Assembly (NCBI GenBank): GCA_012798435.1
Contig: JAAZNF010000080.1
Coordinates: 1-58,948 of the forward strand
DNA length: 58,948 nucleotides
DNA from: Myxococcales bacterium
GTDB taxonomy: Bacteria; Myxococcota; B64-G9
Direction: 5' to 3'
The position numbers and the translations under genes were made by a program. Below are positions 1 to 58,948 of this stretch, one piece after another. Below the pieces are notes generated by a model. That model was not told the DNA's origin. It searched no databases and saw only the letters and a program-made list of their open reading frames with translations. Numbering within the stretch: position 1 is the stretch's first letter; the number at the start of each line of letters is the position of its first letter.

Positions 1-251
1 ACTCGCCGTTTGTGAACCTGTGGATGAGGTGGACGACGGCGGGGCCTGAGCCGAGGACTTGTTGTCGAGAAGGTCTGGCCATGCCCGAGAGTAAAAGCAA
101 GAACGATGCCAGAAAAAAAGAGTAGAACAAACAAAGACTTGTAATACCAACCCCCGCCTCGCCGTCCGGATTTCGACATGCAGGATAAAAATCCGGACAG
201 CGCAACCCAGGGGCCTGTCCCCAACAAGCCTCCGTCGACCCGTGCGCCCAT
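1..251. other. Left-edge intergenic stretch
   Basis: No complete gene is seen. One plus-strand frame is open from the left edge to a TAG at 123-125 and ends in a charged tail (KSKNDARKKE). It could be the last 40 codons of a gene outside the window, but nothing identifies it. The rest holds one copy of the GGGGCCTGTCCCC motif at 210-222, just past the stop of the hydrolase gene. Confidence 0.3.
210..222 (-). repeat. Intergenic GGGGACAGGCCCC motif, copy 1
   Basis: Reads GGGGCCTGTCCCC on the plus strand. It lies 30 bp past the stop codon of the CocE-like gene. The GGGG and CCCC ends can pair around a 5-nt loop. Confidence 0.7.
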
Positions 252-2759
252 TTATTGAAGAACTGGAAGCAAGATGAACGAAGGCTTCCCCGACCCGTGG
301 AAGACTTTTTGATGGGCTTTCACGGAATTGACTTCGGTCTCGCAATCCGTCCCCGTGTTCAAGTTACGTGAAAAGAAAGGGAACGACGCCGAGGCCACTT
401 CTACTTGCAGGCGGTACCCCTTCGGTATCGTGATCGCCGTGTGCCAAAGATCGATCCGGTATGCAAAGACTTCGTCTGGCTTGAGCAACTCCGGATTTCG
501 CAAAGATTTTCGGTAGCGGGCACGGATCTTTCCCTCTGATAGTAAAAAAGGCGTGCCTTTATCATCGACTTCCACAAGTCTCACGAACCAATCAGTGTCT
601 GGAGCCGAAGTCGATGCAACCAAGGTAGCCTCGATAGGACCCGCGAATGTAAGTGGTCTCTCGAGCGGTGGCGTACGATACACTAAAATGTCTTTCCGAG
701 ACGAAAGGATAGTCCGAGCATGTTCCTTTCGAGCTACCTTGCTCTGCTCCTCCGGCATGGGGCTGTCCCCTATGTTTTCTTCGTAGAAGTAAGGGGTTGG
801 TGTGGGATCTCCAGGATCGTAAACAAACGAGTCGTAGGAGCTTTTTTTCCTTGGCGGCTCGATTGAAAGGAGCCCGTCCCCACCCAGGCCCGCCGCTCCC
901 TTTTCACTCGAAAAGTAGAACGGCGTCATCTTTGCCCCCGGCAGTGGATATCTCTCCCCTTCCAGCCAGCGGTTGTCGCCCATGACGAACAGCCGCACCA
1001 GCGGCTCCTTGTCTATCCCGTTCTCGACCCCTTTGAGCCAACGATCGAACCAGCGCAAGTACTCCGTCTGCAAGTCGATGATCGCGTGCGGGCCAAAATC
1101 CCGGTCACCGATGCTCCGGGTCGCGGTGTCCGTATGTCCCCACGGACCAAGGATGAGTTTCTGGAATGGGTGCCCACAGTTGCGCATTGCGAGGTAGTTG
1201 AGCTTGGTCCCGATCCCGTCCCCGTCGAACCAACCCGATTGATGAAAGACCGGCATCTTCACCGAACACAACTTGTCCAGGAAACTGGCACGGTCCCAGT
1301 ATTCGTCTTGGGTGGGATGCTTGATCCACTTGCGCCAGAACGCGTTTTCATGCCCAAAGACCTCCTTGTCGAGATCTATCACGGGGAGTTTTTGCAGGAG
1401 CCTCGTGTACTTTCGTTCCCCGATGCGGGTCAGCACCGCGCCCGAGAGATCTGCTGTGGCTTCCGACTCCACCACCTCCGCCCACCAGATGGCTCCGAGC
1501 AAAAAGAAAACCCCGTACTCGTAAGGAATGTTGTACAACGGATCCGGCGGGGAGACGTTGGGGATGATGGTGACAAGATGCGGTGGTTTCTCTCGGGCCG
1601 CCCACCACTGGACCCAACCGAGGTACGAGCCGCCGATCATTCCCACCTTGCCGGAACAGAACGGCTGTCCCGCCAGGAATTCTATCGTGTCGTAGCCATC
1701 GAGAGCCTCGTTTACGAAGGGCTCCCAGACACCCTCGGACTTGAAACGCCCCCGGCAGTCTTGCACGGCCACGGCGTATCCCCGGCGCGCATAGAAGCGC
1801 GCGGTGAGTTCGAGCATGGTCTTCTGGTAGGGCGTGCGGATGAGGATGAGAGGGACAGGCTCCCTGGTTTCAGGACGATAGAGGTCGGTGGCCAACCGCA
1901 CTCCATCCCGCATCGGGATCATCCAATCGCGTTCTACCATTACAGAAAATTCTGGCTGCGATACGGTCGCGGTGCTTGGCTCGACGCCGAGCCCGTCGTA
2001 GCCCTCACGCACGAAGCGTGCGTACTGCGCGGGCACTTCGGCCAGAACGATTCGATCCCGCTCGTCCGCCCACAGGCGGATATCCACCCCGGCAATGGAG
2101 AAGATATACCGCCGGAAGGTGCCCGGCTTGCCACCTGGAGCCCTCTCGACCTCATCCTGGAATCCGATCGTGGCCTCGAGCATGGCTCCCGGAACGACCA
2201 ACGCGGGGAAAGTCTGCGCCCCACCTTTCTTCCGGTTGTAGGACCGAACTCCGAGCGACATGAGCGCCGGAGAAAAATTCTCGAAGAGGAGGGTCCCGGG
2301 CTTGAGCGCGATCTCCGTCTTCTGAGAGCGAAAGGCCGCCGTGGCCCGCTCTCCATCACGCTCCAGCGTGGCCGGCCCGAGCGGCGTCGAGAGAACGATC
2401 CTCCGAAACAGGCCCTCGGGGTCCGTTTCGATCGTGAGAGTGGTCTCCACCACCTGACCCGCCAATGACAGGGCGCTGTGGCTGGTAAACTCTCCCGAAC
2501 TCTTCCATTCAAAGCGGGCGGAGGCGATCCGCTCCTCGTTCTTGTAGACAAGGAAAGTCCCCCGGTCCTCGAATCCCGCGAGTGAAACCGGGCGGGCGGG
2601 GACAGGGTCGGGTGCGATTTTCGGCGCGGGCGGCGCAAGACCACCTGCCGCCTGAGTTGGAGATGTCGCCGCCGGCCGAACCGTCGCCCCCGGCCCCGAG
2701 CTACATCCGATCCACGAGGCACACGCCATCACAAGAACGATACGGACCGAACTTTTCAT
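252..2759 (-). CDS. CocE/NonD-type serine hydrolase lipoprotein (X-Pro dipeptidyl-peptidase S15-like)
   Basis: The 835-residue protein begins with a lipoprotein signal (hydrophobic stretch ending in WIGC, Cys about residue 19), so it is probably exported and membrane anchored. A Pro/Ala-rich linker and a beta-rich N-terminal region of about 250 residues follow. The hydrolase core opens with the family motif DWMIPMRDGVRLATDLYRP. The probable triad is Ser378 in GGSYLGW, Asp512 in WFDGDG and His542 in GPWGHTD. The C-terminal 230 residues match the beta-sandwich of the X-Pro dipeptidyl-peptidase/CocE family, which hydrolyses esters, amides or X-Pro peptides. The substrate cannot be read from sequence. 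The ATG at 2757-2759 follows AAGGAG at good spacing. It is divergent from the GspE-like gene. The extra 250 residues before the core make it longer than typical CocE (about 570). Confidence 0.9.
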   Translation of the reverse strand: MKSSVRIVLVMACASWIGCSSGPGATVRPAATSPTQAAGGLAPPAPKIAPDPVPARPVSLAGFEDRGTFLVYKNEERIASARFEWKSSGEFTSHSALSLAGQVVETTLTIETDPEGLFRRIVLSTPLGPATLERDGERATAAFRSQKTEIALKPGTLLFENFSPALMSLGVRSYNRKKGGAQTFPALVVPGAMLEATIGFQDEVERAPGGKPGTFRRYIFSIAGVDIRLWADERDRIVLAEVPAQYARFVREGYDGLGVEPSTATVSQPEFSVMVERDWMIPMRDGVRLATDLYRPETREPVPLILIRTPYQKTMLELTARFYARRGYAVAVQDCRGRFKSEGVWEPFVNEALDGYDTIEFLAGQPFCSGKVGMIGGSYLGWVQWWAAREKPPHLVTIIPNVSPPDPLYNIPYEYGVFFLLGAIWWAEVVESEATADLSGAVLTRIGERKYTRLLQKLPVIDLDKEVFGHENAFWRKWIKHPTQDEYWDRASFLDKLCSVKMPVFHQSGWFDGDGIGTKLNYLAMRNCGHPFQKLILGPWGHTDTATRSIGDRDFGPHAIIDLQTEYLRWFDRWLKGVENGIDKEPLVRLFVMGDNRWLEGERYPLPGAKMTPFYFSSEKGAAGLGGDGLLSIEPPRKKSSYDSFVYDPGDPTPTPYFYEENIGDSPMPEEQSKVARKEHARTILSSRKDILVYRTPPLERPLTFAGPIEATLVASTSAPDTDWFVRLVEVDDKGTPFLLSEGKIRARYRKSLRNPELLKPDEVFAYRIDLWHTAITIPKGYRLQVEVASASFPFFSRNLNTGTDCETEVNSVKAHQKVFHGSGKPSFILLPVLQ

Positions 2760-2837
2760 GCTGAGGCTCCTTCAATGTCGCGCTACACGCTATGCCAGCT
2801 TTACACGGTGTTCAATCCTGTGTTACACACACACGGC

Positions 2838-4634
2838 ATGGCTGCCCAATCCCTTGACTTTGCATCCCTTTGCAGCCTGATGGTCAAAAGGGGCCTGCTC
2901 TCCGAGGAGCAAGTCCTCGAGATCCAGATCAAAGAGGGCGCCCAGCGCCAGCGCCTGATCCGCGAGGCCGGTTTCCGCCAGGGCGGCCGCCAACGCTACG
3001 ATGTCTATCCCTCAGAGGTCCTGGCTTCCTTCAAGCTCCCGGTTCAGGGCGAGAAGAACGCCGTCCTCACCGAGGACCGCATCGCCAAGGTTCTCGCCGA
3101 AGAGAGCGGGCTGCCCTACCTCAAGATCGACCCGCTCAAGCTGGACATGAAGCTCATCGCCTCGGTGCTCTCCCGGCCTTTCGCCCGGCGGCACAACGTC
3201 TTGGTGATCGGCCTTTCCGGCAACCGGCTCACCGTGGCCATCTCCGACCCGCTCGACGCGGAACTGTTGGAGAACCTGCGCCGGATCACCGGCTACGAGA
3301 TCGATCCCCGCGTCTCGGCCAAGTGCGACATCCAGCGGCTCATCACCGAGGTGTACGGCTTCCGCCAGTCCGTGAGCGCCGCCGCCCAGACCATGGGCGG
3401 CGGGGTGGACATCGGCAACCTGGAGCAACTGGTCAAGCTCAAGGCGGTGGACGAGCTGGAGGCCACCGACAAGCACGTGGTGAACGCGGTGGAGTACATG
3501 CTCCACTACGCCTTCGATCAGCGCGCCTCGGACATCCACATCGAGCCGCACCGCGAACACAGCCTGGTGCGGGTACGTATCGACGGCGTGCTGCACAACG
3601 TCACCACCCTGCCCAAGGTGGTCCACGCGGCGGTGGTCTCCCGCATCAAGATGCTCTCCCGCATGGACATCGCCGAGAAGCGCCGCCCGCAGGACGGCCG
3701 CATCAAGACCGGCACGGGCGAGCAGGAGACCGAGCTGCGCGTGTCCACCCTGCCCACCGCCTTCGGCGAGAAGATCGTCATCCGCATCTTCGACCCGACG
3801 TTGCTCATGCAGGATCTGTCCGCCCTCGGGTTCTATCCCAAGGAGTTCAACCAGTTCTCGGAGTTCATCGCACGGCCCAACGGGTTGGTCCTGGTCACAG
3901 GCCCCACCGGCAGCGGCAAGACCACCACCCTGTACTCGGCGCTCAAGTACCTCTCCGGGCCGGACGTCAACATCGTCACCATCGAGGATCCCATCGAGAT
4001 GGTGGTGGACGACTTCAACCAGGTGGCGGTGAACCCCACGGTGGGGATTACCTTCGCCTCGGCGCTGCGAACCATCCTGCGCCAGGATCCGGACATCATC
4101 ATGGTGGGGGAAGTACGCGACGCCGAGACCGCGGCCAACGCGGTGCAGAGCGCGCTGACCGGCCACCTGGTGTTCGCCACGCTGCACACCAACGACTCCC
4201 CCACCGCCATCTCGCGCATGTTGGACCTCGAGGTCGAGCCTTTTCTGCTGTCCTCGGTGCTGGTGGGAGTGGTGGCCCAGCGCCTGGTGCGCATCATCTG
4301 CCAGCAGTGCAAGAAGAAGGATTACCTCACCCCCGATCAGGTGAGCGCTCTGCGCATGAAGATGCCCGAGGGGAGCCAAAAGAAGCTCCCGGTGTACTAC
4401 GGCGAGGGCTGTCCCGCCTGCCGCGGCACGGGCTACCTCGGCCGCAGCGCGGTGTACGAGGTCATGCCGGTGAACGACAAGATCGTCCGGCTCATCAATA
4501 CGCGCGGCGATAGCAAGGAGATCATGAAGGTGGCGCGGCTGGACGGCATGATGACCTTGCGGGAAGTGGCCATCAAGAAGCTGGCCCAGGGAATCACCAC
4601 CTTCGAAGAGGTCATCCGGGTAACCTCCGAATGA
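2838..4634 (+). CDS. GspE/PilB-family secretion or pilus assembly ATPase
   Basis: This is a hexameric AAA-like ATPase that powers type II secretion or type IV pilus extension from the inner-membrane face. An MshEN/T2SSE N-terminal domain comes first. The Walker A motif GPTGSGKT is near residue 355, the Asp box and Walker B are in RQDPDIIMVGEVRD, and the His box is in LTGHLVFATLHTNDS. A zinc-binding pair, Cys488/491 and Cys525/528, is typical of GspE/PilB and absent from PilT. The ATG at 2838 gives 598 residues and a family-like N-terminus (MAAQSLDFASLCSLMVKRG). An ATG at 2775 with a GAGG upstream would add 21 residues that do not resemble the family. No pilin, platform or secretin gene is nearby, so the partner machine lies elsewhere. 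The Ycf46-like ATPase follows after 16 bp. Confidence 0.93.
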   Translation: MAAQSLDFASLCSLMVKRGLLSEEQVLEIQIKEGAQRQRLIREAGFRQGGRQRYDVYPSEVLASFKLPVQGEKNAVLTEDRIAKVLAEESGLPYLKIDPLKLDMKLIASVLSRPFARRHNVLVIGLSGNRLTVAISDPLDAELLENLRRITGYEIDPRVSAKCDIQRLITEVYGFRQSVSAAAQTMGGGVDIGNLEQLVKLKAVDELEATDKHVVNAVEYMLHYAFDQRASDIHIEPHREHSLVRVRIDGVLHNVTTLPKVVHAAVVSRIKMLSRMDIAEKRRPQDGRIKTGTGEQETELRVSTLPTAFGEKIVIRIFDPTLLMQDLSALGFYPKEFNQFSEFIARPNGLVLVTGPTGSGKTTTLYSALKYLSGPDVNIVTIEDPIEMVVDDFNQVAVNPTVGITFASALRTILRQDPDIIMVGEVRDAETAANAVQSALTGHLVFATLHTNDSPTAISRMLDLEVEPFLLSSVLVGVVAQRLVRIICQQCKKKDYLTPDQVSALRMKMPEGSQKKLPVYYGEGCPACRGTGYLGRSAVYEVMPVNDKIVRLINTRGDSKEIMKVARLDGMMTLREVAIKKLAQGITTFEEVIRVTSE

Positions 4635-4650
4635 CCCCGCGGGGGATCGC

Positions 4651-6114
4651 ATGTCGGACGCGCTGATCGCCGAACTTTCGCTGCTCTTCGATTCTGGCTA
4701 CCCCCTGCTCTACCTGCTCACCTACGAGGAGGAGCGCGCCCTGCGCTTGATCCGGACCGCCGCCAAAGACCGGGCGCTCTCCACCTGGAGCCGGACCGGA
4801 GGTGGAGCCAACAAGCCGGGAGCCGATCTCCCCGCGCTGTTGGAGAGCCTGAAGCGGGCGGGTCGCGGCGTCACCGTCCTTGTCGACGCGCACCCTTTTC
4901 TTGCGGACGGCGGCGTGGTGCGGAAGTTGCGGGAGCTTTCACCCGTCCTGTCTCGCGCCGGTCACACGCTCATCTTCCTCTCGCCAGTGCTCGTCCTCCC
5001 GCCCGAGCTCGAAAAAGACGTCACCATCGTGGACGTGCCCCTGCCCGATCGGCAGGCGGTGGACGAGCTCTTCCGCGCGGTGTGCGCCGAAGAACAGGTG
5101 GTCTTCCCCGAGGACTTCGTCGACGCGGTGGTGTTGGCGGCCCGCGGCCTCACCGAGAACGAGGCGCGCCGGGTCTTCACCAAGGCGCTGCGCAAGGGCG
5201 GCGGCTTCAAGCTCTCGGACATCTCGCTCATTTTGGAGGAGAAGAAGCAGATCCTGCGCAAGAGCGAGGTGCTGGAGTTCATCGAGCTTTCGGAGTCCTT
5301 GTCCACGGTCGGGGGGTTGGAGGAAGTCAAGCGCTGGCTCAAGCAGCGCCGGCGGGCCTTCGGCGAAGAAGCGGCCCGCTATGGCCTGCCGCCGCCGAAG
5401 GGCCTGCTGCTCATCGGCGTGCAAGGCTGCGGCAAGAGCCTCACCGCCAAGGCGGTGGCCGGAAGCTGGCATCTTCCGCTCCTGCGTCTGGATCTGGGCG
5501 CGGTGTTCGGCATGGCCAGCCCCGAGACCTCGCTGCGCCGTGCCATTCTGGTGGCCGAGTCCCTCTCACCGGTGGTGCTGTGGGTGGACGAGATCGAAAA
5601 GGGCTTCGCCCAGGCCTCTTCGAGTGCCGGCGAGAACGTCTCCCGGGTGTTCGGTGGCTTCATCACCTGGCTGCAAGAGAAGAAGGTGCCGGTGTTCGTG
5701 GTGGCCACCGCCAACGAGGTGGAAAACCTGCCACCGGAGCTTTTGCGCAAGGGCCGCTTCGACGAGACGTTCTTCGTGGATCTCCCCGACGCTCACGAGC
5801 GCAAGGCCATCCTGCACATCCACATCAAGCGGCGCGGGCGGGATCCGAAGGCCTTCGATCTGGACGCGCTGGCCCGCCAGACCGAGCATTTCTCCGGCGC
5901 CGAGCTCGAGCAGGGGGTCGTGGCGGGGATGTACCGGGCCTTCTCCGAAGGCCGCGAGCTTTCCACTCGGGACATCCAGAAGGAGCTCGACGAGATCGTG
6001 CCCCTGTTCGCGACGTACGAGGAGAAGATCAAGGCCCTGCGGGAGTGGTCCAAGAACCGCGCCCGCCGGGCCAGCCTGGATCAATCGCTGGTCGACCTGT
6101 TCGAGGAGGAGTGA
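4651..6114 (+). CDS. Ycf46-like AAA+ ATPase
   Basis: The 487-residue cytoplasmic protein has the architecture of Ycf46, a family best known from cyanobacteria and plastids and of poorly defined function. An N-terminal domain of about 200 residues begins with the family-like [14 protein letters not shown]. The AAA+ module has Walker A GVQGCGKS at residues 256-263 (Ycf46 style, continuing LTAKAVAG), Walker B with Asp313-Glu314 in [13 protein letters not shown], a sensor region [23 protein letters not shown] including the Arg finger, and a C-terminal lid. It starts 16 bp after the GspE-like gene and is followed after 21 bp by the PilZ-FHA gene, so the three are probably one transcript. It may act as a remodelling partner in that pathway, but this is inference. 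Confidence 0.85.
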
Positions 6115-6134
6115 TCCGCGTATCTGCGCGGATC
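6113..6134 (+). promoter_or_regulatory. Hairpin between the AAA+ gene and the PilZ-FHA gene
   Basis: GATCCGCG (6113-6120) and CGCGGATC (6127-6134) are perfect inverted arms around a 6-nt loop. The stem overlaps the stop of the upstream gene and ends one base before the first ATG of the downstream gene, so it covers the region where a ribosome-binding site would lie. It could limit translation of the PilZ-FHA gene. No U tract follows, so it is not a typical terminator. Confidence 0.45.
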
Positions 6135-6135
6135 G

Positions 6136-6900
6136 ATGGATGCCATGAGCGAGCGACGCAATCGTCCCCGAAGGCAGAAGGAACAGTCGGTGCGCCGGGA
6201 ACGCCGCGGGCCGGATCGCCGCCGCGGAGAACGCCGGCACACCCAGCGCGTGCCGGCCGAGATCCTTGTCGAGGTGGAGACCAGCGGCCAGCGAACCTAT
6301 CGCCGCACCGCCAACATCAGCATGGGCGGCATCGGGTTCCACGCGCCCATCCCGTTCCGGCTGGGCTCGGTGGTGAGCATGACCATCCGGCCCGCCGGCG
6401 CGCGCCAGCCCATCCGGGTGACGGGAGAGGTGATCGGCGTCGATGAGAGCGGGCGGGGCAACCGGGTGAAGTTCCTGGACCTGGCCGGAGAGGGAGCCTC
6501 CGCGCTGGAAGAACACCTCGAGCTCTATCACGCCCCCACCCGGGTGGGCCTGGCCCCCATGCCGTTCGATGACGGCACCGAGCGTGGTTTTCGCCAGGTT
6601 CGCGAGGGTGTCTTGGTGCTCGGCGTTCCCGGCGCATCCCGCGAGATCCGCCTGCGAGCCACCGACCGAGTCATCGGACGGGATCCCCGCGAAGCCGATA
6701 TCGTCATCGACCACCCCACGGTTTCCCGCCGGCACGCCCACGTCTGTTTGCAGAACGGCCGCCACCTGCTCACGGATCTCTCCAGCACCAACGGCATCCG
6801 CTTCCGTGGAAAGCCGGTACGCTCGCTGGTGCTACGCGACGGGATGATGTTCTTCATCGGCCAGGTGGAGATCCAGTACCTGGTGACCCGGAGCGTCTAG
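6136..6900 (+). CDS. PilZ-FHA two-domain signalling protein
   Basis: The 254-residue protein starts with a highly basic segment rich in Arg. A PilZ-like domain follows at about residues 35-130: RxxxR-type basic residues in ERRHTQRVPAEI, then TANISMGGIGFHAPIPF, matching the D/NxSxxG signature that binds cyclic-di-GMP in canonical members. The C-terminus is an FHA domain (about 155-250) with GRDPREADIVIDHPTVSRRHAHV and LSSTNGIRFRG, which binds phosphothreonine peptides. It could therefore join cyclic-di-GMP and Ser/Thr kinase inputs. Its place behind a GspE/PilB-type ATPase suggests control of pili or secretion. ATGs at 6136 and 6145 are both possible, and neither has a strong ribosome-binding site outside the hairpin described separately. 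The first Arg of canonical PilZ RxxxR is present, but binding is unproven. Confidence 0.88.
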   Translation: MDAMSERRNRPRRQKEQSVRRERRGPDRRRGERRHTQRVPAEILVEVETSGQRTYRRTANISMGGIGFHAPIPFRLGSVVSMTIRPAGARQPIRVTGEVIGVDESGRGNRVKFLDLAGEGASALEEHLELYHAPTRVGLAPMPFDDGTERGFRQVREGVLVLGVPGASREIRLRATDRVIGRDPREADIVIDHPTVSRRHAHVCLQNGRHLLTDLSSTNGIRFRGKPVRSLVLRDGMMFFIGQVEIQYLVTRSV

Positions 6901-6962
6901 CGGCGGCTCCAAATCGCGCCCGCGCCAGCTCGATAACCCCCTGAAACACCTGCATAAACAAT

Positions 6963-6975
6963 GGGGACAGGCCCC
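6963..6975 (+). repeat. Intergenic GGGGACAGGCCCC motif, copy 2
   Basis: Reads GGGGACAGGCCCC. It sits in the 80-bp gap between two convergent genes, 6 bp from the stop of hflX. Confidence 0.7.
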
Positions 6976-6980
6976 GGTCT

Positions 6981-8663
6981 TCACGCTCCGGAAGGATCGA
7001 TGGTCTTGCCTGGTTCCTGTCTCGAAGACATTCGAGAATCGTGCCTCGCAAAGAGAAGCATTTCGGCCTGGCGCAACAACTCATCGAATCCGATTTTTTG
7101 GGCCGCCGAGATCGGCACCGCTCCCAGGCGCTGGGCCAGGGCTGACACCTGGGCGGGCGGGATGCGATCGATCTTGTTGAGCAGGACGATCCGGGGAACG
7201 GTCTGAAGGTCAAGATCGACCAGTATCTTTTCCACCGCCTCCCGCTGTTCCTCCATGCGAGAATCCGAGCCGTCCAGCAGGTGCAATAGCAGATCCGCGT
7301 ACTGGAGTTCCTCCAGCGTCGCTCGGAACGCCCGCGCCAGCTCGGGTGGCAGATTTCGGATGAAACCCACGGTGTCGATGAGGATCACCTCGCGCTCGCG
7401 AGGAAACCGCAGCCGTCGGCTGGTGGGATCGAGGGTGGCGAACAGTTTGTCCTCGACCAGAACCTGGCTCCGGGTCAGCGCGTTGTGCAGGGTGGACTTG
7501 CCGGCGTTGGTGTAGCCCACGATGGCCACCACGGGGAGGTTCGAACGCTCCCGCAAACCCCGGCGCACGCCCCGGCGGGCGGAGAGCCGCTCGATCTCCT
7601 TCTCCAGCCGTCGGATCCGCTCGCGCGAGCGGCGCCGGTCGATCTCCAGCTTGGTCTCGCCGGGGCCCTGTCCCCCGATGCCGCCGGCCAGGCGCGAAAG
7701 CCCGGTGTCCTCGTGGACCAGGCGCGGCAGGCGGTAGCGGAGCTGCGCCAGCTCGACCTGGAGTTTCCCATCGCGCGAGTGGGCCCGCCGGGCGAAGATG
7801 TCCAGGATGAGCTGGGTCCGATCGATGACCTTGAGATCGGTGAAGTTGGCGATGGACTTGGCCTGCGCCGGGGTGAGGTCGCTGCCCATGACCAAAAGGT
7901 CGGCGCCGCGCTGCATGGCCCCGGTGACGATCTCCTCGAGCTTCCCCCTCCCTACCAGCCAGCGCGGATCGGGCCGCGGCCGCACCTGCGACTCCGTCCC
8001 CACCACCGCCACGCCCGCGGTGCGGCACAGCTCTCGCAGCTCCAGGAGCCCCTCCTCGGCCTCCTGCGACCTTCCGGCGCACACCACGCACACCGCCTTG
8101 CCGCGATCGCCCTCGACCCGCTGGACGCTCACCTTGCGCGAGAACTCTTCCTCCAGCGCGACGATGCGCGCCAAAAAGTCTCCCCCGGTTTCGTAGGGGC
8201 CATCGAACTCCTCGAGCCGGTACGGCTCCGGCCCCTCCACTCCCGGCAAGAGGTGCGAGCCGTGGATCCGCCCCGGCAGGCCGTCTTCTTTGACGGTGAT
8301 CGCCGCCACGTAGTCGAGCCGCAACAGGGTCAGATCGGCCAGATCATCCCGAGTCAGCGGCTCCTGCCGAAGGTGCGTGTGTAACAGCCGCAGGCCGCGG
8401 AACCGCGCCCGCCCCCCGCGCATGCGCCCCAGGTCGGGCAAAAAGAGCCGGTGGGGATTGCCGACCAGCACCCACTGGACGTATCCCCGCCGGTCGGCGA
8501 GCAGGCCCAGCTGGCGGCCGCACTCCCGCGACAGCTCGCACAGGGATCGGGCCAGCTCCGGCGAGACGAGCTGCCAGGGGCGGAGCCTGCGCTCGTAGAG
8601 TTTCTGGATGCGGTGGAGCTGACTGACCTTGAGCCCGGTGGTGTTTCCGAAGGGTTCGCGGAT
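6981..8663 (-). CDS. hflX: Ribosome-associated GTPase HflX, probable ATC start
   Basis: HflX binds the 50S subunit and rescues or splits stalled ribosomes. The GTPase domain shows G1 GYTNAGKS at about residue 383, G3 DTVGF and G4 NKID. Before it lies the HflX-specific domain with glycine-rich GGIGGQGPGETKLE and a long coiled-coil segment. The first ATG/GTG/TTG in frame is the GTG at 8469-8471. However, 64 upstream codons encode a segment that looks like the extended HflX N-terminus (GNTTGLKVSQLHRIQKLYER, then LVSPELARSL). That segment begins at an ATC (8661-8663), 8 nt after AGGGGAG and just past the in-frame TAA of the bactofilin gene. The full form would be 560 residues. It is the last gene of the par run. 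Confidence 0.85.
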   Translation of the reverse strand: MREPFGNTTGLKVSQLHRIQKLYERRLRPWQLVSPELARSLCELSRECGRQLGLLADRRGYVQWVLVGNPHRLFLPDLGRMRGGRARFRGLRLLHTHLRQEPLTRDDLADLTLLRLDYVAAITVKEDGLPGRIHGSHLLPGVEGPEPYRLEEFDGPYETGGDFLARIVALEEEFSRKVSVQRVEGDRGKAVCVVCAGRSQEAEEGLLELRELCRTAGVAVVGTESQVRPRPDPRWLVGRGKLEEIVTGAMQRGADLLVMGSDLTPAQAKSIANFTDLKVIDRTQLILDIFARRAHSRDGKLQVELAQLRYRLPRLVHEDTGLSRLAGGIGGQGPGETKLEIDRRRSRERIRRLEKEIERLSARRGVRRGLRERSNLPVVAIVGYTNAGKSTLHNALTRSQVLVEDKLFATLDPTSRRLRFPREREVILIDTVGFIRNLPPELARAFRATLEELQYADLLLHLLDGSDSRMEEQREAVEKILVDLDLQTVPRIVLLNKIDRIPPAQVSALAQRLGAVPISAAQKIGFDELLRQAEMLLFARHDSRMSSRQEPGKTIDPSGA

Positions 8664-8681
8664 GGCGGTGTCTCCCCTGCG

Positions 8682-9107
8682 TTACTTCTTGGGCGGTTCC
8701 GGGGCCTTCGGCGTTTTTTCCGGGAAGGCCGGACCGCCCTTGGGCGAGAGGTTCTGCATCTTGCAGTTGCCCTCGAAGATCACGCCTTTTTCGATCTGCA
8801 GCGTGGGGGTCTCGATGTTGCCGTACATCTTGCCGCCGCCGCGGATCTCCACACCCTGGGCCGCGCGAATGTTGCCCCGCACCTCTCCGTTGATCACCAC
8901 CGTGCCCACGTTGATCTCGGCGGAGACCTTGGCCCCGTCGCCCACGATGAGGGTGGAATCGGAGTTGATCTCGCCCGAGTACACGCCCTCGATCTGCAGC
9001 GTGCCCTCGAAATGCAGTTTTCCCTCGAATTCGGATCCCCGCCCGAGGATGGTGGTCATCTCGTCGGTCTTCAGCGGCATGGTGTTCTCCTTGCGCAGGA
9101 CGGCCAT
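8682..9107 (-). CDS. Bactofilin (polymer-forming cytoskeletal protein)
   Basis: The 141-residue protein is a right-handed beta-helix bactofilin. TTILGRGSEFEGKLHFEG leads into repeating short strands with regularly spaced Gly and Ile/Val (DSTLIVGDGAKV, EINVGTVVINGEVRGNI), and a Pro/Lys-rich tail ends the chain. Bactofilins self-assemble without nucleotide. In Myxococcus xanthus, bactofilin scaffolds bind the ParABS machinery and hold the chromosome ends, which fits its position 10 bp behind parB. Two starts are plausible: ATG at 9105-9107 after GAGGG, and ATG at 9078-9080 after AAGGAG (132 residues). The second leaves an N-terminus closer to other bactofilins. Confidence 0.93.
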   Translation of the reverse strand: MAVLRKENTMPLKTDEMTTILGRGSEFEGKLHFEGTLQIEGVYSGEINSDSTLIVGDGAKVSAEINVGTVVINGEVRGNIRAAQGVEIRGGGKMYGNIETPTLQIEKGVIFEGNCKMQNLSPKGGPAFPEKTPKAPEPPKK

Positions 9108-9117
9108 GGGTTTACCC

Positions 9118-9984
9118 TCAATTTCCTAAAATGACGTTGACGACCCGGTCCAGCTCTTCCAGGCCAAAGTAGTGGATCACGATCTTCCCGCCGCGCCGGC
9201 GCGACGAGATCTCGACCTTGGTAGCCAGGCGGCGTTGCAGCTCCTCCACCAGGCGTTGCTCGGCAGGCCCGTAGCGCCGGGTCTTGCTCGATTTCTTGGC
9301 GGCGGCGGCGCCGGGGCGGGAACGCACCGTGTCCTCGGTCGAGCGTACCGAGAGTTTGCCGGAGACGATGCGCCGCGCCAGCGCGAGCTGCTCGGCGGCG
9401 GAACCCAGCGAGAGCAACGCCCGGGCGTGACCCATGCTCAGCTCGCCGGTGAGCAGCATGCGCCGCACTTCCTCCGGGAGCTTGAGAAGGCGCAGGGTGT
9501 TCGCCACCGTGGAGCGCTGCTTCCCGACGCGCGCGGAAAGTTCCTCCTGGGTCAGCCCGTGCTCCTCGACCAGCTGCCGGTAGGCCTCCGCCTCTTCCAG
9601 GGGGTTGAGGTCCTCCCGTTGAAGGTTCTCGATGAGCGCGAGCTCCAGCATCCGGGTCCCGGAGGCTTCCTTGACCATCGCCGGAACCGCGGCGAGTCCC
9701 GCCATGCGCGCCGCCCGCCAGCGACGCTCCCCGGCGATGATCTGGTACCCGCCGCCATCGAGCCTGCGCACCAAGATGGGTTGCATCACGCCGTTCGCGC
9801 GGATGCTCTCGGCGAGCTCGCGGAGCTTGGCCTCGTCGAACGCCTGCCGCGGCTGGTCCTCGTTGGGCCGAAGCTTCTCCACCGGACACAGGATGACGCC
9901 GCCCTCCTTGGGCGAGCTTTCGGTTCCTTGCGGGATGAGCGCCCGCAGGCCTTTTCCGAGGACTTTTCTTCCGCCTTTCTCCAT
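9118..9984 (-). CDS. parB: Chromosome partitioning protein ParB (CTPase clamp)
   Basis: ParB binds parS, loads onto DNA as a CTP-dependent sliding clamp and activates ParA. The 288-residue protein shows the N-terminal ParB/Srx CTPase fold with RPNEDQPRQAFDEAKL (box I) and GERRWRAARMAGL (GERRxRA, box II, CTP binding). The central helix-turn-helix region reads LTQEELSARVGKQRSTVANTLR. A C-terminal dimerisation domain follows a Lys-rich linker. It lies 24 bp after parA, and two matching parS palindromes lie 1.6 and 3.4 kb upstream in mnmG. Confidence 0.97.
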   Translation of the reverse strand: MEKGGRKVLGKGLRALIPQGTESSPKEGGVILCPVEKLRPNEDQPRQAFDEAKLRELAESIRANGVMQPILVRRLDGGGYQIIAGERRWRAARMAGLAAVPAMVKEASGTRMLELALIENLQREDLNPLEEAEAYRQLVEEHGLTQEELSARVGKQRSTVANTLRLLKLPEEVRRMLLTGELSMGHARALLSLGSAAEQLALARRIVSGKLSVRSTEDTVRSRPGAAAAKKSSKTRRYGPAEQRLVEELQRRLATKVEISSRRRGGKIVIHYFGLEELDRVVNVILGN

Positions 9985-10008
9985 GAAATATCCTTGATAT
10001 TCAGGTAG

Positions 10009-10791
10009 TTACGCTGACAATATCTCTCGCGCCAGAGCCATGTAGCTCTCGCTCCCAGTGGACTTGATGTCGTAGAGCATGATGGGCTTTCCGAAACTCG
10101 GCGCCTCAGAGAGGCGCACGTTCCGCGGGATCACCGTCTCGAACACCTGGTCGGTGAAGTACTGCCGGACCTCCTCCGACACGCGGTGGGCGATGGCGTT
10201 TCGCCGATCGAACATGGTGAGCAGGATCCCGTCCACGGCAAGCTCGGGGTTGAGCGAGTCCTTGATCATGCGCACGGTGTTGAGCAGGGAGGTGAGGCCT
10301 TCCAGCGCGTAGTACTCGCACTGGAGCGGCACGATCACCCGATCGGCGGCCGTGAGCGCGTTGATGGTGAGCAGCCCCAAAGACGGCGGACAGTCGATGA
10401 AGATGTAGTCGAATCGCGCTCGCAGCGGCTGCAGTGCCTCGCGCAACCTCCGCTCGCGCTCGGGCACCGAGACCAGCTCCACCTCGGCACCGAAGAGGTT
10501 GTTGTCCGACGGCGCGACCATAAGATGCGAAAGCTCGGTCTTTCGTAGCACGCTGTCGAGCGGCACTTCTCCCAGGAGGACGTGGTAGAGGTTCTTCTGC
10601 TCCGCATCCTTTTCGATGCCGAGGCCGGTGGTGGCGTTGGCCTGGGGGTCGATATCGACGAGCAAGACGTCCTTTTCCGCCACGGCGACGGCGGCCGCGA
10701 GGTTGATGGCCGTGGTGGTCTTGCCGACGCCGCCTTTCTGGTTGGCGATGGCCACGATCTTCGCGCTTCTCTTGGTGGCGTTCTTAGACAT
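10009..10791 (-). CDS. parA: Chromosome partitioning ATPase ParA (Soj type)
   Basis: ParA is a deviant Walker-type ATPase that forms DNA-bound dimers and moves ParB-parS complexes. The 260-residue protein starts MSKNATKRSAKIVAIANQKG. The deviant Walker A is KGGVGKTT with the signature first Lys. DIDPQANAT is the A' motif, and DYIFIDCPPSLG holds the Walker B Asp. The ATG at 10789-10791 was chosen because homology to Soj starts there, 44 bp after rsmG. The same frame stays open much further upstream, but that stretch overlaps rsmG. Like chromosomal ParA proteins, it lacks the N-terminal DNA-binding domain of plasmid types. Confidence 0.97.
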   Translation of the reverse strand: MSKNATKRSAKIVAIANQKGGVGKTTTAINLAAAVAVAEKDVLLVDIDPQANATTGLGIEKDAEQKNLYHVLLGEVPLDSVLRKTELSHLMVAPSDNNLFGAEVELVSVPERERRLREALQPLRARFDYIFIDCPPSLGLLTINALTAADRVIVPLQCEYYALEGLTSLLNTVRMIKDSLNPELAVDGILLTMFDRRNAIAHRVSEEVRQYFTDQVFETVIPRNVRLSEAPSFGKPIMLYDIKSTGSESYMALAREILSA

Positions 10792-10835
10792 GCGGGGTGT
10801 GCTTCTACCACAACCCCGGTGAAAAGGACAAGAAT

Positions 10836-11495
10836 TTAGGATGGCGACCGCTGGAAGGAGACCAGCCTGCGCCGGGAGTCGGTGCGCGGCAGACGATACT
10901 CGATCCGCTGCGCCAGGGAGAACCCCGCCGGCGGGGAAAAATCGTTCTTCCCTTCCTCGGCCTCTTCCGATGGCCCCAGCATCACCCAGATCCGCCCCGC
11001 GGGTTTCACCAGGGGCGCGCCCAGCCGCAGCCATTCCTCCGGTGGGAACGTCGCTCGTGACACGACCTCGTCGAAGGTAGGCAGCGGCCGCTCGGTCCAG
11101 CCCAGCCGCTCCCAGCGCACCTCGGCCGAGAGCGAAAGCATACGCAGCGCACTTTCCAGAAAGCTCACCTTCTTGCGGCGGGCCTCGAGCATGGTGAGGC
11201 GCAGCGTCGGATCGATTGAGAGGAGCACCAGGCCGGGGAATCCGGCACCGGAGCCGACGTCGCAGACCGAGGCCCCCCTGGCGATCGCCAACGACAGCAT
11301 GGCCGAGTCCAAAAAGAGCTTCTCGGCCATCCCCTCGGGATCCTTGATGGTGGTGAGGTTCATCTTCTCGCCCCAACGGAGGATGAGCTCACGGTGTCTC
11401 GAGAACCGCTCTATCTGATCCCCTGCAAGAGAAAGACCCAGCGCCTCGGCCCCGTCGCTGAGGCATTTTTGGAACGTGTCGGTGTGCGGCTCCAT
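10836..11495 (-). CDS. rsmG: 16S rRNA (guanine-527-N7)-methyltransferase RsmG
   Basis: RsmG (GidB) makes m7G527 in 16S rRNA using S-adenosylmethionine. The 219-residue protein has the family opening segment (RFSRHRELILRWGEKMNLT), the SAM-binding loop DVGSGAGFPGLVL, and the acidic strand end LTMLEARRKKVSFLE. VVSRATFPPEEWLRL matches the conserved SRAF-like motif. It sits between mnmG and parA, as in many bacteria. Confidence 0.96.
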   Translation of the reverse strand: MEPHTDTFQKCLSDGAEALGLSLAGDQIERFSRHRELILRWGEKMNLTTIKDPEGMAEKLFLDSAMLSLAIARGASVCDVGSGAGFPGLVLLSIDPTLRLTMLEARRKKVSFLESALRMLSLSAEVRWERLGWTERPLPTFDEVVSRATFPPEEWLRLGAPLVKPAGRIWVMLGPSEEAEEGKNDFSPPAGFSLAQRIEYRLPRTDSRRRLVSFQRSPS

Positions 11496-11586
11496 CTTGC
11501 ACCTCCATCTCGTCTGGCGTGGCCGACCTCACGGCCGAAGTAGTCAGAGAGGGCGCTCGTGGGAGGCTGTTGCTCGTCTCGCCAGG

Positions 11587-13425
11587 CTATGTTCCACGTG
11601 GAACATGCATTTTGTCGATGAAAACGGAAAGCCTCAACAACGCTGCCGGAGTCATGCCGTCTATGCGCGATGCCTCCGCAAAAGTACTTGGTTTATTTGA
11701 AGATAACTTCTCCGACAGCTCTCGGGACAGACCCGGGATCGAGCCGAAATCGATGCCAGCGGGGATGGCTCTCTGGGCGAGCGACGAAAGCTCCTTGGCC
11801 CTGGCGATCTCGCGTTGGATGTATCCGCGGTACTTCACCTCGACCTCGGCGCGTTCGAGGGCCTCGGCGGAGTAATCTCGCAAGAAAAGCGCCTCCACAT
11901 CTCGGATGCCGATCTCGGGCCGGGACAACAACCTGGCCAGCGTCATGCGCTCTCCCCCCTCGAGCCGGGTGGTCGTCTCATCGAGCCGCTGGACGAGAGC
12001 AGCGAGTTCGCGCTCGGTCGCCTGCCGCCGTTCCACGATCTCGTCGTCGAGAAGCGCAGCCCGCCGGGCCAACTCAGCGCACCTCGCCCAGGCGTTGTCC
12101 TCTCGGAGCAGCAGGCGGTGCTCCGCCCGCGCGGTGAACATGCGGTACGGCTCCCGGGTCCCCCGAGTCACCAGGTCGTCGATCATCACCCCGATGTAGG
12201 CCTGCTCTCGAGCGAGCACGAACGGAGCCTCGCCCCGGAGCCTGGCGCTGGCGTTGAGACCCGCCATGAGGCCCTGGCCCGCCGCCTCCTCGTACCCGGA
12301 AGTGCCGTTGATCTGGCCGGCGAGAAAGAGGTTCTTCACCCGCCGAGTCTCCAGGGACGGGAGAAGCTGGGTCGGGTTCACGTAGTCGTACTCCACTGCG
12401 TAGCCATAGGACTCCATCTCTGCGCTCTCGAGGCCGGGAATGGTGTGGATGAACTCCGACTGCACGTCCCTGGGAAGGCTCGTGGAGATACCGTTGGGGT
12501 AGATGGTTTTTCCATCGAGGCCGGTCGGTTCCAGGATCACCTGATGCGCATGTCTGCTCGCAAAGCGCACCACCTTGTCCTCGATGGAGGGGCAATAGCG
12601 CGGCCCGATGCCATGAATCCGACCGGTGTACAGCGGCGAGCGGTGGAGCGCGGCCCGGATGACGTCGTGCGTGCGCTGCGTGGTGTGCGTCAAGTGACAG
12701 ACGGCCTGGGGCAACGGGAATCGCTCGTTCTCGTGTGAAAACGGTCGCTGCGCAGGATCGGAAGGCTGGGGCTCGAGACGGGAAAAGTCGATGGAGCTTG
12801 CGCGAAGCCGCGCCGGGGTGCCGGTCTTGAGCCGCCCCAGCTCGAAGCCGAGGCCGGCGAGGCCCTGCGCCAGATCCTGCGCTGGCGGTTCTCCCAGGCG
12901 GCCCCCACGCCCGCTCTCTTCCCCGACGAAGAGCATTCCGCGAAGAAACGTGCCGGTGGTGATCACCGCCACGGCGCACCGGAGGACCTCCTGCGAGGAC
13001 AGCTCGACCCCGACCACGCGGTCCCCCTCGACTCGCAGCCCTGTGGCCTCGGCCTCGATGAGACACAGGTTTTTCTCTCGCTCCAGCACCCGGCGCATGT
13101 AGTGGTGATAGAGGACCATGTCGCACTGGACCCGGCGGGCCCGCACTGCGGGACCCTTGCTCTCGTTCAGGCGCCTGTAGTGAATGGCGGTGGCGTCCGC
13201 GGCGCGGCCCATCTCGCCGCCCAGGGCGTCGATCTCGCGCACGATGTGGCTCTTGCCCAGGCCCCCGATGGCCGGGTTGCAGGACATCCAGGCGATGCGG
13301 CGCAGATCCTGGTTCAGCAGCGCGCAGGTGTGCCCGCGGCGGCACAGCGCCAGGGCCGCCTCGCAGCCGGCGTGGCCCGCGCCGATCACCACCGCGTCGA
13401 ACCCTGTTCCACGTGGAACCGTCAT
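11587..13425 (-). CDS. mnmG: tRNA uridine-5-carboxymethylaminomethyl modification enzyme MnmG
   Basis: MnmG (GidA) works with MnmE to install the 5-carboxymethylaminomethyl group on U34 of certain tRNAs, using FAD, NADH and methylene-THF. The 612-residue protein shows the FAD-binding motif GAGHAGCEAA near its start, the GidA signatures SCNPAIGGLGKSHIVRE and GPRYCPSIEDK, and the C-terminal helical domain. The ATG at 13423-13425 overlaps the TGA of mnmE (ATGA), so the two are translationally coupled. A TTG four codons earlier is the alternative. parS-type palindromes lie in both the first and last codons, so the protein begins MTVPRGTG and ends HVPRGT. Confidence 0.97.
   Translation of the reverse strand: MTVPRGTGFDAVVIGAGHAGCEAALALCRRGHTCALLNQDLRRIAWMSCNPAIGGLGKSHIVREIDALGGEMGRAADATAIHYRRLNESKGPAVRARRVQCDMVLYHHYMRRVLEREKNLCLIEAEATGLRVEGDRVVGVELSSQEVLRCAVAVITTGTFLRGMLFVGEESGRGGRLGEPPAQDLAQGLAGLGFELGRLKTGTPARLRASSIDFSRLEPQPSDPAQRPFSHENERFPLPQAVCHLTHTTQRTHDVIRAALHRSPLYTGRIHGIGPRYCPSIEDKVVRFASRHAHQVILEPTGLDGKTIYPNGISTSLPRDVQSEFIHTIPGLESAEMESYGYAVEYDYVNPTQLLPSLETRRVKNLFLAGQINGTSGYEEAAGQGLMAGLNASARLRGEAPFVLAREQAYIGVMIDDLVTRGTREPYRMFTARAEHRLLLREDNAWARCAELARRAALLDDEIVERRQATERELAALVQRLDETTTRLEGGERMTLARLLSRPEIGIRDVEALFLRDYSAEALERAEVEVKYRGYIQREIARAKELSSLAQRAIPAGIDFGSIPGLSRELSEKLSSNKPSTFAEASRIDGMTPAALLRLSVFIDKMHVPRGT
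11590..11605. promoter_or_regulatory. parS site 1 (ParB binding)
   Basis: TGTTCCACGTGGAACA is a perfect 16-bp palindrome of the bacterial parS type. It starts at the base after the mnmG stop codon complement and encodes the last residues VPRGT of MnmG. parA and parB lie 0.8-2.5 kb away. Confidence 0.93.
13405..13420. promoter_or_regulatory. parS site 2 (ParB binding)
   Basis: TGTTCCACGTGGAACC matches the perfect palindrome at 15 of 16 positions. It lies in codons 2-7 of mnmG, 1815 bp from site 1. Confidence 0.9.
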
Positions 13426-14768
13426 TTGCCTATACAAAACCTGTCGAATATCCCTGCGAGCACGTCCTGGTCCTGTCTCTTGCCGAGCAGAGCGTCGACC
13501 TCTTCACCGGCGGTGGCGAGGTCCGACAGCGCAAGCTCGGGGAGCGCGTCCAGGTTGCGCACGGCTTCTCGAAGGGCGTCGCACACCCGCTCCAGGCCGA
13601 AAACCACTCGATCGCTCGCAGCGATTCCATCGTCGGGGCCGAACTCATCTCTCATGACGCGCTTGATCTCTGACTCGAGCCGCGAAAGCCCATAGCCGCT
13701 CTTGGCCGAAACCAGGATCCTCCCGCAAGAGGCGAGTTGCTCTTCCAGCCGCTCTCGACGCTCTCGGTCCAGAAGATCCGCCTTGTTCTGCACCACCAGC
13801 ACCCGGTCCGTGATATCCGGCGGCCGGTCGAGGGTACCGCCACGTTCGTCGCCGACCCACAGCAGGAGGTCCGCATTCTCGATTTGCTCCCGGCTCACCT
13901 GCTGCGCCATGCGATCGGCTTCGCTCCCCTCCCCTCCGCCAACGCCCGCGGTGTCGATCAGCCGGACGATCGCTCCTTCCAGCTCGACATCCACTCCTAC
14001 GGCGTCCCGCGTGGTCCCGGCCTGGTCTGTGACGATCGAGACCCTCTGGTGCGCCAGCGCATTCACCAGGCTCGACTTCCCCACGTTGGTCCGTCCCGCG
14101 ACCACGATCCGCCATCCCTGGGTCGCGACCCGACGGAGCCGCGCACGGATGCCCTCCACCGTGCGGACGAGGCCTTCCAGATTCGGTCGGGTAGCCGCAA
14201 CCTCCGGCTCATCGGGGAACTCGATGATCGCGTTGAGCAGGGCGACCTGCTCCGCGAGCGCCGAGCGGAGCCCTGCGATCATGTCGGAAAGCTCCGTCCC
14301 TAGAGATCGCGCCGCGGCTCGAACGTCCAGCGGCGAGCGCGCCTCGGTCAGGGCCAGCACCGCCTCGACCCGCTGCAGGTCGATCTTGCCGTTGTCGAAG
14401 GCCCGGTGGATGAACTCCCCGGCTCGCGCCGTCCTGGCCCCGAGGGAGCAGGTGAGCTTCACGATCTCCCGGATCAACGCCGGGCTTCCGTGGCAATGGA
14501 TCTCGGCGACGTCCTCGCCGGTGAAGGAGCGCGGCCCCGGCATGAACACGGCCAGCGACTGATCGAGCACCTCCCCGCCGGGCTCTCGCACCTGTCCCGC
14601 CAGCAGGCGCCGTGGCTGGCGGGTTGGATGAGGCGAGGCATGGAAGATGCGCCGGAGGATCGGCCCCGCCAACGGTCCGCTGATGCGGACCACCCCCACG
14701 CCGGCTCGCCCCTCGCCCGACGCCCTGGCGACGATGGTTTCCGCAGTTCCCGGGCCGATAGACTCCAT
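13422..14768 (-). CDS. mnmE: tRNA modification GTPase MnmE
   Basis: MnmE (TrmE) is the GTPase partner of MnmG in modifying wobble uridine of tRNA. The 448-residue protein has the N-terminal tetrahydrofolate-binding domain (VGVVRISGPLAG), the helical domain, and an inserted G domain with G1 GRTNVGKSS, the G2 region TTRDAVGVDVELEG, G3 DTAGV and G4 NKAD. The invariant C-terminal CIGK is present, so the protein is complete. Its stop codon overlaps the mnmG start. It follows the small unknown gene by 9 bp. Confidence 0.97.
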   Translation of the reverse strand: MESIGPGTAETIVARASGEGRAGVGVVRISGPLAGPILRRIFHASPHPTRQPRRLLAGQVREPGGEVLDQSLAVFMPGPRSFTGEDVAEIHCHGSPALIREIVKLTCSLGARTARAGEFIHRAFDNGKIDLQRVEAVLALTEARSPLDVRAAARSLGTELSDMIAGLRSALAEQVALLNAIIEFPDEPEVAATRPNLEGLVRTVEGIRARLRRVATQGWRIVVAGRTNVGKSSLVNALAHQRVSIVTDQAGTTRDAVGVDVELEGAIVRLIDTAGVGGGEGSEADRMAQQVSREQIENADLLLWVGDERGGTLDRPPDITDRVLVVQNKADLLDRERRERLEEQLASCGRILVSAKSGYGLSRLESEIKRVMRDEFGPDDGIAASDRVVFGLERVCDALREAVRNLDALPELALSDLATAGEEVDALLGKRQDQDVLAGIFDRFCIGK

Positions 14769-14777
14769 GCCCGGGAT

Positions 14778-14987
14778 CTAGCCGTCGTTTCGGCAGATTT
14801 TCAAGAGCGCATCTCGATTCTCTGAAATGAACCGATCGACTTCCGGCTCCTTCAACCCGAGATCGGCGAGCACGCCCTGGTATATGGATCGGAAAGCCTC
14901 GTCGAGCCTGCCCGTGTCGAGCTCGTATTTGAGCTTGACGATGGCAGCGGCCCGAAGCCGCTCCTCAGCGGTTCTCTTCTTTTTCAT
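14778..14987 (-). CDS. Small protein of unknown function between jag and mnmE
   Basis: The 69-residue protein is not recognised. It is charged and probably all-helical: a Lys/Arg-rich start (MKKKRTAEERLRAAAIVKLK), then ELDTGRLDEAFRSIY and DLGLKEPEVDRFISEN. It has no signal peptide or membrane segment. The ATG overlaps the last 23 bp of jag, and the stop lies 9 bp before mnmE, so it fills the operon with no spare space, which supports it being real. The basic N-terminus and RNA-related neighbours would allow an RNA- or ribosome-linked role, but this is a guess. Confidence 0.65.
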   Translation of the reverse strand: MKKKRTAEERLRAAAIVKLKYELDTGRLDEAFRSIYQGVLADLGLKEPEVDRFISENRDALLKICRNDG

Positions 14988-15675
14988 CGGTTGGCCCCGC
15001 CGGCTCGATGGTGAGGATACGGAAGCGCTCCTCCCCCCGGCCGCTGGCTTTTACGCGTGTCTCCTCGGCGAACGAGAGGTGGACCAGCCGGCGATCCTGC
15101 GAGTCCATCATGTAGATGTTCAATGGTTTCTGGAGGTGGCTCACCTTCTCGGCGAGCTCGCGAGCCAGATCCTTCATCTGCTCCGTGCGCTCCTCGAGCT
15201 TGCCCCCGAAGTCCACGATCACTCGGGTTTCCTCTCCGCTCTGACCGTAGAGGACTCGATTGACCAGGAACTGGAGCGCGCCCCGCAACTCGCGCGCCTC
15301 GGCGCGACGGATGTCGATCTGCCCATCGGGAAACTCCACCGAGAGCACCAGGTTCTCCCCCTTGACCGTCTTGCGCACGTTGGCCGAAAGGCCCATCCTG
15401 GAGAAAACACCCAGGAGGAAGCGGCTGGCCTTTTCCTGGGGATCCTCGATCTCCTGGACGTTCTCCAGCTCGACATCTGATTTTGCCTCACACGCCTCGG
15501 GTCCTTTCGGGATCTTCTCGCAGTCGACCAGGATCCCCACCATCGATGGTTTCCCCAGGCGGGAAAAGGTGCCGGGGATTTGCGAGTAGCTTATGTCCTG
15601 GGTTCTTACCTTCAGCTTCCAGGCGGCCTTCTCCACGGCGTCTTCGATGCTCGATCCGAAAAACTCTCTCAGCAT
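14965..15675 (-). CDS. jag: RNA-binding protein Jag/KhpB
   Basis: Jag (KhpB, EloR) is an RNA-binding protein that in several bacteria pairs with KhpA and affects cell elongation. The 236-residue chain has the Jag-N domain (REFFGSSIEDAVEKAAWKL), an acidic linker, a KH domain around residues 90-160 (LLGVFSRMGLSANVRKTVKG, then DIRRAEARELRGALQFLVNR) and an R3H-type C-terminus. The C-terminal region has diverged: RxxxH is seen only loosely in DRRLVHLSFAE. It lies 20 bp after yidC, the usual slot. Confidence 0.9.
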   Translation of the reverse strand: MLREFFGSSIEDAVEKAAWKLKVRTQDISYSQIPGTFSRLGKPSMVGILVDCEKIPKGPEACEAKSDVELENVQEIEDPQEKASRFLLGVFSRMGLSANVRKTVKGENLVLSVEFPDGQIDIRRAEARELRGALQFLVNRVLYGQSGEETRVIVDFGGKLEERTEQMKDLARELAEKVSHLQKPLNIYMMDSQDRRLVHLSFAEETRVKASGRGEERFRILTIEPAGPTDEKEENR

Positions 15676-15695
15676 CTCTCTCCCTCCGTCATTCC

Positions 15696-17372
15696 TCAGG
15701 CCGGATTCCCCGGGGCCGCGGCGATCTTCGCGGTCCTCCGATTGAACCAGATCTGGTTCGCGATGGAAAGCAGCGAGCTCACGAAGATGTAGAGAACCAG
15801 GCCCGCCGGCAGATAGAGCATGAGAAAGGTGAACAACGCCGGCATCATGTACAGCATCATCTTGGCCTGCGCGGGATCGGCCGTCGTCGGCGTGAACTTC
15901 TGTTGCAGGAACATCCCGACGCCCATGGCAATCGGCAAGATGAAGAGGGGATCGCGGTAGGAGAGATCATCGATCCACCCGGGGATGAACGCCGACTGGT
16001 ACAACTCCACCGAGGAGTACAGCGTCCGGTACAGGGCGATCCAGATCGGCATCTGCAGGAGCATGGGCAGGCACCCCGTGAGCGGGCTCACGCCATGAAC
16101 CTTGTAGAGCTTCATGATCTCTTCGTTGTAGCGAGCCCGATCGTTGCCGTACTTTTTCTTGATCTCGTCCATGAAGGGTTTCAACGAGGCCATGGCCTTC
16201 ATGGATTTCATCTGTTTGTTGGTGAGCGGCTGCATGAGTAGGCGCACGACCAGGGTGAGGAAGATGATGGCCACGCCGTAGTTCCCCACGACGGAGTAGA
16301 ACGCCTTGAGCAGCCACAACATGGGCAAGCACAGAAACGCCAGCCAACCGAAGTCCACGGACCGCTCCAGGCCCGCGGACAGCGTGTCGCCGCCGGTGCC
16401 GCCGGACACGCTTTTCAAGAGATCGAGCTGCTTGGGGCCGCAGAATATGTGGATGGCGTGGCGCGCGGTTCCTCCGGGTGCCAATGTCACCGATGGAACC
16501 ATGAGCGTCGCCGCCATCAACTTGTCCTGGCGAGCCTCGAGCTGGCAAGCCGCCTTTTCCACGCCTCTCGGGATCGCCGCCAGGAGGAAGTACTGCTCGT
16601 TGATGCCGGCCCAGCCGATGGCGGGCTCGCGGCTCGTCACCGAGCCCGGCTTTGGCTCCACCGAGATGACCTCGCCGTTGGCGAGGCACGTCGGCGCCCG
16701 CGGGACCATGGGCGCTCCGGCACACCCCATGCACCCGGAGACCTCGACGGCCTGGTAAGCGCTCGGGATCTCGAATATCAACTGCTCTTCGATGCTCTCC
16801 TGCAGGTGGTTGGCGATCTCCACCTCCAGTTCCAGGAGGTACCCCTGCGCGGGCAGGGAGAACGTCTTTCGAACCAGCGGAATACGGCTCTCCTCGGGGC
16901 TCCTGTAGACGAAGGTGACCCGACCTTCTTCCTTGGACTCGATCTCCCAATCGGTGAAGCGAGGCCACTTGAAGGTGGTCTTTTCATCGAAGAATCGGAT
17001 CCGAAACGGCCAGGCGAGCTCGCCGTCCCCGGTCACCAGGTTCGCCCGTTCTTCCTTGTCCAGCTTGCCGTCGCTCCTCCTCTCGAAGAAATCCAGGAGC
17101 CGCACCTGCCTCGCGCTCGCGCCCCGGCTCGAGAGCACGATCTCCACGACCTCGTTCTTCAACGTGACCTGCTCTTCGGCCCGTCTCTCGGCCGGCTCCT
17201 TCTGCTGCGGTGCCGGCTCCGGGTCGACCTTGGGCGTCTCGGAAGCGACCAGGGCCCCATCCGACCCGCCATCGGGTCGCTGGAGCGGTTTCTGCGGCTC
17301 GACGAACAGCGCCTGCCACACGATCCAGACTAGGATGCACAGCAGAACGGCCAGAATTGTTCTCTTGTCCAT
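15696..17372 (-). CDS. yidC: Membrane protein insertase YidC
   Basis: YidC inserts proteins into the inner membrane, alone or with SecYEG. The 558-residue protein starts MDKRTILAVLLCILVWIVWQ, a first membrane segment typical of the Gram-negative long form. A large periplasmic beta domain spans about residues 60-350. The conserved insertase core holds five further membrane segments, including the LKAFYSVVGNYGVAIIFLTL region and GCLPMLLQMPIWIALYRTL. The ATG at 17370-17372 was chosen because the TM1 homology starts there. The tail RRTAKIAAAPGNPA is short. It follows yidD by 11 bp. Confidence 0.97.
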   Translation of the reverse strand: MDKRTILAVLLCILVWIVWQALFVEPQKPLQRPDGGSDGALVASETPKVDPEPAPQQKEPAERRAEEQVTLKNEVVEIVLSSRGASARQVRLLDFFERRSDGKLDKEERANLVTGDGELAWPFRIRFFDEKTTFKWPRFTDWEIESKEEGRVTFVYRSPEESRIPLVRKTFSLPAQGYLLELEVEIANHLQESIEEQLIFEIPSAYQAVEVSGCMGCAGAPMVPRAPTCLANGEVISVEPKPGSVTSREPAIGWAGINEQYFLLAAIPRGVEKAACQLEARQDKLMAATLMVPSVTLAPGGTARHAIHIFCGPKQLDLLKSVSGGTGGDTLSAGLERSVDFGWLAFLCLPMLWLLKAFYSVVGNYGVAIIFLTLVVRLLMQPLTNKQMKSMKAMASLKPFMDEIKKKYGNDRARYNEEIMKLYKVHGVSPLTGCLPMLLQMPIWIALYRTLYSSVELYQSAFIPGWIDDLSYRDPLFILPIAMGVGMFLQQKFTPTTADPAQAKMMLYMMPALFTFLMLYLPAGLVLYIFVSSLLSIANQIWFNRRTAKIAAAPGNPA

Positions 17373-17383
17373 CGATTGGCCTT

Positions 17384-17593
17384 TCAGGGAACCGGGTCGC
17401 AACCGCACTTCGAGAACGGGTGGCAACGCAGGATGCGACGGATCGCCAACCAACTCCCGCGCAGGCTTCCGTGCTTGCGGACGCTCTCGATCGCGTATTC
17501 CGAGCACGTCGGCTCGAAACGGCAACAACGCCCGAAGACAGGTGACAGGATCAACTGATACAGCCTGATCATGAACGTGATCAACGTCTTCAT
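17384..17593 (-). CDS. yidD: Membrane protein insertion efficiency factor YidD
   Basis: The 69-residue YidD has the signature PVFGRCCRFEPTCSEYA with its conserved Cys residues, the amphipathic start [17 protein letters not shown], and the terminal GCDPVP. The ATG at 17591-17593 overlaps the rnpA stop as ATGA and follows GGAAG. A GTG four codons earlier (17605) is possible but less likely. The family assists YidC-dependent insertion. Confidence 0.95.
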   Translation of the reverse strand: MKTLITFMIRLYQLILSPVFGRCCRFEPTCSEYAIESVRKHGSLRGSWLAIRRILRCHPFSKCGCDPVP

Positions 17594-17934
17594 CGTGTCT
17601 TCCACTGGATCTTTTCAAACTCTTTCGCGAGTTCTTCGTAGGAGACCGCGTGATCGACGACCTTGGGAATCACCACGATGTCGTGTCCTTCGGGCCACTT
17701 GTCCCGGTTCTTCCTGAAAACCTCGCGGATGAGGCGCTTGAAACGATTTCTCTGCACGCTCTTGCCGAATTTTCGGCTCACCGCGACGCCCAGCCTGGAT
17801 CTTCCATGGTTGTTCCTGTAGAGCACGACGATGAAGCTTTTACTGGAGTGTTTCCGGCCTCGAGTCTGTACCTTCAAGAACTCGGGGCGCTTCAGTAGAC
17901 GATCTGTCTTTTTGAACTTCTCACCAGAAGTCAC
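17590..17934 (-). CDS. rnpA: Ribonuclease P protein component
   Basis: RnpA is the protein subunit of RNase P, which trims tRNA 5' ends. The 114-residue protein includes the family signature [20 protein letters not shown] followed by [15 protein letters not shown], and the early [11 protein letters not shown] motif. The start is a GTG at 17932-17934 that overlaps the rpmH stop as GTGA. An open frame continues further upstream through rpmH but does not resemble RnpA. Coupling of rpmH, rnpA and yidD by 4-bp overlaps means one message drives all three. Confidence 0.95.
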
Positions 17935-18083
17935 TTGGGGCTCGATAACTTTACCGCCAGTCGCTTCCGTCCCTTCTGCCGCCGACTCTTCAACACCTTC
18001 TTGCCTCCCGCCGTCTTCATCCTGGCCCGGAAGCCATGAGTCCGAATGCGCTTGATTCGGCTTGGCTGATATGTCCTCTTCAT
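17931..18083 (-). CDS. rpmH: 50S ribosomal protein L34
   Basis: The 50-residue basic protein begins [19 protein letters not shown] and continues [19 protein letters not shown], the nearly invariant L34 sequence. Five extra residues (LSSPK) follow the usual end RLAVK. The gene lies in a different frame from rnpA and is easily overlooked because longer frames cross it. Its ATG follows AGGAGG with 7-nt spacing, but that site is inside a stable inverted repeat (18088-18126). Confidence 0.97.
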
Positions 18084-18087
18084 TTTT

Positions 18088-18126
18088 GTGCCTCCTGGGT
18101 TGTGTCACCCTGAAAATAGGAGGCAC
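18088..18126 (-). promoter_or_regulatory. rpmH: rpmH leader hairpin pairing the ribosome-binding site
   Basis: In the rpmH message GTGCCTCCT (18126-18118) pairs perfectly with AGGAGGCAC (18096-18088). The second arm contains the AGGAGG ribosome-binding site. Inside the loop GGGT and ACCC can form a second short stem. Pairing would hide the site from ribosomes, as in known r-protein leader controls, though no known leader class is recognised. Confidence 0.6.
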
Positions 18127-18131
18127 AATGA

Positions 18132-18159
18132 ACCATAGTATGGTATCCGTGTCAAGCAA
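18132..18159 (-). promoter_or_regulatory. Possible rpmH operon promoter
   Basis: On the minus strand TTGCTT (18159-18154) and TATGGT (18137-18132) are separated by 16 bp. This is a weak sigma-70-like pair about 50 bp before the rpmH ATG and just ahead of the leader hairpin. Confidence 0.3.
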
Positions 18160-18315
18160 GATACATCGGAGCCGCGGTTCGTTTTTTCTCTTGCAAAAGG
18201 ATTTTTTTTCTGGTACACGCTCAACCTTCGAAGATCTTCATTTCTTTCAGAAGCGGTGTAGAAAAACTGTTGATATTTTCTTGTAACTATAAGACTTTTT
18301 TGATGTTCTTTGTGT

Positions 18316-18324
18316 TGTGGAAAA
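18316..18324 (-). promoter_or_regulatory. DnaA box near the dnaA start
   Basis: TGTGGAAAA is the complement of TTTTCCACA and fits the TTWTNCACA DnaA-box pattern. It lies 22 bp before the dnaA ATG inside a small palindrome (GTTGT-GGAAAA-ACAAC, 18314-18329). A site here would allow DnaA to repress its own gene or serve as part of the origin. Confidence 0.5.
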
Positions 18325-18345
18325 ACAACTGGTGACGAAGATTCC

Positions 18346-19731
18346 ATGATCACTGACGAGGCACAGGACGTCTGGAACAAGATTCTCTCTTCCATCGAGA
18401 AGAGGCTGAACCAGAAAAACTTCTCGACCTGGATCCGCCCTCTCAAACTCTTGGATTTCTCCGGCGACACCGCCATCATCGGCGTCCCCGATCGTTTCAC
18501 TCGGGACTGGATCAAGGATCACGGTTTCAAAGACATCCTGCAAGAAGAGTTTTCTTCTCTTTCGACGGCTCAGGTCCAGGTGGTCCTGCGCATCACTGAC
18601 GAACCTCGGGAAGTCCCTCTCGACAAGGAAGAGATATTGGCTCTCGAGTCCAAGCAAGACGACGCGTCGAAAAAACCCGTCGACGTGTCTCGTAGCCTAT
18701 CTGATACGGTCCGCGACGTCGGTTTGAACCCGAGGTACACATTCGACCAATTTGTCGTTGGCAATTCCAACCAGTTCGCCTTCGCGTCCTGCATGAGCGT
18801 CGCCGAAAATCCCGGGACCTCCTATAACCCCCTTTTCATCTATGGCGGGGCCGGACTCGGCAAGACGCACCTCTTGAACGCCGTGGGTCATCGGGTTCTC
18901 GAGCTGAACTCCTCCCGTCGCGTCATCTACGTCACGACCGAGACCTTCACCAACGAATTCATCAACACCATCCGCTTCATGAAGACCGATAAGTTTCGTG
19001 AAAAATATCGCGACCGCTGCGATATCCTTCTGGTCGACGACATACAGTTCATCGCCGACAAGGATCGAACCCAGGAAGAGTTTTTTCACACATTCAACAC
19101 TCTCTACGAATCTCGCAGACAAATCGTCATCACGTCGGATCGCTATCCTCACGAGATCCCCGGCCTCGAGGACCGCCTCAAGACCCGCTTTCAATGGGGA
19201 ATCATCGCCGACATCCAACCGCCGGACATCGAAACGAGGATCGCCATCATTCAAAAGAAAGCGGACGTTGAAAACCTGGATATACCGGACGACGTTGCCA
19301 TGTTCATCGCGTCCTCCGCGAAATCCAGCATCCGTGAGATCGAGGGTTCTCTGAAGCGTCTCGGCGCTTTTTCTTCCATGTACGGAAAGCCTATCACTCT
19401 CGATTTCGCCAGGGAGATCCTGAAGGACACGCTCGGTGGCCAACCATCCATCTCCATCTCTGATGTCCAAAAGGTGGTCGCAAATTATTTCAACATCAAA
19501 ATCAGTGACTTGACTGGCGACAGGAGGCACCGTTCCGTCTCTCGACCTCGACAGATCGCCATGTTCATCTGTAGAAAAGTCCTCAACTTCAGCTTCCCCG
19601 ACATCGGCCTCCGTTTCAACAAGGATCATTCTTCTGTCATCGCCGCGACGAGGAACATCGAAAACCTCATAAATCAGGACAATTCCATAAGGGATTCAAT
19701 CGAATCCATCAAGAGGCAACTTGGTTTCTAA
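18346..19731 (+). CDS. dnaA: Chromosomal replication initiator DnaA
   Basis: DnaA binds DnaA boxes and opens the origin. The 461-residue protein has domain I (WNKILSSIEKRLNQKNFSTW), a short linker, an AAA+ domain III with Walker A GGAGLGKT at residues 167-174, Walker B ILLVDDIQF, and domain IV with the box-binding motif DHSSVI from about residue 427. The ATG at 18346 follows a weak GGTGACGAAG. An earlier in-frame start at 18310 would add 12 residues with no homology. It is divergent from rpmH and the first gene of the rightward replication group. Confidence 0.98.
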   Translation: MITDEAQDVWNKILSSIEKRLNQKNFSTWIRPLKLLDFSGDTAIIGVPDRFTRDWIKDHGFKDILQEEFSSLSTAQVQVVLRITDEPREVPLDKEEILALESKQDDASKKPVDVSRSLSDTVRDVGLNPRYTFDQFVVGNSNQFAFASCMSVAENPGTSYNPLFIYGGAGLGKTHLLNAVGHRVLELNSSRRVIYVTTETFTNEFINTIRFMKTDKFREKYRDRCDILLVDDIQFIADKDRTQEEFFHTFNTLYESRRQIVITSDRYPHEIPGLEDRLKTRFQWGIIADIQPPDIETRIAIIQKKADVENLDIPDDVAMFIASSAKSSIREIEGSLKRLGAFSSMYGKPITLDFAREILKDTLGGQPSISISDVQKVVANYFNIKISDLTGDRRHRSVSRPRQIAMFICRKVLNFSFPDIGLRFNKDHSSVIAATRNIENLINQDNSIRDSIESIKRQLGF

Positions 19732-19967
19732 TATGCAAATGTTGTTTCCCAGTGAAAAAAGATGTATCTTTTCTGTGAAAAATATTTTTTACCATTTTTT
19801 CAACAACATTCTTACCTGTTTTCTTTTCGTGTCACTTTCTTTTATTTATTTGAATTATTTTCATTTTTATCGTTTTCAACTTATTTTTTCATGACTACTT
19901 CTATTATTTTTTATTTTATATAAGGAATTCTTTCTCTTAATCCACTCTCCTTTTTTGGGAGGTATTT
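19732..19967. other. AT-rich dnaA-dnaN spacer, candidate oriC
   Basis: The 236-bp spacer is extremely rich in A and T, with long T runs, in a window that is otherwise GC rich. It contains TGTGAAAAA at 19774-19782, a match to the inverted DnaA box TTWTNCACA, and AGTGAAAAA at 19752-19760 with one mismatch. These are properties of a DNA unwinding element. The strands of the genes on both sides diverge from just left of dnaA, which places the origin in this spacer or in the rpmH-dnaA gap. dnaN has GGGAGG close to its ATG at the right end. Confidence 0.5.
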
Positions 19968-21092
19968 ATGGAATTCACGATTTCTACCGAAGAGCTTTCC
20001 AAGGGCCTATACAGAGCTCAGGGTATCGTCGAGAAGAAATCCGGTATGCCGATTCTATCCAACGTCCTTTTCGTCGCAACGCCTGATCAGAAGATCACCA
20101 TCTCCGCCACAGACCTCGAAATCAGCATGATCGGCGAGTACAAAGCTGAAGTTAAAACCGAAGGTCGAGTGACTGTAAGCGCAAAACACCTGTATGAAAT
20201 CGTCCGATACATGCCCAAGGGACAGCTGAAAATCAAAAAGCTCGATAACAATTGGGCGGAGGTAAGATCAGGGAGCATCGAGTACAAGATCATGGGGATG
20301 CCTGCGGAAGATTTCCAGAACATCCCCGAGGTCAATCTGTCGGAACTTGCAGAGATTGATTGCTCCAGCCTGAAGAAATTGATTTCAAAAACTATCTATT
20401 CAATCTCAAACGACGAAACAAGATACGTCTTGAATGGCGCATACCTCGAATCTGTGGGCGATTCCGCTCTGAGAATGGTTGCCACGGATGGACACAGGCT
20501 CGCGATGATGGATGTCGATACAAAAGACAAAATTCTACAAAAGATCTTTACGAAAGGTATCATCATCCCCAAGAAGGGCCTCATTGAGATGCAGCGACTC
20601 CTGGAGTCCGATCAGGTAAAGTGCAAGATTGGTATCGACAAGAATTCATTGATCTTTCACATGGATTCACTGACCATCGTCATGCGCTTGCTCGAAGGCA
20701 CATTCCCTGAATACAACCACGTCATTCCAAAAGATCTCAAGACAAAGATCGTTCTTGACAGAAAATCATTCTTTGAGAGTCTCCGGAGAGTCAGCATTCT
20801 GGCCCAGGACAGAACGGATCGAACCTTGTCGATAAAGCTGAATCTGAACAAGGGAAAGATGCAAGTCACGACCAACAACCCAGACCTCGGTGAAGCTCGA
20901 GAAGACATATCAATCGATTACAACGGTAAGGAGTTCTCTGTTGGCTTCAACGCCAGGTATCTCATGGATGCCTTGTCATCTATCGAGACCGAGAAGGTCG
21001 ATTTCTCAATCGAGGACGATTTGTCACCAGGGATGCTGAAGCCATTCGATGACAAGACTTATACATGTGTCGTCATGCCGATGAGAATATAA
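19968..21092 (+). CDS. dnaN: DNA polymerase III beta sliding clamp
   Basis: DnaN forms the dimeric ring that tethers DNA polymerase to the template. The 374-residue length and three-fold internal domain repeat match the family: an N-terminal segment LSKGLYRAQGIVEKKSGMPI, middle ATDGHRLAMMDVDT with the ATDGHRL signature, and the C-terminal end KTYTCVVMPMRI, which is the hallmark VMPMR. GGGAGG precedes the ATG. The coding sequence is visibly less GC rich than genes elsewhere in the window. Confidence 0.98.
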   Translation: MEFTISTEELSKGLYRAQGIVEKKSGMPILSNVLFVATPDQKITISATDLEISMIGEYKAEVKTEGRVTVSAKHLYEIVRYMPKGQLKIKKLDNNWAEVRSGSIEYKIMGMPAEDFQNIPEVNLSELAEIDCSSLKKLISKTIYSISNDETRYVLNGAYLESVGDSALRMVATDGHRLAMMDVDTKDKILQKIFTKGIIIPKKGLIEMQRLLESDQVKCKIGIDKNSLIFHMDSLTIVMRLLEGTFPEYNHVIPKDLKTKIVLDRKSFFESLRRVSILAQDRTDRTLSIKLNLNKGKMQVTTNNPDLGEAREDISIDYNGKEFSVGFNARYLMDALSSIETEKVDFSIEDDLSPGMLKPFDDKTYTCVVMPMRI

Positions 21093-21093
21093 A

Positions 21094-22203
21094 GTGTTTA
21101 TCACTGAGATTCGCACCAGGAATTTCAGAAACCTAGCTGATGAAAAAGTAGAATTTTTCGACGGAATCAATGTCCTGACGGGGAACAACGCTCAGGGTAA
21201 AACAAGCGTTCTTGAGGCGATTTCTATTCTTGGCAACCTCCATTCATTTCGAACGAGAAGGTTACGAGAAGTCATTCGATTTGGTGAGAAGAACTCAGAC
21301 ATTTTCGGAAAATTCACCAGAAGTGGAGTAGAGGACGAGCTTTTGATTCGAATCGATGGTCTCGGAAGAAGAATCATCAGGAGCGGAAAACAAGTAAAGG
21401 ACATTGCGGAAGTTTTGGGTTGCTTTCCGGTGAGTTCGTTCTCACCCGATGATATCGACATCATAAAGGGCGGGTCATTGGTGAGAAGAAGGTTTCTCGA
21501 TAAAGGATGTATAACTCTTTTCAGACATTTTTTCGAAAATCACAGGGCATATTACAAGGCGTTGCTTTCCAGGAATCGGATCATCAAAACGCAAGGCGTG
21601 CCAGAAGACGATTTGCTGAAATCATATGAAAGTGTCATGGCTGTCTCGGGAATAGAATTGACAAAAATGAGGAGGTCGCTTGTAAACATATTGAGAACAT
21701 CGATACGTAGAAAAAATTTCTTAGAAAATAAAGGCGCAATTGTTGATATAAAATACAAGAGCGGAATTTATAGCGAAAAAGATGTCGCGGGAGACGAAGA
21801 CGAATACCGTAGGCTGCTTTTTGACAAGAGGTCGATAGATTTCCAGAGGGGCTTTACCACGATTGGCCCACATAGAGACGACTTCGTGATAATGATCGAC
21901 GGACATCCCGCGAGGGAATTTGCGTCTCAGGGACAAAAACGTTTGCTGGCGATATCGATGTTGTTGTCATTGATCGAGGAGACGAGGAAAGCGGAAAACA
22001 CGCCAGTGCTATTGCTCGACGACGTCTCATCAGAGCTCGACAGTAAAAACCGCAGGGAACTGTACAATGAGCTGTCGAGGATCGGGGGACAGATACTTTT
22101 GACAACGACGGATTCATCGTTGTACGAGGAAATCGAAATACCGATCAGAATCTATCATGTAGAAACAGGCCGTTGTACGATCAAAATGGAGAGGAATATT
22201 TGA
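21094..22203 (+). CDS. recF: DNA replication and repair protein RecF
   Basis: RecF is an SMC-like ATPase that helps load RecA at gaps. The 369-residue protein has Walker A GNNAQGKTSVLEAI near residue 30, the ABC signature region ASQGQKRLLAISMLLSL, and Walker B PVLLLDDVSSELD. The GTG start lies one base after the dnaN stop. The order dnaA-dnaN-recF is typical, but gyrB does not follow here. A sodium symporter is coupled to the recF stop instead. The GC content is low, as in dnaN. Confidence 0.96.
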   Translation: MFITEIRTRNFRNLADEKVEFFDGINVLTGNNAQGKTSVLEAISILGNLHSFRTRRLREVIRFGEKNSDIFGKFTRSGVEDELLIRIDGLGRRIIRSGKQVKDIAEVLGCFPVSSFSPDDIDIIKGGSLVRRRFLDKGCITLFRHFFENHRAYYKALLSRNRIIKTQGVPEDDLLKSYESVMAVSGIELTKMRRSLVNILRTSIRRKNFLENKGAIVDIKYKSGIYSEKDVAGDEDEYRRLLFDKRSIDFQRGFTTIGPHRDDFVIMIDGHPAREFASQGQKRLLAISMLLSLIEETRKAENTPVLLLDDVSSELDSKNRRELYNELSRIGGQILLTTTDSSLYEEIEIPIRIYHVETGRCTIKMERNI

Positions 22204-23903
22204 CAGTTCTGGACTGGTCGATCGTCTCTGTTTTCCTGTTGGCATCGTTGTGGATAGGTGTTTTGTTTACAAGACGCGCGGGCAAGAACACCTCGGAGTT
22301 CTTCCTCTCGGGTCGCAGTCTGCCGTGGTGGGCGCTGGGGACGTCCATGGTGGCAACAACATTCGCGGCAGACACACCGCTTGCCGTCACGGAATACGTG
22401 AGAAAAGACGGAATATGGGCAAACTGGTTCTGGTGGACGCTGGCCATTGGTCACGTTCTCTCGGCCCTGGTGTTTTCCAGGCTCTGGCGAAGAGCGGGGG
22501 TTCTGACGGACAACGAGCTCATCGAGCTGCGATACGATGGTCGCGCCGCGGCCTTCCTGAGGGGCTTCAAGGCGATTTACTTCTCGACGGTCTACAACTT
22601 CATCGTGATGGGATGGGTCACGGCGGCCATGTCCACGGTGTTTTCGGCTTTCCTCGACATCCCCATCGCTTGGTCGGTCGTGATATCACTCACGGTCGCC
22701 GGCGTATACTCTCTATTGTCGGGGCTGTGGGGTGTCGTGGCCACCGACATCTTCCAGTTTTTGGTCGCCATGGTCGGATCGGTGGCCTTCGCGATCATCG
22801 CCTCAGCGCGTGCCGGCGGGATGGAGAGCCTGGTTGAAAACTTGAACGCCAACGGATTCACCGAACGGTTGCGGATGCTGCCATCGATGAGCGCCGGCAG
22901 CGAAGTCTGGCTCACCTTCCTGGTGTATGTGGGGATCATGTGGTGGGCCAACCACGGCGCCGATGGGGGTGGGTACATCATCCAACGCATGCTTGCGGCC
23001 AAGGACGAGAAGCACGCGCTGATCGGGACTTCCTGGTTTGCGCTGGCGCATTATGTGCTTCGCATGTGGCCGTGGATCGTCGTGGCGCTGGCGTCGCTCG
23101 TGCTACTGCCGAAACTGACGGCGCACCCGGAGACGATCTCTGATCGTCAGGCGTACCCGGCGCTGATGGCCGCCCTGCTTCCTTCGGGATGGCGCGGGGT
23201 TTTCGTGGCGGTTTTTCTGGCGGCCTACATGTCGACCATGGTCACCCATATCAACTGGGGTGCGTCATACATGGTTCACGACGTGTACCGGAGATTCATG
23301 TGCCCGGACGCTGACGAGAAGAAGCTGGTGCGCCTTTCTCGCGTCTTGTCGGTGGCGAACTTGCTCCTGGGAGGATTGATCGCGCTGTTCATCGAGCGCA
23401 TCACGGCGGCCTGGGAGCTGGTGTGGGCCATGGGTGCGGGCCTGGGTCTGGTGCTCATCCTGCGTTGGTTCTGGTGGCGGATCAATGCCTGGTCGGAGAT
23501 CTTCGCCATGGCCACGTCGTTCGCGATCACCGCCGGTATTTTCGTATACGACATCGTGGCCAAGGCACAGACGCCTTTATACCTCAAGGCGGTCATCGTG
23601 GTCTTCGGCTCCATGGTCGTGATGTTGACCGCCACTCTCCTTTCGAAACCGGTGAGCCGTGAAAAATTGGAGGCCTTTTACCGTCGAGTGCGGCCCGGCG
23701 GGTTCTGGCCTTTTTCGGGTGGCGGGTTCGGCCACCGTTTATGGATCGCCTGGCTCGGAGGCGTGCTGGCCATCTATTGCATGATGTTTCTGTTGGGAAG
23801 CCTTGTATTGCGCGACTTCGAAGCTGTCGTCTGGCAGGGAGCGCTGCTTTCGGTCGGCGTGCTGATGCTCTATTGGGGTCTGCGGCGATACAGTTTTTCT
23901 TGA
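22200..23903 (+). CDS. Sodium:solute symporter family protein, TTG start
   Basis: The 567-residue integral membrane protein belongs to the SSS family of sodium-coupled uptake carriers for sugars, amino acids or similar. About 13 hydrophobic segments are visible, beginning DWSIVSVFLLASLWIGVLF. SEFFLSGRSLPWWALG is the family signature after TM1. Family-typical Gly-rich segments (SGLWGVVATDIFQF) follow. The TTG at 22200 overlaps the recF stop (TTGA) and has GGAGAGG six bases before it, so it is preferred over an upstream in-frame start inside recF. The solute is not predictable. Such coupling to recF is unusual. Confidence 0.9.
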   Translation: MTVLDWSIVSVFLLASLWIGVLFTRRAGKNTSEFFLSGRSLPWWALGTSMVATTFAADTPLAVTEYVRKDGIWANWFWWTLAIGHVLSALVFSRLWRRAGVLTDNELIELRYDGRAAAFLRGFKAIYFSTVYNFIVMGWVTAAMSTVFSAFLDIPIAWSVVISLTVAGVYSLLSGLWGVVATDIFQFLVAMVGSVAFAIIASARAGGMESLVENLNANGFTERLRMLPSMSAGSEVWLTFLVYVGIMWWANHGADGGGYIIQRMLAAKDEKHALIGTSWFALAHYVLRMWPWIVVALASLVLLPKLTAHPETISDRQAYPALMAALLPSGWRGVFVAVFLAAYMSTMVTHINWGASYMVHDVYRRFMCPDADEKKLVRLSRVLSVANLLLGGLIALFIERITAAWELVWAMGAGLGLVLILRWFWWRINAWSEIFAMATSFAITAGIFVYDIVAKAQTPLYLKAVIVVFGSMVVMLTATLLSKPVSREKLEAFYRRVRPGGFWPFSGGGFGHRLWIAWLGGVLAIYCMMFLLGSLVLRDFEAVVWQGALLSVGVLMLYWGLRRYSFS

Positions 23904-23977
23904 TCGCACGGCTGTTTTGAGATACAAGGCGTCGCCTTTGACGCGAGGTGTGCTGTATTCAATCGGGAGGATCGGCC

Positions 23978-24244
23978 ATGAGAGATTCAGAGATTCGGAA
24001 ATACGCCCCCCCACTCGATGAAGAGGAGCGCGTGGTACAGGCTTCCGACTGGTTGCTGGCGCCAAGGAAGCCGCGCGATGCGGAAGAGAGCGATGATGAT
24101 GGGGAAGAAGTCGACGATGATTTCGATGATGAACTCGACGAGGAGGACTTCGACGATGATGTCGAGTCGGAGTTCGAGGATGATCTCGGAGATGATGACG
24201 AGTTCGAAGACGAGGAATACCCCGAAGACGAGGAAGACGAGTAG
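23978..24244 (+). CDS. Small highly acidic protein
   Basis: The 88-residue protein has a short ordinary N-terminus (MRDSEIRKYAPPLDEEERVV, then a Trp-containing QASDWLLAPRKPR) and then about 50 residues that are almost only Asp and Glu. It is not recognised. GGGAGG precedes the ATG, which supports translation. Such tails occur in proteins that mimic DNA or bind basic partners, but no role can be assigned. It is convergent with the DUF1611 gene, which ends 7 bp further on. Confidence 0.65.
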   Translation: MRDSEIRKYAPPLDEEERVVQASDWLLAPRKPRDAEESDDDGEEVDDDFDDELDEEDFDDDVESEFEDDLGDDDEFEDEEYPEDEEDE

Positions 24245-24250
24245 CGTAAC

Positions 24251-25339
24251 TCATTGGCGCCGCGGGAGAGAACGCAGGCGGCGAACAACGATATCCGTTA
24301 TCTTTTCAGGTCCATCGAGAAGGACATCCACGGCGGGGAGGCCGGTTTGCCGCTGAATCGAGCGGCAGGCGGCCCGGGTCTGGTCCGGCGTCAATCCCTC
24401 GTGATTCACGGTCACGGCGATCACGGGTTTTTGGGAGAGCAGCTCGACCGCGGCGATCTGCCGGGCCAACGGGTGCAAGCGATATCCTGGGAACCCATCG
24501 TAGTCTCTCCGGGACGGCGCGTGCTGCATGATCACCAGGTGGGGACGGGTGGCGGCGAGGATCTCGAAGCCCCCCGGATACGCGGGGTTCATCAGGCTTC
24601 CTTGTCCTTCGATCACCATCACCTTGGGTCGCTGCTCTCGCCAGGCCTTGACCACGGCGTGCTCGAGCTCGCCGGACACGAAGTCATTGACCAACGAGTC
24701 CAGGATGATCCCGTAGCGGGCGCCCTGTAACCATGCCGTCTGCCCGGTCCCGATCATCTCGGCCGATATGCCGCGCCGGTTCAGGTCGTCGACCACACGC
24801 CAGGCCGTCGTGCGCTTTCCCACCGCGGAGTCTGTGCCCAGCAAGGCGATGCGCAGCGATCCGACCTTCTCGATGTCCCCGCTGAAGAAATGCAAATCGC
24901 TGCGTGGCGGCGGCATGCGCACGTCGCGGATGCGCACGTGGTGGCGGCGGGCCAGGGATGCGAACTCTGGATCCTGTGACAAGAAGTCGTGCAAGCCGGA
25001 GTCGACGTGGAGGCGTGCGCGCAGCGCCTCGCGGATCTCCTTGCGGGCCCGCTCCGGCAAGCGGCCGCCATCGGGCGCGAGCCCGATCACCAGATGTGTC
25101 GGCCGCCGCTCAAAGTCGCGAAGCAAGGCCTGCTTCACGGTCGGCACAATCGGGATCCCCGACGCGCGTCCGTCCAGAAGCAGCCCCGCGTCATGTCCGG
25201 CGCAAGAGCGGTCGATCACGGCCAGGACGCGGTAGCGCCGCGTAAAGCGCACCAGGCCGTGGGCGGTCTTTCCGTTTGGAGTGGAGAAAGAGCCCTGGCA
25301 ATACACCAAGGCGTTGCCTTCGGGCCAACGGTTGGGCAT
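24251..25339 (-). CDS. DUF1611 / DgcN-like P-loop protein
   Basis: The 362-residue protein matches the DUF1611 family layout: an N-terminal Rossmann-like domain (about residues 1-150, with VIDRSCAGHDAG and GLAPDGGRLP) and a C-terminal P-loop domain with GTDSAVGKRTTAW at about 180. It also has EMIGTGQTAWLQG and VIEGQGSLMNPAYPGG. One member, DgcN, N-acetylates D-glutamate in marine bacteria. Whether this protein does so is unknown, and no DgcA-like epimerase is next to it. AGAGGGG precedes the ATG. The PLP-enzyme gene lies only 18 bp upstream on the same strand, so the two probably form one pathway. Confidence 0.8.
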   Translation of the reverse strand: MPNRWPEGNALVYCQGSFSTPNGKTAHGLVRFTRRYRVLAVIDRSCAGHDAGLLLDGRASGIPIVPTVKQALLRDFERRPTHLVIGLAPDGGRLPERARKEIREALRARLHVDSGLHDFLSQDPEFASLARRHHVRIRDVRMPPPRSDLHFFSGDIEKVGSLRIALLGTDSAVGKRTTAWRVVDDLNRRGISAEMIGTGQTAWLQGARYGIILDSLVNDFVSGELEHAVVKAWREQRPKVMVIEGQGSLMNPAYPGGFEILAATRPHLVIMQHAPSRRDYDGFPGYRLHPLARQIAAVELLSQKPVIAVTVNHEGLTPDQTRAACRSIQRQTGLPAVDVLLDGPEKITDIVVRRLRSLPRRQ

Positions 25340-25357
25340 GGGAAGCCCCTCTCTGTG

Positions 25358-26569
25358 TCAGGAACGCTTTCCGGTGAGAACCACCACATAACGATCGCCA
25401 GGGAACGGCTCGCGCCTGTGGCGTTCCAGCAGGACGGAGAGGCCCGCGGTGGAGGCGGGCAGGACGTTGAGCGCCTCGCGCTCCAGGATGAAACGCGCAA
25501 AAGAGATCATGTTCTTGTCCGAAGCGTAACTGGCGAATCCGCCGGTATGTCGGATGGCCTCGAGAGCGATGTCCCCATCGATGGCGTGCCAGTTGATCAG
25601 CGGCTCGTTTACAGGCGTCTCGTGGATCCGCTCCGGCCGAAGATCGTCACAGCGATCAGAGGACTTCATGACCGCCTGGATGATGGGGTTCTTGCCGTAG
25701 GAGGATCCGGCCACCATGCGCGGCATGCGGGAGGTCTTGCCGCGACGGTACAGGCTCAGAAAGCCGCGATAGATCCCGCCCAGGGTCGTGCCATTGGAGA
25801 CCGGCACCGCCACGACCGCCGGCGCGTCCCGCAGCTCGTCGTAAATTTCGTACGCGATCCCGCCGTATGCCCGAAGCTGGATCTGGGTGTTGGCCCCTCC
25901 GGGGTTGGCGTCATAGATCTCCTGCTCCTCGGCGAGCCGGCGGGAGGCCAAGACCGCGGACTCGTAATCCCCGGGGACGCGGACGATGCGCGCACCGTAG
26001 CGAGTGAGCTCCTGCGTGCGGCGCGTGTGGTAACTTTCCGGGATGAAGATGACGCAGCCCAGCCCCGCGGCCGAGGCCGCCAGCGCGACGGCCGCGCCAT
26101 AGTTGCCGCAGGTGGCGGCGGTGATGGCGTCGAAACCCCGCCGCAACGCGTCCTGGCACTGGGCGAAGGCGATGCGATCCTTCTGAGTGCCGGTAGGGTT
26201 GGCGCCCTCGAACTTGAGATAGATCTGCCGCAGACCCACCTCGCGCTCGATGTTTCGGGCTCGCGCAAGAGTCGTGTCCCCCACCTCGGAGTCGATGATG
26301 TCCTCGTAGGCCTCCAGACGATCTTCGATGTTCCGGGACGGGTCGGATGCGACACGCCGCTGGCCGTCAAGCTCGGCGGGGATTCCCGTGAAGAAGGCGC
26401 TCGCCCCGTCCAGGAAGCTCGCCGGCAACGGGCTGCGTCGCTGCGGCTCGACGGTGCTGTTCAACACCTCCAGGGGCCGGGATGACGCGGGGGAAGCCGC
26501 GGGGATGATACTCGGCGGTTCGGTAGCGTCGGACGACTCTGGGACAGGGGCAGGGGAACTCGAGTTCAT
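25358..26569 (-). CDS. PLP-dependent enzyme, threonine synthase-like fold
   Basis: The 403-residue protein is a fold-type II PLP enzyme. The lysine that binds PLP is in FEGANPTGTQKDR, close to the threonine synthase NPTGSFKDR. The Asn-rich phosphate loop region is TCGNYGAAVALAASAAG, and the glycine motif SNGTTLGG cups the PLP phosphate. Residues up to about 65 are Ser/Pro rich and probably disordered. The ATG at 26567-26569 follows AGAGG. The same frame is open for another 137 codons upstream but has no clear domain. It may be a beta-replacing or beta-eliminating amino-acid enzyme. The coupled DUF1611 gene suggests amino-acid modification. Confidence 0.8.
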   Translation of the reverse strand: MNSSSPAPVPESSDATEPPSIIPAASPASSRPLEVLNSTVEPQRRSPLPASFLDGASAFFTGIPAELDGQRRVASDPSRNIEDRLEAYEDIIDSEVGDTTLARARNIEREVGLRQIYLKFEGANPTGTQKDRIAFAQCQDALRRGFDAITAATCGNYGAAVALAASAAGLGCVIFIPESYHTRRTQELTRYGARIVRVPGDYESAVLASRRLAEEQEIYDANPGGANTQIQLRAYGGIAYEIYDELRDAPAVVAVPVSNGTTLGGIYRGFLSLYRRGKTSRMPRMVAGSSYGKNPIIQAVMKSSDRCDDLRPERIHETPVNEPLINWHAIDGDIALEAIRHTGGFASYASDKNMISFARFILEREALNVLPASTAGLSVLLERHRREPFPGDRYVVVLTGKRS

Positions 26570-26970
26570 GAGGACCTCTGTTTTTTGCGCCCGAAGCTCG
26601 GCGGGCAAGCCGGCGGGTCTCGGGCGGGATCGATCGAACGTCAGGGGGCGGCGGTCCGGAGCGGCCGGCATTGCGTCCGGCGGCTGCAAGGACGGCTTGA
26701 GGTTGGCCGCCTCCGGCAGGGTGCACACGAATCCGAAGCACAGTTGGTTGGGATCGGGAATCGGCGGCAGTTCGACCGCCACAGCCTGTAGCGAGCACGC
26801 CCCCGATGATCCATTCGATTCTGAGGAGAGGGAAGCGGGCGGGGGCTCACCACCATCCAGCGGGGGTTCGGACTCTCCTGTATCGGAGGAATTCGCCAGG
26901 GAGCCGGATGTAGACGGGGACGAGCCCATTTTCACCACCGTTCGGGGAGGCATTGAACCAGAAGCAGGAC
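26570..26970. other. Gap between the PLP-enzyme gene and the thioesterase gene
   Basis: No confident gene is seen in these 401 bp. The minus-strand frame of the PLP enzyme stays open across most of it and would encode a Ser/Pro/Gly-rich segment with two Cys residues, so a longer N-terminus of that enzyme cannot be excluded. Divergent promoters for the two flanking genes must lie here, but no clear pair of hexamers was found. Confidence 0.4.
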
Positions 26971-27477
26971 ATGGTGTCAAGCGGCGTTCGTGGCCTCGTT
27001 GACAAGGTGCGGTGCTTGTCGTACGGAAACGGTGTGTCCAGGGACAAGGAACAGCGGCTATTGCAGATGTTCAATGGCAGCTCGCGGCTGGGGGCGCTGT
27101 TGGGCATCAAGCTCTCCTTCGACGAGCAGGACCACGCGGTGCTGGAACTCCCCTACAACCCGCGGCTGGACCACTCGCGCGGAGGCACCCACGGCGGCGT
27201 CATCGCCACGCTCCTGGACAACGCCGGCTGGTTCACCTGCGCCGCGGCCCATCCCGGCGACGGTTGGGTGGCGACCACCGAACTCACGGTCCATCTGTTG
27301 CGCCCCGCCCTGCGCACCGATCTGCGAGCGACCGGTGAACTCCTCAAAGTCGGAAAGCGCCAGGGCGTGGCGCGGATGGAGTGCCGGGATTCGCAAGGCC
27401 AGCTCGTCGCCCACGGCGTCGGGACGTTCGTCTATCTCGACAACCTCCCACTCGAGCCTACGGAGCTTCGAGAATGA
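26971..27477 (+). CDS. PaaI-like hotdog-fold thioesterase
   Basis: The protein is a hotdog-fold acyl-CoA thioesterase of the PaaI/YbgC group. The key segment is DHSRGGTHGGVIATLLDNAG, with HxGGxxxxLLDxA geometry; Asp or Gly at this loop forms the active site. It is followed by TTELTVHLLRPA, matching the family strand TxxLxVxFLRP. Length from the ATG at 26971 is 168 residues. Starts at GTG 27034 or ATG 27067 would be nearer the usual 135-145. Its stop overlaps the ABC ATPase start. A link to lipid turnover or a linked secondary metabolite is possible. Confidence 0.85.
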   Translation: MVSSGVRGLVDKVRCLSYGNGVSRDKEQRLLQMFNGSSRLGALLGIKLSFDEQDHAVLELPYNPRLDHSRGGTHGGVIATLLDNAGWFTCAAAHPGDGWVATTELTVHLLRPALRTDLRATGELLKVGKRQGVARMECRDSQGQLVAHGVGTFVYLDNLPLEPTELRE

Positions 27478-28226
27478 GCGGCCCACCACTGGTCATCGCC
27501 GAGGGGTTGTGCAAAGATTTCCCATCCCGGCGGGGGCAAAAGGTGCGGGCGGTGGACGGGGTGACCTTCTCTGCGCTCGGAGGGGAGGTCTTCGGTCTGC
27601 TGGGGGTCAACGGGGCGGGCAAGACCACCACGCTGCGCCTCCTCTCCACCATGCTGCGGCCCAGCGCAGGCGAGGCGCGGGTGTGTGGGCACTCGCTGCT
27701 GCGGGAGGCGGGAGAGGTTCGGCGGTGTATCGGATTTCTTTCCGCAGCCACCGGCGTCTACGGTCGACTGACCGCTCGGGAGATGGTCGCCTACTTCGGC
27801 CGGCTCCACGGAATGGACGACCGGCAGATTTCTCAGCGGACCGAAGAGCTCTTTGGCCGCTTGCAGCTCGAAGCCTTCGCGGACGTCCGGTGCGACAGTC
27901 TCTCCACGGGCAACCGGCAGAAGGTCTCCATCGTGCGCGCCATCCTGCACGACCCGCCCTTGCTCATCCTGGACGAGGCCACCGCGGGTCTGGACGTGTT
28001 GGCCTCCCGCGCCATCGTGGAGTTGGTGAAGGACTGCCGTTCGCGCGGCAAGTGCGTGTTGTTCTCCACCCACCGCATGGACGAGGTGGAGGCGCTGTGC
28101 GACCGGGTGGCCATCATCCATCGAGGTCGTCTCCTGTCCTGCTCGACTCTCTCTGAAATGCGCGCGCGGGCCGGCGGTGGGAGGATCGAGGAGGCCTTCG
28201 TGGCCATGCTGGGGGAGGCGTCATGA
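27474..28226 (+). CDS. ABC transporter ATP-binding protein (NatA-like)
   Basis: The 250-residue protein is the nucleotide-binding subunit of an ABC-2-type exporter. It has Walker A GVNGAGKTT, a Q-loop region replaced by FLSAATGVYGRLTARE, an ABC signature DSLSTGNRQKVSIVRA (STGNRQK rather than LSGGQ, as in NatA-type proteins), Walker B LLILDEATAGLD and the switch His in FSTHRMDE. The ATG overlaps the thioesterase stop as ATGA, and its own stop overlaps the permease start, so all three are coupled. NatAB in Bacillus subtilis exports sodium. The substrate here is unproven. Confidence 0.92.
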   Translation: MSGPPLVIAEGLCKDFPSRRGQKVRAVDGVTFSALGGEVFGLLGVNGAGKTTTLRLLSTMLRPSAGEARVCGHSLLREAGEVRRCIGFLSAATGVYGRLTAREMVAYFGRLHGMDDRQISQRTEELFGRLQLEAFADVRCDSLSTGNRQKVSIVRAILHDPPLLILDEATAGLDVLASRAIVELVKDCRSRGKCVLFSTHRMDEVEALCDRVAIIHRGRLLSCSTLSEMRARAGGGRIEEAFVAMLGEAS

Positions 28227-29680
28227 GCCCCCGAGCGATCGCCACGGTGTTCGGAAAAGAGCTGCGCGACGTGTTACGAGACCGGCGCGCGCTGATGTTC
28301 TTGTTGGTGCTCCCCATCCTGGCCATCCCCGCCTTGATGTGGCTTACGACAGAGATCACGGTCCACTTCGCCCAGAAGCTCTCTCAAGAAAAGCTGGTGA
28401 TGCTGGTGCTGAATCCCGAGGCGGCGCCCGATCTATGGCAGGAACTTCGGCGCCGCGGGGAGGCGACGCACGGCGCGAAGAGATTGGCCGAGTACCTCGC
28501 GCGGCACCGGATAGGCCGAGAGGAGCTGGAGCGGTTGAGGGATGCGAGTCCCCGCGACATGGCGCAGCTGCTTTCAGAACGCGGCGTCCGGTGGGAGGAG
28601 CTGGAAAAGGAGATCGCCATCTCCAGCGGGGGAGGGGATATCGAACTCACCGGCGGCGCCATCGCGAACCTCGCCTTTCCTCCCAACCTGGACGTGATCG
28701 CCGATACCGAGCGGGAGTTCGCCGACCCGGCCAAACGCGAGGAGCGCCTGGCGGAGGCGGTGCGGACGGAGCGGATCGCCGCGGCGATGGATTTTTCCAA
28801 AGACGCCCAGGGCCAGATCGACGGCGAGGGGTCGGCCAAGGTGCGGCTCTACTATCTGGAATCCTCGGATCGCTCCGAGCTGGCCAAGAACGGCATGGTC
28901 CGCCTGCTGCGGCAGCTGGGAGCCGAGATCGTCGAGCGGCGGCTCCAGGCCCGGGGGCTGCCGGACACCTTCAACCGGCCGCTGGTGGTGCGCCCGGAGC
29001 GGCTCCCGGGCGCGGGCCTGCTCGTCAAACTGATGTCGCAGCTCCTCCCCTACCTCATCATCTTGTTCGCCTTCTTGGGCGCGGTGTACCCCGCCATCGA
29101 CCTGGGGGCGGGAGAGAAGGAGCGCGGGACACTCGAGACGCTGTTGGTGGCACCGGTAGAGCGGCTGGATCTGGTGTTGGGGAAGTTCCTGGTGGTGACG
29201 CTGGCCGCCATGATTTCCGCCCTGCTCACGGCGCTCAGCCTGGCGGTCTCCTTGCGCCTGGGGATGTTCGCCATGTTGTCCCAGGCGGGCGCGGACAGCT
29301 TTTCCTTTTCTCTGGGAGAAGCGGCCCTGTCGTTGCTACTGGTGGTGCCGACCTGCTGCATCTTCGCCGCGGGGCTGCTCATGCTGTCGTTGTTCTCTCG
29401 AAGCTTCAAGGAGGCGCAGAGCGCCATCAGCCCTTTGCAGACGCTGCTCATCCTGCCGGCCTTCGTGTCGTTTCTTCCCGGCGTGAAGCTGGACTGGGGA
29501 ATCTGCGCCGTGCCCGTGGTCAACGTGACCCTGGCGCTCAAGGAAGTCTTTACCGGCAACATGGACCGGCACCTCGGCCACATCGGGTTGATCCTGGCCT
29601 CGACCGCCGTGTACGCTGCGCTCATGCTATGGGCGGCCGCCTGGTGGTCCCGCCGCGAGCGGGTACTGTTCCGCGGCTGA
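28223..29680 (+). CDS. ABC-2 type permease (NatB-like)
   Basis: The 485-residue membrane protein is the partner of the ATPase before it. One membrane segment near the start (LMFLLVLPILAIPALMWL) is followed by an extracytoplasmic region of about 220 residues, then five or six membrane segments from residue 270. The region GAGEKERGTLETLLVAPVERLDLVLGKF is the conserved ABC-2 permease motif that contacts the ATPase. The domain arrangement matches NatB. It ends 21 bp before the convergent TrmB-like regulator. Confidence 0.9.
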   Translation: MSPRAIATVFGKELRDVLRDRRALMFLLVLPILAIPALMWLTTEITVHFAQKLSQEKLVMLVLNPEAAPDLWQELRRRGEATHGAKRLAEYLARHRIGREELERLRDASPRDMAQLLSERGVRWEELEKEIAISSGGGDIELTGGAIANLAFPPNLDVIADTEREFADPAKREERLAEAVRTERIAAAMDFSKDAQGQIDGEGSAKVRLYYLESSDRSELAKNGMVRLLRQLGAEIVERRLQARGLPDTFNRPLVVRPERLPGAGLLVKLMSQLLPYLIILFAFLGAVYPAIDLGAGEKERGTLETLLVAPVERLDLVLGKFLVVTLAAMISALLTALSLAVSLRLGMFAMLSQAGADSFSFSLGEAALSLLLVVPTCCIFAAGLLMLSLFSRSFKEAQSAISPLQTLLILPAFVSFLPGVKLDWGICAVPVVNVTLALKEVFTGNMDRHLGHIGLILASTAVYAALMLWAAAWWSRRERVLFRG

Positions 29681-29701
29681 CGCTATGGACCTTCGCGGAG
29701 T

Positions 29702-30547
29702 CTATTCGGGGAGGGTGCCGGCCTTGCGGGCGAGCTCCTCGATCGGGGCCAGGTAGCGGGTCAGCGATTCGACGAGCGGGCGCACGTCGGTGTGGAAGCG
29801 TTGTCCGTACAGGGTGAGATCCAGCACCAGGTTCGAGATGGCGGTCTCCACCAGGACAGGCTCCTCGGTGAAGAGCGCCGTGTTGCTCTGCGTGGGTTCG
29901 GCGCCGCCCAGGAGCGCCACGGTCCGATCGGCCACCAGGATGATCTTGTGCGGCCAGTGGCGCTCGAGCTCTGCTTCATCGATCCCGTAGCTCAGGATGC
30001 GCCCCGGGGATCGTGGAAGCTCCGTGAACGAGAACAGCACCACCTCTCTCGACGATGAGACGTGGGAGAGCGGCTCGGCCAGCGCCAGTGCCTCGCGATG
30101 CCACAGCGAGGCGAACAGGCTCTCCCGGCAGGAGAGGATGAGGCGTGTGGCCTCTTCCAGCATGGAACGGTATCCGCGCAAGTGAACGGTCAGGCGCTCT
30201 TGCTGTTTTTGGGCGATGCTGGTGAACGCCTCCCGCAGCTCCTCCAATCGCCGCTTCCCGTCGGATTCCAGCCGGCTCAGCAGGCGCTCGGGAGGGAGCG
30301 GCCGGTAGCGGGCGGGTTTGCGATCCGATTCCTGGATGAGCCCGTCCGAGAGCAGGCGGTGCAGGGCATGGTAGATGGCGGAGCGCGGCACGCCCGCGCG
30401 CCGTGCGAGCTCGTAGCCGGTGGCGGGATGCTGCTCCAGCAGGGCGAGGTAGATCCGGGCGTCGCTTCCGCAGAAACCCAATTCACCCAGCAGATCGACG
30501 ACGGCTCGATCTCCAAGGCGTTGTCGCGTGGGGGACCCGGGCGTCAC
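29702..30547 (-). CDS. TrmB-like winged-helix transcriptional regulator
   Basis: The 281-residue protein opens with a winged helix-turn-helix (LGFCGSDARIYLALLEQHPA, then YELARRAGVPRSAIYHALHR), matching the TrmB family. A coiled-coil stretch of about 40 residues and a sugar- or ligand-binding-like C-terminal domain follow. TrmB proteins are common in archaea and rarer in bacteria. The GTG at 30545-30547 overlaps the stop of the upstream lipoprotein gene as GTGA, so both are made from one message. It faces the NatAB-like genes, which it may control, but no operator was identified. Confidence 0.82.
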   Translation of the reverse strand: MTPGSPTRQRLGDRAVVDLLGELGFCGSDARIYLALLEQHPATGYELARRAGVPRSAIYHALHRLLSDGLIQESDRKPARYRPLPPERLLSRLESDGKRRLEELREAFTSIAQKQQERLTVHLRGYRSMLEEATRLILSCRESLFASLWHREALALAEPLSHVSSSREVVLFSFTELPRSPGRILSYGIDEAELERHWPHKIILVADRTVALLGGAEPTQSNTALFTEEPVLVETAISNLVLDLTLYGQRFHTDVRPLVESLTRYLAPIEELARKAGTLPE

Positions 30548-32082
30548 TGGCACGCCCGACGCGATTCGAGGACCAGAGCCGCGGCGTCGGCCCACAGCAG
30601 GTGGCCGTAGGGGATGGATTCGTTGTAGGTGGGCAGGTCGAATGCGTCGGGGAGGGTGTAGTTGGCTCCGTGGCGGCTGTGCCACAGGCGCACCACGCGA
30701 TCGCCGCGGCGCACGTCGATGAAGAAGGCATAGGCGGTGACGGATTTGTCGCGCGCCTCCATCATCTGAACGCCGGCCTGCTGGTAGGCAAAGCCCGCGC
30801 GGAACACCCCCGGAGCCTCCTCGATGCCGATCAGGAAGCGCTGCTCGTCGCGTCCCGAGATGTTGTCATGGTAGCGCACGAAGAGCCCGGCATTCTGGAC
30901 CTCGCCGGCCGCGGGGAGGACCTTGAGGTAGGCCAGCAGCCAGCGGAAGGGGATGCCGTAGTGTCCCACGAACCCGTCACCGAAACCATCGACGAAGAAC
31001 TCGCAGTTGTCGGCATCGAGCTGGTCGGCCACGTCGTAGGGCAGGCAGTACGACTCGTTGTGGGCCATGCGGTAGTCCTCGGTGTGAGCGCCGGTCTCCT
31101 TTTCGACGTCCCGGCAGCGCGGGCTGTCGGCCGGGGGCCAGATCTCGAAGCGGTAGTTCTGGCCGTAGTTCGAGTCCCAGGTGTGGCAAGTGGAGCCGGC
31201 CCCCGAGAAGTTCTCGAACCAGATCTCGACCTCCGTGGCGTCGTTCGGGATCTGTACCCAGAAAGGGACCTCCGTCGCCTGGTTGGTGGGCCGGCCGTTG
31301 TCTGTCACGAACTGCCGCACGCTTCCGGAAAAGAGCTGCTCGCCGGGGTGGAATAGCAGGTTGGCGCGAGTGTCCCAGGCGGGGTAGCCGTTGTGGGTGT
31401 TGCGGCACTCGGGCAGGCGATCCAGGTCGAAGTTGACTTCCAGGTAGGCCCCCTGGCGCCGGGGCCCCGTGGCGTAGTGGGAGTAACTTTCGAAGAAGTC
31501 GATGCGGCCAACCTCGGGCAGGCAGAAGCCGCGGCAGGAGCCGAAGTAGGAGTTCGCCGCGGAGAGAACGGTGTTTTCGAAGTCGCCCTGGTACTGGTTG
31601 TGGTCGAAGAGCCGGCTGCCGTCCGCACGCACCAGGACCGCGATGAGCTCGATGGACAGTTGGTCCCGGTCGGGAGTGGAGGGGCCGAAGAGGTGCTCGC
31701 TGATGGCGAAAGAGTAGTTCTTGTAGCCGGGGCCGTCCTGTGCTGGATCGGCCACGACCTCCCACCACTGGGGATTCGAGGTCAGGTGGTACATGACCCG
31801 GACGGTGTACCCCGCCGGAACCGAGTCGGCCACGCCGATGCTTCCACGCCAGACGTACATGCACTCGCCACCGCTGCAATCGGTTTCGTAGTCTTCCCCG
31901 CCCGGGTTGCGTCCGATCGTCCGTAGGATGACGCGGCAGGAGCGATCGGCCTCGTCCGTGCTGTCCGCCTTCCCGATGGCCGGCGCCTTGCTCATGACGG
32001 CTCCGTCATCGGTGCCTGTGGCGCAGGCGCCGAGCACAAGCGAGATAACGAACAGTGGAGCGATTTTCTTCATGAAATTCAT
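30544..32082 (-). CDS. Secreted lipoprotein of unknown function
   Basis: The 512-residue protein has a clear lipoprotein signal (MNFMKKIAPLFVISLVLGAC, lipobox LGAC) and follows a strong AGGAGG. The mature part starts acidic and polar, then consists of probable beta-rich domains with paired Cys residues (CSGGEC, CRGFC) and many Trp and Tyr. No catalytic motif is recognised. Such proteins are frequent at the surface of myxobacteria-like organisms. The tight overlap with a TrmB-like regulator is unexpected and may mean that its level and that of the regulator are set together. Confidence 0.8.
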   Translation of the reverse strand: MNFMKKIAPLFVISLVLGACATGTDDGAVMSKAPAIGKADSTDEADRSCRVILRTIGRNPGGEDYETDCSGGECMYVWRGSIGVADSVPAGYTVRVMYHLTSNPQWWEVVADPAQDGPGYKNYSFAISEHLFGPSTPDRDQLSIELIAVLVRADGSRLFDHNQYQGDFENTVLSAANSYFGSCRGFCLPEVGRIDFFESYSHYATGPRRQGAYLEVNFDLDRLPECRNTHNGYPAWDTRANLLFHPGEQLFSGSVRQFVTDNGRPTNQATEVPFWVQIPNDATEVEIWFENFSGAGSTCHTWDSNYGQNYRFEIWPPADSPRCRDVEKETGAHTEDYRMAHNESYCLPYDVADQLDADNCEFFVDGFGDGFVGHYGIPFRWLLAYLKVLPAAGEVQNAGLFVRYHDNISGRDEQRFLIGIEEAPGVFRAGFAYQQAGVQMMEARDKSVTAYAFFIDVRRGDRVVRLWHSRHGANYTLPDAFDLPTYNESIPYGHLLWADAAALVLESRRACQ

Positions 32083-32149
32083 CCTGGTCCTCCTGTGGAT
32101 TGGCGCATAGTAACTCAAGCAAGAGTCACGCGCAAGAAAAAAATATTCC

Positions 32150-32162
32150 GGGGCCTGTCCCC
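32150..32162 (-). repeat. Intergenic GGGGACAGGCCCC motif, copy 3
   Basis: Reads GGGGCCTGTCCCC on the plus strand, in the gap between the divergent lipoprotein and lysine-ketoglutarate reductase genes. Confidence 0.7.
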
Positions 32163-32274
32163 AGTGGTTGCGGCGGTAATTGCGTGAAACAAAAAGCATT
32201 ATTCGGCAAGGGAAATTGACAAAGGCATTTTCGTTTGGCATAAACGTCAGGCCGGATTTCCCGGAGGCGAGATC

Positions 32275-33600
32275 ATGAAAATCGGCATACGTCGCGAAGA
32301 CAAGAATCGCTGGGAACGTCGCGTTCCTTTAATCCCCGAGCAGGTGGCACAGCTCGTCGAGCGAGGGATCGAGGTCACGCTCCAGCCATCGCAGATCCGT
32401 GCCTTTCCCGATGATCAGTACCGGGCCGTCGGTGCCCGCATCGACGAGGACCTCTCCGGCTGCAACCTCGTCCTCGCGGTCAAGGAGATCCCCGAGAGGC
32501 TCTTTCGGGTCGGCGGCGCCTACGTGTTCTTCGCCCACGTCATCAAGGGCCAGGCGCACAACATGCCCATGCTGCGCCGGCTTCTCGATCTCGGCTGCAC
32601 GCTGATCGACTACGAGAAGGTCACCGACGAGGCCGGCCGCAGGCTGATTTTCTTTGGCCGGCACGCCGGGCTGGCCGGGATGATCGACACGTTGTGGGCG
32701 CTGGGGCAACGCCTGAAGGCGAAAAAGATCCCCAACCCCTTTGCGCGCATCAAGAAGGCTCACCAGTATCCCGACCTCGAACGCGCCCTCGATGCGGTCG
32801 AGGCCGCGGGCGAGGAGATCCGCAAAAAGGGCCTGCCGAAGGCGCTGTGTCCCATGTCCTTCGGCTTCACCGGCTACGGAAACGTCTCCCGCGGCGCCCA
32901 GGAGGTGTTCGATCGCCTGCCGCATTTGCAGGTGAGCCCGCAGGGCCTGGAAAAGGCCATGCGCCGCAAGCCCGCGGAGAGCCGGCGGCTGGTCAAGGTC
33001 GTCTTCGAGGAGCGGCATCTCGCGCAACCTCGCGAGAAGGGCCGGGCCTTCGATTTGCAGGAATACTATCACCACCCGGAGCGCTTCCGCCCGGCGTTCT
33101 ATCGCTACGTCCCCGACCTGGACGTTGTGGTGAACTGCATCTACTGGACCGCGAAGTATCCCCGGCTCATCACGCGAGATTTCCTGCGCGGATTGTACCT
33201 TTGCCAGGAGGAGCCACGGCTCAAGGTGATCGGCGACATCAGCTGCGACGTGGAGGGAGCGATCGAGGTGACGGTGCGGACCACCGACTCCGGCGACCCG
33301 GTGTTCACCTGGTTGGTGGACGAGGACCGGGAAGTCCCCGGCGTGCGCGGCCGTGGCCCGGTGGTGCTGGCGGTGGACAATCTCCCCTGCGAGCTGCCGG
33401 TGGAGTCGTCGCGCGCCTTTGGCGACGCGCTCCTGCCCTTCGCCGAGGCCATGGCCCGCGCGGATTTGAGCGCGCCGTTCACCGAGCTGAATCTACCGCC
33501 GCCCATCAAGCGGGCGGTCATCGTCCACCAGGGAAAGCTGACGCCGGACTACGCGTACCTGGCGGAGCACCTCAACCCTTGCCAAGGAGATGAGAAATGA
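32275..33600 (+). CDS. Lysine-ketoglutarate reductase-like protein (saccharopine-forming)
   Basis: The 441-residue protein matches the LKR half of the eukaryotic bifunctional enzyme AASS, which joins lysine and 2-oxoglutarate to saccharopine using NADPH. The N-terminus is the alanine dehydrogenase/PNT-type domain (MKIGIRREDKNRWERRVPLI, VKEIP, AHVIKGQ), and the C-terminal part shows the conserved PFGxTGYGNVSxGAQE-like segment (FGFTGYGNVSRGAQEVFDR) and GDISCDVEGAIEVTVRTTD. It overlaps the next gene by 4 bp (ATGA). Some bacteria use such separate proteins for lysine breakdown. The alternative, lysine synthesis, is less likely without other biosynthetic genes nearby. Confidence 0.88.
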   Translation: MKIGIRREDKNRWERRVPLIPEQVAQLVERGIEVTLQPSQIRAFPDDQYRAVGARIDEDLSGCNLVLAVKEIPERLFRVGGAYVFFAHVIKGQAHNMPMLRRLLDLGCTLIDYEKVTDEAGRRLIFFGRHAGLAGMIDTLWALGQRLKAKKIPNPFARIKKAHQYPDLERALDAVEAAGEEIRKKGLPKALCPMSFGFTGYGNVSRGAQEVFDRLPHLQVSPQGLEKAMRRKPAESRRLVKVVFEERHLAQPREKGRAFDLQEYYHHPERFRPAFYRYVPDLDVVVNCIYWTAKYPRLITRDFLRGLYLCQEEPRLKVIGDISCDVEGAIEVTVRTTDSGDPVFTWLVDEDREVPGVRGRGPVVLAVDNLPCELPVESSRAFGDALLPFAEAMARADLSAPFTELNLPPPIKRAVIVHQGKLTPDYAYLAEHLNPCQGDEK

Positions 33601-34913
33601 AACGAGTGGTCGTATTCGGCGCCGGCCTGGTGTCGCGGCCGCTGGTGCACTATCTACTCAAGCGGGGTTTTCAGGTCACGGTGGCGACGCGCACGCCCTC
33701 CCGGGCCGAGCCCCTGGTGAGCGGCTTCGAGAACGGTCGAGCGGTCGAGTGCAACGCGGATGACAACCAGGCCCTGCGGGAGCAGGTGCGCCTCGCCGAC
33801 ATCGCGGTGAGCCTGCTGCCGGCACCGCGCCACCCGGTGGTGGCCCGAGCCTGCCTCGACTTCGGCAAGCACATGGTGACGACCTCCTACGTGAGCCCCG
33901 TCATGCGGGAGTTCGATGAGGAGGCGCGAAAGAAGGACCTGCTGCTGCTCAACGAGATCGGCGTGGACCCGGGCATCGACCACATGTCGGCCATGGAGGT
34001 CATCCGGGGCGAGGAGAAGAAGGGCGGCGTGCTCACCGGCTTCGTGTCCTGGTGCGGCGGCCTGCCGGCGCCCGAGGCCAACGACAACCTGTTCGGGTAC
34101 AAGTTCTCCTGGGCGCCGCGGGGAGTCCTCACCGCGGCCAAGAACAGCGCCCGCTACCTGAAGAACGGCAAGATCGTCACCATCCCCGCGGCCAAGCTCT
34201 TCGCCCAGCCCGAGCTGGTGGACATCCCCGGCGTGGGGACCTTCGAAGGATACCCGAACCGCGACTCGGTCTCCTACATCCAGACCTATGGCTTTTCCAA
34301 GAAGGTCAAGACCGTCTTCCGCGGCACCCTGCGCAACCCGGGGCACTGCAAGCTCTACACCAACCTGATCCGCCTGGGGCTGTTCGAGGACGACCCCAAG
34401 TACCCGCTCCGGGGCCTGAGCTACCGGGCCTTCATGGAGAAGCTCTTCGACGCGCCGCTGTGGGAGACCATCCCGGCCCGCCTGCGGCTCCCGTCCAACG
34501 AGACGCCGCTGGCCGCCATGAAGTCCATCGGGTTGTTCTCGCTTTCTCCCATTCCCATGGAGAGCGGCTCCCCCCTGGACGTGCTGGCCGAGCGCATGCA
34601 GGCCTCGCTCAAGTTCGAGCCGGGCGAGCGCGACATGCTGCTCATGAAGCACATCTTCACGTTCGAATACCCCAAGAAAAAAGCCCGCGCGCAGATCGTG
34701 GCTCAGCTCGTAGACTTTGGCATTCCTGGGGGAGACAGCTCCATGGCGCGCACGGTGTCGCTCCCCGCAGCCATCGCCACCCGGCTCATCCTCGAGGGCG
34801 CCATTCGGGAGCGAGGGGTGGTGGTGCCGGTGATGGAGGAGATCTACCGCCCGGTGCTGGACGAGCTGGCCACCCTCGGCATCCATCTGACCGAGAAGCG
34901 GACCCGCCTCTAG
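33597..34913 (+). CDS. Saccharopine dehydrogenase (glutamate-forming)
   Basis: The 438-residue protein matches the SDH half of AASS and yeast Lys9. It begins with the Rossmann motif VVVFGAGLVSRPLVHYLL. EIGVDPGIDHMSAMEVI and SWCGGLPAPEANDNLFGYKFSW follow, both diagnostic of saccharopine dehydrogenases. In the breakdown direction it turns saccharopine into glutamate and aminoadipate semialdehyde using NAD. The 4-bp overlap with the LKR gene gives stoichiometric production of both steps. No aldehyde dehydrogenase follows, so the pathway's third step lies elsewhere. Confidence 0.93.
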   Translation: MKRVVVFGAGLVSRPLVHYLLKRGFQVTVATRTPSRAEPLVSGFENGRAVECNADDNQALREQVRLADIAVSLLPAPRHPVVARACLDFGKHMVTTSYVSPVMREFDEEARKKDLLLLNEIGVDPGIDHMSAMEVIRGEEKKGGVLTGFVSWCGGLPAPEANDNLFGYKFSWAPRGVLTAAKNSARYLKNGKIVTIPAAKLFAQPELVDIPGVGTFEGYPNRDSVSYIQTYGFSKKVKTVFRGTLRNPGHCKLYTNLIRLGLFEDDPKYPLRGLSYRAFMEKLFDAPLWETIPARLRLPSNETPLAAMKSIGLFSLSPIPMESGSPLDVLAERMQASLKFEPGERDMLLMKHIFTFEYPKKKARAQIVAQLVDFGIPGGDSSMARTVSLPAAIATRLILEGAIRERGVVVPVMEEIYRPVLDELATLGIHLTEKRTRL

Positions 34914-34924
34914 CCCGCCGTCGT

Positions 34925-35701
34925 TCAGCGGCGGTCTTTGTGCGACAGGAACTCCAGGACCGCCTGCACCGCTGCATCGACGACCTTCGTCTCGGCGCGC
35001 GCGTCTTGCCCGTCCGGTGTGGTGCGCAAGCACATCCCCGCGCTTTCGCAGGGAAGCGCCCGGCCGGACAGCCCCAGGCGCTCGCGCACCGCGCGCAGCT
35101 TCTCTGCCTCGGCCGGAGTGAGAACGCGAACCTGGCCGAGTTGGAGCGCGTGGTGGACGATGGCGGCGGTGTGCTCGAGGTTCTCCATGCGGTTCAGCGC
35201 CAGGGCCAGGTTGTCGCCGAAGGTCACCGCGCCGTGGTTCTCGAGCAGCAAGGCGTCGCAGCGGTCCACCCAGGCCCGGATCGAGGCCGGCACCTCGTCC
35301 GTGGACGGCGTGCCGTAGGGGGCGATGGGGACGGCCCCCATGGTGAGGATGGCCTCGGGGAGGATGCAGCGATCCAGCGGGATCCCCGCTACCGAGAATG
35401 CGGTGGCATACGGCGGATGCGCGTGGACCACCGCCCCCACATCCTGGCGCGAGCGGTACACCTCGAGGTGCATCTTGATCTCGCTCGATGGTCGCCCGCC
35501 GTCGATCACCCGGCCTTCCAGATCGATGGTCACCAGGCTCTCCGGTCGGAGAAATCCCTTGCAATCTCCGGATGGTGTACAAAGAATTCGGTCGTCGCCG
35601 ATGCGGATGGAGATGTTGCCATCGCCGCCGGCCAGAAGGCCACGCTGCCACAGCCGCCGCCCGGCCTCGCAGATTTCTTCTCGGGCCTTCCAGGACGTCA
35701 T
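34925..35701 (-). CDS. Class II aldolase/adducin family protein
   Basis: The 258-residue protein resembles zinc-dependent class II aldolases such as L-fuculose-1-phosphate aldolase and ribulose-5-phosphate epimerase. Seen are GNISIRIGDDRILCTPSG, the acid Glu in PSSEIKMHLEVYRSR, the zinc ligands in VVHAHPPYATAFS and the third ligand in LLENHGAVTFG. The C-terminal 50 residues go beyond the usual 215. The reaction could be aldol cleavage or decarboxylation of a sugar phosphate. The gene is convergent with the saccharopine pair and not obviously linked to them. The ATG has no strong ribosome-binding site. Confidence 0.88.
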   Translation of the reverse strand: MTSWKAREEICEAGRRLWQRGLLAGGDGNISIRIGDDRILCTPSGDCKGFLRPESLVTIDLEGRVIDGGRPSSEIKMHLEVYRSRQDVGAVVHAHPPYATAFSVAGIPLDRCILPEAILTMGAVPIAPYGTPSTDEVPASIRAWVDRCDALLLENHGAVTFGDNLALALNRMENLEHTAAIVHHALQLGQVRVLTPAEAEKLRAVRERLGLSGRALPCESAGMCLRTTPDGQDARAETKVVDAAVQAVLEFLSHKDRR

Positions 35702-35840
35702 GGGGGCCTGAGTACCACGCCACGCGCGTGGCGGTCAATCCAATCGGTCCGGTTGTCGTATTGACCCGCTTCTCTGCCGCGTGCTAGTTTGCGCGCAGAA
35801 TCAAGCGGATAGGAATGGTCTTGGGATCTGGAGTCTGACC

Positions 35841-38800
35841 ATGAAGCCAAAATTCGCGGCGCGTTCGCTGTGGCGGGCGGCAGTGGGAATGCTGTTCTTC
35901 CTCGTGGCCACCTGCGGTGGAGACAGCCATACCGGAGTGTGGGTCCGCATTTTGACGGGAGATGACCTGGAGGGGAACCCCATCAAGGTCCGCTGGGTCC
36001 GGGTCCAGGTCTTCGAGCCGGGCAACGCCACCACGCCGGTGGCCTCGATCGATCGCGATCTCCCGCAGGACATGGCGTTGCCGGCGGGGGCCACCGATCC
36101 CAGCCTCCAGTTCTGGGTGCTGGTCCTGGCCAGCCGCGACATCGACGAGTCCGTGACGGTGGTGGCCCGCGGATACCGCAAGGGAGCGGCGGGGTGCGCC
36201 AATGATCCAGAAGTTGCCAGTGGGGTGCGCACCTACCAGTTCGAGAAGGGCAAGGTGGTCGACGACCTGATCGGCCTCACCATGACTCACCTCGGCACCG
36301 ATGCCGACAGCGATGGTTACTTCACCCCGGCCGATTGCGACGACAACGATGCCAACGTCAACCCTTGCGCTCGAGAAGTGTGCTTCGACAATCTGGACAA
36401 TGACTGCGACGAGGACGGCAGCGTGGACGAGGACTGTCCCTGCACCGCGGGCGAGAGCCGCGAGTGCTGGCCGCACTGGGCCGCCGAACCGCGCGGCGGA
36501 CCGTGCCAGAAGGGCACGCAGACGTGCAGCAATGGGAGCTGGGGCACCTGCGTCGGGGCCGTCCTCCCCAAGCCCGAGTTTTGCTACGACGGCGGATTCT
36601 CCTGCCTCGACGGAGCGGGACAGCCGTTGTGCCACAACGGTATCGACGACGACTGCGACGGCGTCACCGACGACCGCGACCCGGGTCAGCGGGGCGCCGT
36701 GGCGGGCCAGGACACCGGCTGCGGCGGCTGCTTCGACGGCGACGTGAAGACGTGCTGGACCGGGCCGCCGGACCGCCAGCGTCTCCCGTGCCGCGACGGG
36801 ATGAGCAACTGCGTGTCGGGCCGCTGGAGTTCCTGCGCCGGCCAAGTGCTGCCGCTCGGGTTCGAGACGTACACCGACCTGAACGGCAACGGCCAGTTCG
36901 ACGCGGGCGAGGACTTCCTCGACCTCGACGCCAACGGACAGCGGGACGCGGGGGAGCCCTCCACGGACGACAACCCGCCGAACGGCCAGCGCGACGAGAC
37001 TCCGAGCGAGTACGATCTGTGCGACTGCCTGGACAACGACTGCAACGGGGTGATCGACGACACCCAGCCGAAGTTTTGTAGCAACCAGATGGGCGTCTGC
37101 GCGGGAGCGTTGCAACGCTGCGACTCGCAGGCCTGCGTGTGGGTCGACTGCGCGACCGACGATTACCTGGCCAGCGCGAACAACACGCTGTGCCAGGGCG
37201 CCGCCCAGCCGGAGTGCTGCAGCCGCAACCCGCAGGACTGCTACCTCGCCGCCGCGCAGGAAACCGCCGCCTACTGCGACGACCTCGACAACAACTGCGA
37301 CGGCGCGCCGGACAACGCGGGATTCCTGCCGGACAACCGGCCCGTGTGCCAGTGCCCGAACGGGGCCGAGAAGACCTGCCCGGAGATCGCCAACCCCGAC
37401 GAGGGCGAGTGCGTGCGCGGGGTCTTCCGCTGCATCGACGGCAGCTACTTGGCGCAGCCCGGTTGCATCCAGCCAGAACCCAACGAGCGCTGCGACAACA
37501 AGGACAACGACTGCGACGGGCAGACCGACGGCTTCCTGGTCGCCGACTGTCCCATCCAGCCGTGGACCCTCTTCTCCGGCTGCACCGGGGGCGTGTGCAA
37601 CTACCTGTGCGTCGAGGACCACCACGACCTCAACCAGAACCGGAACGTCTCTGGCGGCAGCCCCGCCAACGACGGCTGCGAGTATCCCTGCCACATCACT
37701 TCGGCCACCGAGCGTTGCGACGGCCAGGACAACAACTGCGATGGCGCCACCGACGAGCGACAGGGAGAGATTACCCTGCTGTGCCCGCTCCCACCGCAGT
37801 CGCCGGAGCGCGTGGTGGTGACCGCCTGCACCGCCCCGGGCCGCTGCGACTACACCTGCCGCAATCCCTTCGCCGACTGCAACAACGATCTCAACCCGGT
37901 ACCGGGCATCGGCCAGACCGACAACCGCAACGGGTGCGAGAAGAACCTCTCCAACGATCCGCTGAACTGCGCGAGCTGCGGGCGCGTATGCGGCAGCCAC
38001 GGGCTGTGCGTGGGCGGCCAGTGCCAGTGCGAAACCGGCTGGGCCGACTGCAACGGCGATCTGGGCCAGGCCACCACCAACGGCTGCGAGACCCAGCTCG
38101 GGACGGTGAGCAACTGCCTGTCCTGCGGCGATTCCTGCGATGACAGCAACGAGTGCACCAACAACGAGTGCGACGCCATGTCGGGCTGCTACTTCCCCAA
38201 CAAGCCGGACGGGACCGCGTGCGGGACGGGCAACTGCACTGGCTGCACCAACGGGGTGTGCGGGCAGTACTCCGCCATGTGCCAGGGGAACTGCAGCCGC
38301 TGCAACGGCTCGGGGACCAACTATAGTTGTGTGGCCAACGACAGCAGCTGCACCGGCAACTGCGACGCGTGCAACGGCTCGGGCACGACCTTCAACTGCG
38401 CGGCGAACAGCGCCCTGTGCACGGGCAACTGCGACGTGTGCAACGGGTCCGGAACGTCCTTCAACTGCGCGGCGAGCGACGCGCTGTGCACCGGCAATTG
38501 CGACGTGTGCAGCGGTTCGGGGACGTCCTTCAACTGCGCGGCGAGCGACGCGCTGTGCACGGGCAACTGCGACGTGTGCAGCGGGTCCGGAACGTCCTTC
38601 AACTGCGCGGCGAACAACGCCGCCTGCACGGGCAACTGCGACGTGTGCTCCGGCTCGGGCACGACGTACAATTGCCAGGCCAATCCCGGCGACTGCGCCG
38701 GCAATTGTGTGCAATGCACGGGCTCCGGCACGGCGTTCAACTGCACGGCGAACAACACCGTCTGCTCCGGCAACTGCGACGTGTGTAACGGCTCGGGGAC

Positions 38801-40130
38801 GACGTTCAACTGCGCGGCGGACAACGCCCTGTGCACGGGCAACTGCGACGTTTGCAACGGGTCGGGGACGTCCTTCAACTGCGCGGCGAACGACTCGGCT
38901 TGCACGGGCAATTGCGACGTGTGCAACGGGTCCGGGACGTCGTTCAACTGCGCGGCGAACGACTCGGCCTGCACGGGCAACTGCGACGTGTGCAGCGGTT
39001 CGGGGACGTCCTTCAACTGCGCGGCGAGCGACGCGCTGTGTACGGGCAACTGCGACGTGTGCAGCGGGTCCGGAACGTCCTTCAACTGCGCGGCGAGCGA
39101 CACGCTGTGCACGGGCAACTGCGACACCTGTAGCGGCTCCGGTAATACTTTCAACTGCCAGGCTACCCCGAGCGACTGCTCGGGCAACTGCGTGCAGTGC
39201 ACCGGCTCGGGGACGGCGTACAATTGTTCGGCGAGATCCTCCGACTGCTCGGGCAACTGCGCCCAGTGCACCGGCTCGGGGACCACCTACAACTGTTCGG
39301 GGAATAGCAGCGCCTGCACGGGCAACTGCGACGTGTGCTCCGGCTCGGGGACGACCTGGAACTGCGCGGCCAATCCCGGCGACTGCTCGGGCAACTGCGT
39401 GCAGTGCACGGGTTCGGGGACGGCGTACAATTGTTCGGCGAGATCCTCCGACTGCTCGGGCAACTGCCCGCAGTGCACCGGCAGCGGGACCACCTACAAC
39501 TGCTCGGCGAACAACAGCGCCTGCACGGGCAACTGCGACGTGTGCTCCGGCTCGGGGACGACCTGGAACTGCGCGGCCAATCCCGGCGACTGCTCGGGCA
39601 ACTGCGTGCAGTGCACGGGTTCGGGGACGGCGTTCAACTGCGGGGCGAACAGCAGCGCCTGCAGCGGCGACTGCCCGCAGTGCAGCGGCTCGGGAACGAC
39701 GTACAACTGCGCGGCGAACAACAGCCTGTGCACGGCAGAGTGTGACGTGTGCTCCGGCTCGGGGACGACCTGGAACTGCACATTCGACAACGCTCAGTGT
39801 GACACGAACGAGACCTGCTACAGCGGCGTTTGCCACTGCGGAAGCTCCTCCGGGCCAAACTGCGCCGGCACCGCGGCGGATTTTTGCTGCCCACCGAGCT
39901 GCGTCGACACCACGAGCGACTCGGCCAACTGTGGGGGGTGCGGAGTGAGCTGCGCAACAAATCAAGCGGGCCATGCTTGCGTGAGCAGCAACTGCGGATG
40001 CCTCAATGCGAGCCACTGCGATGCCACCACCTATGGTTTGAAGTGCCGCAGCAACAACATCTGCGGTTGCGACAACGACGGCGACTGTTCTACCGGCACC
40101 TGCAACACTATCAACCACCGGTGCGTTTAG
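35841..40130 (+). CDS. Giant secreted Cys-rich protein with MopE-like motifs and 22 CxxCxGxG repeats
   Basis: The 1429-residue protein starts MKPKFAARSLWRAAVGMLFF and has a signal ending at VATCGG, so it is probably a lipoprotein. The first 780 residues carry six acidic Cys motifs of the Cu-binding MopE type (for example DNDCDEDGSVDEDC, RCDNKDNDCDGQTD, QDNNCDGATD), usually taken as metal-binding. Residues 814-1319 are 22 tandem 23-residue repeats (described separately) with four Cys each. The C-terminal 110 residues are again Cys rich (CGGCGVSC, NDGDCSTGTC). No catalytic domain is seen. Likely roles are structural or metal binding at the surface. Very long frames on the opposite strand and in another plus frame are by-products of composition. 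Confidence 0.92.
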   Translation: MKPKFAARSLWRAAVGMLFFLVATCGGDSHTGVWVRILTGDDLEGNPIKVRWVRVQVFEPGNATTPVASIDRDLPQDMALPAGATDPSLQFWVLVLASRDIDESVTVVARGYRKGAAGCANDPEVASGVRTYQFEKGKVVDDLIGLTMTHLGTDADSDGYFTPADCDDNDANVNPCAREVCFDNLDNDCDEDGSVDEDCPCTAGESRECWPHWAAEPRGGPCQKGTQTCSNGSWGTCVGAVLPKPEFCYDGGFSCLDGAGQPLCHNGIDDDCDGVTDDRDPGQRGAVAGQDTGCGGCFDGDVKTCWTGPPDRQRLPCRDGMSNCVSGRWSSCAGQVLPLGFETYTDLNGNGQFDAGEDFLDLDANGQRDAGEPSTDDNPPNGQRDETPSEYDLCDCLDNDCNGVIDDTQPKFCSNQMGVCAGALQRCDSQACVWVDCATDDYLASANNTLCQGAAQPECCSRNPQDCYLAAAQETAAYCDDLDNNCDGAPDNAGFLPDNRPVCQCPNGAEKTCPEIANPDEGECVRGVFRCIDGSYLAQPGCIQPEPNERCDNKDNDCDGQTDGFLVADCPIQPWTLFSGCTGGVCNYLCVEDHHDLNQNRNVSGGSPANDGCEYPCHITSATERCDGQDNNCDGATDERQGEITLLCPLPPQSPERVVVTACTAPGRCDYTCRNPFADCNNDLNPVPGIGQTDNRNGCEKNLSNDPLNCASCGRVCGSHGLCVGGQCQCETGWADCNGDLGQATTNGCETQLGTVSNCLSCGDSCDDSNECTNNECDAMSGCYFPNKPDGTACGTGNCTGCTNGVCGQYSAMCQGNCSRCNGSGTNYSCVANDSSCTGNCDACNGSGTTFNCAANSALCTGNCDVCNGSGTSFNCAASDALCTGNCDVCSGSGTSFNCAASDALCTGNCDVCSGSGTSFNCAANNAACTGNCDVCSGSGTTYNCQANPGDCAGNCVQCTGSGTAFNCTANNTVCSGNCDVCNGSGTTFNCAADNALCTGNCDVCNGSGTSFNCAANDSACTGNCDVCNGSGTSFNCAANDSACTGNCDVCSGSGTSFNCAASDALCTGNCDVCSGSGTSFNCAASDTLCTGNCDTCSGSGNTFNCQATPSDCSGNCVQCTGSGTAYNCSARSSDCSGNCAQCTGSGTTYNCSGNSSACTGNCDVCSGSGTTWNCAANPGDCSGNCVQCTGSGTAYNCSARSSDCSGNCPQCTGSGTTYNCSANNSACTGNCDVCSGSGTTWNCAANPGDCSGNCVQCTGSGTAFNCGANSSACSGDCPQCSGSGTTYNCAANNSLCTAECDVCSGSGTTWNCTFDNAQCDTNETCYSGVCHCGSSSGPNCAGTAADFCCPPSCVDTTSDSANCGGCGVSCATNQAGHACVSSNCGCLNASHCDATTYGLKCRSNNICGCDNDGDCSTGTCNTINHRCV
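38280..39797 (+). repeat. 22 tandem 69-bp repeats encoding CxxCxGxG modules
   Basis: The array encodes 22 units of exactly 23 residues, pattern C-x3-C-x2-C-x-G-S-G-x4-C-x6, typified by CTGNCDVCNGSGTSFNC. Every unit keeps CxxCxGSG, which is the zinc-binding motif of DnaJ (CxxCxGxG). Units 4-5 and 11-12 are almost identical in DNA, and the three-unit block 14-16 is repeated as 17-19, showing recent duplication. Confidence 0.95.
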
Positions 40131-40132
40131 GC

Positions 40133-40178
40133 GTGCGATAGCGAGTGGCCCAGCACACGCTATCACACTGATTTTATT
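40133..40178 (+). terminator. Possible terminator after the giant Cys-rich gene
   Basis: GTGCGATAGCG (40133-40143) and CGCTATCACAC (40158-40168) pair over 11 bp with one mismatch around a 14-nt loop, and TGATTTTATT follows. The stem starts 2 bp past the stop codon. Confidence 0.5.
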
Positions 40179-40189
40179 GCAATAACATT

Positions 40190-40202
40190 GGGGACAGGCC
40201 CC
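40190..40202 (+). repeat. Intergenic GGGGACAGGCCCC motif, copy 4
   Basis: Reads GGGGACAGGCCCC. It lies just before the 23-bp inverted repeat, in a gap between convergent genes. Confidence 0.7.
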
Positions 40203-40204
40203 AC

Positions 40205-40313
40205 ATTTTTTTGAGGGACAGGCCCCGCACTTGGCCCCTCGTTATTTTTGCGGTTTTTCTTGGTTTTTTAGGGTGCGGCACGGTGCGGAACGGGGCCTGT
40301 CCCTCAAAAAAAT
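40205..40313. repeat. Perfect 23-bp inverted repeat built on two copies of the intergenic motif
   Basis: The arms at 40205-40227 and 40291-40313 are exact reverse complements and each contains the motif AGGGACAGGCCCC (40214-40226 and its complement at 40292-40304). The loop is 63 nt and GC/T rich. The outer ends are A/T tracts (ATTTTTTT and AAAAAAAT), so the transcript of either strand would form a GC stem followed by U residues. It could be a bidirectional terminator for the two convergent genes or a small mobile-type hairpin. No target duplication was identified. Confidence 0.8.
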
Positions 40314-40400
40314 GGCGTAAGATCAACACGATGCCGGCAAGAAATGCCTCACCCGGCAGCGCCGTATAAGTTGAAGCCTCTTATCAGAGTGGTGACTCTG

Positions 40401-41675
40401 TCATTCGCCGGTTGTGGCCGCACCATCCTTGGCCCAGGCCGGGACACCCGGCGGCAGATCTGGCGAGATACGGCTAAAAATACTTTGGGGATCGCGCACC
40501 AGCACCGCTCCGTTCGGGACCTCGCGCCCGGCGTTCACCACCGCGTCGAGGCCCAGGTAGCTCCCGTGCCCGAAACAGGCGCCGAGGAAATTCGTCCCCG
40601 CCGACTTCGGCCCCTCTGGAGTCATCACCTGGATGTCACCGCGGAAGCGGGCGTCGATGACCATGCCTCCCGATGTCATGGCGCAGTCGCGGCCGAACAG
40701 GCAGGCCTGCACTCCGCGGATGGAGAGGTTCCCGCCGGGGTAACCAGCGCACAGCGTCATACTGGCGTTGCGACTCATGTGGCAGCCTTCGCCGATCACG
40801 GAGTATTGAAGGTTGACGCGATCCTCGATGACCGTGTCCGCGCCGATGATGCTTCCGCGAACCAGGGCGAAAGCCCCGATGCGCACGTTGTCGCCGACGC
40901 GGGCGAGCTCGAGGCGGGCGGTAGGGTGTATGTCGCAGCCGCGTCCGATGCGGTTGAAGCTGCCCATGGCCGCTTGACGAAAGCCTCTCTTGCTGAGGCG
41001 GCCCGAGAAGAGGCCCGCCAGGCCCGCGCGCAGGAGCCGAAGGCCGGTGAAGACCTTGTGATCCACGATGTCTTCCACCCACTGGATCTGGACACTGAGT
41101 TGGTTGGCCCACAGGATGTGGACCCAGTGACGAACGTGCATGACCACGCTGGAGGTGAGCGGGTGGCGGTAGGCACGGCTCCCCATGATGTGGCGCGGGT
41201 TGGGGACCTCGACCGCAATCTCCTTGAACTGCGCGCGCGCCGGCTGCGCCTTCTGCTGCGCTTCGGCCAGGGCCTCCTCCGAGCACGGCGGCTCGGGGCA
41301 GGACAGGAAGAAAAGCCGGTACAGGACGAGATCTGTGTCGCCCGCACGGCCCTCGTCGAGATCCTGCAAGGCCTGGGTGGAGCGCACCAGCAAAGAGTCC
41401 GCAGGCAGGCCCAGCCGCAGCGAGCGCCGCTCGGAACGAAAGCGCGTCGCCATCTCCGCCAGGGCTCGCCGGGTGAAGAACACGTCGTCGTAGGTGAGCA
41501 AGAACTCGTGCTCGTCGATCTCGTCCGGAGACCGGATGCGCTTTACCTGAAACCCCAGCCGCTCCAGCACCGCCGCCTGGTGATCCCGCAGCGTGCGGTT
41601 GCCGATCATGGAATCGGCGACCGGGTCGCCGAAGGGCGCGATGCGGTTCTGCCGTTCGATGATGTAGGCCTTCAT
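40401..41675 (-). CDS. Left-handed beta-helix (hexapeptide) protein with nucleotidyltransferase-like N-terminus
   Basis: The 424-residue protein starts MKAYIIERQNRIAPFG and continues GDPVADSMIGNRTLRDHQAAVLERLG, similar to sugar-nucleotidyltransferase-like openings but without the G-x-G-T-R-L loop, so catalysis of that type is doubtful. A helical middle part (about 130-220) follows. From residue 225 a hexapeptide-repeat beta helix is visible: IGRGCDIHPTARLELARVGDN, VRIGAFALVRGSIIGADTVI, then irregular coils with Cys residues. Such helices usually carry acyltransferases. The substrate is unknown. It is divergent from the glycosyltransferase-like gene, 106 bp away, perhaps both for surface polysaccharide. 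Confidence 0.75.
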   Translation of the reverse strand: MKAYIIERQNRIAPFGDPVADSMIGNRTLRDHQAAVLERLGFQVKRIRSPDEIDEHEFLLTYDDVFFTRRALAEMATRFRSERRSLRLGLPADSLLVRSTQALQDLDEGRAGDTDLVLYRLFFLSCPEPPCSEEALAEAQQKAQPARAQFKEIAVEVPNPRHIMGSRAYRHPLTSSVVMHVRHWVHILWANQLSVQIQWVEDIVDHKVFTGLRLLRAGLAGLFSGRLSKRGFRQAAMGSFNRIGRGCDIHPTARLELARVGDNVRIGAFALVRGSIIGADTVIEDRVNLQYSVIGEGCHMSRNASMTLCAGYPGGNLSIRGVQACLFGRDCAMTSGGMVIDARFRGDIQVMTPEGPKSAGTNFLGACFGHGSYLGLDAVVNAGREVPNGAVLVRDPQSIFSRISPDLPPGVPAWAKDGAATTGE

Positions 41676-41781
41676 GTCGGCGAGCCTAGAGGGAGGTGTG
41701 CATCCTGTCAACCGCGCCGAAGGGATCTACGGCTTCTGGGTGCTCTTGACTGAACGGCTTCGACATGGGAGAAGACGCGGC

Positions 41782-43035
41782 ATGGAAGAGCAAGAGTCGA
41801 TGCCCGCCCCTCCGGTGGAGGAGAGCTTTTTCCGGCGCAACCGGCTTATATTGCTCATTTTTTTTGGATCGCTCGCGGTCTTTGCCCTGGTTTCGGCCGA
41901 TCGGTTGCTGCGCCAGTCGCAGGCGCCGCATTTCGTGTACCTGGCCGACGCCTTCCTGCACGGGCAGCTCGACAATCGCCTGCCGCCGCCCAACGACAAC
42001 GACTGGATCCGGTTCGAGGGCAAGACCTACGTGAGTTTTCCGCCGCTCCCCGCGGTTCTCATGATGCCGTTCGTGGCCGTGTTCGGGATAGGGTTCAACG
42101 ACGTCCTGTTCACGCTGCCCTTCGCCGCGCTCAACGTAGTGCTCATGTTTCTTGTGCTGCAGATGCTCTCGCGAGAGGGTCTCAGCCCGCTTACGAGAAA
42201 GGACAACCTGTGGCTCACCGCCTTCTTCGGATTCGGCACGGTCCACTTCTCGGCCGCGGTCATCGGCGAGGTGTGGTTCACCGCCCAGATCGTGGCGCTC
42301 ACCTTCACGCTCCTCTATATCCTGTGCGCCACCCGGGCCCGGCATCCATTCTGGGCGGGACTTTTTTTGGTGTTGGCGTTCGATGCTCGGGTGAACCTGG
42401 CGTTCACGGTGGGGTACTTCGGGCTGCAACTGTTTTTTCCCAGGGGCGCGGACGGTTCTTTCGCGGCGGGTAGCTGGAAGGAAATCGCTCGTCGGGCCGC
42501 CTGGTTCGCCTTGCCCTGCGCCGTGATCGGGGGCCTTCAGATGGCGATGAACTACGTGCGGTTCCACGACGTGTTCGAGTTCGGGCACCGGTTCCTGAGT
42601 GGCCCCGCGGGTAATCGCATCCGGGAGCACGGACTCTACGGGTATCACTACCTGGAATGGAACCTGAAAGCGCTTCTTGTAAAGTTGCCTACCTTCTCTT
42701 CGAAGCCACCTTTCGTGGGGTACGATCCGGACGGCATGAGCATCTTCATCACCAGCCCGCTGGTTGCACGGCTCTTCTGGCCCAAGGAAAAGAACTGGCT
42801 CTACCCGATCTTGTGGGCCACGTTGATCCCGGGCATCTTGCCCGCGCTTTTCTACCAGAATTCCGGTTACGTGCAGTTCGGGTACAGGTTTGCCCTGGAC
42901 GTGATGCCATACGTCGTCATGTTGCTGTCCGTCGGACGCGTCCCCGTGACGAAAACCACAAAGGCATTGATTATTATAGGGATTATCATCAATCTCGCAG
43001 GGGCGATAGCTTTCAAACGCTCTGGTCCGATCTGA
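41782..43035 (+). CDS. Multi-pass membrane protein, GT-C-like glycosyltransferase
   Basis: The 417-residue inner-membrane protein has about ten hydrophobic segments, beginning LILLIFFGSLAVFALVSADR and ending KALIIIGIIINLAGAIAF. The loop after TM1 holds acidic residues (YLADAFLHGQLDNRLPPPND), the position of the catalytic Asp or Glu in GT-C (PMT/GT39-like) transferases that use lipid-linked sugars. Resemblance is at the level of topology and this motif only. The ATG at 41782 was chosen over an earlier start at 41674 because the added 36 residues run through the upstream promoter region. The neighbour on the other strand is a hexapeptide-repeat protein. Confidence 0.72.
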   Translation: MEEQESMPAPPVEESFFRRNRLILLIFFGSLAVFALVSADRLLRQSQAPHFVYLADAFLHGQLDNRLPPPNDNDWIRFEGKTYVSFPPLPAVLMMPFVAVFGIGFNDVLFTLPFAALNVVLMFLVLQMLSREGLSPLTRKDNLWLTAFFGFGTVHFSAAVIGEVWFTAQIVALTFTLLYILCATRARHPFWAGLFLVLAFDARVNLAFTVGYFGLQLFFPRGADGSFAAGSWKEIARRAAWFALPCAVIGGLQMAMNYVRFHDVFEFGHRFLSGPAGNRIREHGLYGYHYLEWNLKALLVKLPTFSSKPPFVGYDPDGMSIFITSPLVARLFWPKEKNWLYPILWATLIPGILPALFYQNSGYVQFGYRFALDVMPYVVMLLSVGRVPVTKTTKALIIIGIIINLAGAIAFKRSGPI

Positions 43036-43101
43036 ACTGAATAAAAACAGTGCGTTACAGCCGCCAGGCTTGTAACCTTTTGAAATAAAATAACAAATGT
43101 T

Positions 43102-43114
43102 GGGGACAGGCCCT
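43102..43114 (+). repeat. Intergenic GGGGACAGGCCCC motif, copy 7
   Basis: Reads GGGGACAGGCCCT, one base different from the common form, between the membrane glycosyltransferase-like gene and the activase fusion gene. Confidence 0.65.
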
Positions 43115-43191
43115 ACGATTTTGGGTTGACTTCGGTTAGATTATAACTAGACTGCCATGTCACTTTCTGGCTTCCGGAGGAAGTGGAGAAA

Positions 43192-46100
43192 ATGGACGAC
43201 AAGATCGGGATCGATGTTGGAGCGGTGTTTGTAAAGGCAGTACGGCTGGACAGGTACGGCTCGCTAAAAGCGGCGTTCTACGAGCCCCACCGGGGAAATC
43301 CAGGCCGAGCGGTCGAAGAAGCGCTGCGGGCTCTCGATGTGAAGTCCTCGGAAAAGATCGGGTTGTGCGGCTCATCTGCGGAGGCGCTCGCGGACACCCT
43401 GGGGCTGGTTCCGCTCGACCTCGCCCGCTGCCAGATGGAGGGCGTGCGACATGCCGGCCTGAGGGTACGAAACATCATCGATGCCGGCGGCGCCTCGGCC
43501 ACGCTGATCCAGCTCGACGCGGACGGGCGCTTTGAAAACTATACCGCCAACTCGCTCTGCGCCGCTGGGACGGGGGCCTTTCTCGACGAGCAGGCGGCGC
43601 GACTGGGCATCGGTTACGACGACATGGCCGCCTTTTCAAAGGTGGACAATCCCCCCACCATCGCCACTCGCTGCTCGGTGTTCGCAAAGAGCGATCTCAT
43701 CCACCGCCAGCAAGAAGGCCACTCCAAGGCCGCCATGTGGTCGGGGCTGTGCCGCGGCATGAGCCGGACGTTGCTCTCCACGCTGCTGTGCGGCCGGCCG
43801 CTCGACCAACCCACAGCATTGATCGGCGGCGTGGCCCGCAACCGGGAAGTGTTGCGCTGGCTCGAAGAGGCCGGGCCTGGTCTCCTCCAGGTACCTGCTC
43901 AGCCCCACCTGGTGGCAGCCTTTGGCGCGGCGTTGCTCTGTGCCGAGTGCGCCGACCGACCCAAACGCGTTGGCGTCGCCGCGCCGGAATGCGAACCCGA
44001 CCGCTACGACTGGCCGCTTTCGTTGGAACGCTCGGTGTATCCGTCGTTCGATGTGGCAGAAACGTATGTGGACGATGAGCAGAACGAGGTGCGCGTCGCC
44101 GCCTGGCCCGCGGGTGGAGAGTTGACCGCCTGGATGGGCATCGACGTCGGTTCCACCAGCACCAAGCTGGCCCTGGTCACCGCAGACGACCGGGTGGCCG
44201 TCGACATCTACCGCAAGACCGGCGGCGACCCCATCGGCGCCACGAAGAAACTGTTCTCAGCACTGCGAGCGCTCGCTGGACGAAAGGGAGGACGCCTGAC
44301 CATCCTCGGCGTCGGAACCACTGGCTCGGGCCGGAAGCTGGTCGGCCAGGTCATCGGCGCCGACGCCGTCATCAACGAGATCTCGGCCCACGTCGCCGGC
44401 GCGGTGCGCGTCGACCCCGAGGTGGAGACCATCTTCGAGATCGGCGGGCAGGACAGCAAGTACATGCGCGTCCACCAGGGCTGCATCCGCGACTCGGCCA
44501 TGAACTACGTGTGCGCCGCCGGCACCGGTTCCTTCGTGGAGGAGCAGGCGCAGAAGCTCGGCTATGCAGTGTCGGAGGTCGGCCGCGCGGTGCTGGGCCG
44601 GCGCCCGCGGCGGACGACCGATCGTTGCACCGTCTTCATGGAGCAGGACATCGCCCGCCTGATCCAGCAGGGAGTCTCGCCCGAGGACGCCCTGGCCGGA
44701 GTCATGGTCTCGGTGGTGAAGAATTACCTCAACAAGGTGGTGGGCAACCGCCCGGTGAGCCGCAAGCGGATCTTCTTCCAGGGTGCTACCGCGCGCAACC
44801 CGGCGCTGGTCGCGGCCTTCGAGCGGCTCCTGAATGTGCCGATCGTGGTGTCGCCCTACTGCCACGTCATGGGCGCCTACGGCGTGGCCCTCCTCACCCG
44901 GCAGACCATGGCCGAGCAGACAAAGGCGCCGTCGAGCTTCCGCGGCCTCGATCTCGAACGCCGTCGCATCGCACTCTCCTCCGAACTCTGCGCCCTGTGC
45001 CAGAACCACTGCCGCATCACCCGCGCCGAGATCGAGGGGTGCGACGAGCGGCCCTCCTGGGGCTACATGTGCGGGCGCGATCCCGAGGAGCAGCGCGTGC
45101 GGGTGAATCCCGCCGAGCGTGCCCTGCGCTTGTACCAGCGCCTCTGGCGCGAAGGGGGTTCGGGCGTCCCGGTCCCCGAGGGTGCGCCGGTCGTCGGTAT
45201 TCCGCGGGCGTTGTCGATGCTCTCCTACCTGCCCCTGTGGCGACGGTTCTTCAACCGGCTGGGTTTTTCAGTGCAGGTGTCGGAGGAGACCGGCACGGCA
45301 CAACGCGAGAGCGGGAGCCGCATGGCCGGGGCGGAGTTCTGCTTCCCGGCCAAGGTCGCCCTGGGGCACATCCATTCGCTGCTGGGGAGAGAGGGCGTGG
45401 ACTGGGTCCTCGTCCCGCACATGGTGAGCGCGCATCCGGATGACTCGTGCACCGCCTCCAAGTTCTGTCCCTACGTCCAGGCCCTGCCGGCGTACGCGCG
45501 CACCGCCCTGGCCGAGAACCGCCTCGATGGTTCCCGGTTGCTCTCGCCGGTGGTCGATCTGCGGCTGCGGCCGGCGCGGCAGGAGCGTCTGCTGTGTGAC
45601 TGCCTGGCCGGTCCGCTCGGGCGGAGCCCGCGCCAGATCGCCGCCGCCTGGAGGGAGGCGCTGGAGGCGCAGGCCGATTTCGAGCGGCGCTGTCGCGAGG
45701 AGGGAGAGCGCATCCTGGCGGAGGCGAAGCAAAATGGCGAGAAGCTCATCGTGCTCCTTGGCCGCCCGTACAACAACCACGACGGGGGCATCAACCTGCA
45801 CCTGCCACAGAAGATCGCCGAGCATGGCCGCACCGTGCTGCCGCTGGCCATGCTTTCGCACTCGACCCGCGAGCTCCTCCCCGAGTACCGCAACCTGTAC
45901 TGGAACTATGGCCAGAAGATCCTAGCCGCGCTGCATCGCATCGCGCGGGAGGACCAGCTCGACGCGGTGATGCTCACCAACTTCAACTGCGGCCCGGACA
46001 GCTTCCTGCTCTCCTACGCCGAGAAGACCATGGGCGCGAAGCCCTTCCTGACCCTGGAGCTTGACGAGCACGGAGCCGACGCCGGCTACCTCACGCGCAT

Positions 46101-47391
46101 CGAGGCCTTTTTCGACGTCTTGCGCCGAGCCGGGACGCGCGCGGCGGTGGCGCGCCCCTTCCGGCCCGAGCCGAGTTCTTTCTTGGACCGGCGCATCTGG
46201 ATCCCGCCCATGCACCCGCTGGGGGCGCCGTTCTTCGCCGCCTCCTTCCGCCGTGCGGGATTCGACGCCCAGCCGATGCCGGTGGAGGACGCCGAGACCT
46301 TCGAGCTGGGCCGCTCGCTCACCCGCGGCTCGGAGTGCTTGCCCACCGCGCTGACCATCGGCGCCTTCATGAAGGCGGCCGCCCGCGACCGCGGCCGCCG
46401 CCAGGCACTGTTCATGCCCACCGCGGAGGGGCCGTGCCGCTTCGGCCAGTACTGCACCCTGCACCGCCAGATCCTGGACCGGGAAGGTTTCGAGGACGCG
46501 GCCATCCTCGCCCCCTCGAGCTTCAACAGCTACCAGGGCCTGCCCGAAGGATTGCGCCGTCACATGTGGCTGGCCCTGCTGGCCGCCGATCTGATCTTCA
46601 AGGCGCTGCTCAAGACCCGTCCCTACGAACTCGAGCCGGGGATGTGCGATCGGATATTGGCCGAGGAGCGCGAGCGCCTGGTGCGGGTGCTGGAGGCCGG
46701 CGACGACGTGTTCGAGGCGACCCGGCGCGCCATCGAGCGCTTTGCCGTGGTGCCACGCCGCCGAGAGAAGAAACCCCTGGTGGGGATCGTAGGAGAGATC
46801 TACGTGCGCTGCGATCCATTCGCCAACGAGGATGTCATCGGTGCCATCGAGCGCTTCGGCGGCGAGGCCTGGCTGGCGCCGATGGGCGAATGGATCCTGT
46901 ACACCGCCGCCACGCAGGAGATCTCGTTCTGGGACCGCAGCCGCAACCCGCTCAAGAAGATCCTGGCCGACGTGAAGAACCGCTACCTGTTCCGGCAGGA
47001 GCACCGCATGCTGGCGGCGGCCGGCGAGTACCTCTCGGATCGGCGTGAGCCGGACATCTTCCACGTCATCGAGGTGGGCCGGCGCGTGCTGCCCCCGCAG
47101 TTCGAGGGGGAGTCCATCCTCACCCTGGGGCGGACGGTCTGCTTCGCCGAGCAGGGCGCGCGCCTCGTCGTCAACTGCGCCCCCTTCGGCTGCATGCCCG
47201 GGACCATCACCACCGCCGTCTTCCGCCGCCTCTCGCGCGAGCTGGGCATCCCGGTGGTGAGTCTGTTCTACGACGGGCACGGCAATCAGAACCGTCGCCT
47301 GGAGGTGTTTTTGCGAAACGCCGCTTCGCCCGCGCGGCGGCGCGATGTCCTGGTGCACGCCGCGCCGGTGCGTCTGGAAGAGCGAAGCTAG
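43192..47391 (+). CDS. Large acyl-CoA dehydratase activase fusion (BadF/BcrA x2, DUF2229, HgdB-like)
   Basis: This 1399-residue protein joins two BadF/BadG/BcrA-type ATPase domains with later domains of dehydratase type. Domain 1 (1-250) has IGIDVGAVFVKAVRLD and cluster ligands Cys123 and Cys161. Domain 2 (310-560) has MGIDVGSTSTKLALV and Cys441 and Cys479. The 38-residue spacing in both fits the [4Fe-4S] site of activator HgdC. A DUF2229-like region at about 660-880 follows, including LCALCQNHC and a later HMVSAHPDDSCTASKFCPYV segment. The C-terminal 500 residues resemble HgdB-like cluster proteins (EGPCRFGQYCTLHRQIL). Such activases use ATP to send low-potential electrons to 2-hydroxyacyl-CoA or aromatic-ring dehydratases. 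The start ATG at 43192 follows GGAGG. No separate dehydratase subunits are nearby. Confidence 0.88.
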   Translation: MDDKIGIDVGAVFVKAVRLDRYGSLKAAFYEPHRGNPGRAVEEALRALDVKSSEKIGLCGSSAEALADTLGLVPLDLARCQMEGVRHAGLRVRNIIDAGGASATLIQLDADGRFENYTANSLCAAGTGAFLDEQAARLGIGYDDMAAFSKVDNPPTIATRCSVFAKSDLIHRQQEGHSKAAMWSGLCRGMSRTLLSTLLCGRPLDQPTALIGGVARNREVLRWLEEAGPGLLQVPAQPHLVAAFGAALLCAECADRPKRVGVAAPECEPDRYDWPLSLERSVYPSFDVAETYVDDEQNEVRVAAWPAGGELTAWMGIDVGSTSTKLALVTADDRVAVDIYRKTGGDPIGATKKLFSALRALAGRKGGRLTILGVGTTGSGRKLVGQVIGADAVINEISAHVAGAVRVDPEVETIFEIGGQDSKYMRVHQGCIRDSAMNYVCAAGTGSFVEEQAQKLGYAVSEVGRAVLGRRPRRTTDRCTVFMEQDIARLIQQGVSPEDALAGVMVSVVKNYLNKVVGNRPVSRKRIFFQGATARNPALVAAFERLLNVPIVVSPYCHVMGAYGVALLTRQTMAEQTKAPSSFRGLDLERRRIALSSELCALCQNHCRITRAEIEGCDERPSWGYMCGRDPEEQRVRVNPAERALRLYQRLWREGGSGVPVPEGAPVVGIPRALSMLSYLPLWRRFFNRLGFSVQVSEETGTAQRESGSRMAGAEFCFPAKVALGHIHSLLGREGVDWVLVPHMVSAHPDDSCTASKFCPYVQALPAYARTALAENRLDGSRLLSPVVDLRLRPARQERLLCDCLAGPLGRSPRQIAAAWREALEAQADFERRCREEGERILAEAKQNGEKLIVLLGRPYNNHDGGINLHLPQKIAEHGRTVLPLAMLSHSTRELLPEYRNLYWNYGQKILAALHRIAREDQLDAVMLTNFNCGPDSFLLSYAEKTMGAKPFLTLELDEHGADAGYLTRIEAFFDVLRRAGTRAAVARPFRPEPSSFLDRRIWIPPMHPLGAPFFAASFRRAGFDAQPMPVEDAETFELGRSLTRGSECLPTALTIGAFMKAAARDRGRRQALFMPTAEGPCRFGQYCTLHRQILDREGFEDAAILAPSSFNSYQGLPEGLRRHMWLALLAADLIFKALLKTRPYELEPGMCDRILAEERERLVRVLEAGDDVFEATRRAIERFAVVPRRREKKPLVGIVGEIYVRCDPFANEDVIGAIERFGGEAWLAPMGEWILYTAATQEISFWDRSRNPLKKILADVKNRYLFRQEHRMLAAAGEYLSDRREPDIFHVIEVGRRVLPPQFEGESILTLGRTVCFAEQGARLVVNCAPFGCMPGTITTAVFRRLSRELGIPVVSLFYDGHGNQNRRLEVFLRNAASPARRRDVLVHAAPVRLEERS

Positions 47392-47494
47392 ATTCTCTGT
47401 GCGTTCGAATCATGGATTGCGACAGCTGTTTTTGGGGCGCCCGGTCGCGGCACCCTGCCATCGAGACCACCAGGTGCTTTTCGTGACATCGTGT

Positions 47495-47532
47495 GGCTGA
47501 CCGCGATGCCGCCAGAGCAAGCGCGGTCAGCC
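47495..47532. terminator. Hairpin between convergent activase and outer-membrane genes
   Basis: GGCTGACCGCG (47495-47505) pairs perfectly with CGCGGTCAGCC (47522-47532) around a 16-nt loop, 3 bp past the outer-membrane protein stop. There is no T tract on either strand, so classic Rho-independent ending is unsure. Confidence 0.45.
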
Positions 47533-47535
47533 GCG

Positions 47536-49461
47536 CTAGAACTCGTAGCCGATCTCGACGTCTCCCTGGAACACGTTGGCCGGATAGTAGTGCCGATAGT
47601 GCTCCTCGATGCCGTCCCCGGAGTAGTCGGCGTACCCCTCGGCGAGTTGGAAGGTGTGGAAGTAGCGGAAGTTGACGAACAGGAAGGGCAGCAATTTCAG
47701 CCGCAGCGCCGAGAACAGGACCTTGTCGCCGGCGCTGCCCGAGAAGATGTCGCTCATGTCCAGGAGCGCGGTCTGGTGGTAGGTGGCGAAGAACTGTAGC
47801 CATTCGAGTGCCGGCACCTCGAGGTGCGCCAGGAAGTGGCTGCCGCGGTCCGCGTTGCTCCCCTCCAGGGCCAGAGTGATCCCCAGCTTGGACAGGATGG
47901 CGTAGTTGAACTCCAGGTAGAAGCCCAGCCGGCGGTCCTGCCCGCGCCGGTCGATGAACACCTGCTGGAACTTCGTGGGCGGAGTGCCGGCCCGAAAGTC
48001 CGCGCCCAGCATGAACTTCTGGATCTCGTAGAAGGTGTCGAAGTAGCCGGGCAGATAGGTGGCCGAGAAGGAGCGGAACTCGGCCACGGTGCGGAACGCG
48101 TGCACCGGGTCGCGGCCGACGTTGAAGCGGCCGAGCAGGCCCAGGGTGAAACCGTTGCCTCCCTCCGGGGCGGCCAAGTTGAACACGCCGTCGGGGTCGC
48201 CGGGCATCATCCAGGAGAAGTCGGCGTAGGGCTTGAGATCCACCGTGTCGGTCTTGAGCACCTTCACCTCGAGGTCCACGCCCATGCCGTGCAGGAAGGC
48301 GGTGCTGGACACCACCGGGCGGCTCCCTTCCATGGCCACGCGCCACGGGTTGGCCACGCCCGGGGAGGACTCCTCGTGGGCCAGCAGCACCGGCGCGTGC
48401 CGGTCGGCGACGTAGGAGAAGCCGATGCTGAGCGAGCGCGCCACCGGGTGCTCCATGAAGAAGGACAGGGGTTTGATGAAGGCCAGCGTGCCCACCACGT
48501 CCCAGCTGGTCACCGAGTTGGTCATGAACTCGAAGCCGAAGTAGTCGGTGTAAGCGTCGAGCTGGGCGGCCAGGCGCGTCGAGTCGGGGTCGATGTTCAC
48601 GCTGTAGCGGCGCAGCAGCGCGCCGTGGCCCAGGCTGCTGGCGGTGTGCTGGCTGAGGCTGAAGTAGAAGCGGTCCTCCTTGCGCCCGTAGGTGAGGTAG
48701 CGCACGATGCGGGCGAACTCGCTGGCCTCGTTCCAGTCCTGCTTGCGGAGGCTGCCGGCGTTGTCGAAGCCAACCAGATCCGTCACCCCGGGCTTGGTGT
48801 GGGTGTCGAACAGCTCGATGGAGAGCGGCCCGCCCAGGCCGAAGGCCAGCTCGCCGAAGCGGAAGTCGACCTCCGGATTGATGGTGAAGTAGTGGATGCC
48901 GTCGATGAGGCGCCAGCCCAGGCCTACGCCGACGCGGTCGTTCTTGGTGACCAGCTTGGCCGAGCCGACGAAGTTGGAGAGCTCGCCTTTGATGAACGGC
49001 GGGGGCGGTTCCTTCTTCGGCTCCTTCTCCTTCGCCGTGCCGGCAGCGGCGTCCTTGTCAGCGGCCGTGGCGTCCGGCGTTTTTTCAGCCGCCGGCGCGG
49101 GCGCGGTGGCGCTGGCCTGGTCACCAGGAGCCGGAGTGGTGGCGGGGGCGGGGAGGGGTTTCGTCTCGAGGGCCTGTGGCGTGGCCGAGGTGCCGGAGGT
49201 GGCCGGGGCAGCGACCGGGGCCGCCGCCGGTTGGCCAGCCGCGGGTGCCGGCGCGGAGGCGGCGGCGGGTTCTGACGTTGGCTTGGGCGCCGACGGCTTG
49301 GGGGCCGGGAGGCAGAATCCCTTTCCGTCCGCGCGGGTCCCATCGGGGCACGGCTTCGCCAGGTCACCCAGCAGCGGCGCCGGGATCTCCCACTCGTCGA
49401 CGGTATCGGCCGCGGCGACTCCACTCAGCAGAAAGACAAGACACAGGCTGATGCGGCTCAT
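47536..49461 (-). CDS. Outer-membrane beta-barrel protein with Ala/Pro-rich linker
   Basis: The 641-residue protein has a signal peptide (MSRISLCLVFLLSGVAAADT) and follows AAGGAG. Residues 35-150 hold KPCPDGTRADGKGFCLP and then a long Ala/Pro/Thr-rich linker that may cross the cell wall. From about residue 165 the sequence alternates hydrophobic and polar residues as in a transmembrane barrel, with many Trp/Tyr/Phe girdle residues, ending in a terminal Phe (VEIGYEF), the usual beta-signal for barrel assembly. It has no known channel signature. It is downstream of the CehA-like gene on the same strand, 26 bp after it. Confidence 0.8.
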   Translation of the reverse strand: MSRISLCLVFLLSGVAAADTVDEWEIPAPLLGDLAKPCPDGTRADGKGFCLPAPKPSAPKPTSEPAAASAPAPAAGQPAAAPVAAPATSGTSATPQALETKPLPAPATTPAPGDQASATAPAPAAEKTPDATAADKDAAAGTAKEKEPKKEPPPPFIKGELSNFVGSAKLVTKNDRVGVGLGWRLIDGIHYFTINPEVDFRFGELAFGLGGPLSIELFDTHTKPGVTDLVGFDNAGSLRKQDWNEASEFARIVRYLTYGRKEDRFYFSLSQHTASSLGHGALLRRYSVNIDPDSTRLAAQLDAYTDYFGFEFMTNSVTSWDVVGTLAFIKPLSFFMEHPVARSLSIGFSYVADRHAPVLLAHEESSPGVANPWRVAMEGSRPVVSSTAFLHGMGVDLEVKVLKTDTVDLKPYADFSWMMPGDPDGVFNLAAPEGGNGFTLGLLGRFNVGRDPVHAFRTVAEFRSFSATYLPGYFDTFYEIQKFMLGADFRAGTPPTKFQQVFIDRRGQDRRLGFYLEFNYAILSKLGITLALEGSNADRGSHFLAHLEVPALEWLQFFATYHQTALLDMSDIFSGSAGDKVLFSALRLKLLPFLFVNFRYFHTFQLAEGYADYSGDGIEEHYRHYYPANVFQGDVEIGYEF

Positions 49462-49487
49462 GGGAATACGGCTCCTTTTCGGTCCGG

Positions 49488-52400
49488 CTAGCGCGCCCGG
49501 GCGCGCTCGAACAGGGTGAGGAAATGACGCAGGGCGCGGATCGCATCGCCTTGCGACGCGCCTTGCGCGAGCGGCGACGGGTAGCGCACGAACGCCCGGG
49601 CCGCGTCGGTGGCCCACGCCGGCGCGGGGTGCGGCGCCTGGTAACCGCCACCGTCCACGTCCACGAACACCGGGTTGGTCACGCCGTAGGGCAGCACGCG
49701 GAACACCCGCGGGATGAGCGCGCCGCTGAGATCGAACGGCACCGGGATGCTGGAGAAGGAGCGCGACAGGATGTCACCGACCTCCAGCTTGAGGTAGGGG
49801 TGTTCCGAGAACACCGGCGACAGATCGCGGCCGGAGAGCCCCATGGCCACCGCCACGTACCAGGCGTCCCGCGCCGGGACCGGCTCGTCGAGGTAGGCGT
49901 CCAGGTTGATCACCCGCGGATTGGGGACGGCCAGGCCGCTCACGTCCACCCCGCTCGCCGGATCCAGCCCGTCGCCCGCCGCGGTGAAGACGTGGATCAG
50001 CTCGCCCGAGCGGTAGATCTCGACGCGGTCGATGTCGAACCAGTCGGGCGACTGCACGCGCACCCGCAGGCGCAGGCGGTCGGTTCCCGCCGGGACCTGA
50101 AGCGTCTCGCCGATGGCGGAGTCGTCCACCCACAGCTCGATGAACGGGCCGTAGCTGGCGACGACCTTGCCCTCCTTGATGGCGCGGGCCACGGCGCGCG
50201 GGTGGGCCGCCAGCGGGTCGTCGTTGCCCAGGCGCACCCAGTTGCGCGAGCAGCCGGCCTCGGTCTGGGTGAAGAGCTGGTGGGTGTCCGAGTTGCCCAT
50301 GCCGGTCCGCACCACGCCGTAGTCGAGCAGGCGGAACCACTCGTCGATCTCGCCCACGTGCTTTGTGCACGGCAGATCACCGTCGGAGAACGAACAGAAC
50401 CCGTCCAGGCAGGGCGTGCCGGCGCAGTCCGTGTCCCGGGTGCAGCGCTTCATGCAGGCGGAAATGTCGGTCCGGCAGGCGAAGCCATCGGATGTATCGC
50501 AATCCGTGTCGGAGGTGCAGTAGTCGGCGGTCTCGCAGCCGGTGCTGCCATCGGCGTTCCACAGCGCCTGCTGCTCCGCGGGCGTGCGCTCCAGGATGGC
50601 CTTGATGAAGCCGCGGTCGGCCTCCATCAGCTCGCGCTCGATGTCCTCCGGCGAGCTGCCCGTGTCGGCCTTCCGCTGGATCTGCGCGCGCCGCAGGTTG
50701 TAGTCGCGGATCTCGCGCACGCTGGGCGTGCGGATGAGCTCGAAGCGTTTGGAGTTGAAGAGCTCGAGGGCGTCGAAACCGCCCGAGAAGTGCTCTGGCG
50801 CGGCCAGGGGGTTCTCCACCAAACCCGGCATCCACTCGAACATGCTGCCCAGCACCTTGTTGGGATCGTAGGGGTCCAGGCCGTACTGCTCGAAGTAGCC
50901 GAAGAAGCTGTCGCGCGGGTGCGCCACCACGATCACCGCCTCGGCGGGGTCGAGCAGCGACAGGGCGCGCATCTCCTTTATCAGCTCGGCGGGCACCTTG
51001 CCGGTCCAGTCGATGGCGGCGTTCTGCGGCACGGGTTGTCCGTCCTGCCACTCACGATAGGCGAGCGGGAAGGCCAAGAAGTGCCCCAGCTCGACCGTGG
51101 TGAGCTCGAGGCCGACCTGGGTGGTGAGCCAGTTGCGCAGGCCCATCTCCTTCACGTAGGGCGAGAGATCGGTGATGAAGTCGTGGTCCGAGGTGGACAG
51201 GATCTCCACCCCCTCGCCGGCGAAGGCCATCACCCGATCGCGGTGTTTCACCACCGCGTCGTAAGAGTTCTGCCCGTGGACGTGGAAGTCGCCGCTGATC
51301 CAGCCGCGGGTGTCCACCTGCCGCACCAGTCGCGCCGCGACGCTGGCGGCCATGCCGGAGGCCACGCTCACCCGCTTTCGATCCAGGCTGTACTCGAGCC
51401 CGCGCGAGAACCACACGTCGTAATCGCCCGGCTCGATCTCGAACGTGCCCGCGCCGTCGACGGCGTACAGATAGCGCCCCAGGCCGGGCGGGTAGCTGGG
51501 CTCGCCCAGCGCGCTCTTGGCCATGCTCTCGGGACAGCGGCAGGCCCCTTGCTCGCAGCGCCGTCCGGCGGGGCAATCGCCGTCGCTCGCGCACGGGTTT
51601 TGCGGCTGGCACAGCTTGGCCTCGAGGTCGCAAACCTCGCCGGCGGGGCAGTTGTCATGCAGGCAACGCTTTCCCGTCCCGGCCGGCACGCACTTTCCCG
51701 AGGCGCAGCCGGCGTCGTCCGTGCAGGCCTCGCCCAGGCTCCCGGCGCACTCGGGCAGGCACTGACCGACGGTGATCTTCACCGGCAGCATGCGGTTGGC
51801 CTCGTCGAGGACCTGGTAGCGAACCCGGGCCGGGGGCGGCAGGCCGATGGCGACCTCCAGCTCCCCGTCCGGCACGATCTCGATTTCGCTGACGGCGCTG
51901 GCCGGCCAGTTCTGCTTCTTGGCCATGAGGTAGTAGCGGCCCGCCGGCAGCTCGCCCGAGAAGCCGCCCTCGGGGAGATCGGTGGCGCGCCGGTCGGTGC
52001 GCAGGTGGCTCACCGCGCCCATGTAGAAGCGCTTCTCCAGACATTCGGACAGGAAACGTTCGGGCCCGCCGGTCCAGCTCGTGGCGCCCCCGCCTGGGCG
52101 GCAGTCTTCCATGGTGGCGGGCACGGGGAACAGGTACACCTCGGCCCGCGTCACCGGCTGGCCGGAACGCCCGTCCAGCACGTGCCCGCGCAACCTTCCC
52201 AGTGGCGTCTTCCAGGCGCGGAAGATCGGCGCCGCGGCCGAGGCCACGTCGCCCTCGCCGACCGCGAACAGCCGCTCGAAGTAGAAGCTGCGCACGCCGC
52301 TGCAGTCCACCACATGGGCGCACTGCGCGGGTGTGCCGTTGCAGGCGCCGCGGTGGCAGTGGGCCCCGTGGCTGAAGCCGGCGGTGACCGCGCCCGAGTA

Positions 52401-53432
52401 CAGCGGCAGCAGGTACACCCCGCCCGGGTCGGCCGAGGCGATGGCGTAGGACACGCCGTCGCCCACGCCCGCCAGGAAGGGCGCCGCCAGGGGCTGGTTG
52501 AGCGGGTCCTTGCCGAGCGCGAAGGTGTTGCGGATGTGTTTGTAGATGTCGAAGCCGATGCCCGCGGCGAAGATCTTGAGCCGCTCGCCGAAGAACAAGA
52601 AGTCCCCGCCGGCGATCCCCGGCTGCATGTCGGGGAGCTCGGTGGGGAACAGGGCGCTTCCCAGGAGGACTCCGAACACCGCCGTCGGCCCGGTGAAGGA
52701 TGGCAGCGCCCGCGTGCCGCCGGCCGGGTAGGCCGGGTTGCCGAAGAGGTCGCTCTCGGTGACCAGGGTGCGGATGCGCACGTGGTCCGCGTCGGGCTCC
52801 AGGATGTAGTCGTTGCGCACCACGAAGCGCATCTTGACCCCGCCCACCGCCACCAGGGACAGCGCCTCGAGGTAGTTCCCGGCGGGGCCGGTGACCCGGA
52901 TGATGGCCGCCCGCTCCGAGGGTGCCTGCGGCCCGGGACGGGAGGGCTCGGCGGGATCGGCGTAGTCGGCGTTGTCGGGATCGGTCACGTCCAGGATGCA
53001 GGGCGCGTCGCCGCCGGCGCACAGCACCCGCACACTGGGCTCGGGGGCGTTTGGAGAAGCCTTGCAGAAGTCCGGGTGCTTGCGCGGGTCGCCGGCCAGG
53101 CAGATGGCGGGCACGGCCAGGTTGACCACCGGGAACAATTCTGCGAACTGGTCGAGTCCCCGTCCGTCACGGTGCGCCGCGTCCGGACGGTGCCGGTCCG
53201 CGTCCAGCAAGCTCCCGCCGAAGACGCCCGGGCCCACGCTGTTGCCGCGCGCCGGGAAGGCCAGCCGGATGCGGTTGTTCTCGAGCAAAAAGTCGCCGGG
53301 GGTGGCCAGCGCCGCCGGCCCGCCGATGGCCTGGTAGGGGTGCTCGATCACGAAGGCACGGGCGAATGGCTCCTCGGTGCGGCAGCCCGCGGCAGCAAGC
53401 ACCGGAAGCATCCACAAGAAAGCTCTCTTCAT
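49488..53432 (-). CDS. CehA/McbA-like PHP-domain metallohydrolase lipoprotein with Cys-rich inserts
   Basis: The 1314-residue protein starts MKRAFLWMLPVLAAAGCRTE with a lipobox AAGC. About 500 residues of beta-rich sequence come first. A Cys-rich region follows (CTDDAGCASGKC, CASDGDCPAGRRC). The PHP-type hydrolase core has metal-ligand motifs GDFHVHG (His717, His719) and STSDHDF (Asp749-His750-Asp751), the arrangement of CehA/McbA phosphodiesterase or carbaryl hydrolase-like proteins. A second Cys-rich insert follows in the core (CTSDTDC, CTRDTDC). Further down the DTH-type motif (NSDTHQ) completes the metal site, and a C-terminal beta region closes it. Length is two to three times that of CehA. 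It shares a direction with the porin gene upstream and is probably in one unit with it. Confidence 0.82.
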   Translation of the reverse strand: MKRAFLWMLPVLAAAGCRTEEPFARAFVIEHPYQAIGGPAALATPGDFLLENNRIRLAFPARGNSVGPGVFGGSLLDADRHRPDAAHRDGRGLDQFAELFPVVNLAVPAICLAGDPRKHPDFCKASPNAPEPSVRVLCAGGDAPCILDVTDPDNADYADPAEPSRPGPQAPSERAAIIRVTGPAGNYLEALSLVAVGGVKMRFVVRNDYILEPDADHVRIRTLVTESDLFGNPAYPAGGTRALPSFTGPTAVFGVLLGSALFPTELPDMQPGIAGGDFLFFGERLKIFAAGIGFDIYKHIRNTFALGKDPLNQPLAAPFLAGVGDGVSYAIASADPGGVYLLPLYSGAVTAGFSHGAHCHRGACNGTPAQCAHVVDCSGVRSFYFERLFAVGEGDVASAAAPIFRAWKTPLGRLRGHVLDGRSGQPVTRAEVYLFPVPATMEDCRPGGGATSWTGGPERFLSECLEKRFYMGAVSHLRTDRRATDLPEGGFSGELPAGRYYLMAKKQNWPASAVSEIEIVPDGELEVAIGLPPPARVRYQVLDEANRMLPVKITVGQCLPECAGSLGEACTDDAGCASGKCVPAGTGKRCLHDNCPAGEVCDLEAKLCQPQNPCASDGDCPAGRRCEQGACRCPESMAKSALGEPSYPPGLGRYLYAVDGAGTFEIEPGDYDVWFSRGLEYSLDRKRVSVASGMAASVAARLVRQVDTRGWISGDFHVHGQNSYDAVVKHRDRVMAFAGEGVEILSTSDHDFITDLSPYVKEMGLRNWLTTQVGLELTTVELGHFLAFPLAYREWQDGQPVPQNAAIDWTGKVPAELIKEMRALSLLDPAEAVIVVAHPRDSFFGYFEQYGLDPYDPNKVLGSMFEWMPGLVENPLAAPEHFSGGFDALELFNSKRFELIRTPSVREIRDYNLRRAQIQRKADTGSSPEDIERELMEADRGFIKAILERTPAEQQALWNADGSTGCETADYCTSDTDCDTSDGFACRTDISACMKRCTRDTDCAGTPCLDGFCSFSDGDLPCTKHVGEIDEWFRLLDYGVVRTGMGNSDTHQLFTQTEAGCSRNWVRLGNDDPLAAHPRAVARAIKEGKVVASYGPFIELWVDDSAIGETLQVPAGTDRLRLRVRVQSPDWFDIDRVEIYRSGELIHVFTAAGDGLDPASGVDVSGLAVPNPRVINLDAYLDEPVPARDAWYVAVAMGLSGRDLSPVFSEHPYLKLEVGDILSRSFSSIPVPFDLSGALIPRVFRVLPYGVTNPVFVDVDGGGYQAPHPAPAWATDAARAFVRYPSPLAQGASQGDAIRALRHFLTLFERARAR

Positions 53433-53488
53433 GGTCCGACCCGCTTTCTCAGACGAGCCACGTCCATTCATCGGCCGACATGCCGCGC

Positions 53489-54859
53489 TCAGAACTTGAC
53501 CTGGACGAGGCCGAGCACAGCGTCGTTGTCGAGCTCGACACCGTAGCGCTCCTGGCGGTGGATGTAGTTCAGCATCAGCTTGAAGGCCTCGCCGTAGAAG
53601 TAGGCGTTGAGCCCCGCGTTGAGGGTCCACACGTCGCCCTCGTTGTCCAGGTGGACGTTGTCGTCGAGGATGGCGAAGCGCACCGCCGCCTCCAGCTCGA
53701 TCGAGGAGACGGGCATGAGGTAGCCGGCCTGGGCCACCATGCCCCAGCGCTCGGTCTCGCCGGTGCTGCCGCCGGGGAGCGAGGGCGCCGCCTGGGGCAC
53801 GCTCTTCGCCCACAGGGCCTCGGCGTAGAAGCTCAGGCCCTTCCACTTGAGCGACACGTCGGCGCCCGCACCGCGGATCTGTGAGGCCGGGGCGTCGTTG
53901 ACGTAGCCGTTGAGGCCGGCCATGAGCCGCAAGCACCCGCGCTCGTGATCGGCCTCGGTCCGCCCGATCTCGCCCAGGTTGCCGGTGAGGCGCACCACGT
54001 ACAGCAGGCCGTCCGAGAGGTTGCCCACGCTGAAGTTGGGCAGGCCGTTGTAAGCGCCCACGTCCACGCCGAAGGGTCCGAGGCGGCCGCCGACGGTGAT
54101 GCCGACCTGCCGGTCGAGATCGAGCATCAGGGTGTCGGTGGCGCGCTCCATGGTGACCCACAGGGGCCGGTCCATGAACTGCAAGCTCCCCGAGGAGGCG
54201 AGCAAGAGGCGTGAGAAGGGCGGCTTGCCGGCGCCAGCACGGACGTAGGCGTACGGCACCGGGCGGTAGGTGAGGTGCGCCTCGGACAGCGCGTTGCCGC
54301 CGCTCTCCTTGTCGATGAGCTCGGCCTCGAGCTCGTACTCCACGTTCTTCAGGACGTGGCCCTCCAGGCCCATCCGGGCGCGCACCAGGCGGAAGCCGTC
54401 GCGGTTCATGAGATCGCCGTTTTCGATGATGGAGTCGGCGCCGACCACGCCGCCGAGGAGCTGCACCCGGCCATGGAAGTTGAGCGTGAAGTCGCCGCGT
54501 ATAAACATCGGCTTCGCGTACACCGTCTTGCCATCGGGGCCGATCTCGACGGGCGGTTCGATGATCTCGCCGGCCTTCTTCCACCCCTCGGGCGGAGGCG
54601 CGGCCGGAGCGTTCGGGTCGCCAGTCGCCGCCTCGTCCCTGGTGCCCTCGACCGGGGCGGGAGGTGTGTTCACCACGCCGGCGGGCTTCCAGTTGGCGGG
54701 AGGCGGGACGTCCGGGGGCGGCGGGTTTTCCTCTTCCGCCGGCTTCTTCTTCTCCGGCGTGGCGGGGGTATCGTCGGCGCGGCCTTGTGCGGGCGGGAAG
54801 GCGAAGAGGGCGAGCGCGAGAAGCCCCCAGAACCCAAAGAACCCGGTACGTGGTGTCAT
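53489..54859 (-). CDS. Phosphate-selective-type porin (OprO/OprP-like)
   Basis: The 456-residue protein has a signal peptide (GFFGFWGLLALALFAFPPAQ, then GRADD). A Pro-rich segment of about 80 residues carries a repeated PPANWKPAG / PPEGWKKAG motif. The barrel (about 110-456) begins with FTLNFHGRVQLLGGVV and includes AYVRAGAGKPPFSRL and MLNYIHRQERYG, with a C-terminal LVQVKF ending in Phe. The pattern fits OprO/P-like porins, which pass anions. The ATG follows TGGAGGG with good spacing. The 137-bp gap to the divergent GH5 gene must hold promoters for both sides. Confidence 0.85.
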   Translation of the reverse strand: MTPRTGFFGFWGLLALALFAFPPAQGRADDTPATPEKKKPAEEENPPPPDVPPPANWKPAGVVNTPPAPVEGTRDEAATGDPNAPAAPPPEGWKKAGEIIEPPVEIGPDGKTVYAKPMFIRGDFTLNFHGRVQLLGGVVGADSIIENGDLMNRDGFRLVRARMGLEGHVLKNVEYELEAELIDKESGGNALSEAHLTYRPVPYAYVRAGAGKPPFSRLLLASSGSLQFMDRPLWVTMERATDTLMLDLDRQVGITVGGRLGPFGVDVGAYNGLPNFSVGNLSDGLLYVVRLTGNLGEIGRTEADHERGCLRLMAGLNGYVNDAPASQIRGAGADVSLKWKGLSFYAEALWAKSVPQAAPSLPGGSTGETERWGMVAQAGYLMPVSSIELEAAVRFAILDDNVHLDNEGDVWTLNAGLNAYFYGEAFKLMLNYIHRQERYGVELDNDAVLGLVQVKF

Positions 54860-54967
54860 GGAACCCTCCAGGGAAATAGTCCCCGATGACTTTACGATCG
54901 CCCTGGCACGGCGGCAAGGGCTTTTCGGTTCACGCCTTGAACCCGGGGGCCTGTTGCGGGTAAGTAA

Positions 54968-54980
54968 GGGGACAATCCCC
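54968..54980 (+). promoter_or_regulatory. Small hairpin just before the GH5 ribosome-binding site
   Basis: GGGGA-CAA-TCCCC is a perfect 5-bp stem with a 3-nt loop, ending 1 bp before AAGGAGG. It partly resembles the intergenic motif but is not a copy. It may stabilise or restrict the message start. Confidence 0.35.
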
Positions 54981-54996
54981 GAAGGAGGTCGCTGCC

Positions 54997-57234
54997 ATGA
55001 AGCGTCTGTGCTGGCTCTCGCTTTCGCTTTCGCTCTTGGCCCTGGCGGGATGCTTGGACGGAAGCGCGCCGTTCTCGAAGGCCCCACCGCTGGAGCGGCT
55101 GGTGCCCGAGCGGGACTACTTGCGGGATGGCCATGGGCGTTATCTCTTTTTCCACGGCGTGAACGTGGCCGGGAGCACCAAGCTCCCCTACACCATCGGG
55201 CAGGACGGCGTGCCCAGCTACGTGGGCCGGCCCTTCCCGCTGGAGGAGGCCGAGGCGCGCTTTTCGCAGATCCGCTCTCTCGGCTTCGACGCTATCCGGC
55301 TGCTGCTCATCTGGGAGGCCATCGAGCCCACCGGCCGCGGCGTGTACGACGAGGCCTACCTCGACTACATCCGCGAGATTGTCCAGGCCGCCGGCCGCCA
55401 CGGCATCATGGTGCTGCTCGACATGCACCAGGACATGTTCAGCCGGCACCTCGTGGCGCGCTACAACAACAAGCCGAAGTACGGCAAGCCTGGCGAGATC
55501 GGCTACATGCTCCAGGCGCTGGTGCCCGATCCCGACACCAGCGAGTACAACGACACCGTTCAGGGAGACGGCGCGCCGCGCTGGGCGGTCCAGGCGTGCC
55601 TGCCGGAGAAGGACATGAATTCGCCGCGCTGGGGCATCCCGCGCATCCTGTCCGGGCTGGATCAGCCGGCGGTAGACAACCTCATCGCCCTCTTCGACAA
55701 GCTGTCCGGGGGCGGGGGCGGTCCGGTGCCCGACTGGATCGGGGCCTTCGTGACGGGCCTGCCGGGGAAGTTCCCGGCCCACGAGACCTGCGACGTGCTG
55801 CCCTTCACCAACTGGGGCCTGGCCATGACGCTCAGTCTGGACGTGGCGCGCGCCTTCGGCTGCTTCTTCGCTGGCGACGCGCTGTTCCCCGACCTCACCA
55901 TCGAGGGGCAGAGCGTGAGGGACTACCTGCAGGACGCCTACGCCGCCTCCTGGGCGCGCGTGGCGGAGAAGGTGGCCGACCTGCCGAACGTGCTCGGCTA
56001 CGACATCATGAACGAGCCGTCGGGCAACTTCATCGTGCTGGCGGCACTGGGTGGGCTGATGCAGGCCGGGGCGGCCAGCGGGGCCCACGACGTGCTGGTG
56101 AGCTTGCTCGGGCCGGAGACCGGCGAGCTGGTGTTCCGCGCCGTGCTGGACCTGCGCCTGCTGCCGCCGGACACCAGCGAGGAGACGCTGCGCGAGTTCG
56201 GGGTGTACGGCATGGACGTGCTCACCGCCCTCACCATGAACTTCGGCTTCTCGGACAAATACCTCAGGCCCTTCTACGAGCGGGTGGGGCGGGCCATCCT
56301 GGAGAAGGACCCGGACGCCACCATCTTCATCGAGAACGCGCTGGGCGTCGAGATGCTGCTCTCCGGCCTCGGTGGCGCCAACGGCGGGCTGGCGGGGATG
56401 TGGGAGCAGCCCATGACGCGGCCGGCGGGGATTGAGCGCCTCGCCTTCGCTCCGCACTGGTACGCCGACATCTACCCCTTCTTCGGCTTCAACATGTCGC
56501 CGCGCCAGTTCGCCCCCGAGGAGGTGCGCTACCGCGACTACCGGTCCCCGCTGGAGGGGGCGCGTTCCCTTGCCGACTACGCGCTGGGCAAGGTACCTGT
56601 GGTGTTCGGGGAGTTCGGCACCTACTTCAACTTCAACGGCGGGGCGGAGGCCTCGGAGGCGCAAGGGTACGCGGTGTCGGCCCACATCCTGGACAACTAC
56701 TTCGAGGCCTTCGAGGGGATGTTCCAGAGCCGCATCATGTGGTGCTACACGCCGGACAACGACCCGGCCCGCGGCGACGGCTGGAACCACGAGGACTTCT
56801 CCATCCTCGACTGGCACGTCTCCGGGGGGTTGCGGGGCGTGCCGCGCGCCGAGGCCGCCTGGTCGCGGCCCCACGCGCGGGCGCTGGCGGGAAAGCCGGT
56901 GTCCACGCACTACTTCTCGCCGCTGCACTACTTCGACCCGGAAAAGGGGCGCGTGAACCCGGTGGGCGAGTTCGAGGTGCGATACGCGAGCCAGGAGAGC
57001 CGCGCGCCCTCGGAGATCGTGGTGCCGCCGGGCGTCTATCCGGACGGGTTCTACGTGTGGGTGTCCGACGGCGAGTGCGCCTATGATCCAAAGAGCGCCA
57101 CGCTGTTCCACTGGCCTTCGCGCGACGAGCCAGGGATCGAACATTGGCTGCGGATCCGGGCGCCGCTTCCCGGCGAGCCGGCGCGGGGGTGGAAGTACTT
57201 CTTCCAGGGCGCGCGCTCTCTCGAGGCTCGTTGA
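54997..57234 (+). CDS. Endoglycoceramidase-like GH5 glycoside hydrolase lipoprotein
   Basis: The 745-residue protein has a lipoprotein signal ending LALAGC (Cys 19). The core follows the endoglycoceramidase type of GH5: DGHGRYLFFHGVNVAGSTK, GFDAIRLLLIWEAIEPTGRG, MVLLDMHQDMFSRH, then GDGAPRWA before an insert. The probable acid/base is Glu340 in DIMNEPSG and the nucleophile Glu539 in VVFGEFGTYF, both in family positions. A C-terminal beta-sandwich of about 150 residues follows. Endoglycoceramidases cut the bond between the sugar chain and ceramide in glycosphingolipids; activity here is inferred. It is longer than the 480-residue model enzymes because of inserts around residues 220-300. The start follows AAGGAGG. 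Confidence 0.87.
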   Translation: MKRLCWLSLSLSLLALAGCLDGSAPFSKAPPLERLVPERDYLRDGHGRYLFFHGVNVAGSTKLPYTIGQDGVPSYVGRPFPLEEAEARFSQIRSLGFDAIRLLLIWEAIEPTGRGVYDEAYLDYIREIVQAAGRHGIMVLLDMHQDMFSRHLVARYNNKPKYGKPGEIGYMLQALVPDPDTSEYNDTVQGDGAPRWAVQACLPEKDMNSPRWGIPRILSGLDQPAVDNLIALFDKLSGGGGGPVPDWIGAFVTGLPGKFPAHETCDVLPFTNWGLAMTLSLDVARAFGCFFAGDALFPDLTIEGQSVRDYLQDAYAASWARVAEKVADLPNVLGYDIMNEPSGNFIVLAALGGLMQAGAASGAHDVLVSLLGPETGELVFRAVLDLRLLPPDTSEETLREFGVYGMDVLTALTMNFGFSDKYLRPFYERVGRAILEKDPDATIFIENALGVEMLLSGLGGANGGLAGMWEQPMTRPAGIERLAFAPHWYADIYPFFGFNMSPRQFAPEEVRYRDYRSPLEGARSLADYALGKVPVVFGEFGTYFNFNGGAEASEAQGYAVSAHILDNYFEAFEGMFQSRIMWCYTPDNDPARGDGWNHEDFSILDWHVSGGLRGVPRAEAAWSRPHARALAGKPVSTHYFSPLHYFDPEKGRVNPVGEFEVRYASQESRAPSEIVVPPGVYPDGFYVWVSDGECAYDPKSATLFHWPSRDEPGIEHWLRIRAPLPGEPARGWKYFFQGARSLEAR

Positions 57235-57248
57235 GGGAGGGAGACGCC

Positions 57249-58682
57249 ATGAACCATCATCACGCCGTGTCTTCTGACAAGGGTCATCTCGCTCGCGGAT
57301 CCAAATCTGGCGCGCCCGACCGCGGGGCCGAAAGAGCCAGCGCGGGCGGGATCGCGATAATAGGGGTCTTCCAAGAGCACGCCATGGTTCTTGCCGTGTT
57401 TTGCGCGCTGGCGCTGTCCCCGTTGGTGAGAGCTTCGGACCTCGAGCTCAAGGTCGATCTGCAGAACCTTTTCTTGTTCCGTTCTGACTCCGACTTCGAT
57501 CGATCGGCGCCGCGTTACGACGAGAACGGTCAGACCGTCGGAGCCTTTGCCACCCTCTTCCGCCCACGAGCGCTGTGGCGCATCACGGACAATCTACGCA
57601 TCGTCTACGAGGCGGAGCTCGGGCTCAACTTCTGGAGCAAGCAGAACCCCGACGTGCAGGACCCGCAGGATCCGGCGGTGTTCGTGCTCAAGCACCGTGA
57701 AGTCTTCGCCGAGGGAGAAATCGGGCCCACGGGGATCAAGGCGGGCTACGTCCGGACGCAGGATCCCACCGGGCTATTCCTCAACCACTGGATCGGGACG
57801 GCGCAATCGAGCTGGGCGCTTGGCGAGGAGGGGCGGGAGCGGCTGTTGTTGCTTGTGGGGCAGGTGCCGGACCAGACCTTCGAGGGCATCGACGTCCGCG
57901 ATAACAACTTCGCGCACGACACCTGGGTGGCGGCGGCGCAGTACGAGCGGCGCTGGGACGGGACGGCGCTGACCGGCGGGCTCTACTACCTGTACGACGC
58001 GAGCCGGGTGGATCACGCGCGCTGGCGGGTGTGCCCGACCCTGCGGCTGAAGATCGGCGAGGAGGCGTTCTGGGGCTCGCTGGATGCGATGCTGCAAGCG
58101 GGAGAGAACCAGAACGACGTCCTCGGGGGCGGCTGGTCGCGCACGGTCGCCTGGGCGGCGCAGGGGCACCTGGAGTGGAGATCGGAGCGCTGGGGGGTTT
58201 GGCTCAACGCGCTCGCGCTCAGCCCGGACGACGCCTACGCGCACAACCGGACCGACCACGCGTTCCTCTCCTCGGCAAAATCGATGAGCGCGACGCTCAT
58301 GCTCACCGAGGACGAGATTCGGGACTGGTACGACAACGTGGATGAGCGCATGTCGGTGTTCGAGGGCGGTTTCTACCGCAACCGAGCGGGGTACTTCGTG
58401 GCCGACGTCAAGGTGGACTGGGTGGCCTCGGACTGGCTCGCGCCCGCGGCCATCCTGGGCGTCGCGACGGTGCTCAAGCCCGAAAACGCGCTCGACGGGG
58501 CGCTGGTTGGCATCGAGGGCGACATTCAGCTTGCCTTCAAGTGGGGCGAGAACGTCGAACTTCTGGCCTCAGGCGGCTTGCTTTGGCCAGGCGCGGCCGG
58601 CGCGGCCTTCCTGAATGGCATCGACCGGGACGCCAGGAGCCCCATCTTCATGGCCGAGCTTTCCCTTCGCCTCCACGACTGA
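57249..58682 (+). CDS. Outer-membrane beta-barrel protein
   Basis: The 477-residue protein, 14 bp after the GH5 gene, has a barrel-like pattern with Trp/Tyr-rich alternating strands (for example FRPRALWRITDNLRIVYEAE, WGVWLNALALS). It ends MAELSLRLHD, without the usual terminal Phe. The strong GGGAGGGAG site is in front of ATG 57249. A normal signal peptide only appears 45 residues later (MVLAVFCALALSPLVRA, from ATG 57384), where the ribosome site is weak. So either the signal has a long leader or the second ATG is used. The family is not recognised. The place in a GH5 unit suggests glycan or lipid uptake. Confidence 0.75.
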   Translation: MNHHHAVSSDKGHLARGSKSGAPDRGAERASAGGIAIIGVFQEHAMVLAVFCALALSPLVRASDLELKVDLQNLFLFRSDSDFDRSAPRYDENGQTVGAFATLFRPRALWRITDNLRIVYEAELGLNFWSKQNPDVQDPQDPAVFVLKHREVFAEGEIGPTGIKAGYVRTQDPTGLFLNHWIGTAQSSWALGEEGRERLLLLVGQVPDQTFEGIDVRDNNFAHDTWVAAAQYERRWDGTALTGGLYYLYDASRVDHARWRVCPTLRLKIGEEAFWGSLDAMLQAGENQNDVLGGGWSRTVAWAAQGHLEWRSERWGVWLNALALSPDDAYAHNRTDHAFLSSAKSMSATLMLTEDEIRDWYDNVDERMSVFEGGFYRNRAGYFVADVKVDWVASDWLAPAAILGVATVLKPENALDGALVGIEGDIQLAFKWGENVELLASGGLLWPGAAGAAFLNGIDRDARSPIFMAELSLRLHD

Positions 58683-58948
58683 AGGGCCAGCCCTTTTGTT
58701 TTGTGAAACCCATCGGGCATCGGGGACAGCCCCCTGGGTTTTGTTTTTACTGGGGAATCCGGCGGTGGTGGTTGAACGCCGCCGTTTAGCCGAAAGCCGG
58801 CCGGCCTTTCGCTGCTTTTTCTTCTTCGGTTCTTGTCTGGTCTTTTAACTTCTTGCCGCGGATGAACTCGTACTGACCCGGATCTGGCCGCCTGCCTCTT
58901 TTACTCCTGCGCTTTCATTCCGCCAATGACAGATCCCCCCACTCGCCC
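58683..58948. other. Right-edge intergenic stretch
   Basis: No confident gene is seen. On the minus strand a 40-codon frame ending near 58788 encodes QYEFIRGKKLKDQTR and a charged tail, but it lacks a start codon, so it is only noted. The motif copy at 58722 lies here. Confidence 0.35.
58722..58734 (+). repeat. Intergenic GGGGACAGGCCCC-related motif, copy 8
   Basis: Reads GGGGACAGCCCCC, one base off the common form, 40 bp past the last barrel gene. Confidence 0.55.

Follow-up and report, generated by a model that had tools for sequence, protein, structure and literature searches.

A strictly periodic 23-residue, four-cysteine repeat in a predicted lipoprotein of a Myxococcales bacterium, probably a disulfide-stabilized stalk

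Introduction

Cysteine-rich stalk repeats as such are already known. In Myxococcus, the exported surface protein TraA (TIGR04201) carries cysteine-rich tandem repeats that its authors expected to be oxidized and proposed to form a rigid stalk (PMC3325183). In the animal eggshell-membrane protein CREMP, module a (C-X4-C-X5-C-X8-C-X6) recurs in tandem, and its disulfides have been shown experimentally (PMC3068167). Two further families share short motifs with the protein described here, namely DnaJ, a cytoplasmic chaperone with a central zinc domain (PF00684) that contains the CxxCxGxG stretch, and MopE, the namesake of the PF11617 motif, in which the copper ligands are His132, His203, and kynurenine-130, derived from Trp130 (PMC3423442).

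The locus analyzed here lies in a 58,948-nucleotide contig of a Myxococcales bacterium (the whole stretch is referred to below as the window) and encodes a protein with an array of 22 tandem units of 23 residues each. Like TraA, this appears to be an exported myxobacterial surface protein with cysteine-rich tandem repeats, but the TraA repeats follow a different cysteine pattern, with three invariant and two marginal cysteines, and the PA14-like domain and MYXO-CTERM of TraA were not found in the array protein in Pfam or NCBIfam searches. The search of the array against NCBIfam, which includes stalk repeats of the TIGR04201 type, gave no match at E-values up to 10. Compared by cysteine spacing, CREMP resembles the array in having tandem, highly conserved four-cysteine units with last two gaps of x8 and x6, whereas its first two gaps are X4 and X5, as opposed to x3 and x2 in the array. 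The 23-residue unit itself is present in neither Pfam nor NCBIfam, in agreement with the statement in a preceding sequence-only reading that the repeat was not of a type that could be named.

Results

Layout of the gene and the protein

The features of the locus, in window coordinates, are as follows.

35781..40130, + strand: reading frame; translation probably begins with the ATG at 35841, yielding 1429 amino acids
35841..35915, + strand: putative signal peptide and lipobox-like Cys25 (LVATC), from the translation and the orthologue N-termini
35841..38171, + strand: N-terminal region, residues 1-777, with six MopE-type motifs, from orthologue conservation and PF11617
36333..36431, + strand: full-length MopE-type motif (DxDxDG...DCDDND...), 30.8 bits
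37929..38171, + strand: copy of the repeat type of the orthologues' C-terminal arrays, residues 697-777, by blastp
38220..38279, + strand: short-form unit CGTGNCTGCTNGVCGQYSAM with a 4-residue Cys3-Cys4 loop, immediately 5' of the array
38280..39797, + strand: 22-unit array, 23 residues per unit, Cx3Cx2CxGSGx4Cx6, from motif spacing and Tandem Repeats Finder
39798..40130, + strand: C-terminal Cys-rich cap, 110 residues, with CGCxxxxxC-type modules at the end (by eye; several orthologues alike)
40401..41711, - strand: convergent hexapeptide (left-handed beta-helix) transferase-like gene, a neighbor kept in 5 of the 8 orthologue regions

Searches of Pfam, NCBIfam, and the PDB with the whole protein yielded nothing besides PF11617. 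The cap shows weak similarity to NF041328 (MXAN_6577-like Cys-rich protein; E-value 0.014), as does the tail of an orthologue (0.0029), both matches falling far under the curated cut-off of 100 bits. The earlier description of the protein as exported, Cys-rich, and plausibly rod-like is supported. As to export, a hydrophobic N-terminal segment is followed by a cysteine that aligns, by eye, with the lipobox-like cysteine of the orthologues; the lipobox of the window protein is imperfect, with Thr at position -1. A 1460-aa open frame runs antisense to the entire gene (35784-40166, - strand) and is probably a by-product of GC-rich codons.

The 23-residue array is exact and under selection

The periodicity described from the sequence, with 22 exactly spaced units and 88 cysteines, was recovered both by motif counting and by Tandem Repeats Finder (score 1112 for 20.8 copies of a 69-bp period, far above chance). 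All 21 spacings between the 22 CxxCxGSG motifs equal exactly 23 residues, and each of the 22 units retains Cys at positions 1, 5, 8, and 17 as well as G10-S11-G12; the remainder of the protein contains another 97 cysteines. Six residues (Cys, Ser, Gly, Asn, Thr, Ala) make up most of each unit; charged or large side chains are scarce, and His is absent. At the DNA level, adjacent units share 76% identity on average, and the invariant residues are encoded variably, with TCG, TCC, and AGC for the Ser of GSG and 79 TGC and 9 TGT codons for Cys. Together with a mean dN/dS of about 0.42 between units, these synonymous differences indicate that the conservation is selected rather than a result of recent copying alone. 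Chance and an assembly artefact are both rejected as the origin of the array: its units have diverged from one another and show selection, and the unit recurs in other genomes. The number 22 may nevertheless be slightly off if the assembly is based on short reads, given that the longest exact repeat spans 119 bp.

The N-terminal region and its MopE-type motifs

The six MopE-like motifs noted previously correspond to six PF11617 stretches (E-value 1.2e-10; 41.9 bits, above the curated cut-off of 27 bits); apart from the full-length copy, the motifs match chiefly the second half of the model. The MopE structure (2vov) aligns weakly with the window protein (E-value 0.52), in the motif region only (residues 154-193). 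The PF11617-type motif produces 127 matches in this genome, and the Pfam motif is not the copper site of MopE; the presence of the motif says little about copper. Dense arrays of the motif also occur in single frames elsewhere in the genome (for example, C4:1741-3066, C95:19-1200, and C113:86547-90713), one such array being located in a 2604-aa frame.

Orthologues carry other cysteine-rich repeats at the same place

An N-terminal orthologue was detected in 7 of the 8 other genomes of the family, one of which encodes two, so that eight regions were read. The orthologues are 31-37% identical to the window protein over about 670-830 residues; by eye, the Cys after the hydrophobic N-terminal segment is in the same place across them, and several finish in a similar CGCxxxxxC module. 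Where the convergent transferase-like neighbor is kept, its product is 50-55% identical. Past residue ~770, the orthologue tails are Cys-rich (14-21%), with the strongest periods mostly at 51-57 aa and one at 64. The tails in L072, L074, L075, L076, L077, and L078 are Cys-rich arrays located at the place of the 23-residue array, and those examined have no Pfam repeat model. In blastp, the tail repeats of L072, L073, and L075 have a counterpart at residues 697-777 of the window protein, so the 23-residue array adjoins a remnant of the repeat that is usual in the family. The best explanation is that several types of Cys-rich repeat are interchangeable at this place in the family, and that the array is one of them.

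A repeat type that differs strongly among related genomes, with the rest of the protein kept, could also be expected of a recognition surface, in which the repeats would bind a partner (other cells, a polysaccharide, or prey) and a swap between species would alter specificity. TraA, a myxobacterial Cys-rich surface protein, is indeed involved in recognition, although the proposed receptor is the separate PA14-like domain (PMC3325183). The make-up of the units, poor in charged or large side chains, is that of a spacer, and in one relative (L031) the units adjoin a separate enzyme-like domain; we consider a recognition role of the repeats unlikely.

Related units have variable loops

The 23-residue unit is present in 5 of the 195 genomes of the phylum, including that of the window, and in one of the five only as short-form units. 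In the relatives, the skeleton C-x3-C-x2-C-loop-C-x(~6) recurs in tandem, with a Cys3-Cys4 loop of 4-8 residues. The loop has eight residues in 34 distinct units, of which 15 have CxGxG (9 have GSG) and 19 lack it; this count was made with a pattern that requires the cysteines and accordingly says nothing on their conservation. Another 19 units have shorter loops. In the reverse count, starting from the motif, the fourth Cys accompanies 16 of the 17 CxxCxGxG occurrences in the relatives, and both flanking cysteines accompany 13 of the 17. Short forms are located 5' of long forms also in L029, L030, L066, L067, and L069. Given the variable loops, the units that lack CxGxG, and the short form that precedes the array, GSGTxFN may be read as a lengthened loop in a small module of the disulfide type.

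The surroundings of the units in these proteins fit a spacer, since the units lie near a lipobox-like N-terminus, ahead of separate regions. In L031 they follow a lipobox-like N-terminus and are themselves followed by a pectate-lyase-like beta-helix; in L029 and L069 they precede what by eye are propeller-like repeats (without a Pfam match in L029), and in L071 a unit precedes a region that, by eye, is beta-helix-like.

Several other frames came up in these comparisons. In L031:5551-7887, a PelN-like pectate-lyase beta-helix is tied to a lipoprotein-like N-terminus by Cys units of the array type. In L068:527-6000, from a genome of the same family, two adjacent Cys-rich frames contain short-form units and one CRGSGTEFHC unit. 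L018:2422-3531 (+ strand) encodes a tandem Cys-rich array of the QCVDxSQCSGSQxCVNDACVxTGCxSDQxC type in a frame that looks exported. A tblastn search of plasmids gave no match.

The resemblance to DnaJ appears superficial

The sequence-only reading took the repeats for DnaJ-like units, and an exported protein might in principle have acquired a true DnaJ-derived zinc-finger array. The likeness is close over eight residues, CDVCxGSG in the array as compared to CDVCHGSG in Escherichia coli DnaJ (1exk), but it covers only 8 of the 23 residues of the unit, and the profile, alignment, and structure database comparisons all speak against the claim. PF00684 (DnaJ_CXXCXGXG) gave no match to the whole protein, and with four units alone it reached 12.5 bits (E-value 0.19), an insignificant score given the curated cut-off of 32.7 bits. 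Aligned by hhalign with the zinc domain of the genome's own DnaJ, which is ordinary, the unit profile obtained a probability of 2.8% over 14 columns, and the best DnaJ match in the PDB had an E-value of 6.9 over 11 residues. Furthermore, each unit has two additional invariant cysteines, the 23-residue spacing is fixed, and the related arrays include short loops without CxGxG. As judged from these comparisons, the resemblance to the DnaJ zinc motif is likely superficial, spanning 8-11 residues, and descent from DnaJ is extremely improbable.

Disulfides or metal

Enzymes of the VKOR and DsbA types form disulfides outside the cytoplasm. The genome encodes two fusions of VKOR with Thioredoxin_4 (DsbA-type), each in a single frame (G000:C48:11344-12456 and G000:C10:594-1670; L080, L081, L084, L085), which are likely the disulfide-forming enzymes of this organism. 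The spacer-like placement of the units, these fusions, and the precedents of TraA and CREMP jointly favor a disulfide-stabilized stalk, an argument that rests on context. AlphaFold models were uninformative (pLDDT 43 for five units and 50 for three units and relatives); a weak repeated hairpin with GSG at the turn, seen in these low-pLDDT models, is a hint only.

Several observations run counter to a stalk. The imperfect lipobox is one, and the invariance of GSG despite synonymous changes, which exceeds the needs of a plain spacer, is another. In addition, the four Cys of a unit would equally suit one tetrahedral zinc site, so a metal-thiolate array, in which each unit would bind one Zn(II) or Cu(I) and the protein would act as a surface store or buffer for up to 22 ions, has to be weighed. 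The four invariant cysteines, the short DnaJ-like CxxCxGSG stretch that is maintained under synonymous change, and the MopE-type motifs in the same protein are compatible with such an array. However, the protein would be exported into an oxidizing setting with VKOR-DsbA enzymes, the unit has no His, loop length and CxGxG differ among the relatives, the Cys arrays that replace it in the orthologues are of quite another kind, DnaJ homology was not detected, and the MopE copper site is formed by two His and a kynurenine, not by the Pfam motif (PMC3423442). Because four cysteines per unit could hold a metal, a small share of probability remains with this reading, which we regard as unlikely; its specific form, in which the protein would be a polymer tethered to the surface, with one ion held by the four Cys of each unit and with 22 metal-thiolate sites in all that arose independently of DnaJ, appears quite improbable.

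Discussion

The array is probably a disulfide-stabilized spacer or stalk in an outer-membrane lipoprotein that is itself probably surface-exposed; we infer the disulfides and their pairing, the lipidation, the surface exposure, the rod shape, and the spacer role. Under this scenario, the protein would be exported by the Sec pathway, lipidated at Cys25, and oxidized by the VKOR-DsbA enzymes. Each 23-residue unit would be a minimal four-cysteine module, in which Cys1, Cys5, Cys8, and Cys17 form two disulfides, paired either within one unit or between neighbors, and the segment from Cys3 to Cys4 would fold into a short hairpin that turns at GSG. The 22 units would then build an extended, protease-resistant rod linking the conserved N-terminal region with its MopE-type motifs to the C-terminal cap.

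For the annotation of exported Cys-rich proteins, the lesson is that CxxCxGxG need not indicate zinc binding of the DnaJ type. If the fold is confirmed, the perfectly periodic 23-residue, four-cysteine unit could serve as a compact building block for disulfide rods. The difference in repeat type within one orthologous surface protein is noteworthy in its own right: with the N-terminal region kept and the repeat module differing, this family provides a clean natural comparison for the evolution of disulfide-repeat stalks.
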